DNA from: Rhizobiales bacterium 32-66-11
GTDB lineage: Bacteria > Pseudomonadota > Alphaproteobacteria > Rhizobiales > Xanthobacteraceae
DNA: 64,000 bases
Reading direction: 5' to 3'
Assembly (NCBI GenBank): GCA_002304505.1
Contig: NCEH01000048.1
Coordinates: forward strand, 1-64,000
Below the pieces are notes generated by a model that saw only the letters and a list, made by a program, of their open reading frames with translations, made no database searches and was not told where the DNA came from. Below, one piece after another: positions 1 through 64,000 of the stretch. Position numbers and translations under genes: made by a program. Each line of letters starts with the position of its first letter. The stretch's first letter is position 1.

Positions 1-189
1 GTGGAGCGTCCGGCAGCCGCCCCGCCGCCGGCCCAGAAGCCGCCGCAGGCGGAGCCGGCGCCCCCCCGGCCGGCCGGTCCCCCGCCCGCGGCGAAACCAC
101 CGCAAGCCGAGCGGCCCGCCGCTCCTCCGCCGGGCGCGGGAGGTCCCGCCGCCCCGGCTGGTCCGGGTGGCGACAAGGACGGCAAATGA
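1..189 (+). CDS. C-terminal end of a Pro/Ala-rich protein (partial)
   Basis: The reading frame is open from the first base of the window and stops at 189. Its true start therefore probably lies outside, and the GTG at position 1 is unlikely to be the initiator. The visible 62 residues are almost only Pro, Ala, Gly and Lys, with PPQAE and PPPA-type near-repeats, and end in a charged GGDKDGK tail. This looks like a disordered linker or tail. Such tails occur on secreted, periplasmic or cell-envelope proteins, but nothing visible identifies the family. A hairpin follows directly after the stop. Confidence 0.5.
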   Translation: MERPAAAPPPAQKPPQAEPAPPRPAGPPPAAKPPQAERPAAPPPGAGGPAAPAGPGGDKDGK

Positions 190-192
190 AGA

Positions 193-217
193 AGGGCCGG
201 GCAAATTGCCCGACCCT
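193..217 (+). terminator. Hairpin terminator after the Pro-rich ORF
   Basis: An inverted repeat (AGGGCCGGGCAA / TTGCCCGACCCT, one mismatch) lies just after the stop at 189 and is followed by an A/T-rich stretch. It would end transcription of the upstream gene. The orphan gene on the minus strand ends at 237, so the hairpin may serve both directions. Confidence 0.6.
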
Positions 218-236
218 AAATTAAGTAAACTCTCGT

Positions 237-887
237 TTATGTTGCGAAACCACCCGAGATCGCACTAAATACAATTTCAGACTTTGGTATATTTCCAACG
301 TCAACCCTAAGTGGGTGCCAAATTCGAATATCTTCAGAAAATCGCTCACAAGAATATGCGAAACCAGTATGATGATACCCATCATCATTTATTATTTTGT
401 ACGTTGTTACACCTACGATGAACGAAGAAATATATCCGTCTTCTAAAATTGAATTTAAATCGTCTTCGAAAGTAACCGCCCACGGTCTACCATACTCCTC
501 TCCGGGCAAAACCATTCTACCTGAGAATGGAACGCTTTTTTCATTCTCCAATGCAAGATCTTTCAATTTTTGAATTATTAAACTCATATCGTGAACAACA
601 GCAATATTACTACGCGCATCGAGCGCTGGTGTCCGGCCAATATTTTTTACAAATGCCTGAACAAAAATCTGTATCCCCGTAGGGAAAATTTCCAGATCTC
701 CCGCAGGTAGAAGGTTAACATTTAGCCAAGCCCTTTGGTCGATAATGAGTGCATCCTGCGAGATCTTAGCCTGCCTTATCGCAGCCCTCGCCGCAGATGA
801 CGCGGCGATCGCCGCCCAACCGGCAAATATGGTGGATAAAATCGTGCTGAACTTAATCAGGTAATCGAAATAATCCCCCATCTCCAT
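237..887 (-). CDS. Orphan membrane-anchored protein, AT-rich
   Basis: This 216-residue protein matches no family I recognise. Residues about 8-35 form a hydrophobic segment rich in Ala and Ile (a likely single membrane anchor). A short charged stretch follows with a QRAWLNV motif, which I associate with a loose class of small membrane-anchored hypothetical proteins. The rest is a soluble domain with several beta-like segments. The base composition is far more AT-rich than every neighbour, and the codon use differs (AAT, ATA, TTA and AAA are common), which suggests recent horizontal acquisition. No good ribosome binding site is seen before the ATG at 887. The ATG at 881 (MGDYF) is an alternative start. 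Confidence 0.7.
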   Translation of the reverse strand: MEMGDYFDYLIKFSTILSTIFAGWAAIAASSAARAAIRQAKISQDALIIDQRAWLNVNLLPAGDLEIFPTGIQIFVQAFVKNIGRTPALDARSNIAVVHDMSLIIQKLKDLALENEKSVPFSGRMVLPGEEYGRPWAVTFEDDLNSILEDGYISSFIVGVTTYKIINDDGYHHTGFAYSCERFSEDIRIWHPLRVDVGNIPKSEIVFSAISGGFAT

Positions 888-891
888 AATT

Positions 892-906
892 TTAAACCAT
901 TTTTAA
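892..906. promoter_or_regulatory. TTAA-N7-TTAA motif upstream of the AT-rich orphan
   Basis: TTAA at 892-895 and TTAA at 903-906 are separated by exactly seven bases, the spacing of a CtrA binding site, and the intervening ACCATTT resembles the extended CtrA half-site. It lies only a few bases upstream of the orphan gene start. The surrounding DNA is AT-rich, so chance occurrence is quite possible here. Confidence 0.2.
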
Positions 907-962
907 ATTCGATTCCCCAGCGTAAAAATACCAGAAAAATACTGGATAGAAACACACCTTTG

Positions 963-993
963 AAGGAGCCCGCAGTGACACTGCGGGCTCCTT
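963..993 (-). terminator. Perfect hairpin, probable leuA terminator
   Basis: A perfect 15-base inverted repeat (AAGGAGCCCGCAGTG / CACTGCGGGCTCCTT) with almost no loop lies 25 bases downstream of the leuA stop. No strong T-run follows on the minus strand, but the position and perfect stem fit transcription termination for leuA. Confidence 0.65.
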
Positions 994-1017
994 GTCCGGT
1001 CGCCAATACCCGGCCGC

Positions 1018-2604
<1,587 letters not shown>

Positions 2605-2704
2605 TGGCTCGGTCCTTCTCGGGTCTCGGCCGGTCTCCCGCGCGCATCTGGCGTCTTAAGGGAGGGCGGGCCGCACTTGCGCTGATGTCTCGTTCAGATC
2701 CGAT

Positions 2705-2748
2705 CCCCTGAGTGCCCAGGCGCGCAGCGCCCGGCCGGCCCTCAGGGG
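2705..2748 (-). promoter_or_regulatory. Leader hairpin of leuA (candidate attenuator stem)
   Basis: On the minus strand, CCCCTGAG (2748-2741) pairs with CTCAGGGG (2712-2705). An inner GC-rich stem (CCGGGCGC with GCGCCTGG, one G-T pair) extends it. The stem begins at the stop codon of the candidate leucine leader peptide, so a ribosome stalled on the leucine codons would block its formation. I do not see a clear intrinsic terminator with a T-run between here and leuA, so the mechanism is open. Confidence 0.45.
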
Positions 2749-2795
2749 CGGCTAAGGAGAAGGAGCGCGCGCAGAATGAGAGCGTTTCCCGCCAC
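2742..2795 (-). CDS. Candidate leucine-rich leader peptide of leuA
   Basis: A 17-codon frame starting with GTG encodes (V/M)AGNALILRALLLLSRP. Six of its residues are leucine, and four of these are consecutive. This is the layout of the known enterobacterial leu leader peptide, which also has four tandem leucines. Its stop codon overlaps a large hairpin, and it lies about 140 bases upstream of leuA on the same strand. The leucine codon run TCCTTCTC (minus strand) is exactly complementary to GAGAAGGA, which contains the leuA ribosome binding site at 2613-2620. No strong ribosome binding site precedes the GTG, which is the main weakness. Confidence 0.45.
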   Translation of the reverse strand: MAGNALILRALLLLSRP

Positions 2796-3019
2796 CCAGG
2801 GGGTGCGGGAGGAGGGACCTGCGCAGTTCGTCCGATGTGACGACACGGTTCGCGGCTCGCTCACTCAATTGGCTCTCGGACGGTCCTGATAGACGAATTG
2901 CGCCGGCGGCACAAGACAGGCGCGCGTGGGCGGCGCTGTTTCCCGCGCGGGTCCGCCCCCGCCCCTTGCCCCGGACCACGCGAGGCGCCACCCTTCGCAT
3001 TCTTGCACGGGAGTATGCC

Positions 3020-3358
3020 ATGAAGGCTCGCCTGTCCGCCTGCACCCTCGCCGGGCTGCTTCTTTCCGGGCTGCTTCTTGCCGCCTGTACCACCACCTCA
3101 TCCCCGCCGCCTGCGGTGGCGCCGGCCGCCCCCGCCGGAGCCGCCGATTCGACCGCAGGCGCGGCCAGTTGCACCTCGGCCCTGGCGAATTTCATGAAGG
3201 TGGTGGATGCGGACGCGGCGAGCGGCAATCTCAACCCGAGCGTCTTCAAGCGAATCTCTTCCGACCTCGCGACGCCCAAGGCCACCTGCGCCGCCGGCAA
3301 GGATGGCGAATCGCGCAGCCAACTCGCCGCCATCCGCGCCCGCTACGGCTATCCGTAG
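3020..3358 (+). CDS. Small secreted lipoprotein, unknown function
   Basis: The product has 112 residues. It starts with a basic N-terminus and a hydrophobic stretch that ends in the lipobox LLAAC at about residues 19-23, so Cys23 is probably lipidated after signal peptidase II cleavage. A Pro/Ala/Thr-rich linker follows. The C-terminal domain has two further cysteines that could form a disulfide in the periplasm. I chose the ATG at 3020 over the longer open frame because it places the signal peptide at the N-terminus and GGGAG lies just upstream. The family is not recognised. It is divergent from leuA. Confidence 0.75.
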   Translation: MKARLSACTLAGLLLSGLLLAACTTTSSPPPAVAPAAPAGAADSTAGAASCTSALANFMKVVDADAASGNLNPSVFKRISSDLATPKATCAAGKDGESRSQLAAIRARYGYP

Positions 3359-3474
3359 GGCGCGGATGCCGGCCGGATTCATGCGCGCCGAACGTTCGCC
3401 CGAAATCGCGGCGTGATCCGCCGGAAAGCCGCGGTGAAGCCTCACGAAACCGACCTTCGTCCGCGCTAACTCAT

Positions 3475-3490
3475 TGTTTCACGTGAAACA
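3475..3490. other. parS: parS centromere-like site (ParB binding)
   Basis: TGTTTCACGTGAAACA is a perfect 16-bp palindrome and an exact match to the conserved bacterial chromosomal parS consensus (TGTTNCACGTGNAACA). ParB binds parS and spreads along the DNA to load SMC/condensin and, with ParA, to drive origin segregation. The site lies in the convergent intergenic gap between the lipoprotein gene and the Nudix gene. parS sites cluster near oriC, so this places the window in the origin-proximal part of a chromosome. I found no second perfect copy in the window. Confidence 0.85.
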
Positions 3491-3537
3491 TTTTGGAAGA
3501 ATCAAGGCTGCCCGCGGCCCAAAAGAGCCCGGACGCC

Positions 3538-4287
3538 TCAGGGCAGATGATGGCGCAGATAGGATGCGGCGAAGGACGTCACCTTCTCCGTGATCTGGCT
3601 CCGATCCCGGATCACCACCGCATCGACAAGTTCCGGATCGGCCTCCCGCGCAATGAAATCGCGGATGCGCTGGGCGATCTCCTCGCCCGTCATGTCGAAC
3701 ACCAGGCGATGCACCAGGGCGAGGCGCGCGCCGTCGAACACCAGGCTCCAGCCGCCGTCGGCATGGATCAGGGCGGGATCGAGGCCGGTTTCCTCGCGCA
3801 ATTCCCGCAAGGCGGATTGTTCCAGATCCACCCGACCGTCCGGCGTGACATCATTGAGGTCGGGCGTGCCGCCGGGAAAAAACACCCGCCCGGCATTGGC
3901 CGTGCGGGCCCCCATCTCGCCCATCACGAACGCGCCGTCCTTGCCCTGGAGGCCGCACAAAGCGAAGGCGTTCCAGGCCCGAAGCTCGGGCCAGTCGCGC
4001 GCCCGCCACCACAGCAGCGTGGCAAAATCGGTCTCCAGGAAATGGCCCCGCAGGAGCCCGCCCACGAGGGCGAACTCCCGCAGCACCAGGATGCGGCCGT
4101 TCCACAAATGCGGATTGGCCGCCAGTTGGACGGCGAACTCGGCATCGATCTCGGAGCGGTGGGCCTCCGCCTCGGTCCAGACCTCGGCCGTGATCGCAAG
4201 ATCGAAGCCGGTGAACGGCAACACCGTGCCGAACACGCGATCCGCGACCGCAACGGCGGTGCCACCCGTCTCCGAGCCGGCGCTCAC
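3538..4287 (-). CDS. Nudix-fold hydrolase family protein
   Basis: The 249-residue protein carries the catalytic half of a Nudix box (RELREETGL at about residues 163-171). The upstream half (Gx5E) is degenerate, so hydrolase activity is plausible but the substrate is unknown. The N-terminal 90 or so residues are an additional domain. A segment FFPGGTPDLNDV precedes the box. The GTG start at 4287 overlaps the stop of the upstream oxidoreductase gene (GTGA), indicating translational coupling within one operon. It could be a house-cleaning enzyme for oxidised or conjugated nucleotides, by analogy only. Confidence 0.75.
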   Translation of the reverse strand: MSAGSETGGTAVAVADRVFGTVLPFTGFDLAITAEVWTEAEAHRSEIDAEFAVQLAANPHLWNGRILVLREFALVGGLLRGHFLETDFATLLWWRARDWPELRAWNAFALCGLQGKDGAFVMGEMGARTANAGRVFFPGGTPDLNDVTPDGRVDLEQSALRELREETGLDPALIHADGGWSLVFDGARLALVHRLVFDMTGEEIAQRIRDFIAREADPELVDAVVIRDRSQITEKVTSFAASYLRHHLP

Positions 4288-5381
4288 GCCACCGTTTCCA
4301 ACACCGGATAGTCGGTATAGCCCTCGGCGCCGCCGCCATAGAGCGTCTCGCGCTTCAGCTCGTTCAGCGGCGCGCCGGTGCGCAGGCGCTCCACCAGGTC
4401 CGGGTTGGAGATGAAGGGCCGGCCGAAGGCGATCAGGTCCGCCTTGCCTTCCGCCAGCACCTTTTGCGCGAGCGCTAGGTCGTAGCCGTTATTGGTCATC
4501 CAGGCGCCGGAATAGCGGGTGCGCAGCTGCTCGAAATCGAAGCTCGGGTCGACGTCGCGCGGGCCGCCGGTGGCGCCTTCCACCACGTGGATATAGACCG
4601 GCTTCAGCTTCTCCAGCTCTTCCACCGCATAGTTGAACAGCGCCTGGGGATTGCTGTCGGTCAGATCGTTTGCGGGGGTGACCGGCGAAATGCGCAGGCC
4701 GGTGCGCTTGGCGCCGATCTCGTCGATGATCGCCGCGGTTACTTCCAGCAGCAGCCGAGCACGGTTCTCGATCGAGCCGCCATAGGCGTCGGTGCGCATG
4801 TTGGCGCCGTCGCGCAGGAACTGGTCCAGCAGATAGCCGTTGGCGGCGTGGATCTCGACCCCGTCGAAGCCGGCGGCGATGGCATTGGCGGCGGCGCGGC
4901 GATAATCGGCGATGAGGCCGGGAATCTCCTCAAGCGCCAGGGCGCGCGGCGCGGAGGTCTCGGCAAACGTGTTGTTCACGAAGGTCTTGGTCTTCGCCGT
5001 GATGGCGGAAGGCGCCACCGGCGCCCCGCCGTTGGGCTGGAGCGAGACATGGGAGACCCGGCCCACATGCCAGAGCTGGATCACGATCCGCCCGCCCTTG
5101 GCGTGGACCGCGTCCGTCACCTTCTTCCAGCCGGCGACCTGCTCGGCGCTATAGATGCCCGGGGTGTCCTGATAGCCCTGGCCCTGCTGGGAAATCTGCG
5201 TCGCCTCGGTGATGATGAGGCCGGCGGAGGCGCGCTGGGTGTAATATTCCACGGTCAGCGGCCCGGGCACGAAGCCGGGAAGCGCCCGGTTGCGCGTCAA
5301 TGGCGCCATCACGATGCGGTTGGGAAGGCTCATGTCGCCGAGGCGATAGGGGTCGAACAGCGTGGCTTTCGCGTCGCTCAT
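4284..5381 (-). CDS. nemA: Old yellow enzyme family alkene reductase (NemA-like)
   Basis: A flavin (FMN) dependent, NAD(P)H-using ene-reductase of 365 residues, the usual size for NemA-type N-ethylmaleimide reductases. Signatures include the N-terminal LFDPYRLGDMSLPNRIVMAPLTR, VIQLWHVGR, the GFDGVEIHAANGYLLDQFL stretch, and a C-terminal FGRPFISNPDLVERL. It probably reduces electrophilic alkenes, quinones or nitro-compounds in the cytoplasm. I chose the ATG at 5381 (MSDAK) because GAAGG lies upstream and the longer frame has an unlikely N-terminus. It is the first gene of a two-gene unit with the Nudix protein. Confidence 0.9.
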   Translation of the reverse strand: MSDAKATLFDPYRLGDMSLPNRIVMAPLTRNRALPGFVPGPLTVEYYTQRASAGLIITEATQISQQGQGYQDTPGIYSAEQVAGWKKVTDAVHAKGGRIVIQLWHVGRVSHVSLQPNGGAPVAPSAITAKTKTFVNNTFAETSAPRALALEEIPGLIADYRRAAANAIAAGFDGVEIHAANGYLLDQFLRDGANMRTDAYGGSIENRARLLLEVTAAIIDEIGAKRTGLRISPVTPANDLTDSNPQALFNYAVEELEKLKPVYIHVVEGATGGPRDVDPSFDFEQLRTRYSGAWMTNNGYDLALAQKVLAEGKADLIAFGRPFISNPDLVERLRTGAPLNELKRETLYGGGAEGYTDYPVLETVA

Positions 5382-5507
5382 GGGGGGTGACCTTCTGCTT
5401 GCGGCCTGCGGCCGGCAATGGTGCAATGCGAAACAGATAAATCTACAACGGCCGCAACCAAGGGGGCGGCCGAACACTTTTTCGCCATAGGCCCCCAGGC
5501 GCACCCC

Positions 5508-6404
5508 TCAAAGGTGAAGCACCCCCTCCGCAACCACCACCGCATTGCCGCCGATGGTCGCCTCCACCACGTGCCCGCCCTTGACCGTGAAGCCGAGATT
5601 GATGCGGCTCGGCCGCCCCATCTCGAAGCCCTGGTCGATGCGCACTTTGTGGTTGCCCTCCACCCGCGCCTCGGCATCCAGCAGCACGGCGGGAAAGGCG
5701 GCGGCGGCGGCGCCGGTGGCCGGGTCCTCCTCGGTGCCGAGGCCGGGCGAGAACATACGGGCGCGGAAATCGGCGTCGCCCTCCTCATCCGGCGTATAAA
5801 GATAGAGCGCCTCGCCATAGGAGCCGAGGTTGCGGATGAAGGCCGCCTCGTCGGGCCGGGCGCGGGCGAGCGCGGTCAGGTCGGCCACCGGCACGAACAA
5901 GAACGGCACCCCGGCCGAGGCGACCACCGGGCGATGGGCGTCGAAGCCGATGTCGCCGACGCTGAGATTGAGCGCGTCCGCGCAGGCCTGGCGGGAGATG
6001 TCCACGTCCTCCAGCGTGCTGCGGCGCGGCACGATGAAGGTGGCGCTGCCCTTGCGGGCGCCTGAGGCATCGCTGGCCACCTCGCAGATCAGCGTGCCGA
6101 TCTGCTCTTCCAGCCGCATCTGCCCCTTGGCGAGCTTGTCCTCAAGCGCCAGCAGCACCGCCGCCCCCACGGTGGGATGGCCGGCAAACGGCATCTCATG
6201 GGCGGTGGTGAAGATGCGCACCCGCGCCCGGTGGGCGGGGTCCTTCGGCGGCAGGACGAATACCGTCTCGGAGACGTTGAACTCGCGGGTGATCTGCTGC
6301 ATCGCCGCATCGTCGAGCCCGGCGGCGTCCAGCACCACCGCCAGGGGATTGCCGCCGAACGGGCGCGAGGTGAAGACATCAAGCGTCACATAACGGCGCG
6401 GCAT
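5508..6404 (-). CDS. PhzF-family isomerase-like protein
   Basis: The 298-residue length and motifs match the PhzF/YddE family with a diaminopimelate-epimerase-like fold. Visible are the N-terminal [28 protein letters not shown] (with the conserved catalytic Glu), [12 protein letters not shown], and the glycine-rich [10 protein letters not shown]. PhzF itself isomerises a phenazine precursor, but most family members are of unknown substrate. No other phenazine gene is nearby, so a phenazine role should not be assumed. Confidence 0.88.
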
Positions 6405-6470
6405 GGCGGGTCATCCGGTGAGGCAGAACGCGAGAGAACGGCCTCGCGCGGCACGAGCCACAGTTTTGCC

Positions 6471-7319
6471 TCAAACCGCCTCCGGCGTGAAGACACGGCT
6501 TGGTCGCACGAACTCTTCCTGCGCCTCAACCAACAACAATTCCCGCGCCCCGGCCTGATCGGTGCGCCGCAGCAGGCCGTAGATCGAGGAGGCGGCCGCC
6601 CCGAGCGCCACCGCAACGCTGCCGCTGCGCTTCCAGTGGAAATAGAACAGGGCCGCGATCGCGTCCCCGGCCCCGTTCGGCGCCACGTCGAGGCGCGGCG
6701 TGCGCACCAGGAACCGCCCTTCCGGGCCGCAGGCGAGCAGGTCGATGGACTGGGCCGGCGTCTCCTGCGTGTGCAGGCTGGTGACGAGCACCACGCCGGG
6801 GCCGGTCTTCTGCAGCTGCGCACAGGCAGCGAGCGCATCGGCGCGGGTCGCAAGTGTTTGCCCGGTCAGCCATTCCAGCTCGAACTGGTTCGGCGTAATC
6901 ACATCCGCCGCCGGCACGGCGAGGTCCCGCATGAATTCGGGAATGCCCGGCCGCACGAAGACGCCGCGCCCCACATCGCCGATCACCGGATCGCAGCAAT
7001 AGGTCGCCCGCGGATTGGCATCGCGCACCCGCGCCACGGTGGCGAGGATCGCCGCGCCGAGGTCGGCCGACCCCATATAGCCGGACAGGACGCCGTCGCA
7101 CTTGGCCAGCTGGCCGCGCTCGGCGATGCCTTCCACCAGTTCGAGCACCAGCGCGGCCTCGAACACCTGCCCGCGCCAGGCCCCGTATCCGGTGTGGTTG
7201 GAGAATTGCACCGTGTGGATCGGCCACACCTCCACCCCGAGGCGCTGGAGCGGGAATACGGCGGAGGCGTTCCCCACGTGTCCGTAGGCGACATGGGACT
7301 GGATGGAGAGGAGGTTCAT
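6471..7319 (-). CDS. pdxY: Pyridoxal kinase
   Basis: A ribokinase-fold kinase of 282 residues that phosphorylates pyridoxal with ATP in the vitamin B6 salvage pathway. The N-terminus MNLLSIQSHVAYGHVGNASA and the WPIHTVQFSNHTGYG segment are typical of PdxY/PdxK. The C-terminal APNGAGDAIAALF contains the GxGD anion hole with the catalytic Asp. I chose the ATG at 7319 because it gives the canonical N-terminus, although the ribosome binding site is weak. It is on the same strand as the PhzF gene, but 66 bases separate them. Confidence 0.93.
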   Translation of the reverse strand: MNLLSIQSHVAYGHVGNASAVFPLQRLGVEVWPIHTVQFSNHTGYGAWRGQVFEAALVLELVEGIAERGQLAKCDGVLSGYMGSADLGAAILATVARVRDANPRATYCCDPVIGDVGRGVFVRPGIPEFMRDLAVPAADVITPNQFELEWLTGQTLATRADALAACAQLQKTGPGVVLVTSLHTQETPAQSIDLLACGPEGRFLVRTPRLDVAPNGAGDAIAALFYFHWKRSGSVAVALGAAASSIYGLLRRTDQAGARELLLVEAQEEFVRPSRVFTPEAV

Positions 7320-7448
7320 GGCCGCGCCCGCTCGGAAGGATGCGGCGGCGTTAGCGCGCATCGGCCTGCAGCACAAATGGATTTTGCTGATCCGCGCCAG
7401 AAGCCGCGCTGATGCCGCCCGCCAGCACCCGCCGGCATTCCGGCGCGG

Positions 7449-8288
7449 CTAGGCTTCCGGCGACTGGCCGTAGGCGCGGCGGCTCACCCGCGCCAGGAAT
7501 CGCCGGGGAACGAGGCGAACCGCAAACGTCATCAAGCGGTTGGCCAGCCCGACCACTTCCACCCTCTTGCCCGCCAGCATGGCCCGGTAGCCCGCTTCCG
7601 CCACCGTGCGGGCATCGGCGACCGGCCCGCGGAACACCCGCGTCGCCCCCATGCCGGCACGGGCGGCAAAGCCGGTGTGTGTGGGTCCGGGACATAAGGC
7701 GGTGACGGCGATGCGGGTCTCGCTCAATTCCTCGCTCAATGCCTCGGAAAACGAGAGCACATAAGCCTTGCTCGCGGCATAGACGGCGGCGAAAGGGCCG
7801 GGCGCAAAGGCGGCGGTGGAGGCAACCTGCACGATCCGCCCCTGTCCGCGCGCCAGCATGCCGGGCAGGACTGCGCGGGTCAGAAGGGTGAGCGCGGCGA
7901 TATTGGTGGCGATCATGCCCTCGGTCGCGGCAAGGTCGGCGTCGACGAACGGCCCGTAAGAGCCGAATCCGGCATTGTTCACCAGGACGTCCAGCTCTGT
8001 TCGGGCGATTTCGGCAGCGAGCCTGTCCACCGCCGCGGGATCGCAGAGATCGGCGACGCGAACCTGAACCTCCACCGCCCCGGCGGCCCGCAAATCACGC
8101 GCGGCCTCCTCCAGGCGGGCGGCATCGCGCGCCACCAGGATCAAGGCGAACCCGTCGCGCGCCAGGAGACGGGCGAACTCCAGCCCGATGCCGCCGCTGC
8201 CGCCGGTGACCAGGGCAAGGCGCGGCTCGCCGGCGGAGGGAGCGCGGGCGGGGGCGGGGATTTGCGAGGGGGAGGAAGCTGGGGCCAT
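7449..8288 (-). CDS. Short-chain dehydrogenase/reductase
   Basis: A classical SDR of 279 residues. The Rossmann motif GGSGGIG binds the dinucleotide, NNAG stabilises the sheet, and the catalytic Ser and YxxxK (YAASK) follow at the usual distance. An extension of about 25 Pro/Ser/Ala-rich residues precedes the core. The C-terminal basic segment (RLVPRRFLARVSRRAYG) resembles that of membrane-associated SDRs of the YqjQ/DltE type. The substrate cannot be predicted. I chose the ATG at 8288, which has AGGA eight bases upstream; 8312 is an alternative. Confidence 0.88.
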   Translation of the reverse strand: MAPASSPSQIPAPARAPSAGEPRLALVTGGSGGIGLEFARLLARDGFALILVARDAARLEEAARDLRAAGAVEVQVRVADLCDPAAVDRLAAEIARTELDVLVNNAGFGSYGPFVDADLAATEGMIATNIAALTLLTRAVLPGMLARGQGRIVQVASTAAFAPGPFAAVYAASKAYVLSFSEALSEELSETRIAVTALCPGPTHTGFAARAGMGATRVFRGPVADARTVAEAGYRAMLAGKRVEVVGLANRLMTFAVRLVPRRFLARVSRRAYGQSPEA

Positions 8289-8459
8289 CTTGGTGTCCTG
8301 TCGCGCCGGCATGGCGCCGATCTTCGGCGCCCCAGGCGCCTTCCGCAAGGCGCGCAGGGATTGCCCGGAGGCGGGCTGCGCCGGCTGCAAGGCCGCGCCC
8401 GCAGCTTTGCGCGGGTGAGCCTTGCGAGGCCACGCGGACCATGCCACTCCCACCCCACG

Positions 8460-9521
8460 ATGCCCCTGCCCGCTCCCCCTCCCCTGTCCTTCGCTCTTCC
8501 GCCCCGCTCCGCCCCCGTGCGGCTTGCCGCCGGCCTGCTGGCGCTCGCCTGGGCCGCGCCAGCCCTCATCGCACCGGCCCTCATCGCAACGGCCCTTATC
8601 GCAACGGCCCTCGTCGCGCCGGCTTTTGCCGCACCCGCCTGCTATGCGCCGGACGCCCTGCGCGCGCGGCCGGGCGAAGAGATCGTGCGCCGCGCCACCG
8701 CCCCCGTTTCCCTGCCCGATGTGCGCCTGCCCCCGGCGCAGCCCGTGCCGGCATCGCTGTCCGGCTCGATTCGCCGGGTGGATCTGCCGGCCGGGGTGAA
8801 GCTGGTGGCCCTCACCTTCGACCTGTGCGAGGCGTCCGGCGAGGTTTCCGGCTATGACGGCGCCCTGGTGGATTATCTGCGCGCCGAGCATGTGCCCGCC
8901 ACCTTCTTCGGCGGCGGCAAATGGATGGTCAGCCATCCCGACCGCGCGGCCCAGATCCTGGCCGATCCGATCTTCGAAATGGGCAACCACACCTGGTCCC
9001 ACGCCAATCTCGCGGTGAAGACCGGGGACGCCATGTCGCGCCAGGTGGACGATGCCGACACCGCCTTCGGCCTGACCCGCGCCGATGCGACGCAAGCCGG
9101 CTGCATGCTGGAAAAGGTGCCCGCCCGCCCGGCGCTGTTTCGCTTCCCCTATGGCTCGTGCAGCGCGGAATCGATGAATTACGTCAACGAGACCGGCCAT
9201 CTGGCGATCCAGTGGGACGTGGATTCCGCCGACCCCGCCTTCCTCGGCGCGACCTTGATGGCGCAGAATATGCTGCGCGCGATCCGCCCCGGCTCGATCG
9301 TGCTGATGCACGCCAACGGGCGCGGCAAGCACACGGCGGAGGCTCTCAGGCAATTGATCCCGGCGCTGCGGGCGAAAGGCTATGGCTTTGTGACGGTGTC
9401 CGACCTGATCGCGGCCGGCAAGCCGGTGATCGCCTCCACCTGCTATTCGGAGCGTCCGGGCGATACGCGCGTCTATGACGAGGCCGCGCGCAGCGGCCGC
9501 CACATCCTCTCGCGCCCCTGA
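8460..9521 (+). CDS. Polysaccharide deacetylase (NodB-homology) family protein
   Basis: The 353-residue protein is probably exported: a long hydrophobic Ala-rich N-terminus ends near AFAAPACYAP. The NodB-homology domain starts with TFDLCE, a variant of motif 1 (TFDDG) that keeps the metal-binding Asp region. Motif 2 appears as NHTWSHANL with the HxxxH-type metal ligands. A later RFPYGSCS and VLMHANG supply motifs 3 and 5. It may deacetylate an N-acetylated glycan in the envelope or biofilm matrix. It is divergent from the SDR gene. The start at 8460 is chosen to put the signal sequence near the N-terminus. Confidence 0.85.
   Translation: MPLPAPPPLSFALPPRSAPVRLAAGLLALAWAAPALIAPALIATALIATALVAPAFAAPACYAPDALRARPGEEIVRRATAPVSLPDVRLPPAQPVPASLSGSIRRVDLPAGVKLVALTFDLCEASGEVSGYDGALVDYLRAEHVPATFFGGGKWMVSHPDRAAQILADPIFEMGNHTWSHANLAVKTGDAMSRQVDDADTAFGLTRADATQAGCMLEKVPARPALFRFPYGSCSAESMNYVNETGHLAIQWDVDSADPAFLGATLMAQNMLRAIRPGSIVLMHANGRGKHTAEALRQLIPALRAKGYGFVTVSDLIAAGKPVIASTCYSERPGDTRVYDEAARSGRHILSRP
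8568..8627 (+). repeat. 15-bp tandem repeat in the signal-peptide region
   Basis: Four 15-bp units (consensus ATCGCAACGGCCCTC) run in frame and encode IAPAL, IATAL, IATAL and VAPAF, lengthening the hydrophobic part of the deacetylase signal peptide. Such in-frame repeats can change copy number by slippage. Confidence 0.75.
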
Positions 9522-9560
9522 GCGCGGAACCGTTCAGAACCAAAGAAGAAAGACCTTCCC

Positions 9561-10820
9561 ATGCTTCTTGCCCGCGACTTGGCCCATGACGTGCGATCCG
9601 GCCGGCTGACCCCTCTCGATCTGGTGGACATGTGCGATCAGGCCATCGCGGCGCAGGAAGCGCAGGTGCGGGCGTTCGCGGCGCTCGATCTTGCGGCGGC
9701 GCGCACCGCCGCGCAGACGCCGGGCCAGGCCGATCGCCCGCTTGCCGGGCTGCCATTCGCGGTGAAGGACATTCTCGATACCCGCGAACTGGCCACGGAA
9801 TATAATTCCCCGATCTATGCCGGCCACCGCCCCGTCAGCGATGCGCCGGTGGTGAGCCAGGCGCGGCGTGGCGGCGGCGTGCTGCTGGGCAAGACGGTGA
9901 CCACGGAATTCGCCTTCCTGGAGCCGAGCGTCACGCGCAACCCGCGCCGGCTCAGCCATACGCCCGGCGGCTCGTCGGCTGGCTCCGCGGCGGCGGTGGC
10001 GGCGGGCATGGTGCCGCTCACCCTCGGCACACAGACCGGTGGCTCGGTGGTCCGGCCCGCCTCCTATTGCGGCGTCACCGGCTACAAGCCCACCTTCCGC
10101 ACCTTGCCGACCATGGGCATGAAGACCTTTTCCTGGCATCTCGACACCATCGGCCTGTTCGGCGCGCGGGTGCAGGACGTGGCGTTCGCCGCCGCCGGCC
10201 TCACCGGTCGCGATCTCGACATCGGCACCGAGGTGGCGCAGGCGCCGCGCATCGCGGTCATCCGCACCGTGCGTGCCGACCTCGCCGACGCCGACGCCCA
10301 TGCGGCGCTCGACCAGGCCGCCCGCGCCCTGTCGGCCGCTGGTGCCCATGTGAGCGAGGTCGCGCTTCCGGCCGAATTGGAAGCCGCCGACGCGATCCAT
10401 GCCACGATCCAGGATTTCGAGGGCGCCATCGCCTTCGCCGACGAATATGATCGCCAGCGCCACCTGCTCTCGCCGCTGCTGGCACGGCATCTGGAGCAGG
10501 CCGCCAAGGTGCAGCCGGATGATTATGATTCCGCCCGCCGCACCGCCAAGCGCGCGCGCCAACGGCTCGGCGACTTCTTCGCCGACTATGACGCCATCCT
10601 CACCTTCTCCGCGCCCGGCACGGCGCCGGAAGGCTATGCCACCACCGGGTCCGCCATCTTCAACCGGCTCTGGACGCTGATGGGCACGCCGACGGTGAAC
10701 GTGACCGGCCTTTCGGGAGCGAACGGCATGCCCATGGGCGTGCAGATCGTGGGACGTTTTGGCCGGGATCGGACCGCCCTGACTGTCGCGGCTCTCGCGG
10801 AACGCGCCTTACAGAGCTGA
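9561..10820 (+). CDS. Amidase signature family hydrolase
   Basis: A 419-residue enzyme of the GatA/AtzF-type amidase family, which hydrolyses amide bonds through a Ser-cisSer-Lys triad. The likely triad is visible: Lys69 in FAVKDI, Ser138 in TPGGSSAGS, and Ser162 in GTQTGGSVVRPAS. No gatB or gatC is nearby, and the protein is shorter than GatA, so it is more likely a catabolic amidase than the tRNA amidotransferase subunit. The substrate is unknown. It follows the deacetylase gene by 39 bases and may be co-transcribed with it. Confidence 0.9.
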   Translation: MLLARDLAHDVRSGRLTPLDLVDMCDQAIAAQEAQVRAFAALDLAAARTAAQTPGQADRPLAGLPFAVKDILDTRELATEYNSPIYAGHRPVSDAPVVSQARRGGGVLLGKTVTTEFAFLEPSVTRNPRRLSHTPGGSSAGSAAAVAAGMVPLTLGTQTGGSVVRPASYCGVTGYKPTFRTLPTMGMKTFSWHLDTIGLFGARVQDVAFAAAGLTGRDLDIGTEVAQAPRIAVIRTVRADLADADAHAALDQAARALSAAGAHVSEVALPAELEAADAIHATIQDFEGAIAFADEYDRQRHLLSPLLARHLEQAAKVQPDDYDSARRTAKRARQRLGDFFADYDAILTFSAPGTAPEGYATTGSAIFNRLWTLMGTPTVNVTGLSGANGMPMGVQIVGRFGRDRTALTVAALAERALQS

Positions 10821-10851
10821 CATACAATATATCAAAACACCTCGATGTGCA

Positions 10852-10882
10852 GTGCGATATCACCATGTGGATGGTATCGCAC
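10852..10882 (+). terminator. Hairpin after the amidase gene
   Basis: GTGCGATA (10852-10859) pairs with TATCGCAC (10875-10882), with partial pairing inside, followed by ACTTCTTT. It lies 31 bases beyond the amidase stop and is a plausible terminator. Confidence 0.5.
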
Positions 10883-10896
10883 ACTTCTTTAAAATA

Positions 10897-10938
10897 AACG
10901 CTGCGGCGCAGGATAAAGCGCCGCGTTGCGGCAGCGTT
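10897..10938 (+). terminator. Second hairpin with pyrimidine tract
   Basis: AACGCTGC (10897-10904) pairs with GCAGCGTT (10931-10938). A nested GGCGC/GCGCC stem lies inside, and a pyrimidine-rich tract ending in six Ts follows. It looks like an intrinsic terminator on the plus strand, separate from the hairpin just upstream. Confidence 0.5.
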
Positions 10939-11006
10939 ATTTCCTTTTCCATTTTTTGGTCTTTGCTAAGCTTCGCTCGGAGATCGACCAAAAAGGGACT
11001 TGAGAA

Positions 11007-11090
11007 GTGGACCTGGGCTCGATACTCGACCTGCTGAAAGTGAGCACCGCTTTCGCCGTCATCGGCGCGGTACTGCTCGGCATGATCTGA
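11007..11090 (+). CDS. Possible 27-residue hydrophobic peptide
   Basis: A GTG-started frame encodes (V/M)DLGSILDLLKV followed by a hydrophobic run (FAVIGAVLLGMI), which would make one short membrane helix with an acidic amphipathic N-terminus. A purine-rich AAAAGGGAC stretch lies about 10 bases upstream. It sits alone in an 800-base gap between the amidase and phnC, after a strong hairpin. No family is recognised, and a frame this short may be open by chance. Confidence 0.3.
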   Translation: MDLGSILDLLKVSTAFAVIGAVLLGMI

Positions 11091-11556
11091 GTTTGGCCAC
11101 ACGCTCAAGCCGCCTTCGTAAAAGACCAAAAACCGCGAAGGGCAGGTCGATCAGCGCGGCGCTGGAGAGAAAATCTCCGGCGCCGCGCGCCTCCCAATAT
11201 TTGTCAGCCTCGACACCCGGGCCTTCCTGCCTCCCCCACCGCCCGCGCAAACTGCCGCCCGCGCAAACCGGCCAGCCTTGAAGGCGTGCCAAGTCGCGCA
11301 CGCGGCAAGCCATCGCGCCGGCCGAAATGCGCCGCCCAGGCGGGGGCGAGGATTTCCCTCCAGCTTCCGCCCCGCCGGCCGGCTGCCCGGCGCCCGAGTC
11401 GCGCAACGCGCTTGGTCTCTCGCCTTAGGCCATTGGCGTTAAATGTACTTTTGTCGCAACAAATAGGTTTTCTGGCTGGATTGTGACGTCCATGACAAAT
11501 TTATGAAGCGTGACCTTGGAGGATTTGCAAGGCCGCGACGGCATCCAATCACCGCA
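11091..11556. other. Long intergenic stretch upstream of phnC
   Basis: About 530 bases separate the small peptide from phnC. I see no convincing gene: the open frames on both strands are short, lack ribosome binding sites and have the composition of antisense GC-rich DNA. The last 190 bases become more AT-rich, as expected for the phnC promoter region, and hold a candidate Pho box. Confidence 0.5.
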
Positions 11557-11574
11557 GTGTCATAAGATTGTTGC
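11557..11574 (+). promoter_or_regulatory. Candidate Pho box upstream of phnC
   Basis: GTGTCAT, a four-base spacer, then TTGTTGC resembles the PhoB-binding pair of 7-bp repeats (CTGTCAT-N4-CTGTCAT). The first repeat is close to consensus and the second is weak. It lies about 47 bases upstream of phnC, a suitable place for phosphate-starvation control of phosphonate uptake. The assignment is by eye only. Confidence 0.35.
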
Positions 11575-11620
11575 GGCGCCCACTTAAGGAAATGTCCGGT
11601 AAGCACCGGAGCAAAACCAG

Positions 11621-12433
<813 letters not shown>

Positions 12434-12621
12434 CCCCGCCCGCCGCCATGCGCGTGGCGGCTGGACGCCAACACGGGCACGCCGCTGGCGCGCGCGCTCG
12501 ACAGCGCATGCGACCTCCTCTTCGCGCAGCCCTGGCCGCGCGCGGTTTTCCAAAAGTACGCGTGATTTCAAGCGTTTCATACCCCCCGCAGCCCAGACCG
12601 CGCATCCTCAAGGAGCGAGAC

Positions 12622-13444
12622 ATGCTGACCCGTCGTACCCTCATGACCGTGGCGACCGCCGCGGTGCTCTCCGCCGGCTTTGCCGGCGCCGCCGCCGCCC
12701 AGGATTGGAAAGCCAAGTATCCCGAGCTGGTGTTCGCGGTTATCCCGGCCGAGAACGCCTCGGGCGTTACCGACCGCTACCAGCCGCTCATGGACTATCT
12801 CTCCAAGGAGCTCGGCGTGAAGGTGACCCTGCGCGTCGCCAATGATTATGCGGCCGTGATCGAGGGCCAGCCAGGACGGCACCAAGGGCTATCATTCGGT
12901 GCTCTATGTGAAGGCCGACAGCCCCTACAAGTCGATCGAAGACCTGAAGGGCAAGAATCTGTGCCTGGTGGACCCCAACTCCACCTCCGGCAACAACGTG
13001 CCGCGCTACGCCCTGAGCAAGATGGGCATCACCCCCGACGCCTATTTCGGCAAGGTGGTCTATGCCGGCTCGCACGAGAACGCCGTGATCGCCGTTCAGC
13101 AGGGCACCTGCGACGCCGCCTTCAACTGGTGGAACGATGAAAACGAATCCAACCTCATGCGCATGGATCGCAAGGGGATGGCGAAATACGCGGACTACCG
13201 CATCATCTACAAGTCCGACCTCATCGTGAACTCGCCCTACGCCTATCTGACGGACCTGCCGGATGATCTGAAGGCGAAGATCCGCGAAGCCTTCTTCTCC
13301 ATCCAGAAGAACGACAAGGCCGCGTTCGACAAGATCTATGAAGGCAAGGCCCAGCCCTGGCAGCCGGTCGACAACGCGGCCTACAAGCCGGTGATCGAGC
13401 TGATCAAGTTCGTCGACGAACTGCGCAAGAAGAAGGCGTCCTGA
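12622..13444 (+). pseudogene. phnD: Phosphonate-binding protein PhnD with internal deletion and frameshift
   Basis: The first 83 codons encode a signal peptide (MLTRRTLMTVATAAVLSAGF, cleavage near AAAAQ) and the PhnD N-terminus up to NDYAAVIEGQ. From about 12872 the protein continues in another frame as QDGTKGYHSVLYVKADSPYKS and on to the normal C-terminus. Family members have roughly 30-40 residues between these points (the segment beginning after VIEG with the FGP/YGP motif of the binding site). A piece of DNA is therefore missing and the frame is shifted. The junction reads CCAGCCAG, a 4-bp direct repeat. As written, no functional periplasmic binding protein can be made. The cause may be assembly error or true loss. 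Confidence 0.85.
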
Positions 13445-13452
13445 CGCCGAAA

Positions 13453-13478
13453 GGACGGCCCGCTTCGGCGGGCCGTCC
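13453..13478 (+). promoter_or_regulatory. Perfect hairpin with UUCG loop between phnD and phnE
   Basis: GGACGGCCCGC and GCGGGCCGTCC form an 11-bp perfect stem closed by a TTCG tetraloop, nine bases after the phnD stop. There is no T-run. In transport operons such a hairpin after the binding-protein gene often stabilises the upstream mRNA, so that the binding protein is made in excess over the permease; partial termination is the alternative. Confidence 0.65.
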
Positions 13479-13506
13479 GTTCCCGCAGGTTCGGAACTAA
13501 CGCCCC

Positions 13507-14403
13507 ATGCCCTTTCCCCTGCCCCACGCGTTCGCGACCCTTCCGGCCGAGCAGCTCGCGCCGCTGGCGCGCCATTATGCGGCGGCCATGGCCTCGCGCC
13601 GGCGCCACGTCTATATCGGCCTCGCGGTGATCGCGGTCTGCATCGCCCTCTCCTCCTGGATGGGCGAGGTGAAGCCCGCCGTGTTCCTGACCAATGCCGG
13701 GCGGCTCGGGAATTATTTCTACGACATCACGCCCACGCTCACCTTCGCGAATTTCGCCGCCGACCTCGGCGAATGGTTCTGGAACCTGGACCATTGGCTG
13801 AAGCTGCTGTGGGATACCATCCTGATCGCCTATCTCGGCACGTTGTTCGGCGGCCTCGGCGCCTTCTGCCTGTGCTTCCTCGCCAGCGCGAACCTCGTGC
13901 GCTCACCCTGGATCAGGATGGGCGTGCGCCGTTTTCTGGAATTCTGCCGCACCGTGCCGGAGATCGTGTTCGCCCTGCTGTTCGTGGTGGCGTTCGGCCT
14001 CGGGCCCATGCCCGGCGTGCTGGCGCTGTCGATCCACACCATGGGCGCGCTCGGGAAATTGTTCGCCGAGGTGGTCGAGAATATCGACATGAAGCCGGTG
14101 GACGGCGCCACCGCCTCGGGCGCCGACTGGGTGCAGACGGTGCGCTTCGCGGTGCTGCCGCAGGTGCTCTCCAATTTCGCCTCCTACGGCTTGCTGCGGT
14201 TTGAAGAGAATGTGCGCGAAGCCGCCATCATGGGCTTCGTCGGCGCCGGCGGCATCGGGCAGGACCTGGTGGAGGCGGTCCGCAAATTCTATTATTCCGA
14301 TGTCTCCGCCATCCTGCTGCTGATCATCGGCACGGTGGTGATCATCGACCTCGTCACCGAGCGCGTGCGCCATGCGCTGCTGGGTACGGAGCGCCGCTCG
14401 TGA
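13507..14403 (+). CDS. phnE: Phosphonate ABC transporter permease 1
   Basis: A 298-residue inner membrane permease with about six hydrophobic segments. The binding-protein-dependent transport (EAA) loop is seen around EVVENIDMKPVDGATASGADW, followed by VRFAVLPQVLSNFASYGLLRFEENVREAAIMGFVGAGGIG, typical of PhnE. It forms a heteromeric channel with the second PhnE and is driven by PhnC. Its stop codon overlaps the start of the second permease gene by four bases. Confidence 0.93.
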   Translation: MPFPLPHAFATLPAEQLAPLARHYAAAMASRRRHVYIGLAVIAVCIALSSWMGEVKPAVFLTNAGRLGNYFYDITPTLTFANFAADLGEWFWNLDHWLKLLWDTILIAYLGTLFGGLGAFCLCFLASANLVRSPWIRMGVRRFLEFCRTVPEIVFALLFVVAFGLGPMPGVLALSIHTMGALGKLFAEVVENIDMKPVDGATASGADWVQTVRFAVLPQVLSNFASYGLLRFEENVREAAIMGFVGAGGIGQDLVEAVRKFYYSDVSAILLLIIGTVVIIDLVTERVRHALLGTERRS

Positions 14404-15260
14404 ACCGCGCCCGCCTCGCCCCCGATGCCGCGGATCGCGCCCGCCTCGCGGCGCTGCATCCGGCGATCTTCAATCCCTCGCTGGCGCAGCGCGCCTGGAC
14501 CGCCGGCTCCCTCGTGGTGCTGGTGGTGCTGGCGGCCTATGCCATGTGGCAGCTGGAGTTCAGCTTCGCCCGCATCGGCAGCGGCATCCGCCAGCTGTGG
14601 CTGTTCATCACCCTGATGGTGCCGCCCGATCCCGGCACCCAGCTCGCGCTTTATATCCACGCGCTCGGGGAAACCCTCTCGATCGCCTTCCTCGGCACCT
14701 TCACCGGCGCGGTGATCGCCGTGCCGCTCGGATTCCTGGCCGCCCGCAACGTGGTGCCGAATTTCTTCCTCCACATGCTGGTCCGGCGGTTCCTGGACGT
14801 GCTGCGCGGCGTCGACCGGCTGATCTGGGCGCTGATCTTCGTCACCGTGGTGGGGCTCGGCCCGTTCGCCGGCATTTTGGCCATCGCGACCGCAAGCGTG
14901 GGGATTCTGGCGAAGCTGTTTTCCGAGGCCATCGAGGCGATCGACCGCAAGGCGGTGGAAGGCATTCTCTCCACCGGCGGCACGGCGGTGGATGCGGTGC
15001 GCTTCGGCCTTCTGCCGCAGGTGATGCCGGTGCTCACCAGCCAGGTGCTGTATATTTTCGAGAGCAATTCGCGCCAGTCCACCATCGTCGGCATCGTCGG
15101 CGCGGGCGGGCTCGGGCTTCACCTGGTGGAGCAGATCCGCGTGCTCGAATGGCAGAAGGTGAGCTTTCTCATCCTCATGATGCTGGTGATGGTGGCGGTG
15201 ATCGACTTCATCTCCTCGCGCCTGCGCTTCGCCATCATCGGCCGCAAGGACGTGGTCTGA
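14400..15260 (+). CDS. phnE: Phosphonate ABC transporter permease 2
   Basis: A paralogous 286-residue PhnE. It has the same membrane layout, the EAA loop (EAIEAIDRKAVEGILSTGGTA) and the C-terminal VLYIFESNSRQSTIVGIVGAGGLGLHLVEQIR. The start at 14400 overlaps the end of the first phnE, indicating translational coupling. Two phnE genes in a row are common in alphaproteobacterial phosphonate loci and presumably make a heterodimer. Confidence 0.93.
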   Translation: MNRARLAPDAADRARLAALHPAIFNPSLAQRAWTAGSLVVLVVLAAYAMWQLEFSFARIGSGIRQLWLFITLMVPPDPGTQLALYIHALGETLSIAFLGTFTGAVIAVPLGFLAARNVVPNFFLHMLVRRFLDVLRGVDRLIWALIFVTVVGLGPFAGILAIATASVGILAKLFSEAIEAIDRKAVEGILSTGGTAVDAVRFGLLPQVMPVLTSQVLYIFESNSRQSTIVGIVGAGGLGLHLVEQIRVLEWQKVSFLILMMLVMVAVIDFISSRLRFAIIGRKDVV

Positions 15261-15279
15261 GGCGGCTCCCTCAGCCGCC
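15261..15279 (+). terminator. Hairpin directly after phnE2
   Basis: GGCGGCT (15261-15267) pairs with AGCCGCC (15273-15279) around a 5-base loop, starting with the first base after the stop codon. No T-run follows. It may be a weak terminator or an mRNA 3' end structure for the transport unit. Confidence 0.45.
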
Positions 15280-15372
15280 AGAGCGCTTTCAGCAAAAGCG
15301 GATTCCGCTTTTGCCTTGAGAACGCGCGTCAAAACAAAGGTCAAAATCCTTCGCGCGCGAATGCAGCGCTCT
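15280..15372. repeat. 93-bp palindromic intergenic repeat element
   Basis: The stretch begins AGAGCGCT and ends AGCGCTCT, an 8-bp terminal inverted repeat. Inside lies a perfect hairpin GCAAAAGCGGA/TTCCGCTTTTGC (15292-15314) and a CGTCAAAAC motif. From general knowledge, elements with a GGATTCCGCTTTTG core and a CGTCAAAACAA tail are dispersed between genes in many Rhizobiales genomes. I see only one copy in this window, so its repeat status is inferred. Confidence 0.5.
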
Positions 15373-15515
15373 CTGGACAGTTTCCAGAGTGGCAGCTAGG
15401 CAAGCGGATGGCCAGGCGATCAAAAGGGGGGCTACCCTTCGGGCGTACAGGCCGCCATCTGGCCCCCGCATGCGGGCTCGGATGGATTGCAACGGACAAT
15501 CCAGAAGGGGTTTTC

Positions 15516-15872
15516 ATGTTCAGAATGTCTGGCGGAGCTGCCGTGGCGCTCCTGCTGCTCACTTCGGCCGCTCAGGCTGGCGATCCACCGACGGCCTTCA
15601 ATCAATGCAAGGCCTGTCATAAGGTCGAAGCGGGAAAGAACGCCATAGGACCGTCGCTCTTCGGAATCTTCGGCACGAAGGCCGGGAGTGTCGCGGGCTA
15701 TCAATATAGCCCCGCCATGAAGAGTTCCGGACTCACGTGGGACGATGCCACCCTCAGCAAATACCTGGCAAATCCCAAGGACACAGTCCCCGGCTCCAAG
15801 ATGGCATTTGCCGGCCTGAAGAAGCCGGAGGACGTCGCGGCCGTCATCGCCTATCTGAAAACCTTGAGGTAA
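15516..15872 (+). CDS. Class I cytochrome c, periplasmic
   Basis: The 118-residue protein has a cleavable signal peptide (to about AAQA, residue 21). It has the haem c attachment motif CKACH at residues 31-35 and a distal axial Met at about residue 96 within PGSKMAFAG. This is the architecture of small soluble cytochromes c of the c550/c2 type, which carry electrons between membrane complexes in the periplasm. The ATG at 15516 has AGAAGGGG upstream. It sits between the phosphonate transport genes and phnF, an unusual place, and it may have its own promoter. A strong terminator follows. Confidence 0.93.
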   Translation: MFRMSGGAAVALLLLTSAAQAGDPPTAFNQCKACHKVEAGKNAIGPSLFGIFGTKAGSVAGYQYSPAMKSSGLTWDDATLSKYLANPKDTVPGSKMAFAGLKKPEDVAAVIAYLKTLR

Positions 15873-15906
15873 ACGCCGGCAACTAGCTGAGCACCCCGTT
15901 GACGTG

Positions 15907-15935
15907 AGGAACCGACCATTCTTCGGTCGGTTCCT
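15907..15935. terminator. Terminator between cytochrome c and phnF
   Basis: AGGAACCGACC and GGTCGGTTCCT form a perfect 11-bp stem with a 7-base loop, followed by TTC on the plus strand. It lies between convergent genes and can end transcripts from both. Confidence 0.75.
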
Positions 15936-15981
15936 TTCAAAGGGGCCTTCGGATCCGATCCGCGCCCGATGCCGCCCGCTC

Positions 15982-16767
15982 TCAGGGCTTGATGACGAGC
16001 TGGACCCGGTCTGCGGCGAAGCTGGCGCGGCCCCATTGCAAGGGCGTGCCGTTGGCTTCCACATCCACCCGTTCCACCACCATCACCGCCCGCCCCGGGC
16101 TGAGCGACAAGCGCTCCTGCTCGATCTCATTTGCCGGGCGCGCGGACAGGCGGGTCTCGCGACGCCGGAAATCGAGAATGCCGATGGTGGCAAGCGCCCG
16201 CGTCAGCGAGCCGGTGGCGGCATAGACGAGGTCGAGGTCGCGGCAGCGGGACTGGGGAAAATAGGCCCGCCCGCAGGAAATCGGCACGCCATCCGCTTCA
16301 TGAATGGTCTCGATGGCGAGTACCGGCGTGCCTTCGGGAATCTCCAGGCCCTGCGCCACCTCGCGGCTCGCCGGCTCGACCACCGAGCCGAGGCAGCGGC
16401 CGAACGGCTCCCGCCCATTGGCGGATACGATCTCGCAGAAGCGCGTGCGCGTGCCGATGGGATAGCGCAGCGGGGTATCCTTCACGAAGGTGCCGCGCCC
16501 CGCGGTGGCCTCGATCATCCCCTGTTCGGACAGCACCGCCAAGGCGCGCCGCACGGTGTGGCGGTTGACGCCGAAGCGCAGCGCAAGGTCCGCCTCCACC
16601 GGCAGCCGCGCCCCCGGCGCGTAGAGGCCGGAATTAATCTCGCCCTCGAGGCGTTCCGCGATCTGTTTCCAGAGCGCGATCCCCGATCCGCGCTTCACAT
16701 CCGCATCCACCGCATCTGTCATCGCAGCGTGACCCATTTCATCCATGGTCGTCACCGTTCCCATCAT
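15982..16767 (-). CDS. phnF: GntR-family phosphonate repressor
   Basis: The product (up to 261 residues) has an N-terminal winged helix-turn-helix (LWKQIAERLEGEINSGLYAPGARLPVEADLALRFGVNRHTVRRAL) and a C-terminal UTRA ligand-binding domain, so it belongs to the HutC subfamily of GntR regulators. PhnF proteins repress C-P lyase genes and are released under phosphate limitation or by a ligand. The gene is divergent from phnG, and a clear inverted repeat lies in the shared promoter region. Internal Met codons downstream of 16767 are possible alternative starts. Confidence 0.92.
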   Translation of the reverse strand: MMGTVTTMDEMGHAAMTDAVDADVKRGSGIALWKQIAERLEGEINSGLYAPGARLPVEADLALRFGVNRHTVRRALAVLSEQGMIEATAGRGTFVKDTPLRYPIGTRTRFCEIVSANGREPFGRCLGSVVEPASREVAQGLEIPEGTPVLAIETIHEADGVPISCGRAYFPQSRCRDLDLVYAATGSLTRALATIGILDFRRRETRLSARPANEIEQERLSLSPGRAVMVVERVDVEANGTPLQWGRASFAADRVQLVIKP

Positions 16768-16801
16768 TTTTGTGCCCGCTTTGCCAGCGCGCCTTGCTTA
16801 T

Positions 16802-16821
16802 TTGTATATATGACTATACAA
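16802..16821. promoter_or_regulatory. PhnF operator between phnF and phnG
   Basis: TTGTATA (16802-16808) and TATACAA (16815-16821) form a perfect inverted repeat with a six-base spacer, midway between divergent phnF and phnG. GntR/HutC regulators bind such palindromes, and the alternating TATA-rich arms overlap where -10 elements are expected. The site could repress both the C-P lyase operon and phnF itself. Confidence 0.75.
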
Positions 16822-16895
16822 ACTATTTCCAGAGGCACAACACGATACCTCCAACCGGCAGGGCGCCGCTGCACCTGACCCGAGGATCGAGCGCA

Positions 16896-17354
16896 ATGAA
16901 CGAAAGCCCGGACGACGCGACTGCCCGCCGCATCGAAATGATGCGCCTTCTTTCGCGCGCCACACGCGAAGAGCTCGAAGCCGCCGTCGAGCGATTCGCG
17001 CCTTTGCCCCCCATGCGGGAATTGCGGGCGCCGGACGTCGGCCTCGCCATGCTGCGCGGCCGCGTCGGTGGGGATGGCTCGCCCTTCAACATAGGCGAAG
17101 CCACCGTGACGCGTGCAGCGGTGCAACTCGAAGCGGGGGCCACCGGTGTCTCCTACATGCTCGGGCGCGAGCCAGAACGCGCACGAGCCGCCGCCATCCT
17201 CGACGCCCTGTGGCAGGACGAAGCCCTGCGCGGCGCCGTCGAACTGGCTCTAGCCCATGTACGCCGCCGCCTTGACGATGAAGTGACGCAGGGCGCCGCC
17301 AAGACCGAAGCGACCAAGGTGAATTTCTTCACCATGGTCCGGGGAGAAGATTAA
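16896..17354 (+). CDS. phnG: C-P lyase complex subunit PhnG
   Basis: The 152-residue product matches PhnG in length and in segments such as RQEL-like MRLLSRATREELE, PDVGLAMLRGRVGGDGSPFNIGE and VTRAAVQL. PhnG is part of the PhnGHIJ core, which with PhnL helps PhnI displace adenine from ATP by the phosphonate to give a 5-triphosphoribosyl phosphonate. The ATG at 16896 is chosen by homology. The stop overlaps the phnH start (TAATG). Confidence 0.95.
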   Translation: MNESPDDATARRIEMMRLLSRATREELEAAVERFAPLPPMRELRAPDVGLAMLRGRVGGDGSPFNIGEATVTRAAVQLEAGATGVSYMLGREPERARAAAILDALWQDEALRGAVELALAHVRRRLDDEVTQGAAKTEATKVNFFTMVRGED

Positions 17355-17953
17355 TGCCCGCCACAGCATTGGCGTCCGGCTTCGCCGACGCCCCGCGCGA
17401 GGCCCAGGAGGTTTTCAAGGCGGTGATGTGGGCGCTCGCCCGTCCCGGCCGCCCGGTGCCGCTCCACGCGCGCCTTGCCCCGCCCGCGCCGCTCTCCCCC
17501 GAGATGGCGGCCATCGCTTTGGCGCTGCTGGATTATGAAACCCCAGTGTGGCTGGATCCGGCCCTGGCCGCGGTGCCGGCGGTTGCCGCCTTCCTGCGCT
17601 TCCACACCGCCGCGCCGCTGGTGGAAGCACCCGCCGCCGGGCGCTTCGCGCTCATCGCCGATGGGGCCGCCGTGCCGGATTTCGCCCGCTTCGCCCGCGG
17701 CGAGCCGGATTATCCCGACCGGTCCACCACGCTGGTGGTGCAGGTGACCGCCCTCGGCGAAGGCCCGATCCTGCTGGAGGGGCCGGGCATCGAGACCCGC
17801 ACGGGCTTTGCGGCCGCGCCGCTGCCCGCCGATTTTTCCGCCCGTCTCGCCGCCAACCGGCAGCTGTTTCCGCTGGGTGTGGACCTCATCCTCGTCGCGC
17901 CGGGAGCCGTGCTCGGCCTGCCGCGCTCGGCGCGCGTCATCCGGGAGGCCTGA
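17354..17953 (+). CDS. phnH: C-P lyase complex subunit PhnH
   Basis: The 199-residue product starts with ASGFADAPREAQEVFKAVMWALARPGRP, a typical PhnH N-terminus, and carries LLDYETPVWLD and the late LPLGVDLILVAP-like segment. PhnH is a PLP-transferase-fold protein without PLP and an essential part of the C-P lyase core complex. It is tightly packed between phnG and phnI, with three bases to the latter. Confidence 0.95.
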   Translation: MPATALASGFADAPREAQEVFKAVMWALARPGRPVPLHARLAPPAPLSPEMAAIALALLDYETPVWLDPALAAVPAVAAFLRFHTAAPLVEAPAAGRFALIADGAAVPDFARFARGEPDYPDRSTTLVVQVTALGEGPILLEGPGIETRTGFAAAPLPADFSARLAANRQLFPLGVDLILVAPGAVLGLPRSARVIREA

Positions 17954-17956
17954 GCC

Positions 17957-19123
17957 ATGTATGTGGCCGTAAAGGGCGGCGAAACCGCCATCCGCAATGC
18001 CCATGCCCTGCTCGCCGAGACCCGGCGCGGCAATCCCGACGTGCCGGAAATCGGCATCGACCAGATCGCCGAACAGCTCACCCTGGCCGTGGACCGCATC
18101 ATGGCCGAGGGCTGCCTTTATGATCGCAGCCTCGCCGCGCTGGCCCTCAAGCAGGCGCGGGGCGACCTGATCGAGGCGATCTTCCTGGTGCGCGCGTTCC
18201 GCACCACCCTGCCGCGTTTCGGCTATGCCCAGCCGGTGGAAACCGGCGCCATGCGCGTGCGCCGCCGCGTCTCGGCCACCTTCAAGGACCTGCCCGGCGG
18301 GCAGGTGCTGGGGCCGACCTTCGACTATACCCACCGCCTGCTGGATCCAAGCCTCGCCACCTTCGCCGCCGCCCCGGCCAAAAGCGCGCCCGCCGCGCGG
18401 CCGGCGGCCCCCAGCGTGACCCCGGCCGATCCACCGGTGGCGATGGCGCGCGTGACCGATCTGCTCGGCGATGAAGGGCTGATCGAGGCCTCTCCCCCGG
18501 ACGACGGCACGGAACCCGGCGACATCACCCGCGCGCCGCTCGCCTTCCCGGCCGACCGGTCGGTGCGCCTGCAGAATCTGGCGCGGGGCGATGAAGGCTT
18601 CCTGCTGGCGCTCGGCTATTCCACCCAGCGCGGCTATGCCCGCACCCATCCGTTCGTCGGCGAGGTGCGCATCGGCGAGGTGGAGGTGAGCATGTTCGTG
18701 GAGGAACTGGGCTTTGCCGTTCCGCTCGGCGAAATCCGCCTCACCGAATGCCAGATGGTGACGCAATTCCATGGCTCGGCGCAGGTGCCGCCGCAATTCA
18801 CCCGCGGCTATGGCCTCGTATTCGGCCAGAGCGAGCGCAAGGCCATGTCCATGGCCCTGGTGGAGCGCGCCTTGCGCCATGCCGAGCTGGGCGAGGAGAA
18901 ATCCGCCCCCGCCCAGGATGCGGAATTCGTGCTCTCCCATTCCGACAACGTCCAGGCCACCGGCTTCGTCGAGCATCTGAAGCTGCCGCATTATGTGGAT
19001 TTCCAGGCCGAGCTGGACCTGGTGCGCCGCATGCGCGCATCCCACAACCAGCCCGAGGACGACCAGGACGCCGGCGACCGGCCCGCCAGCGACAAGGGCG
19101 AACATGCGGAGGCGGCGGAATGA
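17957..19123 (+). CDS. phnI: C-P lyase subunit PhnI (nucleosidase-like)
   Basis: The 388-residue protein begins with MYVAVKGGETAIRNAHALL, highly typical of PhnI. In the presence of PhnG, PhnH and PhnL, PhnI replaces the adenine of ATP with the phosphonate. Visible conserved parts include RGDLIEAIFLVRAFRTTLPRF, FKDLPGGQVLGPTFDYTHRLLD, and a C-terminal SHSDNVQATGFVEHLKLPHYVDFQAELD with a histidine-rich active-site region. The ATGA overlap couples it to phnJ. Confidence 0.96.
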   Translation: MYVAVKGGETAIRNAHALLAETRRGNPDVPEIGIDQIAEQLTLAVDRIMAEGCLYDRSLAALALKQARGDLIEAIFLVRAFRTTLPRFGYAQPVETGAMRVRRRVSATFKDLPGGQVLGPTFDYTHRLLDPSLATFAAAPAKSAPAARPAAPSVTPADPPVAMARVTDLLGDEGLIEASPPDDGTEPGDITRAPLAFPADRSVRLQNLARGDEGFLLALGYSTQRGYARTHPFVGEVRIGEVEVSMFVEELGFAVPLGEIRLTECQMVTQFHGSAQVPPQFTRGYGLVFGQSERKAMSMALVERALRHAELGEEKSAPAQDAEFVLSHSDNVQATGFVEHLKLPHYVDFQAELDLVRRMRASHNQPEDDQDAGDRPASDKGEHAEAAE

Positions 19124-20079
19124 GCCAGATGCCGGCCATCACCTATAATTTCGCCTATCTGGACGAACAGACCAAGCGGATGATCCGCCGGGCGATCCTG
19201 AAAGCCATCGCCATTCCCGGCTATCAGGTGCCGTTCGCCAGCCGCGAGATGCCCATGCCCTATGGGTGGGGCACCGGCGGCGTGCAGGTCACCGCCTCCA
19301 TCCTCGGCCCGGACGATGTGCTGAAGGTCATCGACCAGGGCTCGGACGACACCACCAATGCGGTCGCCATCCGCGGCTTCTTCGAGACCACCGCCGGGGT
19401 GGCCACCACCACGCGGACGCAGGACGCGACCATCATCCAGACCCGCCACCGCGTGCCGGAAGCCCCGCTGCATGAAGGCCAGGTGCTGGTCTATCAGGTG
19501 CCGATCCCGGAGCCGCTGCGGTTTTTGGAGCCGCGCGAGAGCGAGACCCGCAAGCTGCACGGCCTCGCCGATTACGGCCTCATGCATGTGAAGCTCTATG
19601 AGGACATCGCCCGCCACGGCCATATCGCCACCACCTATGCTTATCCGGTGTCGGTGTCCGGCCGCTATGTGATGGATCCCTCGCCGATCCCGAAGTTCGA
19701 CAATCCCAAGCTGAACGACAGTCCGGCGCTCCAGCTCTTCGGCGCCGGGCGCGAGCAGCGCATTTATGCGCTTCCCCCGCACACCCGCGTGGTGTCGCTG
19801 GATTTCAAGGACCACCCCTTCGAGGTGCAGCATTTCGCGAAACCCTGCGCGCTCTGCGGCGCGCGGGGGGTGTATCTCGACGAAGTGGTGCTCGACGACA
19901 AGGGCGGGCGCATGTTCGTGTGCTCGGACACCGATTATTGCGCCGAGCGGCGCGCGCAAGGCCATGTGGGCGAGCTCGGCGTGCCCGTTGAGAGCGTGCC
20001 CGTGGACGGCGGGCCCTTGGATGGCGGGCCCTTGGATGGCGGGCCGACGCCGGGCGCAGCTTCGGAGGACGCCGCATGA
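19120..20079 (+). CDS. phnJ: C-P lyase, radical SAM subunit PhnJ
   Basis: PhnJ cleaves the carbon-phosphorus bond of ribose-1-phosphonate 5-phosphate by radical SAM chemistry, giving the cyclic 1,2-phosphate and an alkane. In this 319-residue protein the cysteines C243, C246, C268 and C274 show the C-x2-C-x21-C-x5-C pattern of the cluster ligands and the catalytic Cys. It starts MSQMPAITYNFAYLDEQTKR, typical of the family. The start overlaps phnI by four bases. The C-terminal tail carries three DGGPL-type repeats beyond the normal end, which are probably dispensable. Confidence 0.97.
   Translation: MSQMPAITYNFAYLDEQTKRMIRRAILKAIAIPGYQVPFASREMPMPYGWGTGGVQVTASILGPDDVLKVIDQGSDDTTNAVAIRGFFETTAGVATTTRTQDATIIQTRHRVPEAPLHEGQVLVYQVPIPEPLRFLEPRESETRKLHGLADYGLMHVKLYEDIARHGHIATTYAYPVSVSGRYVMDPSPIPKFDNPKLNDSPALQLFGAGREQRIYALPPHTRVVSLDFKDHPFEVQHFAKPCALCGARGVYLDEVVLDDKGGRMFVCSDTDYCAERRAQGHVGELGVPVESVPVDGGPLDGGPLDGGPTPGAASEDAA
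20005..20046 (+). repeat. 15-bp tandem repeat in the phnJ tail
   Basis: Units of GA(C/T)GGCGGGCCCTTG occur nearly three times in frame and encode DGGPL, DGGPL and DGGP. The run extends the C-terminus of PhnJ after the catalytic core and is a possible site of slippage. Confidence 0.8.
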
Positions 20080-20558
20080 GCGTGCTCGCCACTCCCACTC
20101 CTACTCTCACGGTTCGCGCCGCGGGCGAATCGGACCTGCCGGCGGTGCTGGCGCTCTATGCCCAGCCGGGCATGGACGACGGCGCCATGCTGCCGCTCGA
20201 CGAGGCCAAGGCCCTGTTCCGCCGCTTCGCCGATTATCCCGACTATAAGCTCTATGTCGCGGAGGCCGGCGGCGTGGTGGTGGGCACTTTCGCGCTGCTG
20301 ATCATGATCAATCTCGGCCATCTCGGCGCCCCCTCGGCGATCGTCGAGGACGTGGTGGTGGCACCCGACACGCAGGGCGCCGGCATCGGCCGGGAGATGA
20401 TGCGCGTCGCCATGGCCTATGCGGCGGAAAAGGGCTGCTACAAGCTGGTCCTCTCCTCCAACCAGAAGCGCACGCGCGCCCACGCCTTCTACGAGCAGCT
20501 CGGCTTTGCGCGCCACGGCCTCAGCTTCCATATCGAGCTTGCGGGAGAGGATGCATGA
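20076..20558 (+). CDS. GNAT-family N-acetyltransferase in the phn operon
   Basis: The 160-residue product has the GNAT fold signatures: VVAPDTQGAGIGREMM (acetyl-CoA pyrophosphate loop) and a late FYEQLGF. It sits between phnJ and phnK with four-base overlaps on both sides, so it is an integral part of the C-P lyase operon. PhnO of E. coli is a GNAT that acetylates aminoalkylphosphonates to detoxify them or aid their use, so a PhnO-like role is a fair inference. Its sequence similarity to PhnO is not something I can measure here. Confidence 0.85.
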   Translation: MSVLATPTPTLTVRAAGESDLPAVLALYAQPGMDDGAMLPLDEAKALFRRFADYPDYKLYVAEAGGVVVGTFALLIMINLGHLGAPSAIVEDVVVAPDTQGAGIGREMMRVAMAYAAEKGCYKLVLSSNQKRTRAHAFYEQLGFARHGLSFHIELAGEDA

Positions 20559-21346
20559 GCGCCCTTGCCGATGACGATCAGCCCCTGCTTTCCGCGCGCG
20601 GCCTGACGAAATTCTACGGCGCCCGCCTCGGCTGCCGCGATGTGGATCTCGACGTCCATGCGGGCGAGGTGGTGGCCATCGTCGGGGAATCCGGCTCCGG
20701 CAAGTCCACGCTGCTCGGCCTGCTCTCCACCGAATTGGACCCCAGCGCCGGCACCGTTTCCTACCGCATGCGCGACGGCGTAATGCGCGATCTTGCCGAT
20801 CTCTCCGAGGCCGAGCGGCGGCTGTTGCTGCGCACCGACTGGGGCTTCGTGCGCCAGCATGCCGAACAGGGGTTGCGCATGGCGGTCTCGGCCGGCGGCA
20901 ATGTGGGCGAGCGGCTGATGGCGGTCGGCTGGCGCCATTATGGCGAGATCCGCGACGAGGCCGGCGACTGGCTCGACCGGGTCGAGATTGCCCGCGACCG
21001 CATGGACGACGATCCGCGCACCTTCTCCGGCGGCATGCGCCAGCGGTTGCAGATCGCCCGCAATCTCGTCACCCGCCCGCGCCTCGTGTTCATGGATGAG
21101 CCCACCGGCGGCCTGGATGTGTCGGTGCAGGCGCGCCTGCTGGACCTCGTGCGCTCGCTGGTGGCCGACCTCGGCCTGGCGGTGATCATCGTCACCCATG
21201 ATCTCGCGGTCGCCCGCCTGCTCTCCCATCGCATCCTGGTGATGCGCCACGGCCGGGTAATCGAGGAAGGGCTGACGGACCAGGTGCTTGACGACCCGTG
21301 CGAGCCCTATACCCAGCTGCTCGTCTCCTCGGTGCTGGCGGCATAA
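20555..21346 (+). CDS. phnK: C-P lyase ATP-binding subunit PhnK
   Basis: The 263-residue ABC-type ATPase has Walker A GESGSGKST, the signature FSGGMRQRLQIARNL and Walker B RLVFMDEPTGGLDVS, plus a D-loop and His switch (VTHD). PhnK docks onto the PhnGHIJ core rather than onto a membrane permease, and its ATPase activity is needed for C-P lyase turnover in vivo. It overlaps the GNAT gene by four bases and is followed by phnL after 12 bases. Confidence 0.95.
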   Translation: MSALADDDQPLLSARGLTKFYGARLGCRDVDLDVHAGEVVAIVGESGSGKSTLLGLLSTELDPSAGTVSYRMRDGVMRDLADLSEAERRLLLRTDWGFVRQHAEQGLRMAVSAGGNVGERLMAVGWRHYGEIRDEAGDWLDRVEIARDRMDDDPRTFSGGMRQRLQIARNLVTRPRLVFMDEPTGGLDVSVQARLLDLVRSLVADLGLAVIIVTHDLAVARLLSHRILVMRHGRVIEEGLTDQVLDDPCEPYTQLLVSSVLAA

Positions 21347-21358
21347 GGGGCTCCTGCC

Positions 21359-22108
21359 ATGAACACCCATATCTCCCTCACGCCGGCCGCCGGTGAGGCG
21401 CACGCGCCCGCGATCCCCCTCTTGCAGGTGCGCGGCCTCTCCAAGGCCTTCACGCTGCATCTGCGGGACGGCATGCGCCTGCCTGTCGTGGAAGGCGTGA
21501 GCTTCGAGGTTCAAGCCGGCACCTGCGTCGCCCTCGGCGGCCCCTCGGGCGCCGGCAAAAGCTCCATCCTGAAGATGGTGTTCGGCAATTACCGCACCGA
21601 TGCCGGCGAAATCCTGATCGCCGACGGCGCCGAGCAGGTGGACGTGGCCCGCGCCGCGCCGCGCCGGATGCTGCGGCTGCGGCGCGAGCGCATCGGCTAT
21701 GTCAGCCAGTTCCTGCGCGTCATTCCCCGCGTCTCCACCCTGGACGTGGTGGCCGAGCCGCTGCGCGCCGAAGGGGTCGAGGCAACCGCCGCCCTGGCGC
21801 GGGCAAGCACCCTGCTCGCCCGCCTCAACCTGCCCGAACGGCTCTGGGGCTTGCCGCCCGCGACTTTTTCCGGCGGCGAGCAGCAGCGGGTGAACATCGC
21901 CCGCGGCTTCATCGGCGCCCAGGACCTGTTGCTGCTGGACGAGCCCACAGCCTCCCTCGACGCGGCCAACCGCGCCGTGGTGATCGCGCTGATCCGCGAG
22001 AAGAAGGCGGCTGGAATAGGCATGCTCGGCATCTTCCATGATGGCGAGGTGCGCGAGGCGGTGGCCGACCAGGTCGTCGACGTTTCCGGTTTTTCCGCCG
22101 CGCATTAG
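21359..22108 (+). CDS. phnL: C-P lyase ATP-binding subunit PhnL
   Basis: The 249-residue ABC-type ATPase has Walker A GGPSGAGKSS, the signature FSGGEQQRVNIARGF and Walker B LLLLDEPTASLD. PhnL takes part in the first, PhnI-dependent ribosyl transfer step and can form part of the C-P lyase assembly with PhnK. The N-terminal 20 or so residues before the core are variable. Confidence 0.95.
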   Translation: MNTHISLTPAAGEAHAPAIPLLQVRGLSKAFTLHLRDGMRLPVVEGVSFEVQAGTCVALGGPSGAGKSSILKMVFGNYRTDAGEILIADGAEQVDVARAAPRRMLRLRRERIGYVSQFLRVIPRVSTLDVVAEPLRAEGVEATAALARASTLLARLNLPERLWGLPPATFSGGEQQRVNIARGFIGAQDLLLLDEPTASLDAANRAVVIALIREKKAAGIGMLGIFHDGEVREAVADQVVDVSGFSAAH

Positions 22109-22178
22109 GCGCGGCCTCCCCTTTCGCCGGCTGCCGGGGTGCGCCTCCGCGCGCGGCGATACGATGAGAAGGCTAGCC

Positions 22179-23333
22179 ATGTCCGTTCTTTCCACCGGCG
22201 AGAGCGTTTTCGCCAATGCCCGTATCGTGCTGGCCGACGAAGTCCTGAACGGCCATGTGCGCGTGCGCGACGGGCGGATTGTCGAAATCGGCACCGGCGC
22301 GGTGCCGGCCGGCGCCGAGGATCTCGCGGGCGATTATCTGCTGCCCGGCCTCGTGGAACTCCACACCGACCATGTGGAAGGCCATCTCGCGCCGCGTCCC
22401 AAGGTGCGCTGGAACCCAGTGGCGGCCGTCTTGGCCCATGATGCGCAGATCGCCGCCTCGGGCATCACCACCGTGTTCGATTCCCTGCGGGTGTGGCCGG
22501 ACCGGCGCGCCGTGGGCATGGATGGCGATGCGCCTTTGCTCGCGACCGCCCTTGCCGAGGCCCGCGCGGCGGGCGCGCTGCGCGCCGACCATCTTATCCA
22601 TCTGCGCTGCGAGGTCGCGACCGATACGGTGGTCGAGGAAGCGCAGGCGATCATGGATGTGCACGACGTGCGCCTCGTCTCGCTGATGGACCACACGCCA
22701 GGCCAGCGCCAGTTCGCCACCATCGACCAGTTCCGCAGCTATTATAAGAAAAAGAGCGGCATCACCGACGACGAGATGGACATCATCATCGCCGCCCGCC
22801 TGGAGTTTCACGCCCGCTTCTCACGCGACAATCGCGCCAACCTCGTCGCGATCGCGCGCGATCGGGGCATTGTGCTCGCCTCCCATGACGATGGCACCGA
22901 CGCCCATGTGGCGGACGCGATCGGCGACGGCGTCGCAATCGCCGAATTCCCCACCACCCATGATGCGGCCCGCCTCTCCCACGCCGCCGGCATCCGCGTG
23001 CTGATGGGCGCGCCCAATCTGGTGCGCGGCGGCTCGCATACCGGCAATGTCTCGGCCCAGTCGCTGGCACAGGCGGGCTTGCTGGATATCCTGTCGTCGG
23101 ATTATGTGCCGTCCAGCCTGTTGTGGGCCGCCTTCGATTTGACCCAGCGCGAAAGCCAGATCACCTTGCCGCAAGCCGTCGCCATGGTCACCCGCACGCC
23201 TGCCGCGGCGGCAAACCTCACCGATCGCGGCGAGATCGCACCGGGCAAACGGGCGGATCTGGTGCGGGTGCGTCTTGCGGGCGAACTGCCGGTCGCGACC
23301 GGCGTGTGGCGCGAGGGGCGGCGCGTGGCATGA
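22179..23333 (+). CDS. phnM: Ribose 1-phosphonate triphosphate pyrophosphohydrolase
   Basis: PhnM removes pyrophosphate from the 5-triphosphoribosyl phosphonate to give the PhnJ substrate. The 384-residue amidohydrolase-fold protein shows the metal-binding ELHTDHVEGH motif, VFDSLRVWPDRRA, DHTPGQRQF, ASHDDGTDAHV and the late GAPNLVRGGSHTGNV. I chose the ATG at 22179 because GAGAAGG lies seven bases upstream; the ATG at 22164 is possible but less well placed. The stop overlaps phnN. Confidence 0.95.
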   Translation: MSVLSTGESVFANARIVLADEVLNGHVRVRDGRIVEIGTGAVPAGAEDLAGDYLLPGLVELHTDHVEGHLAPRPKVRWNPVAAVLAHDAQIAASGITTVFDSLRVWPDRRAVGMDGDAPLLATALAEARAAGALRADHLIHLRCEVATDTVVEEAQAIMDVHDVRLVSLMDHTPGQRQFATIDQFRSYYKKKSGITDDEMDIIIAARLEFHARFSRDNRANLVAIARDRGIVLASHDDGTDAHVADAIGDGVAIAEFPTTHDAARLSHAAGIRVLMGAPNLVRGGSHTGNVSAQSLAQAGLLDILSSDYVPSSLLWAAFDLTQRESQITLPQAVAMVTRTPAAAANLTDRGEIAPGKRADLVRVRLAGELPVATGVWREGRRVA

Positions 23334-23944
23334 GCCTGACGCAGGATGGGATGCCGCAAGATGTGACGGCGCAAGATGCGCTGTCGCAAGCCGCGCCGCC
23401 GTTCGGTCCCGGTGCGCTGATCCTGGTGGTCGGCCCGTCCGGCGCCGGCAAGGACACGCTGCTGGACGTTGCGCGCGCGCGTCTGAGCGACAATGCGAAG
23501 GTGCATTTCGCGCGCCGGCTGGTGACCCGCCCGGCGGGCGCGGGCGAGGAACACGGCACCCTCAGCGTGGCGGAATTCGCCGCGCGACAGGGGGAATTCG
23601 CCCTCGCCTGGCAGGCGCACGGCCTTTCCTATGCCCTCGGGGCGGAAGTGGCGGCGCAGGTGTGCGCGGGCGACGTGGTGGTGGCCAACGGCTCGCGCGC
23701 CACCTTGCCGGAGGCGCGCAAACGCTTTTCACGCCTGTTCGTGGTGCATGTGAGCGCGCCCGTGGCGGTGCGCGCCGCCCGTCTCGCCACGCGCGGACGG
23801 GAAGCGGAGGACGATATTCGCGAGCGTCTGGAACGGGCGCCGCAGATCGACCTTCAGCCCGATCTTCTGCTTGAAAATGTCGGCCCGCCGGAGGAATGCG
23901 GCACACGCTTGGCCGATTTCATCGCCGCCCACGCGCCGGCCTGA
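23330..23944 (+). CDS. phnN: Ribose 1,5-bisphosphate phosphokinase
   Basis: PhnN phosphorylates ribose 1,5-bisphosphate to PRPP, returning the sugar phosphate from C-P lyase to metabolism. The 204-residue product resembles a guanylate kinase with Walker A GPSGAGKDT. It has the PhnN-type FARRLVTRPAGAGEEHGTLS segment and a C-terminal DNVGPPEECG-like stretch. The first 27 residues before the core are Gln/Asp-rich and variable, so the exact start is less sure; the ATG at 23330 overlaps the phnM stop. No phnP is seen after it, although PhnP normally supplies the substrate of PhnN. Confidence 0.93.
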   Translation: MSLTQDGMPQDVTAQDALSQAAPPFGPGALILVVGPSGAGKDTLLDVARARLSDNAKVHFARRLVTRPAGAGEEHGTLSVAEFAARQGEFALAWQAHGLSYALGAEVAAQVCAGDVVVANGSRATLPEARKRFSRLFVVHVSAPVAVRAARLATRGREAEDDIRERLERAPQIDLQPDLLLENVGPPEECGTRLADFIAAHAPA

Positions 23945-23946
23945 CC

Positions 23947-23973
23947 CGGCAGCGCGGCGCTTGAGCGCTGCCG
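23947..23973. terminator. Hairpin after phnN
   Basis: CGGCAGCGC and GCGCTGCCG form a perfect 9-bp stem three bases after the phnN stop, and an outer CTGACC/GGTCAG pair (23941-23946 with 23983-23988) can enlarge it. It lies between convergent phnN and sciP and is a likely bidirectional terminator, though without a T-run. Confidence 0.55.
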
Positions 23974-24006
23974 CGCGGCACCGGTCAGGGACCGGCGGCG
24001 CCGACT

Positions 24007-24294
24007 TTAATTGCGATAATGCTGGATGCGCGTGGTGCGCAGACCGGGCAAGCCGTGCTGGTCGATGGAGGCCTGCCACGACAGGAACTCGTCCACCGTG
24101 AGCGTATAGCGCTTGCACGCCTCTTCTAGACTGATCAGCCCGCCGCGCACCGCCGCCACCACTTCCGCTTTTCGCCGTATCACCCAGCGTCGAGTGTCCG
24201 GCGGCGGCAGATCCGCGATGGTCAACGGGCTCCCATCGGGCCCGATCACGTATTTCACCCTAGGCCGATAGGCATCGGTCATTGCTACGCTCAC
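24007..24294 (-). CDS. sciP: CtrA inhibitor protein SciP (DUF1153)
   Basis: The 95-residue product matches the DUF1153 family almost over its whole length (RVKYVIGPDGSPLTIADLPPP, RRWVIRRKAEVVAAVRGGL, CKRYTLTVDEFLSWQ, GLRTTRIQ). In Caulobacter, SciP is a small helix-turn-helix protein that binds DNA near CtrA sites and blocks CtrA-activated transcription in swarmer cells. A second ATG at 24282 (MTDAY) is an alternative start. The upstream region holds two TTAA half-sites with six-base spacing, which could reflect CtrA control of sciP. Confidence 0.93.
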   Translation of the reverse strand: MSVAMTDAYRPRVKYVIGPDGSPLTIADLPPPDTRRWVIRRKAEVVAAVRGGLISLEEACKRYTLTVDEFLSWQASIDQHGLPGLRTTRIQHYRN

Positions 24295-24381
24295 CCATTA
24301 CTCAACCCAACCCTGGGCGACCGTGACAGGCGGCGATGAAGATTTCCCTAAAGGACAATAAAAAGGTGTTATTTACTTCTA

Positions 24382-24395
24382 TTAACGCGAGTTAA
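24382..24395. promoter_or_regulatory. CtrA-like TTAA pair upstream of sciP
   Basis: TTAA (24382-24385) and TTAA (24392-24395) are separated by CGCGAG, six bases instead of the seven in the CtrA consensus. The pair lies about 90 bases upstream of sciP in an otherwise GC-rich genome, which makes chance less likely, but the spacing is not canonical. Confidence 0.35.
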
Positions 24396-24529
24396 AACCT
24401 ATAACTTATGTGTAAATGCGCAAGTCATATCCGCGCAATTGCCATTAATGCCCACGATAACTGGAAACGAAAACGCAGGCTCATCCTGGCGCGGAAAGAC
24501 AAACGGAAACAAACCCGGCAAAACGGCAA

Positions 24530-24563
24530 CCGCCGCGCTCTCGCTTTACGCAAGGCGCGGCGG
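24530..24563 (-). terminator. Hairpin after glyS
   Basis: CCGCCGCGC (24530-24538) pairs with GCGCGGCGG (24555-24563). On the minus strand the stem is followed by TTGCCGTTTTG. It lies about 45 bases past the glyS stop and fits a terminator of the glyQ-MFS-glyS unit. Confidence 0.5.
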
Positions 24564-24608
24564 CGGCCGATGGTATTGGAGGATGCCCATCGCGCGACGG
24601 GCGGGGAA

Positions 24609-26843
24609 TTACCCCTCGATCCGGTCGAAATCGGCGATTGCGCGCGTGGAGGCGCGGATCTCATCCAGCAGCTTCAGACGGTTGATGCGCAATTGCGGCT
24701 CGCTCGCATTCACCGTCACCGCCTCGAAGAAGGTATCGACCGGGGCGCGCAGATGGGCCAGCGCCGCCATGGCGGCCGCGTAATCCTCCCGCGCTACCGC
24801 TTCCACCACCTGCGGCTTGACGGTTTCGATCATGGCCGCGAGGCGTTCCTCGGCCGGTTCCACCAGGAAGCGGGCATCCGCCGGCCCCTCATAGCGTTCG
24901 CCGTCCTTCTTCTCCTCGATGCGCAGAATATTGACCGCGCGCCGATAGCCGGCCAGCAGGGTCTTGCCGTCCTCAGTCTCCAGGAAGCGCTGGAGCGCCT
25001 CCACGCGGCGCACGATCAGCAGAAGATCGTCCTGGTTCTCAAGGCCGAACACCGCGTCCACCAGATCGTGGCGGGCGCCGCGCTCGCGCATGTGCACCTT
25101 CAGCCGCTCGGCGAAAAAGGCCAACAGGTCGCGCGCCACGTCGCCGGACAGGGTCTGCCCCTCGGTCCGCTCGACCACCGGAACGTCCGCGCCGGGGGTC
25201 AGCTTCAGAATGCGTCGGGCGAGGCCCTGGAGCAGGTCGCTGACCACTTTGTCGGCCAGTGCGCCCACCTGGAACACGTCGTGCGGATGGCTCGCATAAT
25301 GCGCCTCGCCGAGAATCGGGCGGGTCGCCGAGACCAGCAGCGGCAACAGGGGCAGGCGCAGATTATTGTCCAGGACGATGCGGATGACGCCGAGCGCCGC
25401 GCGGCGCAACGCATAGGGGTCCTTGGACCCCGTCGGCTTCTCGTCGATGACCCAGAAGCCGACCAGCGTGTCGATCTTGTCCGCCAGCGCAACGGCGATC
25501 GACACCGGCGCGGCGGGAACGCGATCCGAGGGGCCCTGCGGCTTGTAATGGTCCTCGCTTGCCGCGGCGATCTCGGCCGGCAGGCCCTCGCCCTGGGCAT
25601 AATAGCGGCCCATCAGACCCTGAAGCTCGGGGAACTCGCCCACCACCTCGGTGAGCAGGTCGGCCTTCGCCACCCGCGCCGCGCGCGCAGCAAGGGCGGG
25701 ATCGGCCCCCACCTGCGGCGCGATCTCCTGCGCGAGGCGGGCGATGCGGGTGATGCGCGCGCCCTGGCTGCCGAGCTTCTCATGGAAGGTGACGGAATCG
25801 AACTTGCCGAGCCTTCCTTCCAGCGTGCCCTTGCGGTCCGTGTCCCAGAAGAATTTCGCGTCCGACAGGCGGGCGCGGATCACCCGCCCGTTGCCGGCGA
25901 TGATCTGCGCGCCGCCGTCGCGCGCGGCGATGTTGGAAATCAGGATGAAGCGGTTGGCGAGGCGCCCGGTCTTCGGGTCCTTCAGCACGAAGCACTTCTG
26001 GTTGGCGCGGATGGTGGCGCGGATCACCTCGTCGGGGATGGAGAGGAAGTCTTCCTCGAACGCGCCGATCAGGACCACCGGCCATTCCACCAGACCCGCC
26101 ACTTCCTCCAGCAGCGCCTCGTCCTCCACCAAATCGAGGCCGTGGACCAAGGCGAGGTCCTTCGCGTCGGCGAGGATGATGTCCTTGCGGCGGTCGCGGT
26201 CGACGACCACCTTGGCCGCCTCCAGCTTGGCCAGATAATCCTCCAGCCGCCGCACCTTGATGGGCGCCGGGGCCAGGAAGCGATGGCCATAGGTGATGTC
26301 GGAAGAGACGATGCCGTCGATCTCGAACCCAATCACCTCGGGATCTTCCACCTCGGTGCCGAAGGTGCACAGGATGGAATGCAGCGGCCGCACCCAGCGC
26401 AGGCTGCCCGAACCCCAGCGCATGGATTTCGGCCAGGGGAAGCTGCGCACGATCTGCGGCACGATCTCGGCGATCACCTCGGGCGTCGGGCGGCCGGGCC
26501 GTTCCACCACCGCCACATAGAAATCGCCCTTCTTGGGGTCGCTCTGAATGCTCGCCTGGTCGATGGAGGCAAGGCCGGCGCTCTTCAGGAAGCCCTGTAT
26601 GGCCCCGTCCGGCGCGCCGACGCGCGGGCCCTTCTTCTCCTCGCGCGTGTCGCTCTGGCGCCCCGGCAGGCCGTGGACCGCGAGCACGAGCCGGCGCGGC
26701 GTCACGAAGGCTTTCGCGCCCTCATACAGCAGGCCGCGTTCCACCAGGGCGTCAGTGACGAGCTTGCGAAGCGCTTCGGCCGCCTGCGCCTGCATGCGGG
26801 CCGGGATTTCTTCGCTGAACAATTCAAGGAGCAGATCGGGCAT
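24609..26843 (-). CDS. glyS: Glycyl-tRNA synthetase beta subunit
   Basis: The 744-residue beta subunit of the bacterial alpha2-beta2 glycyl-tRNA synthetase binds tRNA-Gly and is needed for charging. The start [18 protein letters not shown] is diagnostic. Conserved segments such as [42 protein letters not shown] and [16 protein letters not shown] follow, and the C-terminal part is the anticodon-binding-like domain. glyQ normally lies directly upstream. Here an MFS transporter gene stands between them. Confidence 0.97.
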
Positions 26844-26904
26844 GGGCTTTGGCTCATCCTCCCGCGGGACGGGGGGCGGCGCGCGGGCGCCTTCTGGAGT
26901 GAAG

Positions 26905-28266
26905 TCAGGTCTGGCTGTTGCCTAGAGGGTTTCGCGGATCGCGTCGAGATGGCGCGTCCCGCTGTTCGCGGTCCAGCGGCAAGCCGGCGCGGTCCTCCAT
27001 GGTGAGAAGGCCGGCGAGCGCGATCGCCGCGAGCACGATGAGATAAAGGGCCGGCGCCATCGGGCTGTTCAGTTGCTCCTGGAGAAACACCGCGACGATG
27101 GGCGCCGTGCCGCCGCCGATCCCGATGCCGAGATTCCAGCTGATCGCCACCGCCGAGCAGCGGGTGCGACGGGCGAACATCTCCACCAGCGTGCCCGGCA
27201 TGGTGCCGCCGCCGAGCGCGATCAGCACCGCAAAGCCCAGCTGCCCGAGGAACACCTCCTCGGCCACCGCGCTGCTCAGCAAGCGAAACAGCGGCCAGGA
27301 GAATACGATCATCCCGAAAAATCCCGCGCCGAGCACCCATTTGCGGCCGATGCGGTCGCTGAGGGCGGCGAACACCACGCACAGGATCAGCGTCACCATC
27401 ATGTTCGCGGTGTTCATCTGAAGCGCCACGCGGGCGCTGAGATGGTCCACCTGCTGCATGTAGGTCGTGAGATAGACGAAGATCAGATAGAAGATCACGC
27501 CCACCAGGAAGGTCATGGAATTGGCCCGCAGGATCGCGCGCCAATCTTCCCGGAACGCCCGCACCATGGGCGGCTCGTCGCCAGCTTCGGCCGTGCCCGC
27601 ATCCTGCGCCATGGACTTGCGCACGAGCAAGGCGAAGGCGCCGAGCACGACGCCCAGCAGGAACGGAATGCGCCAGCCCCAATCCACCAATTGGTCCTGG
27701 GTGAGGAACGAGGCGGTCAGCGCGCCGATGCCGGAGCCCAGCAGCGTGCCGCCATTGCTGCCCACGGTGGAAAACGAACTCACCAGGCCACGCCAGCGCG
27801 GCGCGCTATTCTCGGCCAGGAACACCGCCGAGGTGGTGAACTCCCCGCCGATCGACACCCCCTGCGCGAGCCGCAGCACCAGCAGCATCACGGGGGCCGC
27901 CGTGCCGACCATGGCATACGTGGGCAGCAGGCCGATGGCGACCGTGGAGACGGTCATCAGCGCGGCGGAAATAAACAGCGCCCGCTGGCGGCCATAGCGG
28001 TCGCCGATATGGCCGAACAGCACCGCACCGAGCGGCCGCATGAGAAAGGACGCGGCGAAGATGCCGAACGCCGAGAGCAGGCCGATGAGCGGGCTGGAAT
28101 TGGGGAAGAAGTTCTTCGCGAAGATGCTGGCGAGGAAGCCGTAGGCGGCGAAATCGTACCATTCCAGAAAATTGCCCGCCGCTCCCGCCGCCAGCATGTG
28201 CGGCGTCGCGCGACGCGCCGGCGCAGGCGCGGGCGCCGGCAAATCCATGGGCATCGCCTCGCTCAT
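26905..28266 (-). CDS. MFS transporter, metabolite:H+ symporter type
   Basis: The 453-residue protein has about 12 hydrophobic helices and the MHS-family signatures: [15 protein letters not shown] in TM1, [21 protein letters not shown] (the MFS A-motif) and [15 protein letters not shown] proteins take up organic acids or compatible solutes such as alpha-ketoglutarate, shikimate, citrate or proline/betaine with protons; the substrate cannot be told here. It lies between glyQ (16 bases away) and glyS (61 bases), on the same strand. Confidence 0.92.
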
Positions 28267-28282
28267 GGTGCCCCCTCGCGCT

Positions 28283-29215
28283 TCAGGCGGTGGCGCCGCC
28301 GGCCTCGGTCTTCAGCCAGGCCGCCCCGCAGCCCTTGGCGAGTTCGCGCACCCGCAGGATATAGCTCTGCCGCTCGGTGACCGAGATCACGCCGCGCGCA
28401 TCCAGCAAATTGAACACGTGCGAGGCCTTGATGCATTGGTCATAGGCCGGCTGGGCCATCAAATGGCGCGCGCCCGCCTCTCCGGCCGCGAGATATTTCG
28501 CGCAGGCGGCTTCCGCCATCCTGAACTGCTCGAACAGCATATCAGTGTCGGCATGTTCGAAATTATGGCGCGAATATTCCTTTTCCGCCTGGAGGAACAC
28601 GTCGCCATACGTGGTCTTCTCGGCCCCCTCGCGGCCGTTGAAATTCAGGTCGTAGACATTCTCCACGCCCTGCACATACATGGCGAGGCGCTCCAGCCCA
28701 TAGGTCAGCTCGCCGGACACCGGCGCGCATTCGAAGCCGGCGACCTGCTGGAAATAGGTGAATTGGGAGACTTCCATCCCGTCGCACCAGCATTCCCAGC
28801 CAAGGCCCCAGGCGCCGAGCGTCGGGCTCTCCCAATCGTCCTCGACGAAGCGCACGTCGTGCAGGGCCGTGTCGATGCCGATGGCGGCGAGCGAGCGCAG
28901 ATAGAGGTCCTGAAGATCGTCCGGCGACGGCTTCAGGATCACCTGGAACTGGTAATAATGCTGCAGCCGGTTGGGGTTCTCGCCATAGCGCCCATCCTTG
29001 GGGCGGCGCGAGGGCTGCACATAGGCCGCGCGCCAATGCTTGGGGCCAAGGGCCCGCAGCGTGGTGGCGGGGTGGAAGGTGCCGGCGCCCACTTCCATGT
29101 CATAGGGCTGGAGCACCACGCAGCCCTGGTCCGCCCAGAAGCGCTGGAGCGCCAGCAGGAGGCCCTGGAAGGACCGGTCGGGCCGCATATGGGACGGAAG
29201 CGCGGGATCGATCAT
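28283..29215 (-). CDS. glyQ: Glycyl-tRNA synthetase alpha subunit
   Basis: The catalytic alpha subunit of 310 residues activates glycine with ATP. Clear signatures are [70 protein letters not shown] and LEWECW-like [22 protein letters not shown] chose the ATG at 29215 ([16 protein letters not shown]) as the longest reasonable start; the ribosome binding site is weak. It heads a three-gene unit with the MFS gene and glyS. Confidence 0.97.
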
Positions 29216-29413
29216 GGCATCGTTCTGACTGCGGCGGCGGCGCGGATCGCGGACGGCGGCCCCGCCGCTTCCCGCCCCACACCGCGGCCTCTGAGCACGC
29301 GAGGCGCTCCCCCAGGAACGCGCGCGGACACTAGGCGGGCGGGCAAGCGAGATCAAGCAGTGGCGAAAGGGTTCCCCTCTAGCGCCGTGCTCGCGCTCAA
29401 ACTTTGTGTGATT

Positions 29414-29437
29414 GAACCAACTTATGGTGAGGACGTT
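29414..29437 (+). promoter_or_regulatory. EcfG-like (general stress) promoter
   Basis: GAAC (29414-29417), 16 bases, then CGTT (29434-29437) matches the EcfG sigma factor promoter (GGAAC-N16/17-CGTT) except that the first G is T. It lies 37 bases upstream of the ATG of the secreted repeat protein, giving a short leader. EcfG drives the general stress response of alphaproteobacteria. Confidence 0.45.
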
Positions 29438-29474
29438 GGGTGCGCAGTGGGAGTTCACTTAAGGAGAACACAGC

Positions 29475-29888
29475 ATGCGTAAACTCACTCTGGCCACGGC
29501 AGCGTTCCTGGCCCTTTCGACCATCGGCGCCTCCGCCCAGATGAGCGGCACCTCAGCCGGGCAGGATCCGCACAAGGGACCGGCCCAGGAAGGCGGCCGG
29601 ACGCAGGCGACCCCCGGTTCCAGCGGCTCCGGCGTCATCGCGCCGAACGACAAGGCCGCCGCCCCCACGCCGCGCTCGGGCACGACCGCCGGCGATCCCC
29701 ATTCCGGCCCCGCGCAGCAGGGTGGCCGCACCCAGGCGACGCCGGGCGGCAGCAGCACCAGCGGTGGCGTGATCGACAGCACCGGCTCGATCACCCCGCG
29801 CAGCGGCACCGCCGCCGGCCAGGATCCGCACCAGGGCCCGGCGCAGGAAGGCGGCCGCACCCAGGCGACGCCGGGCGCCACCCGCTGA
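29475..29888 (+). CDS. Secreted protein with three 25-residue repeats, unknown function
   Basis: The 137-residue product has a signal peptide (cleavage near IGASAQ, residue 22). The mature part is almost wholly made of three near-identical units at residues 24-48, 68-91 and 110-134, with the core DPHxGPAQ(E/Q)GGRTQATPG, joined by Ser/Gly/Pro linkers. It has no cysteine and hardly any hydrophobic residues, so it is probably a disordered, hydrophilic periplasmic or extracellular protein. AAGGAG lies ahead of the ATG and a strong terminator after the stop, so it is a single-gene unit. An EcfG-like promoter suggests stress induction. I do not recognise the family. Confidence 0.85.
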   Translation: MRKLTLATAAFLALSTIGASAQMSGTSAGQDPHKGPAQEGGRTQATPGSSGSGVIAPNDKAAAPTPRSGTTAGDPHSGPAQQGGRTQATPGGSSTSGGVIDSTGSITPRSGTAAGQDPHQGPAQEGGRTQATPGATR

Positions 29889-29910
29889 GCAGCCTCAACA
29901 TCGCAAAATA

Positions 29911-29945
29911 AAAACGCCCGGAATGCGCTGCATTCCGGGCGTTTT
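29911..29945. terminator. Strong bidirectional terminator
   Basis: AAAACGCCCGGAATGC and GCATTCCGGGCGTTTT form a perfect 16-bp stem with a 3-base loop, with A-runs and T-runs on the outer ends. It separates the convergent repeat-protein and TRAP genes and can stop both. Confidence 0.92.
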
Positions 29946-29966
29946 CGTCAGAAGAAGCGGATTTGA

Positions 29967-31024
<1,058 letters not shown>

Positions 31025-31181
31025 CGATTGCACTCCCTGAAATTCTTTTGTGACCACCTGCGTAAAACCAAAGTGTCGCGGGGTCATCCGCGACTTTCTT
31101 CTAACGGATGCAACCCCACCTTGGCGACCGGCGCGAGGAAGAAAATTCGCAGATGCCGCAACGTCATCCCGCTGATGTGAT

Positions 31182-32166
31182 CTATTCGATCACGATTTTC
31201 GGCGCCTTGCGCGCGCCGGCGCTGGTGCGCTCCATGGAGGCGCGCACATTGCGGGCGATCTCGCGATAGGTCTCCGCCTGCGGGCTCTGCGGGTCGCTGA
31301 CCAGGATCGGCACGCCGGCGTCGGACATCTCGCGAATGCACACGGTTGAACATGGCGATGCCGCGCCGCGCGTCGATCAGCGCCAGATCCTGCGGCGTGG
31401 AGACGATCACCGCGCCGGCCAGATTCACCTGCTGCGCCATGGTGAGCTGCGCGTCCCCGGTGCCGGGCGGCATGTCCACCACCAGCACGTCGAGCGGGCC
31501 CCATTTCACTTCCCGCAGCATCTGCGACAGCGCCGACATGACCATCGGCCCGCGCCAGATCATGGGGGTGTCCTCCTCCACCATGAAGCCGATGGACATC
31601 AGCTGGAGGCCGAAATTCTCCAGCGGCAGCATGGTGCGCCCGTCCACCAGTTCCGGCTTGCCGTGCACGCCGGACAGGCGCGGCACCGAGGGGCCGTAGA
31701 TGTCCGCATCCAGCAGCCCCACCTTCAGGCCGAGATCGCGCAGGCCGAGCGCCAGATTGATCGCAACCGTGGATTTTCCCACCCCGCCCTTTCCGGAAGC
31801 GACCGCGATGATCGCGGCGACGCCCGGCACCTCGATGGCGCGCGCGGGCGCGCCGCCGGGTGCGCCATGGCTGTGGCCCGGGCCAGCGGGAGGTGGGCCG
31901 GCGGGACGCGCGCCCATCTTGCGCTCGGCGGTCAGCGCCACCAAAGCCGAGGCGACCCCCGGCAGCGCCTTCACCGCCGTCTCGGCGGCGATGCGCACGC
32001 TCTCCCAGGCGCGGGCCTGCGCCGCGTCCACATTGATGGAGAGATAGACCTTGCCGGAGGTGACGACGACGCCCGACAGGGCGGGCGAGGCGGACAGCGG
32101 CACGCCTTCAGGGGTGCGAACCTGAGCGAGCGTCGCCCGAACCTCGGCTTCCGTCACGTCGGACAT
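31182..32166 (-). pseudogene. mrp: Mrp/NBP35-type Fe-S carrier ATPase with internal deletion and frameshift
   Basis: Mrp (ApbC) is a P-loop ATPase that carries Fe-S clusters to target proteins. The N-terminal DUF59/MIP18-like domain, a Pro/Gly/His linker, Walker [22 protein letters not shown], and [14 protein letters not shown] are all intact up to [10 protein letters not shown]. The last part of the family sequence is found in a different frame: [38 protein letters not shown] and on to a stop at 31182. About 50 residues that normally lie between (VPVLGIVENMSYF to the GHGG region) are missing at about 31340, together with the frame. As written, a wrong tail would follow. Confidence 0.85.
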
Positions 32167-32317
32167 TCCGCGTCTCCTTCATGGACCGACACCCGCAAAC
32201 CGGGTGGCCGCCGCGCATTCACGTCGGGGCGGTAAAGCATCAGGTGGCGGGAGGCAAGGCTTGGCACAAGGTGCCGCCGCCGGAAAGATGCCGGAGCTCG
32301 CGCGGGAGCGGCAGCCC

Positions 32318-33013
32318 TCAGGCGGCGGACAGGGCGCGGCGCACGTCCGCGCGCAGCTCCGGCAGGACCTCGGCCTCGAACCAGGGATGGCGCTTCAGCC
32401 AGCCGGTGTTGCGCCAGGAGGGATGGGGCAAGGCATAGAGGCGCGGACCCACCGCCGCCGCCCGCACCGCACGCCAGTTCTCCACCGTCTGCGTCAGGCT
32501 GGAGCCGAGCAGCCCGCCAAGCCCGAGGCGGCGAAAATGATAGGCCTGCGCCGGCCGGCCGATGGTCAGCACGATGTCGAACGGCGGCAAGGTGGCGAAC
32601 AGCCGGTCGTGCCACAAACGCGCGCATTCCCGGCGCGGCGGCAGGTCGCCGCCGGCCGCGTCCTGGCCGGGAAAGCAGAAGCCCATGGGGGCGATGGCGA
32701 TGCGCGCCACGTCGTAGAATTCATCCGCGCTCAATCCCATCCAGGCGCGCAGCCGGTCTCCCGAGGCATCGGTGAACGGCAGGCCGGAGAGATGCACCTT
32801 GGTGCCCGGCGCCTGGCTCGCCACAAGAATCCGCGCAGTCGGCGATACCCGCAACACCGGGCGCGGCGCATGGGGCAGCGGCATCCCCAACGGCGCCTCC
32901 ACGCAGGCCCGGCAGGCCCGGATGTCGGCCACCAGCGCGGCGAGATCTGCGCTCCGGGCGGGACCCATTCCGGCGTCCGCGCCGATGTCCGTCCCAATCT
33001 CAGCCTTCGTCAT
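32318..33013 (-). CDS. Uracil-DNA glycosylase family protein
   Basis: The 231-residue product has a UDG-superfamily layout: CRAC near the N-terminus (possible Fe-S cysteines), ILVASQAPGTKVHLSGLPFTDASGDRLRAWMG as the first motif region, and the C-terminal HPSWRNTGW, which corresponds to the uracil-binding HPS loop. It may remove uracil or related damaged bases from DNA, starting base excision repair. The start at 33013 is chosen by the family N-terminus. It is a distant member, so substrate range is uncertain. Confidence 0.82.
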   Translation of the reverse strand: MTKAEIGTDIGADAGMGPARSADLAALVADIRACRACVEAPLGMPLPHAPRPVLRVSPTARILVASQAPGTKVHLSGLPFTDASGDRLRAWMGLSADEFYDVARIAIAPMGFCFPGQDAAGGDLPPRRECARLWHDRLFATLPPFDIVLTIGRPAQAYHFRRLGLGGLLGSSLTQTVENWRAVRAAAVGPRLYALPHPSWRNTGWLKRHPWFEAEVLPELRADVRRALSAA

Positions 33014-33096
33014 CGACACGCGCGGTCCTGCTGAAGCCGCCGCCCCATCGGCGGCCGCTTCACATGGGGATGGCGCCGTGCCGGCGAAAGGGTGGC

Positions 33097-33708
33097 TCAG
33101 GCCTTGAAGCTCGGGCGCTCCGCCATCTGGGCGCGCCAGCGGGCGATGTTCTTCAACTCCGCGGGAATGTCGATCCGTGCATTTGCGGCGAAGTCCAGCG
33201 CCACGAAGGCGGTGATGTCGGCGACGCTGAATTCCGCACCGGCGACGAAGGCGTTGCTGTCGAGCTGGCCGTCCAGGAAGGACAGGAAATCGCGCACCTT
33301 GGGCTTGTTGGCCTCGCCCCATTCCTTGACCTGGGGCTGCTCGCGCTCCGCCATGCGGGGGTGCAGATGGCGGAAGGCGTACTGGATCGCCATGAGAAGC
33401 TCGATCTCCACCATGCGCTGCCACATCTCGACCACGCCCTGTTGCGTCGGCGTGGTGCCGAACAGGCACGGTTCGCCCTGCACCGCCTCGAAATAGCGGC
33501 AGATGGCGATGGTCTCGGCGATCACCGTGCCGTCATCGAGCTCCAGAACCGGCACCCGGCGGCGCGGATGCAGCTTCACGAATTCGTCCTGCCAATGCTC
33601 AAGCTTGGTCAGATTGACCTCGACCGTGGGGACCGTGATCCCCTTTTCCGCGAGGAAGATGGCGACCCGTCGCGGGTTGGGTGCACCCGTGGTCATGTAA
33701 AGCTGCAT
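33097..33708 (-). CDS. Glutathione S-transferase
   Basis: The 203-residue protein has an N-terminal thioredoxin-like domain (MQLYMTTGAPNPRRVAIFLAEKGI, then RVPVLELDDGTVIAETIAICRYFE, with the cis-Pro and the E-T/S glutathione-binding pair) and an all-helical C-terminal domain (FVAGAEFSVADITAFVALDF). It conjugates or transfers glutathione in the cytoplasm; the substrate is not known. It is on the same strand as the glycosylase gene, 83 bases upstream. Confidence 0.92.
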   Translation of the reverse strand: MQLYMTTGAPNPRRVAIFLAEKGITVPTVEVNLTKLEHWQDEFVKLHPRRRVPVLELDDGTVIAETIAICRYFEAVQGEPCLFGTTPTQQGVVEMWQRMVEIELLMAIQYAFRHLHPRMAEREQPQVKEWGEANKPKVRDFLSFLDGQLDSNAFVAGAEFSVADITAFVALDFAANARIDIPAELKNIARWRAQMAERPSFKA

Positions 33709-33777
33709 GGCGTCGCCTCCGGTATCTCGCGGCAGTCACCACGCGGCAGGGTGCGGGTCAAGAGCGCGCGTGCGCGA

Positions 33778-34263
33778 TCAGCGCGGATGGTCCGCGCGCC
33801 AGTCCGCCGGGCGCTGGAACGGCCCGGCCCAGACACCCAGGCGCTGCCTCTTGGCCATGTCCTGCGCGCTCTTGTAGGTGCGCCGGGACAAAGCGAGCGC
33901 CAAGCCCTCCTCAACCATCACGCCCGCCACGTCGCGGCCGCGCGTCGTGCAGGTTCCGATACGCCGACCATAGGCATCGGTGCTGCGCAGGTGGCAAGTG
34001 ACCAGCGGCACGTCGAGCAATTGCGCGAGCCGGTGATGCGCCTTCGCCCCGCACGGCCAGGCCGCGCCCGGCGCGCCGCAGGTCTGGGCCAGCTCCGGCG
34101 CGTCGATGCCGTCCAGCCGCACCCGCAGGTCCAGGATGCGCAGCGTATCGCCATCCACGGCGAAGGCAGGGCCGGTGATCTCATCGGCACGCGTCAGCAG
34201 CGCCGCGAGGGCGGCGAGAGCCAGCAGAAGGGCGGCGGCGGTGAGCAGATCGCGCAGGCGCAT
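33778..34263 (-). CDS. Thermonuclease-family (SNase-like) nuclease
   Basis: The 161-residue protein has an N-terminal hydrophobic segment (signal peptide or anchor) followed by a staphylococcal-nuclease fold: AVDGDTLRI, RLDGIDAPE and YGRRIGTC carry the usual acidic and arginine active-site residues, and a C-terminal RLGVWAGPFQRPADWR ends the domain. It probably acts outside the cytoplasm on DNA or RNA. Its start region faces a histidine kinase gene with a perfect CtrA-type site between them. Several in-frame starts exist; 34263 best fits a signal peptide. Confidence 0.85.
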   Translation of the reverse strand: MRLRDLLTAAALLLALAALAALLTRADEITGPAFAVDGDTLRILDLRVRLDGIDAPELAQTCGAPGAAWPCGAKAHHRLAQLLDVPLVTCHLRSTDAYGRRIGTCTTRGRDVAGVMVEEGLALALSRRTYKSAQDMAKRQRLGVWAGPFQRPADWRADHPR

Positions 34264-34313
34264 GCGGTGCAAGACGCGATTCCCGTGCGCATGGTCAATG
34301 GGGCATGGCCGCG

Positions 34314-34328
34314 TTAACCTTTCATTAA
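34314..34328. promoter_or_regulatory. CtrA box (TTAA-N7-TTAA)
   Basis: TTAA (34314-34317), CCTTTCA, TTAA (34325-34328) is a full-consensus CtrA site, in the form GTTAACC-TTTCA-TTAACC. It lies in the shared promoter region of the nuclease gene (start 34263) and the histidine kinase gene (start 34407), in otherwise GC-rich DNA. Either or both genes could be CtrA-regulated. Confidence 0.65.
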
Positions 34329-34406
34329 CCCTCCTCGCGCAGGAGTCATCATGAAACCTCCCATGGGCAGACTCACCTGCCCGCGGGTGTGCGGAAGGTT
34401 CGGGCC

Positions 34407-35612
34407 ATGGAACGCCTTTTCGGCTCTGGCGCTCGCCCCGCCCTCGACCCCACCGGGGCCGGGATGCCGAACGGATTCCGCCCGGTTCGCCAGTCCGACA
34501 TGCCCCAGTCCGACATTCCCCAATCCGACCTGCCCCAGGCGACCCGCCACCTGCACGCGGCCCATCGCGCCGCGCGGCGGGCGGCCGGGCGACTGGCGAT
34601 CGCGGCCGGCGCCGCGCTGGCGCTGGTTCTGCTCGCGGCCTTCCTCCCGCCCCTGTTCCTCGCGCTCGTCCTCGCCGCCGCATTGGTTCCCGCGCTCGAT
34701 GCCGCCCGGCAGGGCTTGCGCCTGCATCAGGCCCTGCGCGCCGGCGCGCGGGCGTTGGCGACGGTGACGCAAGCCGCTGTGCGCGCCGAGCGGGCGATCG
34801 CAGACGCGCAGGCGGAAAACGCGGCCAAGTCGCGCTTCCTCGCCGAGATGAGCCACGAATTGCGCACCCCTCTGAACGCCGTGATCGGCTTTTCCGAAAT
34901 GATGGCCGACGAAGTGCTCGGCCCCCATGCGGTCGCGACCTATGGCGATTACGCCCGCGACATCCACAGCTCGGGCCGCCATCTGCTGGCGCTGGCGGAT
35001 GACATATTGGATGTGGCGCGCATCGAGACCGGCCATCGCACCTTGCTGGAGACGGCGGTGGGCCTGGATGCGCTCGCGGCGGACTGCGCCCACATGATGC
35101 GCCTATCCGTCCACGGCAAGGCCATGCGCCTCGCTGTGGTCGCAGCGCCGGCGGCGCCGCGCCTATGGGCGGACGAGCGGGCGTTGCGGCAAATCACGCT
35201 GAACCTGCTTGCCAATGCGGTGAAATTCACCCCGGCCGGCGGAACCGTGAGCCTCCACGTGGGCACGAGCGAAACCGGCGCGCCGTTCCTGGCCATCGAG
35301 GATACCGGGCCCGGCATCGGCGCGGCCGAGCTGCCGCTGAAACTGTCGGCGCACAATCGCGAGAGCCGGCTCGATCTCGCCACCGGCCGCGGCGCCGGGC
35401 TCGGGCTCGCCATCGCGCGCGGCCTCGCGGCGCTGCACGGGGCGAGCCTCACCCTGGAGGCGCGGCCCGCAGGCGGGACCCGTGCGCAGGTGATCTTTCC
35501 TCCGTCCCGTGCGCTGCCGGCGGGCCAGCTTATGCCGGGCGAGCACGCGCCGGAGGAGGATTTTTCGCTTTCGCCGCTGCGCGCGGTGCACCTTGCCCCC
35601 GCGGCCGAATAA
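34407..35612 (+). CDS. Membrane histidine kinase (HisKA, PleC/DivJ-like core)
   Basis: The 401-residue protein has a Pro/Gln/Ser-rich N-terminus with three QSDxP repeats, one or two close hydrophobic helices at about residues 62-100, a short coiled linker, and a HisKA domain FLAEMSHELRTPLNAVIGF with the phospho-acceptor His150. The catalytic ATPase domain follows (NLLANAVKFTPAGG, DTGPGIG, GRGAGLGLAIARGLAALHG). No response regulator gene is adjacent. The HisKA core with EMMADEVLG is like that of alphaproteobacterial cell-cycle kinases. I chose the ATG at 34407, which has GGAAGG upstream. A CtrA box lies about 80 bases upstream. Confidence 0.88.
   Translation: MERLFGSGARPALDPTGAGMPNGFRPVRQSDMPQSDIPQSDLPQATRHLHAAHRAARRAAGRLAIAAGAALALVLLAAFLPPLFLALVLAAALVPALDAARQGLRLHQALRAGARALATVTQAAVRAERAIADAQAENAAKSRFLAEMSHELRTPLNAVIGFSEMMADEVLGPHAVATYGDYARDIHSSGRHLLALADDILDVARIETGHRTLLETAVGLDALAADCAHMMRLSVHGKAMRLAVVAAPAAPRLWADERALRQITLNLLANAVKFTPAGGTVSLHVGTSETGAPFLAIEDTGPGIGAAELPLKLSAHNRESRLDLATGRGAGLGLAIARGLAALHGASLTLEARPAGGTRAQVIFPPSRALPAGQLMPGEHAPEEDFSLSPLRAVHLAPAAE
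34491..34535 (+). repeat. 15-bp tandem repeat in the kinase N-terminus
   Basis: Three 15-bp units (consensus CAGTCCGACATGCCC) encode QSDMP, QSDIP and QSDLP in the cytoplasmic N-terminal stretch of the histidine kinase, before its membrane segment. Confidence 0.85.
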
Positions 35613-35624
35613 GCGGCGGAACGC

Positions 35625-36650
35625 TCAGTCCTTGTCGGAGACGCCGGCTTCGGCAAACGTCGCCATGCCCCGGTGGCAGGCCACCGCCGCCTTGACGATG
35701 CCCACCGCCAGCGCCCCGCCGGACCCTTCGCCGAGCCGCATGCCGAGGTCCAGCAGCGGCTCCAGACCCAGCTTCTCCAGCAGCTGCCGGTGCGCCCGCT
35801 CGGCGGACACATGGCCGGCGAGGCAATGGTCGAGGGCGGTCGGGTCGATGGCATGGAGCACGGCGGCAGCGGCCGTCACCACATAGCCGTCGAGGATCAC
35901 CGGCACCCGTTCATGGCGCGCGGAGATGATGGCGCCAGCCATGGCCGCCAGCTCCCGGCCGCCAAGGCGGCGCAGCACTTCCAGCGGATCACCCAGCGCG
36001 GTGCGATGCAGGTCCACGGCTTCGCGGACGGCATTGATCTTGCGGGCGAGCACCTCGCCCGACGCGCCCGTGCCGGCGCCGACCCATTCCTCCGCCGTGC
36101 CGCCATAGAGCCCATGGCAGATGGCGGCGGCGACCGTGGTGTTGCCGATGCCCATTTCGCCCAGCACCAGCACATCGGCGCCGCCGGCGATGGCTTGCAT
36201 GCCGAACGCCATGGTGGCGGCGCAGGCGCGCTCGTCCAGCGCGGCTTCCTGGGTGATGTCGCCGGTGGGCAGGTCGAGCGCGAGGTCGAACACCCGCAGC
36301 CCGGCATCGAAGGTGGCGCAGATCTGGTTCACCGCCGCCTTGCCGGCGGTGAAGGTGTCCAGCATCTGCTTGGTGACGGAATTGGGATAGGGCGAGACGC
36401 CCCGCTCGGTCACGCCATGGGTGCCGGCGAACACCGCCACCATCGGCCGGTCGGCGGTGGGCATGGCCTTGCCCTGCCAGGCGGCGAGATGGGCGGCGAT
36501 ATCCTCCAGCCGCCCGAGCGCGCCGGGCGGTTTCACCAATTGGCCCTGCCGTTCGCGGGCGGCGTCGCGCGCCGCTTCGTCCGGACCCGGCAGGGTCGCG
36601 ATCAGGTGGCGGATATCGTCGAAGGGAAGACCGGTTTCGGCAGAGTGCAT
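35625..36650 (-). CDS. cobT: Nicotinate-nucleotide:dimethylbenzimidazole phosphoribosyltransferase
   Basis: CobT makes alpha-ribazole phosphate for the lower loop of cobalamin. The 341-residue protein shows KPPGALGRLEDIAAHLAAWQG, VFAGTHGVTERGVSPYP, EMGIGNTTVAAAI and the C-terminal LGMRLGEGSGGALA with the catalytic Glu. It is convergent with the histidine kinase (12 bases between stops). No other cobalamin gene is in the window. Confidence 0.96.
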   Translation of the reverse strand: MHSAETGLPFDDIRHLIATLPGPDEAARDAARERQGQLVKPPGALGRLEDIAAHLAAWQGKAMPTADRPMVAVFAGTHGVTERGVSPYPNSVTKQMLDTFTAGKAAVNQICATFDAGLRVFDLALDLPTGDITQEAALDERACAATMAFGMQAIAGGADVLVLGEMGIGNTTVAAAICHGLYGGTAEEWVGAGTGASGEVLARKINAVREAVDLHRTALGDPLEVLRRLGGRELAAMAGAIISARHERVPVILDGYVVTAAAAVLHAIDPTALDHCLAGHVSAERAHRQLLEKLGLEPLLDLGMRLGEGSGGALAVGIVKAAVACHRGMATFAEAGVSDKD

Positions 36651-36670
36651 GACGCTCTCAATGGGAATGA

Positions 36671-36690
36671 CGCGCGGCTTCTGCCGCGCG
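36671..36690. terminator. Hairpin between cobT and the RND permease gene
   Basis: CGCGCGGC and GCCGCGCG form an 8-bp stem around TTCT, six bases beyond the RND gene stop. A CCTTTCT stretch follows on the plus strand. It is a likely terminator of the efflux operon. Confidence 0.55.
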
Positions 36691-36695
36691 CCTTT

Positions 36696-39600
36696 CTATT
36701 CCGCCGGAGCGGGATGGTCACCTGTCGGATGCGGTCCGGCGGGATGATCGCCGGAGCCGTCCTTGCCGTCCTTGGCGCGCTTCGCCCCGAGGGCCGCGAG
36801 CCAGCGGGCGGTTACATAGAACACCGGCGTGAAGATGAGGCCGAACAGCGTCACGCCGATCATGCCGGAGAACACCGCGGTGCCGAGGGCCTGGCGCAAT
36901 TCCGCGCCGGCGCCGACCGCCCATACCAGCGGCACCACGCCGAGGATGAAGGCGAGCGAGGTCATGACGATCGGCCGCAGACGCAGCCGCGCGGCTTCCA
37001 CCGCCGCTTCCTGGCGGCCGTGCCCCTGGTCTTCCAGCTGCTTGGCGAACTCCACGATCAGAATCGCGTTTTTCGCCGCGAGTCCTATGAGCACGATGAA
37101 GCCCACCTGGGTGAGGATGTTGTTGTCCTGACCCCGCAGGATCACGCCGAGCAGCGCCGCCACCAGGCACATGGGCACGATGAGGATGACCGCCAGCGGC
37201 AAGGTCAGGCTCTCATATTGCGCCGCCAGAACCAGGAACACGAACACCACGCCGAGCGCGAACGCGAAGATGGCGGTGTTGCCGGCCCTCTGCTGCTGAT
37301 AGGCGAGCGCGGTCCATTCATAGGAGAAGCCTTGCGGCAGAACCTGCGCCGCCAGCTTCTGCATGATCTCCATCGCCTGGCCCTGGGAATAGCCAGGCGC
37401 CGGGCTGCCGTCGAGTTCCGCCGCCGGATACAGATTGTAGCGTGGCACGCGATAGGGACCGGAGATGTCCGATATGGTCGTGAACGAGCCGAGCGGCACC
37501 GTGTCGCCCGCCGCATTGCGCACGCGGATGGCGAGGATGTCCTTCGGATCGAGGCGGAACGGCGCATCGGCCTGGACCTGAACGCGGAAGGTCCGCGAGA
37601 ACAGGTTGAAGTCGTTCACATAGCTCGAGCCGATATAGGTCTGGAGCGCCGCGAACACATTGCCCACGTCCACCTGGAGCAGCTGGGCCTTCGAGCGGTC
37701 GATGTCGAGATACATCTGCGGCGTCGAGGTCTCGAACAGCGAATAGACCTGCATCAGGCCGGGGGTCTTGGCCGCCGCGCCCATCATGGCATAGACCGCG
37801 CCCTGGAGCGCCGGATAGCCGGCGCCGATCCGGTCCTCCACCATCATGCGGAAACCACCCGCATTGCCGATGCCCTGCACCGGCGGCGGCTGCACGACGA
37901 TGAGCAGCGCTTCCTGGATCGAGGCCAGCTTGCGGAACAAGGTGCCCTGCACCGCACTTGCGGTGCGGGTGGGGTCGCCGCCGCGCTGCGAGAACGGCTC
38001 CAGGATCACAAACATGGCGCCGGCATTGGGCGCATTGGTGAAGGTCGCTCCCGAGAAGCCGGCGATATTGATGATGTGGCCGACACCGGGGGTGCCGATC
38101 ACCTGGTCCGCCGCCGCCTTCATCACCGCTTCGGTGCGCTGCATGGAGGCGCCGGGCGGCAATTGCACCGCGACGATCAGATAGCCGCGATCCTGCTGCG
38201 GGATGAAGCCCTGCGGCGTCGTCACGAACAGATAGCCGCCGATGCCGACGATGCCGACATAGACGATCAGCACCAGCGCGACGATGCGCACCAGCCGCCG
38301 GGTCATCCACGCATAGCCGTTGCCCAGGCGCTCGAACATGCGGTTGAACAGGCGGAAGAAGCCGACCAGGGGCCGCGCATACCAGGCGACCGGGGCGTCC
38401 GCATGGGCATGCGGACGCAGCAGCAGCGCGCACATGGCGGGCGAGAGCGTCAGCGAGACCAGCAGCGAGATCAGGGTCGATCCGGCGATGGTCAGCGCGA
38501 ACTGACGGTAGAACTGGCCCGAGATGCCGGTGATGAAGGCGGTGGGAATGAACACCGCCGAGAGCACCAGCGAGATCGCCACCAGCGCCCCGCCCACCTC
38601 GTCCATGGTCTTGTAGGCGGCATCGCGCGGACTGAGCCCCGCCTCGATGTTGCGCTCCACATTCTCCACCACCACGATCGCGTCGTCGACCACGATGCCG
38701 ATGGCGAGCACCAGGCCGAACAGCGACAGGTTGTTCAGCGAGAAGCCGAACAGCGTCATCACAAAGAAGGTGCCCACCAGCGAGATCGGGATCGCCAGGA
38801 TCGGGATGATCGCAGCGCGCCAAGTCTGCAGGAACAGGATCACCACCAGCACCACCAGCACCACGGCTTCGCCGATGGTATGGATAACCGCCTCGACCGA
38901 CTGCTGGATGAATTCGGTGGGGTTGTAATAGATCGCGTATTTCAGACCCGACGGCAGTTCCTTGCCAAGCTCGGCCATCTTCGCCACCACCGCATTGCCG
39001 GTGGACAGCGCGTTCGAGCCCGGGCGCTGGAACACGCCGAGCGAGATGGCGACGTCGCGGTCGAGGAAGGAGGTGGAGGAATAATCCTGCGCGGTGATCT
39101 CCACGCGGGCCACATCCTTCAGCCGCACCAAAGCGGTGTTGCTCTGCTTGATGACCACATTGCCGAACTGGACGGGATCGGACAGACGCCCGAGGGTGCG
39201 CACCGCGATCTGGAAGGCGCGCTGCTGCGGCACCGGCGGCTGGTTCAGCACGCCGGAGGCCACCTGCACGTTCTGCGCCTGGAGCGCGGTGACGACGTCG
39301 CCGGCGGTCAGGTTCAATTGCTGGAGCCGCTCCGGGTCGAGCCAGACTTGCATGGCATAGTCGCGGGCGCCGAACACGGTGATCGAGCCCACGCCGTCGA
39401 TGCGCGAGAGCACATCCTTGATCTGGACGTTCGCGACATTGGAGATGAACAGCGGGTCGCGCGAACCGTCAGGCGAATAGAGGCTCACCACCAACATCAG
39501 GTCGGGCGAGCTCTTCGCCGTCACGATGCCGATCTGCTGCACTTCCTGCGGCAGGCGCGGCTGGGCGATGGCGACGCGGTTCTGAACCTGCACCTGGGCG

Positions 39601-39911
39601 ATGTCGAGATTGGTGCCGAGGTCGAAGGTGACGGAGATGGAGAAGCGGCCGTCAGCGGAGGAATTGGAGGAGACATAGAGCATGCCCTCCACGCCGTTGA
39701 TCTGCTGCTCGATGGGCGTCACCACCGTCTCGGCCACCACCTCGGCGCTGGCGCCGGGATATTGGCCGGTCACGGTGATCACCGGCGGCGCGATTTCGGG
39801 ATATTGGGCGACCGGAAGGCGCAGGTAGGACACCGCGCCGAGAATCAGCACGACCACCGAGACGACGGACGCGAAGATGGGACGGTCGATGAAGAAATGG
39901 GAGAAGCGCAT
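36696..39911 (-). CDS. RND-family multidrug efflux permease
   Basis: The 1071-residue inner membrane pump belongs to the HAE1/AcrB family. It starts MRFSHFFIDRPIFASVVSVV, and has PGASAEVVAETVVTPIEQQINGVEGMLYVSS, the proton-relay motif in TM4 (GIVVDDAIVVVENVERN), and the second-half GYLIVAVQLPPGASMQRT. It exports drugs, solvents or other amphiphiles together with the adjacent membrane fusion lipoprotein and an outer membrane channel, which is not encoded here. The fusion protein gene lies 12 bases upstream on the same strand. Confidence 0.96.
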   Translation of the reverse strand: MRFSHFFIDRPIFASVVSVVVLILGAVSYLRLPVAQYPEIAPPVITVTGQYPGASAEVVAETVVTPIEQQINGVEGMLYVSSNSSADGRFSISVTFDLGTNLDIAQVQVQNRVAIAQPRLPQEVQQIGIVTAKSSPDLMLVVSLYSPDGSRDPLFISNVANVQIKDVLSRIDGVGSITVFGARDYAMQVWLDPERLQQLNLTAGDVVTALQAQNVQVASGVLNQPPVPQQRAFQIAVRTLGRLSDPVQFGNVVIKQSNTALVRLKDVARVEITAQDYSSTSFLDRDVAISLGVFQRPGSNALSTGNAVVAKMAELGKELPSGLKYAIYYNPTEFIQQSVEAVIHTIGEAVVLVVLVVILFLQTWRAAIIPILAIPISLVGTFFVMTLFGFSLNNLSLFGLVLAIGIVVDDAIVVVENVERNIEAGLSPRDAAYKTMDEVGGALVAISLVLSAVFIPTAFITGISGQFYRQFALTIAGSTLISLLVSLTLSPAMCALLLRPHAHADAPVAWYARPLVGFFRLFNRMFERLGNGYAWMTRRLVRIVALVLIVYVGIVGIGGYLFVTTPQGFIPQQDRGYLIVAVQLPPGASMQRTEAVMKAAADQVIGTPGVGHIINIAGFSGATFTNAPNAGAMFVILEPFSQRGGDPTRTASAVQGTLFRKLASIQEALLIVVQPPPVQGIGNAGGFRMMVEDRIGAGYPALQGAVYAMMGAAAKTPGLMQVYSLFETSTPQMYLDIDRSKAQLLQVDVGNVFAALQTYIGSSYVNDFNLFSRTFRVQVQADAPFRLDPKDILAIRVRNAAGDTVPLGSFTTISDISGPYRVPRYNLYPAAELDGSPAPGYSQGQAMEIMQKLAAQVLPQGFSYEWTALAYQQQRAGNTAIFAFALGVVFVFLVLAAQYESLTLPLAVILIVPMCLVAALLGVILRGQDNNILTQVGFIVLIGLAAKNAILIVEFAKQLEDQGHGRQEAAVEAARLRLRPIVMTSLAFILGVVPLVWAVGAGAELRQALGTAVFSGMIGVTLFGLIFTPVFYVTARWLAALGAKRAKDGKDGSGDHPAGPHPTGDHPAPAE

Positions 39912-39923
39912 GGGGTCTTCTCC

Positions 39924-41114
39924 TCACTTCGCCGTGGTGGTGCTTGAACCTGAAGTGGCGGCGGCGGGTGCGGCGGCGGGCGTCGCCGGGGCTTCCTGCG
40001 GCGTCACCTTCACGCCCGGACGCACGCGCATCAGCCCGTTCACCACCACCAGATCCTCGGGTGTAAGGCCGGACTTCACGACCCGCGCCGTGCCTTCCAG
40101 CTGGCCGATCTCGACGAACTTCTGCTGGATCACGTTCTCGGGGCCGACCACGTAGACGAACTTGCGCAATTGCTCGCTGCCGATCGCCACATCCGGCACG
40201 GTCAGCGCCTGGTAGGGCGCCGAGGCGGGCAGCTGGATGCGCGCGAACATGCCGGGGCGGAACAGGTCGTTCTTATTGTCGAACACCGCGCGGCCGCGGA
40301 TCGTGCCGGTGGCCCGATCGACCACATTGTTCAGGAAGTCCATCTTGCCGACATGCACGAAGCTCTTGTCGTCGATCAGCTTCAGCTTCACCGGCCCGCC
40401 GGTCAGGGCCTTGCCTTCATTGAGGCGCTGGTAGCGCAGGAGCGAGGCTTCGTCGAAGGTGAATTCGAAGCGGATCGGGTCGGTGGAAACGATGATCGCG
40501 AGCAGCGTGGGCGAAGCGCCCGAGCCGCCGAGCACGTAATTGCCCACCGAGACCCGGCGGTCGCCGATGCGGCCGTCGACCGGCGCGCGCAGTTCGGTGA
40601 ATTCGAGATCAAGCTTTGCCGAGGCGACGGCCGCTTCCTGCGCCTGCACCGTGGCGGCCGCGGTGCGCTCGGTCTGGGTGCGCTGGTCGAACGCCTGCTT
40701 GGAGATGGCGTTGGACGTCTTGTCCTGGAGCAGCGTGCGGGCGCGCTCGAGGTCGGTCTGGGCGAAGTCGAGATTGGCCTTGGCGACCGCGAGGTTTGCC
40801 TGTGCCGAATCGAGCGCGATCTTGAAGGGCCGCTGGTCGATGGTGAACAGCAGGTCGCCTTCCTTCACCAATTGACCGTCGGTGAAATGGATCTGCGCGA
40901 GATAGCCCGAGACGCGCGCATGCACGTTCACTTCGTTGATGGCAACGAAGCGCCCGACATATTCGTCGTAATCGGTGATGGTCTGGCTCTTGGCCTTCGC
41001 TACGGTGACGGTCGGCGGTGGGGGAGCGGCCTGCTGCTGCGGCTGGCTGCACCCCGCAAGAACAAAACCCAACGCAAAAAGAGCGGCAAGCGGAAGGCGG
41101 GCCGATACGGACAT
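39924..41114 (-). CDS. RND efflux membrane fusion lipoprotein
   Basis: The 396-residue periplasmic adaptor starts with a lipoprotein signal (FALGFVLAGC, lipid on that Cys). The barrel-sandwich hybrid is seen in VHARVSGYLAQIHFTDGQLVKEGDLLFTIDQRPF, followed by a long coiled-coil hairpin and the LRAPVDGRIGDRRVSVGNYVL return strand. It ends in an Ala/Pro/Ser-rich tail. It links the permease to an outer membrane channel. I chose the ATG at 41114 because it places the lipobox correctly. No regulator gene is adjacent. Confidence 0.95.
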   Translation of the reverse strand: MSVSARLPLAALFALGFVLAGCSQPQQQAAPPPPTVTVAKAKSQTITDYDEYVGRFVAINEVNVHARVSGYLAQIHFTDGQLVKEGDLLFTIDQRPFKIALDSAQANLAVAKANLDFAQTDLERARTLLQDKTSNAISKQAFDQRTQTERTAAATVQAQEAAVASAKLDLEFTELRAPVDGRIGDRRVSVGNYVLGGSGASPTLLAIIVSTDPIRFEFTFDEASLLRYQRLNEGKALTGGPVKLKLIDDKSFVHVGKMDFLNNVVDRATGTIRGRAVFDNKNDLFRPGMFARIQLPASAPYQALTVPDVAIGSEQLRKFVYVVGPENVIQQKFVEIGQLEGTARVVKSGLTPEDLVVVNGLMRVRPGVKVTPQEAPATPAAAPAAATSGSSTTTAK

Positions 41115-41254
41115 GAATGAGGCTCCGACAGGCACCACGGGGGGCGCCTCTTGATTGTCAGAAATGACGGGCGGCGCCTTCCGCAACCGACGAGCCACGT
41201 CACTAGCGAAGGTCGCATAGCACAGCGATGTGCAATGCAAAACGCTTTAAAGCG

Positions 41255-42823
41255 TCAATCGGCCTGTCGCGTGGCTTTCAATGCGTCGGCCGCGCGCCGC
41301 CGGGCCAAGCCTAGCAGGAACTGGCGCCCCAGCATTGCCCAAACGGAAAGCGCATAGGCGAGCCCCCCCGCGCCGACCACCAGGACGAAGATCACTTCCT
41401 CGCGAGCAAAGGCGAATCCCGCCGTAAGCTTCGCCGCCAGGGGACCTGCACCCAGCAGCACCCCCGCCAGCACGAGGCCGCACACCGCGAGCCGCACGAG
41501 ATTGCCCGGCAAGGTTCCATCGCCCACGGGCAGCCCCCGGCGGCGGGCAAACCAGATCAAGAGGCCGAGATTGATCCAGCCGCCGAGCGCGGTCGCGAGG
41601 GCAAGCCCCACCTGGGCCAGCGTGCCCATGAGGGCGAATTTCAGCGCCACATTGATCGCCACCGCCAGCAGCGCCGCCTTCATCGGGGTCGCGGTATCGC
41701 CGCGGGCGTGGAATGGGGCGATGAAGGCGCGCACCACCACGAAGGCGATCAGCCCGATGCCATAAGCCTGCAAGGTGGCGGCCGCTTCCGCCGCATCGCC
41801 GCGCGTGAAGGCGCCGCGCGCGAACAAAGCGCGCATGGTCAAATCGGGAATCAGCAGCGCCGCCACCACGAACGGCAACGCCAGCAACACCGCCAGCTCG
41901 ATGGAGCGGGCCTGCGCATGGGCGGCGCCCGCATCATCGCCGCCCGCGAGCCGGCGCGACATCTCCGGCAGCAGCACCGTGCCGATGGCGATGCCCACCA
42001 CGCCGATCGGCAATTGATTGATGCGGTCGGCATAATAAAGCGCCGAAAGCGCGCCGGTGGGCAAGAACGTGGCGATGATGGTGTCGGCGAACAAGGCGAT
42101 CTGCACCCCGGCCGACCCGATGATGGCGGGGCCGAGGGCTTTCAGGAATTGCCGCGTGCCGGGATCGAGGCGCGGCCGGCCGAAGCGCAGGCCGATGCCG
42201 GTGCGCTCCGCATCCCAGCCCACCAGAATCACCTGCCCGACGCCCGAGATCAGCACGCCCCACGCCGCCGCGTGCCCGGCGGTGGGAAACGCCGCCGCGC
42301 TCAGCAGCGTGCCGACCATGCACACATTCAGCAGGATGGGAGAGGCCGCCGCCATGGCGAACCGATCGGACGCATTGAGCGCGCCGGAGATCAAGGTCGC
42401 CACCGAGATCAGCGCCAGATAGGGAAAGGTGATGCGCGTCAGCGTGATAGCGAGCGCGAACCGCTCGGGATCATCGGCAAGGCCGGGCGCCAGCAGGCCC
42501 ACGAATTGCGGCGTGAACGCCAGCGCGCCCGCCAGCAGAACGCCATGCACCAGCGCCATGGCGGTGAGAATCTCATCGGCGAAGGCGCGCGCGGTCGCAA
42601 TCCCGCCCTGCTCCTTCAGCCGGGCATAGGTGGGCACGAAGGCGGCATTGAACGCGCCCTCGGCGAAGATGGCGCGGAAATGATTGGGCAGGCGGAAAGC
42701 GACGAGAAACGCATCCGCCACCGGCCCGGCGCCCAGCACGGCCGCCATGACGACATCGCGCACGAAGCCGGCGAGCCGCGAGAGCAGCGTCAGCCCGCCG
42801 ACGGAAAGAATGTTGCGGAACAT
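41255..42823 (-). CDS. murJ: Lipid II flippase MurJ (MviN)
   Basis: The 522-residue polytopic protein has about 14 hydrophobic segments and the MviN N-terminus MFRNILSVGGLTLLSRLAGFVRDVVMAAVLGAGPVADAFLVAFRLPNHFRAIFAEGAFNAAFVP, the best-known MurJ signature. It flips the peptidoglycan precursor lipid II across the inner membrane and is normally essential. The ATG at 42823 fits the family start. It follows the aminotransferase gene on the same strand, 162 bases away. Confidence 0.95.
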   Translation of the reverse strand: MFRNILSVGGLTLLSRLAGFVRDVVMAAVLGAGPVADAFLVAFRLPNHFRAIFAEGAFNAAFVPTYARLKEQGGIATARAFADEILTAMALVHGVLLAGALAFTPQFVGLLAPGLADDPERFALAITLTRITFPYLALISVATLISGALNASDRFAMAAASPILLNVCMVGTLLSAAAFPTAGHAAAWGVLISGVGQVILVGWDAERTGIGLRFGRPRLDPGTRQFLKALGPAIIGSAGVQIALFADTIIATFLPTGALSALYYADRINQLPIGVVGIAIGTVLLPEMSRRLAGGDDAGAAHAQARSIELAVLLALPFVVAALLIPDLTMRALFARGAFTRGDAAEAAATLQAYGIGLIAFVVVRAFIAPFHARGDTATPMKAALLAVAINVALKFALMGTLAQVGLALATALGGWINLGLLIWFARRRGLPVGDGTLPGNLVRLAVCGLVLAGVLLGAGPLAAKLTAGFAFAREEVIFVLVVGAGGLAYALSVWAMLGRQFLLGLARRRAADALKATRQAD

Positions 42824-42985
42824 GAACCGGCTTTTCGTGACAGGCGGACAATGGCTGCGTGCGCACGCGACGGGCCTGCACCCGTCGCGTCGAATCGCCC
42901 GCGCAGCATAAGCGAAAGCCGCCCCCTGCCCCACAGGCGCCGGTTTGGCGCGGGTGAGGCCGCCTGCCGTTCGGCCGCGCGCGCT

Positions 42986-44140
42986 TTATTCGGCGAGCGC
43001 GCGTCGCACGGCGGCGATGATGCGATCCTGCGTCGCTTCATCGAGATAGGCATGCATCGGCAGGCTGATGACCTCCTCGCACAAGGTCTCGGCCACCGGC
43101 AGGATCGCGCCCGCCGCCGGATAGGCGCCATAGGCCGGCTGGAGATGCATGGGGATGCGATAATAGACGGCGGTCGGGATCCCCTCCGCCTTCAGGGCTT
43201 CGGCCAAAGCATCGCGGCGGCCCGGCGCGAGGCGGATGGTATATTGCGCCCACACCGACGTCGCGCGCGGATCGACGAACGGCACCACCGCCACGTCCGC
43301 GAGCAAGGCATTATAACGCGCGGCCACCTTCTCGCGGGCTTCGATCTCTTCCTCGAAGATCGAGAGCTTCTCCAGCAGCACCGCCGCCTGGATGGTATCG
43401 AGCCGCGCGGTCATGCCGATGCGCACGTTCTGATATTTGTCCACGCCCTGCCCGTGCTCGCGCAGGCTCTTGAGCACGATCACCAGCTCTTCGTCATCGG
43501 TGAAGATGGCGCCGCCGTCGCCATAGCAGCCGAGCGGCTTGGCGGGGAAGAAGGAGGTGGCGGCGGCATCGCCGATGCTGCCGGTGCGCTTGTTGTTCCA
43601 GGTCCCGCCGAAGCCCTGGGCGGTATCCGCCAGCACCTTCAGCCCATGCCGCTCGGCGATCGGCAGCAGCGCATCATAATCCGCCGGCTGGCCGAACAGA
43701 TCGACCGGAATCACCACCTTGGGAATCAGACCTTGGTCCTTGGCGACATCGATCGCCAGTTCCAGGCTCTCCGGGTCCATGTTGAAGGTGTCTTCCTTCA
43801 CATCCACGAACACCGGCGTCGCGCCCACCCACGGCACCACCTCGGCGGTGGCGCAGAAGGTGAAGGCCGGGCAGAACACGGCATCGCCCGCCTTCACGCC
43901 CCACGCCATCAGCAGCAGCGCCAGCGCATCCGTGCCGCTGGAACAGGCCACGGCATATTTCGAGCCGGCGAACGCGGCCAGCCGCTCCTCCAGCAGCGCC
44001 ACTTCCGGGCCATTGATGAAGCGGCAGGAATTCAGCACGCCCTGCACGGCCTGATCGATCTGTGCGCCGATGCGCTGGCGCTGGGCGGCGAGGTCGATGA
44101 AGGGAATTGGTGCCATCTGAGCCTTCACGTGAGACGTCAT
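42986..44140 (-). CDS. DegT/DnrJ/EryC1/StrS sugar aminotransferase (GnnB/WbpE-like)
   Basis: A PLP-dependent aminotransferase of 384 residues that adds an amino group to a keto-sugar nucleotide. It has IPFIDLAAQRQRIG, YAVACSSGTDALALLLMAWGVKAGDAV, TAQGFGGTWNNKRTGSIGDAAATSFFPAKPLGCYGDGGAIFTDD (with the PLP lysine in FFPAKPLG), and the DTIQAAVLLEKL segment. Together with the oxidoreductase gene just upstream it resembles the GnnA-GnnB or WbpB-WbpE pair, which turns UDP-GlcNAc or its uronate into a 3-amino sugar. In Rhizobiales, lipid A often contains diaminoglucose, which needs GnnA and GnnB. AAGGA precedes the ATG at 44140. Confidence 0.9.
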   Translation of the reverse strand: MTSHVKAQMAPIPFIDLAAQRQRIGAQIDQAVQGVLNSCRFINGPEVALLEERLAAFAGSKYAVACSSGTDALALLLMAWGVKAGDAVFCPAFTFCATAEVVPWVGATPVFVDVKEDTFNMDPESLELAIDVAKDQGLIPKVVIPVDLFGQPADYDALLPIAERHGLKVLADTAQGFGGTWNNKRTGSIGDAAATSFFPAKPLGCYGDGGAIFTDDEELVIVLKSLREHGQGVDKYQNVRIGMTARLDTIQAAVLLEKLSIFEEEIEAREKVAARYNALLADVAVVPFVDPRATSVWAQYTIRLAPGRRDALAEALKAEGIPTAVYYRIPMHLQPAYGAYPAAGAILPVAETLCEEVISLPMHAYLDEATQDRIIAAVRRALAE

Positions 44141-44163
44141 GATAAGTCCTTGAAAGGAGCCAT

Positions 44164-45156
44164 TCAGCCTGCGGCTCGAAGGCGGGCCGTGCGCGCTTTG
44201 GCTTCCGCGCGCTCGCTGAGGCAGGCGATGGCGATTTCCAGGCTCGCAACACCTTCTTCGCCGGTGACCGGCGGCGGATTGCCGGTGCGCACCGCCTTGA
44301 GGAAATTCTCCAGCTCCGTGCGCAGCGGCTCGGAATAGGCCACCGGCAGGTGGCGCATGGAATAGGCGCCGTCCGGCCGATAGTCGAAGCATTCGGTGAC
44401 CTGGCGGGTCAGCAGATCGCCGATCACGTATTTCTTGCGGGTCGCCACATGCACCGTGCGCGCCTTGAACGGCGTGAGCCAATTGGTGTTGATGTGCGCC
44501 AGCACGCCCGAGGCGGTGCGGAATTGCAGCAGCGCGATATCCTCGCGCTCGGCCATGGCGCTGGAGGTCTGCGGCTGCAGCTCGACGATGTCCGATTCGG
44601 TGAACCAGCGGATCAGGTCGATGTCGTGCACGGCGAGATCAATGACCACGCCGACATTGGACATGCGCGGCGGGAACGGGCCGACGCGGGTGATGGCGAT
44701 CGACAGCAGGTCTTCGCCGCGAATCGCTTCCTTTACCGTCTGCACGGCGGGATTGAAGCGCTCCACATGGCCGACCATCAGCGTCACGCCCCGCGCCTTG
44801 GCGGCGGCGATGATCTCGCGGCCCTGCTCGGCGGTGGAGGCGACCGGCTTTTCCACCAGCACCGAGGTGCCGGCATTGATGATGTCCAGCGCGATCGGAT
44901 GATGCAGATGGGTCGGCGCGGCGACGATGATGGCATCGAGGCCCAGTTCCAGCAGCGCATGATGATCCGCCACCGCCTGGCAGCCGAGGAAACCGGCGAC
45001 GCGGCCCGCCTGCCCGGCATCGGGATCGGCGATGGCCACCAGTTCGGCGCCCGGCAATTGGGACAGCACGCGGGCATGGTTGGATCCCATGATGCCGATG
45101 CCGGTAACGCCGACGCGGATGCGGCGCTGCCCCAGTGATGCTCTGTCCTGAGCCAT
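44164..45156 (-). CDS. Gfo/Idh/MocA-family sugar-nucleotide oxidoreductase (GnnA/WbpB-like)
   Basis: The 330-residue protein has an N-terminal Rossmann domain (VGVTGIGIMGSNHARVL), the EKPVA motif of the family (SVLVEKPVAS), a GHVERFNPA segment, and DLAVHDIDLIRW with the catalytic-type His. It probably oxidises the 3-OH of a UDP-sugar with NAD+, giving the keto substrate for the neighbouring aminotransferase, 23 bases downstream. Whether the product goes to lipid A, O-antigen or another glycan is inference. Confidence 0.88.
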   Translation of the reverse strand: MAQDRASLGQRRIRVGVTGIGIMGSNHARVLSQLPGAELVAIADPDAGQAGRVAGFLGCQAVADHHALLELGLDAIIVAAPTHLHHPIALDIINAGTSVLVEKPVASTAEQGREIIAAAKARGVTLMVGHVERFNPAVQTVKEAIRGEDLLSIAITRVGPFPPRMSNVGVVIDLAVHDIDLIRWFTESDIVELQPQTSSAMAEREDIALLQFRTASGVLAHINTNWLTPFKARTVHVATRKKYVIGDLLTRQVTECFDYRPDGAYSMRHLPVAYSEPLRTELENFLKAVRTGNPPPVTGEEGVASLEIAIACLSERAEAKARTARLRAAG

Positions 45157-45353
45157 GAGAGGCCTCTTTCTTTGTCACTTCGTCCGGCTCCTATCACGGG
45201 AGGTGCGCCGGACGCGAGCCGCGCGGGTCGGTTAGACCCTTTGCGACGTTCAAGAATTGCGTCCGCGTATTACCGGACATGCTGCAACGCGGCAAATCCC
45301 GCTACGGTAATGCGATGCTTCCGCGCGCCGCCGGCTCACGCGAATGCCCGATA

Positions 45354-45380
45354 AAAAAAGGGATGCGCGGCGGCGCATCC
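45354..45380 (-). terminator. Intrinsic terminator of the first outer membrane protein gene
   Basis: GGATGCGC (45361-45368) pairs with GCGCATCC (45373-45380). On the minus strand the stem is followed by a run of seven Ts, a textbook intrinsic terminator 28 bases past the gene's stop. Confidence 0.9.
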
Positions 45381-45407
45381 CCTTGCTCGAGCAGCTTTTG
45401 CGAAGGT

Positions 45408-46043
45408 TCAGAATTTATAATTCACGCCCAGGCGGGTGGTGCTGGAGGTCACCCCGGCATCGGCGCCGATATTGTCGTAAGTCTTTGAGCCGAGGTCGGT
45501 ATAGAGATATTCGGCGCGGGCGGTCCAATTGTTGGTCAGCGCATATTCCACGCCGCCGCCGACGGTCCAGCCCACATGGGTGTTGGAATCGCTGAAGCCG
45601 AAATCGGTAATGGTGTTCTTGCCATAGGCGAGGCCGCCGGTGACATAGGGCAGCACGCGGTCGAAGGCATAGCCCAGGCGCGCACGCACGGTGCCGAAAT
45701 AATCCAGCTTGCTGGACAGACCATAGGCGCCGCTGGAGATGTCGCCGCCCTGAAGGTCGGCCTCCACGCCCACCAGGACATTGTTCACGAATTGATAATT
45801 ATAGCCGACCTGTCCGCCCGCGGACCAGCCGGAGGGATCGAGCCCGTAGAAATCGGCCGCGTCCTTCCCCTTGCCCCAGCTGTAGCCGGCATTGCCGCCA
45901 ATATAGAAGCCGGTCCAGGAAAACACGGGTGGCGCGGAGACCACGGGAGCCGGCGCGGGAGCGGGCCTGCTCAGATCGGCCGCCATGGCGGGCACCGCGA
46001 GCAGGGTGCTCAGCAGGGCACCGGGCAGAAGAAGCCATTTCAT
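45408..46043 (-). CDS. Outer membrane beta-barrel protein, Omp25/31-like (copy 1)
   Basis: The 211-residue protein has a signal peptide ending at AMAAD, a short Pro/Ala linker, and an eight-strand barrel beginning FSWTGFYIGGNAGYSWG. Alternating strands such as GWSAGGQVGYNYQF, FGTVRARLGYAFDRVLPYVTGGLAYG and WTVGGGVEYALTNNWTARAEYLY follow, and it ends with the aromatic C-terminal strand RLGVNYKF recognised by the BAM complex. Such proteins are abundant, tether or shape the rhizobial outer membrane, and are useful surface antigens. It is one of three paralogues here, all on the minus strand. Confidence 0.93.
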   Translation of the reverse strand: MKWLLLPGALLSTLLAVPAMAADLSRPAPAPAPVVSAPPVFSWTGFYIGGNAGYSWGKGKDAADFYGLDPSGWSAGGQVGYNYQFVNNVLVGVEADLQGGDISSGAYGLSSKLDYFGTVRARLGYAFDRVLPYVTGGLAYGKNTITDFGFSDSNTHVGWTVGGGVEYALTNNWTARAEYLYTDLGSKTYDNIGADAGVTSSTTRLGVNYKF

Positions 46044-46196
46044 AAGACGCACCTCGACACTTGACGCGAGATGCAGCATCCGCCTCGAGGCCGGCCCGCA
46101 GATGGCGGGTGGAAGGCGAAGCCGTGGCAGGGAGAGGGTCTCTCCGTGGCGCCGCACACGTATGGACGGCACTAAATTACCACCTCCTCCATAAAG

Positions 46197-46220
46197 AAAA
46201 CCCCGGGCTTGCGCCCGGGG
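46197..46220 (-). terminator. Intrinsic terminator of the second outer membrane protein gene
   Basis: CCCCGGGC (46201-46208) pairs with GCCCGGGG (46213-46220). On the minus strand it is followed by TTTTCTTTAT. This is a strong rho-independent terminator. Confidence 0.92.
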
Positions 46221-46248
46221 CCTAAAATCAGCCGAAACCGATCAGCGA

Positions 46249-46947
46249 TCAGAACTTGTAGTTCACGCCGAGACGGACGGTGTTCACGTCCAGGTCGGTG
46301 TTGATCGAACCGAGGGTCGAGGGGATGGAATACGTGTTGCCCTGGAAGTTGGCATACAGGTATTCGACCTTGGCGGTGATGTTGTTGGTGAAGGCGTATT
46401 CCACGCCGCCGCCGATGGTCCAGCCCCAGTTGGTGGTGGAGGTGTCGACGCCGTAGAAGTTGCCGAAGCTCACGCGCTCCCAAGCAGCACCACCGGTGAT
46501 GTAGGGCAGCCAACGATCCATGGCATAACCGGCGCGGGCGCGGATCGTGCCGAAGGTCTTGATCTCGGGCTCGACATTGGCGCCGATGAACGGACCGCTC
46601 AGGATCAGGCTGCTGTTCGAGATCGAACCCCACTGGGCGTCAGCCTCAACACCGAGAACGATGTTGTTGGCGAACTGGTAGTTGTAGCCGATCTGACCAC
46701 CACCGAGGAAGCCATTGGCATCGCCGGCGCTGTAGTTGGAATACGGCGCGCCATAGAACGGCGAGACGTTGAACGAATTGCTCGCCCAGCCCCAGCCGAC
46801 GTTGCCACCGAGGTAGAAGCCGGTCCAGGAGAAGACCGGGACAACGGCCACGGCCTTGACGGGATACTTGGTGGCGAGGTCGGCCGCAGAGGCGGCGCCG
46901 CCGAGGAGGGCCAGGGCAGAGACCCCGGCGAGAGCGCGCTTCAACAT
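46249..46947 (-). CDS. Outer membrane beta-barrel protein, Omp25/31-like (copy 2)
   Basis: The 232-residue product has a signal peptide (to ASAAD) and the same barrel pattern as its neighbours: FSWTGFYLGGNVGWGWA, GGGQIGYNYQFANNIVLGVEADAQ, TFGTIRARAGYAMDRWLPYITGG, and a C-terminal VRLGVNYKF. I chose the ATG at 46947 over the ATG 15 bases upstream because GAAGGG is well placed for it. The gene uses the AAC- and AAG-rich codons typical of highly expressed genes in a GC-rich genome, so it may be a major surface protein. It has its own strong terminator. Confidence 0.94.
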   Translation of the reverse strand: MLKRALAGVSALALLGGAASAADLATKYPVKAVAVVPVFSWTGFYLGGNVGWGWASNSFNVSPFYGAPYSNYSAGDANGFLGGGQIGYNYQFANNIVLGVEADAQWGSISNSSLILSGPFIGANVEPEIKTFGTIRARAGYAMDRWLPYITGGAAWERVSFGNFYGVDTSTTNWGWTIGGGVEYAFTNNITAKVEYLYANFQGNTYSIPSTLGSINTDLDVNTVRLGVNYKF

Positions 46948-47153
46948 TGTTACACCCTTCATTACGATGCGAAACCAGAATGAGCGGACCTTACAGCGAG
47001 TCCACCGTCCCGTCTGTCACCCTGGAGCAACACCGCCCCAAGAAAACAGGGCGACATTGTGACCAGGAGACTACATCAGAACACAATTGGCAATCAAGGG
47101 GCAGCAAACTCAAGCTTCCCGCCAATAGGGTTCTAATTTCCCAGCTTAAGAGT

Positions 47154-47762
47154 TTAGAAACGATAGTTCACGCCTGCACGCAGAACATTACCGTCGTACC
47201 CGACCGAGGCCGGTCCGATCAATGACGAGTAAGTAGAACTACCAAGATCGACGTAAAGATATTCCGCACGGGCACTCCAGTTGCGATCGAGGGCAAATTC
47301 TGCGCCCGCTCCGATCGTCCAGCCAGAATGTGACTGTGAATTACTCAGCCCCGCGACCTCAAATTGCCCCTGGCCGTAGGCGAAGCCCGCTGTCGCGTAG
47401 GCCATCACCCGGTCAAACGCAAAACCCAGCCGGGCCCTTACGGTTCCAAGGTAATCGACATTAAACGCGCCCGCGCTGATGCCGGACCAGTCGAAATCCG
47501 CCTCCAGGCCGGCAACGATCGGCGATCCGGCGAACTGGAAATTATATCCGCCCTGCAAGCCGCCGATGAACCCACCCGGACTCTGGGACGCGGCCGTTCC
47601 CCAGCCATAACCGGCGTTGGCGCCAAGATAAAAGCCGGTCCAGGACAACGGCCCGGCCGGTGCCGGAGAGCCATAATTGCCATATTGCGCCATGTCGGCG
47701 GCGCCGGCTGGCGCCGTCAGGCTGACGCATGTGGCGGCCACGGCCAACCAACGTCTGCTCAT
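47154..47762 (-). CDS. Outer membrane beta-barrel protein, Omp25/31-like (copy 3)
   Basis: The 202-residue product has a signal peptide (to AGAAD), LSWTGFYLGANAGYGWG, GGLQGGYNFQFAGSPIVAGLEADFDW, YLGTVRARLGFAFDRVMAYATAGFAYG, and a C-terminal LRAGVNYRF ending in Phe. AGGAGG lies seven bases before the ATG at 47762. Its codon use contains more A/T-ending codons than copy 2, so it is probably less strongly expressed. It is the third member of a local paralogue cluster. Confidence 0.92.
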   Translation of the reverse strand: MSRRWLAVAATCVSLTAPAGAADMAQYGNYGSPAPAGPLSWTGFYLGANAGYGWGTAASQSPGGFIGGLQGGYNFQFAGSPIVAGLEADFDWSGISAGAFNVDYLGTVRARLGFAFDRVMAYATAGFAYGQGQFEVAGLSNSQSHSGWTIGAGAEFALDRNWSARAEYLYVDLGSSTYSSLIGPASVGYDGNVLRAGVNYRF

Positions 47763-47955
47763 CCTCCATCCTCCTGCCGATAACCCGCCGCAGCCGGATC
47801 CCGCAAAAGGCATAAGTCGGAAATGGCAAAGGAAGTCTGGCCAACACCCACCTGCCCTCACGCATTACAAAGTCAGGGTAAACAAAGGGTAAATCCGCGC
47901 CCCCCGCCTGCGCCCCCCCCTGGCCCCGGCGGCGGCTTATCCCTACCTTGCAGCC

Positions 47956-50058
47956 ATGATCGCCCGCCCGCCCCTCGACCAGCCCGACGACAGCTTCGAC
48001 CCCCAGGAAACGGACGAGGAAGCCGCGCTGGTGCTGGAGACCCAAGCCGAAGACGAGGTTTCCCCCGGCACCCTCGCCACCGGGCGGGAAGCGATCGCGC
48101 GCGCGGTCAAGCATGCGCCCTCCGGCCCCGGCGTCTACCGCATGATCGCCGCCGACGGCACGGTGCTCTATGTGGGCAAGGCCAAGAGCATCAAGAAGCG
48201 GGTGCTCAGCTATACCCGCCTGGTCGGCCACACCAACCGAATCGCCCGCATGATCGCGGCGACGGTTTCCATGGAATTCGTCTCCACCCGCACCGAATCC
48301 GAGGCGCTTCTGCTGGAGGCGAACCTCGTCAAACAGCTGAAGCCGCGCTTTAACGTGCTGCTGCGGGACGACAAATCCTTTCCCTACATTCTCATCACGG
48401 CGGATCATCCGGCCCCGCAGATCCTCAAGCATCGCGGCGCGCGCAGCCGGCCGGGGCATTATTACGGCCCGTTCGCCAGCGTCTGGGCCGTGGATCGCAC
48501 CATCAATGCGCTGCAGCGGGCGTTCCTGCTGCGCTCCTGCTCCGACAGCTATTATGAGAATCGCACCCGTCCCTGCCTGCTGTTCCAGATCAAGCGCTGC
48601 TCCGGCCCCTGCACCGGCGAGGTGAGCCATGCAGATTACGCAGAGCTGGTGCGCGAGGCGCGGGCTTTTCTCACCGGACGGTCGCGCGCGGTGAAGGAGG
48701 AGCTGGCGCGCGAGATGGAGGCGGCTTCCGAGACCCTGGAATTCGAGCGCGCGGGCCGCCTGCGCGATCGCCTGGCCGCGCTTTCCGCCGTCCAGGGCAG
48801 CCAGGGGATCAATCCGCGCTCGGTGGAGGAAGCGGATGTGTTCGCCTGCCATCAGCAGGGCGGCGCCACCTGCATCGAGGTGTTTTTCTTCCGCACCGGG
48901 CAGAACTGGGGCAACCGCGCTTATTATCCGCGCGCCGACAAATCGCTGGACGAGCGCGAGGTGCTCGGCGCCTTCATCGCCCAGTTCTACGAGGACAAGC
49001 CCTGCCCGCGCCTCATCCTGCTCAGCCACGAGGTGGAGGAACAGGCGCTGATCGCCGAGGCGCTCAGCGAGAAGTCCGGCTTCAAGGTCGAGATCGCCAC
49101 GCCGCGCCGGGGCGAGAAGCTCGATCTGGTCAGCCACGCCTTGCAGAATGCCCGCGAGGCGCTGGGCCGCAAGCTGGCCGAGACCGCGACCCAGGCGAAA
49201 CTGCTGGAAGGCGTGCAGGAAGCCTTCGCCCTCAAGGGGCCGCCCCAGCGCATCGAGGTCTATGACAATTCCCACATCATGGGCACCAATGCGGTGGGCG
49301 GCATGATCGTGGCGGGGCCGGAGGGCTTCCGCAAAAGCCAGTATCGCAAGTTCAACATCAAATCGACGGACATCACGCCGGGCGACGATTTCGGCATGAT
49401 GCGCGAGGTGCTGCGCCGCCGCTTCGCCCGCCTGGTGAAGGAAGCGCCGCGCGGCGCCGCGCCCCTCATAGAGGAACCCGCGCCCGCGCCTCTTGCCGAC
49501 GTGCCGCTCGCCCAGGAAGAGGCCGCCCCCGGCGCGGTCCCGGCCGATGCCCTGGAAGATCCTGCGCCAGCGGTGCCGGACGAGGCGGACGCCACCTCCC
49601 CCTGGCCGGACCTCGTTTTCATCGACGGCGGCCTCGGCCAGCTCAATGCCGCGCGGGCGATCCTGGAAGAACTCGGCATCACAGACGTGCCTTTGGTGGG
49701 CATCGCCAAGGGGCTCGACCGGGAAGCGGGGCGCGAGCAATTCTTCATCCCCGGCCGCCAGCCGTTTCGGCTGGAGCCGCGCGACCCGGTGCTTTATTTC
49801 GTTCAGCGCCTGCGCGATGAAGCCCATCGCTTCGCCATCGGCTCGCATCGCGCGCGCCGCAAGAAGGATATTACCGACGCCGGGCTTCAGGCCATTCCCG
49901 GCGTTGGCCCCACGCGCAAGCGCGCCTTGCTGCGGCATTTCGGAACGCTCAAAGCCATCGAGCGGGCCTCGCTCGCGGATCTGGAGCAGGTGCCGGGCAT
50001 CAACGCCTCGACCGCGCAGGCCATCTACGGTTATTTCCACAGCCAGCCGGGGCGCTGA
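47956..50058 (+). CDS. uvrC: UvrABC system subunit C
   Basis: UvrC makes both incisions of nucleotide excision repair. The 700-residue protein has the N-terminal GIY-YIG nuclease domain ([27 protein letters not shown], about residues 57-140), a Cys-rich [13 protein letters not shown] segment, the UVR domain that binds UvrB (about 240-275), and the RNase-H-like C-terminal nuclease ([19 protein letters not shown] to [14 protein letters not shown]). It ends in a double helix-hairpin-helix. A Pro/Ala/Glu-rich insert of about 50 residues (500-550) splits the second nuclease domain. Its N-terminal 45 or so residues are acidic and variable. Confidence 0.97.
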
Positions 50059-50148
50059 CAGGCGCGCCGGCGTGGATACCCGCCTCGACCCCGCCTGTAT
50101 TCCGGGGCATGGTGCCACCCACCCGAACCAAGAACGAGCCGCATCAAC

Positions 50149-50787
50149 ATGGCCGAGGCCCAAACCAGACCCAGCCCGCGGCCCCGCACCAGCAAGGAGC
50201 GTGGGCTTGTCCTGTCGCTGCCGAACCTTCTCACCTATTCCAGGTGCGCGGCGGTGCCTCTGGTGGCCGGCTGCATGTTCTGGTCCGACATCCTGCACGG
50301 CGGCATCTGGCTGCGCTGGGTGGCGCTGGGCCTGTTCATCGCCGCCGCCGTCACCGATTTTTTCGACGGCTATCTCGCGCGCGCCTGGTCCCAGCAATCG
50401 GCCATCGGCCGCATGCTGGATCCGATCGCGGACAAGCTGCTGGTCTCCACCAGCCTGCTGGTGCTGGCCTCCGACGGCACCATCCGCGGCTGGTCGCTGT
50501 GGGCGGCGATCGTGATCCTGTGCCGGGAGATCCTGGTGAGCGGCCTGCGCGAATTCCTGGCCGAGCTCAATGTCAGCGTGCCGGTCTCGCGGCTCGCCAA
50601 ATGGAAGACCACGTTGCAGCTGGTGGCGGTGGGCTTCCTGCTGGCCGGCGCGGCCGGCGATCTGGTGATTCCCGGCGTCACGTTTATGGGCCTGAGCCTG
50701 CTGTGGATCTCCGCCGTGCTGACCCTCTATACGGGCTATGATTATTTCCGCGCCGGCGCACGGCATCTGGTGGAGGATGACCGGTGA
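50149..50787 (+). CDS. pgsA: CDP-diacylglycerol--glycerol-3-phosphate 3-phosphatidyltransferase
   Basis: The 212-residue inner membrane enzyme makes phosphatidylglycerophosphate, the precursor of phosphatidylglycerol. The CDP-alcohol phosphotransferase motif D-x2-D-G-x2-A-R-x8-G-x3-D-x3-D is visible as TDFFDGYLARAWSQQSAIGRMLDPIADK. Several hydrophobic helices flank it. It lies 90 bases after uvrC, a neighbour pair common in bacteria, and its stop overlaps the moaD start by four bases. Confidence 0.95.
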   Translation: MAEAQTRPSPRPRTSKERGLVLSLPNLLTYSRCAAVPLVAGCMFWSDILHGGIWLRWVALGLFIAAAVTDFFDGYLARAWSQQSAIGRMLDPIADKLLVSTSLLVLASDGTIRGWSLWAAIVILCREILVSGLREFLAELNVSVPVSRLAKWKTTLQLVAVGFLLAGAAGDLVIPGVTFMGLSLLWISAVLTLYTGYDYFRAGARHLVEDDR

Positions 50788-51035
50788 AGATCCTCTATTT
50801 CGCCTGGCTGCGGGAACGCGTGGGCCTCGCCGAGGAGGACATCCCCGTGCCGCCGGAGGTCGCGACAGTGTCTGACCTCGCCCATTGGCTGGCGACGCGC
50901 GATGCCGCCCATGCCCATGCCTTCTCAAATCCTGCGGTGGTGCGCGCGGCCCTCGACCGGCGCCATGTGAAGGGCGATGCCTTGCTGGCCGGAGCGCGCG
51001 AAGTCGCGTTCTTCCCCCCCATGACCGGCGGCTGA
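50784..51035 (+). CDS. moaD: Molybdopterin synthase small subunit
   Basis: The 83-residue ubiquitin-fold protein carries the sulfur as a thiocarboxylate on its C-terminal Gly-Gly (FFPPMTGG) and donates it to cyclic pyranopterin phosphate in the MoaE complex. The start MKILYFAWLRERVG is typical. It is coupled to pgsA by a four-base overlap and followed by moaE after four bases. Confidence 0.95.
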   Translation: MKILYFAWLRERVGLAEEDIPVPPEVATVSDLAHWLATRDAAHAHAFSNPAVVRAALDRRHVKGDALLAGAREVAFFPPMTGG

Positions 51036-51039
51036 GGCC

Positions 51040-51543
51040 ATGAGCGATCCCCTCGCCCCGCCTCTCGCCCCTCCCCTTGCCGATTCCTTCGGCGTGCGCG
51101 TGCAGGCCGAGCCGTTCGATGCCGCCGCCGAGGCCGAAGCGATGACCCGTGGGCGCGTGGATGTGGGCGCGGTCGTCACCTTCGCCGGCCTCTGCCGGGC
51201 CGATGTGGCGGCGGACGGAACCGCCCTCGCCGCACTGACGCTGGAGCATTATCCCGGCATGGCGGAAGAGGAGATGGGCCGCCTGATCGAGGAGGCGCGC
51301 CAGCGCTGGCCTCTGCTCGGCGCCCGCATCGTGCACCGCCACGGGCGCCTGGTGCCGGGCGATCCGATCGTGCTCGTGGTCACGGCCTCGCCCCATCGCG
51401 GCGCCGCGTTTGCCGCCGCCGAATTCCTCATGGACTGGCTGAAGACCAGCGCACCCTTCTGGAAGAAGGAAGATCGCGCGGGTTCCGGCGATTGGGTCGA
51501 AGCCAAGAGCACCGACGACGCCGCCGCCGAGCGCTGGAAATAG
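51040..51543 (+). CDS. moaE: Molybdopterin synthase catalytic subunit
   Basis: The 167-residue catalytic subunit uses the MoaD thiocarboxylate to make the dithiolene of molybdopterin. It shows VGAVVTFAGLCRA, LTLEHYPGMAEEEM, IVHRHGRLVPGDPIVLVVTASPHRGAAF and FLMDWLKTSAPFWKKE, the last with the catalytic lysines. It ends a uvrC-pgsA-moaD-moaE block common in Rhizobiales and is convergent with the dicarboxylate transporter cluster. Confidence 0.95.
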   Translation: MSDPLAPPLAPPLADSFGVRVQAEPFDAAAEAEAMTRGRVDVGAVVTFAGLCRADVAADGTALAALTLEHYPGMAEEEMGRLIEEARQRWPLLGARIVHRHGRLVPGDPIVLVVTASPHRGAAFAAAEFLMDWLKTSAPFWKKEDRAGSGDWVEAKSTDDAAAERWK

Positions 51544-51576
51544 GGACCGGCGCCCTCGCACCCGCGGCCGGGCAAA

Positions 51577-52905
51577 TCAGGCGACCGGCTCATCCTGCGC
51601 GGTCTTCCCCAGCCCGCCGGCCTGCCCGCCGAGCACCGCTTGCAGGCGCGGCAGGTCCAGCGCGCCCTCCCACCGCGCCACCGCGAGGGTCGCCACCGCA
51701 TTGCCGATGACATTGGTGGTGGAGCGCGCCTCGCTGAGGAAACGGTCGATGCCGAGAATCAGCGCAAGGCCGGCGAGCGGCACGTCCGGCACCACGCTCA
51801 AGGTGGCAGCGAGCGCGATGAAGGACGAACCCGTCACCCCGCCCGCGCCCTTGGTCGTCAGCATCGCCACCGCCAGCAAGGTGGCGAGATGGGCGAGGGT
51901 CAGAGGGGTTTCGGTGGCCTGGGCGATGAACAGCACCGCGAGCGAGATATAGATGTTCGTCCCGTCCGAATTGAAGGCGTAGCCCGCCGGTACCACGAGG
52001 CCGACCACGGATTTGTCGACGCCCGCCCGTTCCAGCTTCGGCATCAGGGTCGGCAGCGCGCTTTCCGCGCAGGACGTGCCGAGCACCAGGAAAATCTCAT
52101 CCTTGATGTAGCGCAGCAGGGCAAAGATGCTGAATCCGCAGACCCGCCCCACGAGGCCGAGCACCAGCGTGATGAACAGGATTTCGGCGATATAGAGCGT
52201 CGCCACCAGCAGCAGCAGGTTTTCGATCGCCGTTGCGCCGAATTTGCCGACCACATAGGCCATGGCGCCGAATGCGCCCACGGGGGCGGTCGCCATGACC
52301 AGCCGGGCGAGGGCGAACACCGCCCGCTCCAGCTGCGCCATGGCCCGCGCCGCACCGGCGCCGGCCGGCCCGAGCGTCTTGATGGCGAAGCCCACGAGAA
52401 CCGCGACGAACAGAACCTGTATGATATCGCCTTCGGCAAAGGCCCCGACCAAGGTGCCGGGAATGATGTTCAGCAGGAAGTCGACGATGCCGTGGCTTTC
52501 CTGCCCTTCCAGATAGGGCGCCACCGCGGCGGCATCCAGCATGCCCGGACGCACGCCGAACCCCTCCCCCGGCCGCACGATTTCGCCCACCGCGACGCCG
52601 ATCAGCAGCGCCAAGGTGGACATGGCCTCGAAATACAGCAGCGCCTTGCCGCCGAGCCGGCCCACCTTGCCGCCATCCTTCACCCCGGCGATGCCGACCA
52701 CCAGGGTGCAGAAGACCAGCGGCGCGATGAGAATATGAATCAGCTTCACGAACCCCTGGCCGAGCGGCTCCATCGCCGCGGCGGTGCCGGGAAAAACCAG
52801 GCCAAGCAGCGCCCCGGCCAGGGCCGCGACGAGCACCTGCACATAGAGGATGCGGTGCAGGCCTCTGCGCGCCGCGCCCGTTTCGGCCGAAGGGGCGTGC
52901 GTCAT
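51577..52905 (-). CDS. DctA-type C4-dicarboxylate:cation symporter (paralogue 1)
   Basis: The 442-residue DAACS-family transporter takes up dicarboxylates such as succinate, malate or fumarate, driven by cations. Signatures are LYVQVLVAALAGALLGLVFP at the start, the serine-rich re-entrant loop GTSCAESALPTLMPKLERAG, VVPAGYAFNSDGTNIYISLAVLFIAQA (the NSDGT here differs from the NLDGT of the other copies) and VTGSSFIALAATLSVVP. The start at 52905 overlaps the stop of the upstream paralogue (ATGA), so they are translated together. It is the last of four tandem copies. Confidence 0.93.
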   Translation of the reverse strand: MTHAPSAETGAARRGLHRILYVQVLVAALAGALLGLVFPGTAAAMEPLGQGFVKLIHILIAPLVFCTLVVGIAGVKDGGKVGRLGGKALLYFEAMSTLALLIGVAVGEIVRPGEGFGVRPGMLDAAAVAPYLEGQESHGIVDFLLNIIPGTLVGAFAEGDIIQVLFVAVLVGFAIKTLGPAGAGAARAMAQLERAVFALARLVMATAPVGAFGAMAYVVGKFGATAIENLLLLVATLYIAEILFITLVLGLVGRVCGFSIFALLRYIKDEIFLVLGTSCAESALPTLMPKLERAGVDKSVVGLVVPAGYAFNSDGTNIYISLAVLFIAQATETPLTLAHLATLLAVAMLTTKGAGGVTGSSFIALAATLSVVPDVPLAGLALILGIDRFLSEARSTTNVIGNAVATLAVARWEGALDLPRLQAVLGGQAGGLGKTAQDEPVA

Positions 52906-54224
52906 GGGGCGTCTCCCGTCGAGACCGTCTTGGCCACCGCGCCGGATGATCCTCGGCTGGCGAGGGCGGCCGCGAATCGAGCGGGATCGAGCGCGCCTTC
53001 CCAGCGGGCGATCACGATCGCCCCCACCGCATTGCCGATGATGTTCACCAAGGCCCGGCCTTCGTTCAAGATCCGGTCCACCGCCAGCAGCAAAGCGATG
53101 CCGCCGATGGGAATCTCGGGCACGATGGTGAGTGTCGCCGCCAGCGCGATGAAGCAGGCGCCGGGAACCCCCGGAAGGCCGCGCGTCGTCACCATGGTCA
53201 CGGCGAGGATCATCATCAGGTCGGTGGCGGAGAGCGGCGTATTCGTCGCCTGGGCGATGAACAGCAGCGCGAGCGTCATATAGAGATTGGTGCCGTCGAG
53301 ATTGAACGAATAGCCGGTCGGCACCACGAGCCCCACCACCCGCGCATCGACGCCGGCGCGCTCCAGCTTCGCCATGAGCCCCGGCAGGGCGCTTTCCGAG
53401 CACGAGGTGCCCAGCACCAGGATCAGCTCTTCCCGCAGCAACCGTAGTAGCTTGAGGATGCTGAACCCGCACGCCAGCCCCACCGCCCCGAGCACGCCCA
53501 GCACGAACACCAGTTCCGTCGCATAGAGGGTGAGGATAAGCAGGGCAAAATTCTCCAGCACGCCGAGCCCGTAGCGGCCGACCACCACCGCCATCGCCCC
53601 GAACGCGCCGAGCGGCGCCACGCGCATCACCATGGAAACGATGGCGAAGACCATGTCCTGCACGCGGCGCAGCGCCCCGCACATGCGCGCACCGTCGGGG
53701 CCAAGCTGCGCCAGCGCAAATCCCGTGAGCACGGCGATCAGCAGCACCTGGAGCAGGTCGCCGCCGGCGAACGCGCCGAGCAGGCTGTCGGGAATGATGT
53801 CGAGCAGGAAGCCCGAGAGGCTCGAAGCCTGCGCCTGCTGGAGGAAGGGGGCCACCACGTGGGGATCGAGGGTGGACACCTTCACATCCAGCCCGCTCCC
53901 CGGCCGCACCAGCAGCCCGGCCAGCAGGCCGAGCGCGAGCGCGAGCGTGGAGGCGACCTCGAAATACAGCATCGCCCGCCCGCCGATGCGCCCCACGGAC
54001 CGCGCATCGCGCATGCCGGCCACACCGAGCACCAGCGTGCAGAACATCACCGGCGCGACGATGAGGTGAAGCAGGCGCACGAACAGGTCGGCGAACGGCC
54101 CCATGGCGGCGCCGAGGGCGGGAAACAGCGCGCCCGTCACCGCCCCCGCTCCGGCGCCAAGCAGCACCTGGACGTAGAGGATGCGGTAGAATGGCGTGCG
54201 GATCCCTGGCCTCGATCCAGTCAC
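52902..54224 (-). CDS. DctA-type C4-dicarboxylate:cation symporter (paralogue 2)
   Basis: The product is about 440 residues. It has the family features [53 protein letters not shown] and GVPGACFIALAATLTIVP. It is the most divergent of the four tandem copies around the N-terminal half (GLLVRPGSGLDVKVSTLDPHVVAPFLQQ). I chose the GTG at 54224 over the TTG at 54293 because it gives a normal N-terminus, although the exact start is uncertain. Its stop overlaps paralogue 1. Confidence 0.9.
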   Translation of the reverse strand: MTGSRPGIRTPFYRILYVQVLLGAGAGAVTGALFPALGAAMGPFADLFVRLLHLIVAPVMFCTLVLGVAGMRDARSVGRIGGRAMLYFEVASTLALALGLLAGLLVRPGSGLDVKVSTLDPHVVAPFLQQAQASSLSGFLLDIIPDSLLGAFAGGDLLQVLLIAVLTGFALAQLGPDGARMCGALRRVQDMVFAIVSMVMRVAPLGAFGAMAVVVGRYGLGVLENFALLILTLYATELVFVLGVLGAVGLACGFSILKLLRLLREELILVLGTSCSESALPGLMAKLERAGVDARVVGLVVPTGYSFNLDGTNLYMTLALLFIAQATNTPLSATDLMMILAVTMVTTRGLPGVPGACFIALAATLTIVPEIPIGGIALLLAVDRILNEGRALVNIIGNAVGAIVIARWEGALDPARFAAALASRGSSGAVAKTVSTGDAP

Positions 54225-54307
54225 AGCTCCCCCCGGCCTGCGACGACAGGCGACATCATGGCCCGCTCTTTCCTCGATCGCCCGCCGCGCCAATCCCGGG
54301 CAGAGGA

Positions 54308-55473
54308 TCAGGCCCTCGCGACGCTCGCATCCAGCGCGACCACGTCGCGCCGATCCAGAACCGCATGCAGGCGGTCGAGGTCAAGCTCGCCCTCCCAGCG
54401 CGCGACCACAAGCGTCGCCACCGAATTGCCGATGAAATTGGTGAGCGAGCGGCATTCGGACATGAAGCGGTCCACGCCGAGAATCAGCGCCATGCCGGCC
54501 ACCGGAATTTCCGGCACCACCGCCAGGGTGGCCGCAAGGGTGATGAAGCCGCCGCCGGTCACCGCACCCGCCCCCTTCGAGGTGAGCATCGCCACCCCGA
54601 GCACCATCAATTCATGCTCCAGCGTCAGCGGCGTGTTGGTGGCCTGGGCGATGAACAAGGTTGCCAGGGTCATATAGATGTTGGTGCCGTCGAGATTGAA
54701 CGAATAGCCCGTGGGCACCACCAGCGAGACCACGGATTTCGAAGCGCCGGCATTCTCCAGCTTGCGCATCAGCTGCGGCAGCGCGCTTTCCGAGGACGAG
54801 GTGCCGAGCACGATCAACAATTCCTCGCGGATATAATAAAGCAGCTTGAAAATATTGAAGCCCACGAGCTTGGCGATGGTGCCGAGCACGAGCGCCACGA
54901 ACAGCGCCGCCGTCAGATAGAAGGTGGCGATCAGCTCCAGCAGATTGCCGATGGAGGCGAGCCCGTCGGGCCGAGCGCGCTCAGGGCGAAGCCGGTGAGG
55001 ATCGCGACGAACAGGACCTGGAGGATCTCCCCTTCCGCCAAAGCGCCGACCAGCGTCTTGGGAATGATGTTCAGCAGGAAATCGATGGTCGAGGTATGCG
55101 CCGCCTGATTGGTGAAGCCGGACACGCTCTTGACGTCCAGCGTGCTGACATCGACGTTGAAGCCGGCGCCGGGCTGCATCACCTTGCCGACGATCAGGCC
55201 GATGACCAGCGCGAACGAGGACACCACCTCGAAATACAGCAGCGCCTTGCCGCCCACCCGGCCGACGCGCTTCACATCCCCCATTGCGGCGATCCCCACC
55301 ACCACGGTGCAGAACACCACCGGCGCGATAATCATCTTCACCAGTTTGATGAAGCCGTCGCCGAACGGCTTCATCGCCTCGGCGGCATGCGGAAAGACCA
55401 CGCCCAGCACCACCCCGAACACGACCGCCAACAGCACCTGCACATAAAGGATCTTGTAGAAGGGACGCCGCAT
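54308..55473 (-). pseudogene. DctA-type symporter (paralogue 3) with internal deletion and frameshift
   Basis: The N-terminal half ([20 protein letters not shown] to [20 protein letters not shown]) and the C-terminal half ([22 protein letters not shown] to the stop at 54308) are well conserved but lie in different frames. Aligned to paralogue 4, 43 residues ([11 protein letters not shown] to FTIGAY) should lie between. Only five bases remain at about 54967, so about 124 bases are missing. This removes a membrane helix and shifts the frame. Apart from that, the gene is closest to paralogue 4. The start at 55473 has GGAG upstream; 55500 is an alternative. Confidence 0.87.
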
Positions 55474-55911
55474 CAAACTCTCCAACGCCGAGGGGGTCAT
55501 GCCGCTCAGGTCCTGCGATCCCGCTGTCCGGCCGAGGGTGGCAGGGCGGGTCCGCATTTCCGTTCCGGAAGTCGCGCCGGTCACAGTCTTTCCACCCCAC
55601 GCAGGAAGCGGGCGGAAAGGAGGGATCCATCGCGCGCGTTATAAAACGCGACCATCAATGGCAGTCTGATGAAAGACGGGAAATCAGATGGGAATACCGG
55701 CGCATTTTGCCGGTCCGCGGCGCCGGACCTGCGCAAAAGCGGGTCGGCGCACGGGCCGTGCTCCGGCCAAGGGGCAAGGTGCCATTGGGCTCGGAGGCAG
55801 CGGCCGGCCGACAAAGGGCATCGGCGGGATGCCGGCAAGGAGCGCCGGCGGGCGCGAGGCGAGCGAGCGTCGTCCTCCCCGCGATACCGCCCCGCCCAGC
55901 CGGGCACCCGT
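55474..55911. other. Gap between dctA paralogues 3 and 4
   Basis: This 438-base stretch is the longest gap in the dctA cluster and presumably holds the promoter of paralogue 3. Apart from a short CGCGTT/AACGCG hairpin (55635-55650) I see no gene or other element. Confidence 0.5.
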
Positions 55912-57207
55912 TCAGATGCGCGCGGCCTGCGCCTCGGCGACCAGCGGCGGCACATCCTTGCCGTCGAGCACCGCATTCAGCCGGTCCAGATCCAGCTCCC
56001 CTTCCCCGCGCGCCACGACCAGGGTTGCCACCGCATTGCCGGTGATGTTCGTCAAAGCGCGGCATTCGCTCATGAAGCGGTCGATGCCGAGGATCAGCGC
56101 CATGCCCGCCACCGGAATTTCCGGCACCGCCGCCAGCGTCGCCGCGAGCGTGATGAAGCCCGCGCCGGTCACCCCGCTCGCGCCCTTGGACGTGAGCATG
56201 GCGACCGCCAGAACGATCAGCTCGTGTTCCAGCGTCAGCGGGGTGTTGGTGGCCTGGGCGATGAACAGGGTCGCCAGCGTCATATAGATGTTGGTGCCGT
56301 CGAGATTGAACGAATAGCCGGTGGGAATCACCAGGCCGACCACCGACTTGGAGGCGCCGGCATTCTCCAGCTTGCGCATCAGCGGGGGCAGCGCGCTTTC
56401 CGAAGAGGAGGTGCCGAGCACGATCAGCAATTCCTCGCGGATATAGCGCACCAGCTTCAGCACATTGAAGCCCACCAGCCGCGCGATGGTGCCGAGCACC
56501 AGCACCACGAACAGGATGGCGGTGAGATAGAAGGTGGCGATCAGCTCCAGCAGATTGCCGAGCGCCGACAGGCCATAGGCGCCGATGGTGAAGGCCATGG
56601 CGCCGAACGCGCCGATCGGCGCCACGTAAAGAATGATCTTCACGATGGCGAACACCACCTTCTCGATCGCCTGCACCGCCTTCAGCACAGGCTCGCCGTG
56701 ATCGCCGAGCCCGCCGATGGCGAAGCCGGTGAGGATCGAGATCATCAGCACCTGGAGGATCGAGCCGGCGGTGAAGGCGCTGACGAAGGTGTGCGGGATG
56801 ACGTTCAGCAGGAAATCGACGGTGGAGGTATGCGCCGCCTGGGTGGTGTAATTGGCGATCGCCTTGGTATCGAGGCTCGCCACGTCGACATTGAAGCCGT
56901 CGCCGGGCCGCACCACCTCGCCGATGATCAGGCCGAGAACGAGGGCAAAGGTGGAGACCACCTCGAAATAGAGCAGCGCCTTGCCGCCGACCCGCCCGAC
57001 CTTCTTCACGTCGCGCATGCTGGCGATGCCGACGACCACGGTGCAGAAGATCACTGGGGCGATGATCATGGTGATCAGCTTGATGAAGCCGTCACCGAGC
57101 GGTTTCATCGCCGTGCCCGTGTGGGGGAAGAATGCGCCAAGCAGCAGGCCGCAGAACACGGCAAACAGAACCTGGACGTAAAGCACCTTGTACAATGGAC
57201 GGCGCAT
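55912..57207 (-). CDS. dctA: C4-dicarboxylate transporter DctA (paralogue 4)
   Basis: The 431-residue product is the most canonical of the four copies: [124 protein letters not shown] and [37 protein letters not shown]. It imports C4-dicarboxylates across the inner membrane. AGGGGA lies before the ATG at 57207. No dctBD two-component genes are next to it. Confidence 0.95.
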
Positions 57208-57260
57208 GGCGTTTCCCCTCGCGTTGCCGCGTTGTGAGGCAGATGAACACCCATAAACAA

Positions 57261-57282
57261 AGGGGCGGCTGTTGCCGCCCCT
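57261..57282 (-). terminator. Terminator of ilvE
   Basis: AGGGGCGGC and GCCGCCCCT form a perfect 9-bp stem with a TGTT loop. On the minus strand it is followed by TTGTTTAT. It lies 68 bases after the ilvE stop and upstream of dctA, so it insulates the two. Confidence 0.88.
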
Positions 57283-57350
57283 CGGTTTCACTTATGCGCC
57301 GCCCCCCAGAGAAGGGCAATATTGGCCTTACGTAAGTATAGCGGTTTTAT

Positions 57351-58241
57351 TTACGCCGCCGCCTGCTGCGGCCGCACCGCCGCGCTATAGGCATCCATCA
57401 GCTGATGGGTGATGCCGCTCGGGGCAAATCGCCAGTCGGCGATCTCGCCCACCGGTGTCACCTCGGCGGCGGTGCCGGTGATGAAACATTCGGTGAAATC
57501 TGCGAGTTCTTCCGGTTTGATCGCGCGTTCAACCACTTCGATGCCATGGTTCTTCGCCAGCCCGATCACCGTGCGACGGGTGATCCCGTCCAGGAAGCAG
57601 TCGGGTTTGGGGGTATGGATGACGCCATCTTTCACGAAAAAGATGTTGGCGCCAGTGCACTCCGCCACCAGTCCGCGATAATCCAGCATCAGCGCATCGG
57701 CAAACCCGCGCCGCTCCGCCTTATGCTTGGAGATGGTGCAGATCATGTACAGGCCGGAAGCCTTTGCGCGGCAAGGGATACTCGCGGGATCGGGACGGCG
57801 GAACTCCGCCAGATCCAGCCGCAGGCCTTTCTGGCGCTGCTCGGGGTCGAAATAGCTCGGCCATTCCCAGCAGGCGATGGCGAGATGAATGGTGTTCGAC
57901 TGCGCCGAAACGCCCATCATCTCGCTGCCGCGCCAGGCGACCGGGCGCACGTAAGCGTCGACGAGGCCGTTCTTTTCCAGCGTGAGGCGCTTGGCGGCAT
58001 CGATCTCCGAGATGCCGTAAGGGATGGTGAAATCCAGCATTTCGGCCGAGAGGCGCAGGCGCTCGGAATGCTCCGCGCTCTTGAAAATGGTGCCGCCATA
58101 GGCACGCTCGCCTTCGAACACACAGCTGGCATAATGCAGACCATGGGAGAGGACGTGAATCTTCGCGTCGGCCCAAGGCACCAGGACGCCGTCGAACCAG
58201 ATCCAACCGTCGCGTTTGTCGAAAGGCTCTCCACCACTCAT
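57351..58241 (-). CDS. ilvE: Branched-chain amino acid aminotransferase
   Basis: The 296-residue PLP enzyme interconverts leucine, isoleucine and valine with their 2-oxo acids. It shows WFDGVLVPWADAKIHVLSHGLHYASCVFEGERAY, YVRPVAWRG, the region around the PLP lysine (KASGLYMICTISKHKAERRG), DYRGLVAECTGANIFFVKDGVIHTP and TECFITGTAAEVTPV, all class IV aminotransferase hallmarks. The ATG at 58241 has AGGAG upstream. It is divergent from the petP-petR block. Confidence 0.96.
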   Translation of the reverse strand: MSGGEPFDKRDGWIWFDGVLVPWADAKIHVLSHGLHYASCVFEGERAYGGTIFKSAEHSERLRLSAEMLDFTIPYGISEIDAAKRLTLEKNGLVDAYVRPVAWRGSEMMGVSAQSNTIHLAIACWEWPSYFDPEQRQKGLRLDLAEFRRPDPASIPCRAKASGLYMICTISKHKAERRGFADALMLDYRGLVAECTGANIFFVKDGVIHTPKPDCFLDGITRRTVIGLAKNHGIEVVERAIKPEELADFTECFITGTAAEVTPVGEIADWRFAPSGITHQLMDAYSAAVRPQQAAA

Positions 58242-58260
58242 GGTCTTAACTCCTGATCCG

Positions 58261-58313
58261 GCCGCGTCTTTAAGACGGCCTTCGCCTCCCATGACGGCTG
58301 CCCTTTGCAGCCG
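58261..58313 (-). promoter_or_regulatory. Two hairpins in the ilvE leader
   Basis: CGTCTT-T-AAGACG with flanking GGCC/GGCC pairs (58261-58281) and CGGCTGC/GCAGCCG (58295-58313) lie in the untranslated leader of ilvE on the minus strand. I find no leader peptide rich in branched-chain residues, so attenuation is only a possibility; they may be RNA-stability structures. Confidence 0.35.
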
Positions 58314-58430
58314 TGCCCGGTACGGATATTTTCACATCTGACATATGGTGCAGGCTGTGAAAGGCGCAATGATCGAACTCCAGATGGGTTATTGGAGACC
58401 GATCCTTTCGCGACCGCAAGCCTGTGAGTA

Positions 58431-59006
58431 ATGATCGGACCGAAAAAAGTCAACATGGCTGACATAAATCCCCTTCCCGTCGCCCCCGAAGCGTCCGAGC
58501 CCGACCGGCCGGCCGCCGCCCCGCAGGCCGAGCCGCTGGTGGAGTTGATCGAGCTTTTCTTCTTCGCTTACAGGGACTTCGTCGGCGATCCGGATGCCAT
58601 CCTCGCGCCCCTCGGCTTTGGCCGGGCGCATCACCGCGTGCTGCACTTCGTCAATCGCCATCCTGGTATGCGCGTGACGGACCTCTTGGACATCCTGCGC
58701 ATCACCAAGCAGAGCCTCGGCCGGGTGCTGCGCGAGCTGGTGGACGAGGGGTTCGTCGAAAGCCGCGCCGGCGCGTCCGACCGGCGCCAGCGCCTGCTTT
58801 ATCCCACCGCAAAGGGACAGTCCCTCGCCCGCGAGTTCGTCGCCCTCCAGAGCCAGCGCATCGCCCTGGCGCTGGAAGAATGCGGGCCCGGCGCACGTGA
58901 GGCGGCGCAGCGCTTTCTTGTGGCCATGATCGACCCCGAAGATCGCACCGAGGTGGAGCGGCTCACCCGGCGCGCCGCCGCATCCGCCCGCGTGCGGCCC
59001 GCCTGA
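58431..59006 (+). CDS. petP: MarR-family regulator (PetP-like)
   Basis: The 191-residue product has a MarR winged-helix domain: GFGRAHHRVLHFVNRHPGMRVTDLLDILRITKQSLGRVLRELVDEGFVESRAGASDRRQRLLYPTAKG. Directly downstream is an OmpR-type regulator. In Rhodobacter this MarR-OmpR pair is called PetP-PetR and is needed for cytochrome bc1 expression and growth. The same block is widely conserved in alphaproteobacteria. A second ATG at 58455 (MADIN) is a possible start. Confidence 0.85.
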   Translation: MIGPKKVNMADINPLPVAPEASEPDRPAAAPQAEPLVELIELFFFAYRDFVGDPDAILAPLGFGRAHHRVLHFVNRHPGMRVTDLLDILRITKQSLGRVLRELVDEGFVESRAGASDRRQRLLYPTAKGQSLAREFVALQSQRIALALEECGPGAREAAQRFLVAMIDPEDRTEVERLTRRAAASARVRPA

Positions 59007-59017
59007 AGGCACCAGAC

Positions 59018-59740
59018 ATGACCGAATTGACGACTCCCCATCCCGCTCCGCCGGTGCCAGCGGACGACGCCCCCCATCTGCTGGTGGTGGACGACGACAA
59101 CCGCATTCGCACCCTGCTCTCGCGCTTCCTGAGCGAGCATGGCTATCGCGTCACCACCGCCGCCTCCGCCCTGGAGGCGCGCGGCCGGCTGGAAGGGCTG
59201 GAATTCGACCTGCTGGTGCTGGACGTGATGATGCCGGGGGAATCGGGGCTCGACCTCGCCCGCTCGCTGCGCACCACCTCCACGGTGCCGATCCTCATGC
59301 TCACCGCGCGCTCGGAAATCCAGGACCGCATCGCCGGCCTGGAGGCGGGGGTGGATGATTATCTCGGCAAGCCGTTCGAGCCGCGCGAACTGCTGCTGCG
59401 CGTCGGCTCCATCCTCAAGCGCGCCGCGCCGGCGCCACAGAAAGCCATCGAGGAGGTCCGCTTCGGCGAATTCAGCTTCCACCTCGGCCGCGGCGAACTG
59501 AGCCGCGGCGGCGAGATCCTGCGCATCACCGAGCGCGAGCGCGACATGCTGCGCGCGCTTTCCGAAAACCCCGGCGAAACCGTGCCGCGCATGGCGCTTG
59601 CGGGCAATGGGGCGGCGAGCGAGCGGGCCGTCGACGTGCAGGTGAACCGCCTGCGCCGCAAGGTGGAGCGCGATCCGGCGAACCCCACATATGTGCAAAC
59701 CGTGCGTGGCATCGGCTACCGGCTGGTTGTGACTCCATGA
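59018..59740 (+). CDS. petR: OmpR-family response regulator (PetR-like)
   Basis: The 240-residue product has a receiver domain (LLVVDDDNRIRTLL, phospho-acceptor Asp69 in LLVLDVMMPGESG, Lys in GKPFEPRELLLR) and a C-terminal winged-helix DNA-binding domain (SERAVDVQVNRLRRKVERDPANPTYVQTVRGIGYRL). It lies 11 bases after petP, and its stop overlaps the start of the sensor kinase by four bases, so the three form one unit. Confidence 0.93.
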   Translation: MTELTTPHPAPPVPADDAPHLLVVDDDNRIRTLLSRFLSEHGYRVTTAASALEARGRLEGLEFDLLVLDVMMPGESGLDLARSLRTTSTVPILMLTARSEIQDRIAGLEAGVDDYLGKPFEPRELLLRVGSILKRAAPAPQKAIEEVRFGEFSFHLGRGELSRGGEILRITERERDMLRALSENPGETVPRMALAGNGAASERAVDVQVNRLRRKVERDPANPTYVQTVRGIGYRLVVTP

Positions 59741-61161
59741 GCCTGCGCCAGGAGACCAAGCCTGCAGGCGGAGGTGGTGCAATGGATGCCTTCCGCTCGG
59801 CCGTGCGGCTCCTTGCCGGCCGGCTCGCCCATGCCAATGCCAGGTTCGGCGCCTGGTTCAACCGCGTGACGCCGAAGGGGCTTTACCCGCGCTCGCTGCT
59901 GATCATCGTCATTCCCATGGTGATCCTGCAATCGGTCGTGGCCTTCGTGTTCATGGAGCGCCATTACAACACCGTCACCCGCCGCCTGTCCGCCGCCGTG
60001 AGCCAGGATATCGCCGCGGTGGTCGCGCTTTATGCCGCCTTTCCGCATGACAAGGAGGCGAGCGTCCTGCGCCGGATCGCTTGGCAGAATCTGGAACTGA
60101 CCCTCGACATTCTGCCGCCGGATCCGCTGCCCGAACCGGGGCCGCAGCCTTTCTTCTCGATCCTCGACAGCGCGCTTTCGCGCGAGATCGGCCGGCGCAT
60201 TTCGGAGCCCTATTGGATCGACACGGTGGGTCGTTCCAATCTGATCGAGGTGCGGGTGAAGATGCCCGATGTGGTGCTGCGCATCTTCGCCCGGCGCGGA
60301 TCGGCTTATGCCTCGAATTCCCACATCTTCCTGCTCTGGATGGTGGGTACCTCTTTGGTGCTGTTGACGGTCGCCATCTTGTTCCTGCGCAACCAGATTC
60401 GCCCCATCGAGAACCTCGCCGATGCCGCCGAGGCGTTCGGCAAGGGGCGCGATGTGGAGAATTTCCGCCCCCGGGGCGCCCGCGAGGTGCGGCGGGCGGC
60501 AGTGGCGTTCCTCGAGATGAAGCGGCGCATCGAGCGGCAGATCGAGCAGCGCACCACCATGCTGGCCGGCGTCTCCCACGACATGCGCACCATCCTCACC
60601 CGCTTCCGCCTGGAGCTCGCCTTTCTCGGCGAAGGGCCGGAGGTGGAGGCGCTGCGCAAGGATGTGGACGAACTCCAGGGCATGCTGGAAGCCTATCTGG
60701 CGTTCGCGCGCGGTGATCCGGGAGAGCAAGCCTCGCTGACCGACATGGCGCAGGTGATCGAGGATCTGCGCACCAATGCCGAGCGCCACGGGGCCATCGC
60801 CCGCGCCAGCTTCATGGGGCCGCCGCTGGTTCAGGTGAAGACGGATTCGCTCAAGCGCTGCATCGGCAATCTCGTCAGCAATGCGGTGCGCTATGCCCGC
60901 ACGGTGGAAATCTCCGCCACCCGCGACGCCCGGTGGCTCAGCGTGAACGTGGATGACGATGGTTCCGGCATCCCGCTGGAAAAGCGCGAGGAAGTGTTCC
61001 GCCCGTTCCTGCGGCTCGACGATGCGCGCAACCAGGATGCCGGCGGCTCGGGGCTCGGCCTCTCCATTGCCCGCGACATTGCCCGCGCCCATGGCGGTGA
61101 CATCATCCTCGGCGACAGCCCGCTCGGCGGATTGCGCGCCACGGTGCGCCTGCCGGTGTAA
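59737..61161 (+). CDS. Sensor histidine kinase paired with PetR
   Basis: The 474-residue EnvZ-like kinase has two membrane helices (about residues 54-74 and 200-222) around a periplasmic domain, a HAMP domain (RNQIRPIENLADAAEAFGKGRD), a HisKA segment MLAGVSHDMRTILTRFRLELAFL with His281, and a C-terminal ATPase domain (IGNLVSNAVRYA, VDDDGSGIP, GGSGLGLSIARDIARAHGG). It should phosphorylate the PetR-like regulator. The start at 59737 overlaps petR; a Met at residue 16 is an alternative. Confidence 0.92.
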   Translation: MSLRQETKPAGGGGAMDAFRSAVRLLAGRLAHANARFGAWFNRVTPKGLYPRSLLIIVIPMVILQSVVAFVFMERHYNTVTRRLSAAVSQDIAAVVALYAAFPHDKEASVLRRIAWQNLELTLDILPPDPLPEPGPQPFFSILDSALSREIGRRISEPYWIDTVGRSNLIEVRVKMPDVVLRIFARRGSAYASNSHIFLLWMVGTSLVLLTVAILFLRNQIRPIENLADAAEAFGKGRDVENFRPRGAREVRRAAVAFLEMKRRIERQIEQRTTMLAGVSHDMRTILTRFRLELAFLGEGPEVEALRKDVDELQGMLEAYLAFARGDPGEQASLTDMAQVIEDLRTNAERHGAIARASFMGPPLVQVKTDSLKRCIGNLVSNAVRYARTVEISATRDARWLSVNVDDDGSGIPLEKREEVFRPFLRLDDARNQDAGGSGLGLSIARDIARAHGGDIILGDSPLGGLRATVRLPV

Positions 61162-61291
61162 GCCGCCGAACCGCACGGAGAAGCCCTTGACGCCGCGACC
61201 GCCGTGCCGTTTCGGCGGATTTCGGTGAATGCCCGCGCAATGATCGCGAAACGCTTCGGCAAAGGCGCCGAAAGCCCGCTGCAACGCAAAA

Positions 61292-61311
61292 GGCCGCCCC
61301 GAGGGGCGGCC
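61292..61311. terminator. Terminator between the sensor kinase gene and rpoC
   Basis: GGCCGCCCC and GGGGCGGCC form a perfect 9-bp stem with a two-base loop; on the minus strand TTTTGCGTT follows. It is a strong terminator for the rpoBC operon and can also end the convergent kinase transcript. Confidence 0.9.
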
Positions 61312-61346
61312 CTTCGTGTTTCACAGATCGGGCTGAAAGACCCGAC

Positions 61347-64000
<2,654 letters not shown>

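Follow-up and report, generated by a model that had tools for sequence, protein, structure and literature searches.

The leuA leader of Rhizobiales bacterium 32-66-11 consists of a short leucine-rich reading frame and a hairpin, and we consider it likely that together they attenuate the translation of leuA in response to leucine. The leucine codons can also pair with the leuA ribosome-binding site, and therefore a leucine-starved ribosome would probably turn leuA on. A conserved leader frame, a covarying hairpin and a species-specific complementarity between leader and Shine-Dalgarno sequence are each supported by comparison of related leaders.

Layout and conservation of the leader

In the window (the whole 64,000-nucleotide stretch of DNA analyzed) leuA encodes a 2-isopropylmalate synthase of 528 residues on the minus strand (1018 to 2604, ATG at 2604). 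The initial annotation had put four consecutive leucine codons upstream of it, followed by a hairpin that contains a stop codon, and all of these lie on the minus strand where it placed them. The leucine codons CTC CTT CTC CTT (CTCCTTCTCCTT, 2765 to 2754) are joined by a five-base linker, ANNNG (2753 to 2749), to the hairpin (2748 to 2705), which is built from CCCCTGAG (2748 to 2741) and CTCAGGGG (2712 to 2705) with an inner stem, a GGCC bulge and an upper stem inside these arms. The TGA stop codon (2744 to 2742) is in the 5' arm. The eight-base match between TCCTTCTC (2764 to 2757, the anti-Shine-Dalgarno arm of the long-range base stem) and GAGAAGGA (2620 to 2613), which covers the leuA Shine-Dalgarno sequence, was also confirmed. 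The genome contains one exact copy of the motif.

The leader had been read as 17 residues from a GTG at 2795, which is the tail of a longer frame. Judged by its relatives, GTG 2846 is very probably the true start codon, which gives a leader of 34 residues (VSSHRTNCAGPSSRTPWVAGNALILRALLLLSRP, with GTG read as Met; 2846 to 2742, ending ALILRALLLLSRP). GTG-TCG-TC at 2846 is kept in ten of ten aligned leaders of the window-genus, Aquabacter and Xanthobacter type, the Ancylobacter leader has GTG-ACG at the start-codon position, and frame, start and C-terminus are retained in relatives. Upstream lies a candidate promoter (CTTGTG-N16-TCTATC, 2915 to 2888) that was not detected by a sigma-70 scan; by eye, CTTG...TATNA recurs at the corresponding position in relatives. 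A divergent small open reading frame with a lipoprotein-like signal (MKARLSACTLAGLLLSGLLLAACTTTSS) is found beside the leader (3020 to 3358, plus strand).

An in-frame leader with C-terminal leucine codons and NCCCCTRR was present at 105 of 110 leuA loci of Hyphomicrobiales and close relatives (102 distinct), and a covariance model recovered the element at three of the other five loci. Of 135 dereplicated leaders, 117 have an ATG-initiated frame that crosses the leucine codons in frame 0; the counts for the other frames are 33 and 22. The frame is kept across Hyphomicrobiales and many other alphaproteobacterial families. Lack of conservation of the frame, which the initial annotation had named as evidence against its proposal, was not what we found. 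Of 101 leaders, 100 have CTT as their final leucine codon; in the comparison with codon usage 90 of 91 do, and there CTT makes up 3.5% of the leucine codons within the same leuA genes. This CTT is followed by A (99 of 101), any three bases, G (98 of 101) and CCCC (101 of 101). The element core can be written CUN-CUN(or CGA)-CUU-A-NNN-G-hairpin, with the stop codon usually in the 5' arm. The CUU-A, five bases 5' of the hairpin, is almost never altered, whereas the neighboring leucine codons drift.

Covariation confirms the hairpin as a genuine RNA structure. Among 88 sequences, 95.6% of cells are paired and ten of 15 pairs show changes on both sides (6.0 in shuffles); the covariation score was reached by none of 500 shuffles. 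The stop codon and its stem partner change together (TGA/TCA, TAG/CTA, TGAT/GTCA). Another family has the stem CCUCUGAG/CUCAGAGG and Leu rather than Pro as last residue, and one leader has the stem CCCUUG/CAAGGG. No Rfam family matched, including Leu_leader (RF00512).

In a few leaders (L163, L179, L180, L181 and others) the hairpin arm has TGG where the stop codon would stand, and the peptide extends past this position. Two other modes of action were rejected. A +1 frameshift at CUU-A was discarded because the shifted frame does not stay open consistently as far as leuA: it reaches the start in 39 of 102 leaders, compared with 35 for the −1 frame. Arrest at a Pro-stop pair was discarded because the terminal Pro is replaced by Leu with stem compensation in one family and the stop codon by UGG in those few leaders.

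Complementarity of the leucine codons to the leuA Shine-Dalgarno sequence

For the 135 dereplicated leaders, duplex energies were computed between the leucine region and the downstream windows of the same leader, and were compared with those that the leaders of other species gave with these windows. The downstream scan peaked at leuA −20 to −3 (−12.7 kcal/mol for own and −10.9 kcal/mol for cross-species pairs; z −8.7). The background was about zero past +25 and mostly −2 to 0 upstream of −35, and a smaller signal (z about −3 to −4) covered the opening codons of leuA. Permutation z-scores are inflated by sequence relatedness, which the positional controls share. When the leader side was scanned against a fixed Shine-Dalgarno window, the peak fell at e−30 to e−13 (e being the end of the stop codon), which are the leucine codons (z −9.0), with little signal elsewhere. 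Both subgroups of leaders gave the signal, those with a leucine run (z −6.2) and those with CUN-CGA-CUU-A (z −5.0). In the region 3' of the hairpin (e+42 to e+65) complementarity to the Shine-Dalgarno sequence was lower for a species' own leader than across species (z +3.4 and +3.8), as if competing pairing were avoided.

Pairing was retained in shifted registers in L093 (TCCTTATCA/TGATAAGGA), L094 (GTCCTTAGA/TCTAAGGAC), L105 (TCCTTCTCG/CGAGAAGGA), L170 (CTTCGGCTG/CAGCCGAAG), L216 (TGGTCCTTCG/CGAAGGACCA) and L201 (TCCTAATC/GATTAGGA). The pairing is weak (four to five contiguous bases) in a sizeable minority of leaders, for example L058, L082, L099 and L101, and for about a third of the leaders a synonymous choice of codons would often give equal or better pairing.

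Folding had been suggested as a check in the initial annotation. The whole-leader fold in the window is unexceptional (z −0.9), and the fold containing the base stem lies 2.4 kcal/mol higher in energy than the predicted minimum. Masking the leucine codons, to mimic a stalled ribosome, raised the predicted openness of the window's Shine-Dalgarno sequence from 0.52 to 0.91. Over the set of leaders, masking them increased openness by 0.106, the most of any leader window tested, the effect being about 0 to 0.03 away from the codons. Sequence covariation supports sequestration of the leuA Shine-Dalgarno sequence by the leader's leucine codons.

Proposed mechanism and alternative explanations

The transcript would begin upstream of the short leader gene. 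With ample leucine, ribosomes would complete the leader peptide and depart, the hairpin would re-form, and the leucine-codon stretch would pair with the leuA Shine-Dalgarno sequence, and for this reason leuA would be translated poorly. When charged leucine tRNA is scarce, we infer that a ribosome would stall on the leucine codons and cover the sequestering strand, and the Shine-Dalgarno sequence so freed would allow more LeuA to be made. The hairpin five bases after CUU-A would draw the two remote strands together. It would probably be positioned at the mRNA entrance of the ribosome during decoding of the CUU codon and would help to retain the ribosome there. A ribosome stuck awaiting leucine would thus probably switch leuA on. 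In the translational attenuators of the ermC and cat type a ribosome stalled on the leader likewise frees a sequestered Shine-Dalgarno sequence. The mechanism proposed here shares this release step and differs in that the signal would be amino acid scarcity rather than a drug, and in that the codons themselves sequester.

The match could be incidental, given that pyrimidine-rich leucine codons always resemble the complement of purine-rich binding sites, a caution already raised in the initial annotation. For this genome taken alone the caution stands, and the pairing there is barely beyond chance. AAGGA is common to Shine-Dalgarno sites, UCCUU is frequent in the leader, and the same GAG extension, giving the same 8-mer, is found at 36 of 928 AAGGA-N4-10-ATG sites genome-wide (about 4%). 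By duplex energy in the GC-rich window, 17 of 36 long open reading frames match or beat leuA, because the leader stretch used contains a GCGCGCG run, and single-genome specificity was set aside as not decisive. The comparative data make the case strong and do not bear the caution out: cross-species swaps keep the generic match yet pair more weakly, the signal peaks at both partners, and several leaders with non-standard registers or codons still give matches of 8–10 bases. We therefore regard chance complementarity as highly improbable.

Transcription attenuation, in which the hairpin would itself terminate transcription or stand before a terminator, and translation of the leader would determine whether polymerase continues, for example through Rho, has the classical layout in its favor, a leader peptide rich in the cognate codon followed by a strong GC hairpin. 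Rho-dependent variants require no U-run, and the long unconserved stretch 5' of leuA could load Rho. An intrinsic terminator was nevertheless rejected, as 124 of 135 leaders have no U-run 3' of the hairpin (at most three T within the next eight bases) and a terminator scan detected none. Termination of either kind leaves the species-specific complementarity of leucine codons to Shine-Dalgarno sequence unexplained, and we judge it unlikely; the initial proposal of translational rather than terminator-based attenuation is supported. For the LEU element of Actinobacteria, Seliverstov et al. (PMC1262725) put forward a protein-binding RNA whose codons are no leucine sensors; for the present element such a role seems less probable still. 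The near-invariant CUUA, G, CCCC and GGGG do go beyond the needs of pairing, some lineages (the LRL group) retain two leucine codons only, and the Streptomyces experiments cited in PMC1262725 are inconsistent with classical attenuation. Against this, nearly all leaders retain an open frame that includes the leucine codons, no candidate protein was identified, CCCC/GGGG is altered with compensation in another family, and L179 carries a CCCU variant. Leucine-dependent translational attenuation remains the reading that we favor, with translation of leuA as the most likely output.

Distribution and relation to known leaders

The covariance model matched 100 of 386 sampled Alphaproteobacteria genomes. 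In a 397-genome phylum sample it matched 72 genomes, all Alphaproteobacteria, with zero matches outside the class. All fetched matches lie near a LeuA match. Among 15 genomes with no match, 13 have no LeuA of this type, and ten of 12 checked genomes lacking this type, including Rhizobiaceae-like ones, have the other type, TIGR00970. Several leuA genes of the TIGR00970 type (L249, L250, L252 and L255) have distinct leucine-rich leaders with CUUA-NNN-G directly 5' of an unrelated hairpin, the spacing from CUUA to hairpin again being five bases; L250 has two copies of CGACTTA. In L167 and L201 the first gene 3' of the element encodes not LeuA but a small protein starting MKTINLAEKLSLFD and MHKINLSEKLSQFS, respectively, which we take to be cupin-like.

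The enterobacterial leucine attenuator (Leu_leader, RF00512) also has a leucine-rich leader peptide upstream of a leu gene, whereas the alphaproteobacterial element neither matches that family nor has its U-run terminator. Much closer is the LEU element predicted in Actinobacteria by Seliverstov, Putzer, Gelfand and Lyubetsky (2005, PMC1262725), in which the codons of a leucine leader and the leuA Shine-Dalgarno sequence form a base stem that encloses a conserved pseudoknot or an alternative hairpin. Both elements lie upstream of leuA and encode a leader peptide with a run of leucine codons, and the same base stem is found here, weak in a minority of species. Four leuA leaders of Actinobacteria that contain a run of leucine codons were examined, and two of them, those of Nonomuraea and Microbacterium, have the string CUUCUUA-GCUG-CC before a hairpin, again with the five-base spacing. 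The alphaproteobacterial model R1 matched the Microbacterium and Nonomuraea leaders (E 0.0016 and 0.0026), where the string in common consists mostly of leucine codons and CUUANNNG, and gave no match in Nocardia or Tsukamurella. The alphaproteobacterial element differs in its phylum, its hairpin sequence, the stop codon usually placed in the 5' arm and, in most matches, the type of LeuA. It has one nested covarying hairpin, and no pseudoknot stood out among the top covarying column pairs.

In the accessible literature, to which our search was confined, the LEU element was the only direct precedent, and an earlier alphaproteobacterial description may exist. The best reading of the sequence comparisons is that the LEU-type architecture extends beyond Actinobacteria to a second phylum, where the hairpin is a different one. 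More tentatively, Alphaproteobacteria and Actinobacteria may share one ancient leucine-sensing mRNA design, made up of leucine codons, CUU-A-NNN-G, a hairpin and a base stem to the leuA Shine-Dalgarno sequence, which lies upstream of two different LeuA types. In it the near-invariant CUU, fixed five bases 5' of the hairpin, would be a built-in site of ribosome pausing and would define which codon senses leucine; we think this possible but rather doubtful. The start codon, the class-wide extent of the element, the near-invariant CUU-A and the actinobacterial precedent all go beyond the initial annotation.

By comparison of leaders, these results give evidence for a long-range pairing hitherto only predicted in Actinobacteria, together with a covariance model and clear targets for compensatory mutations. 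They also pose a sharp question, why the CUU-A near the hairpin stays fixed while the surrounding leucine codons drift. In much of the Alphaproteobacteria, translation rather than transcription termination may be the level at which the first committed step of leucine synthesis is regulated.
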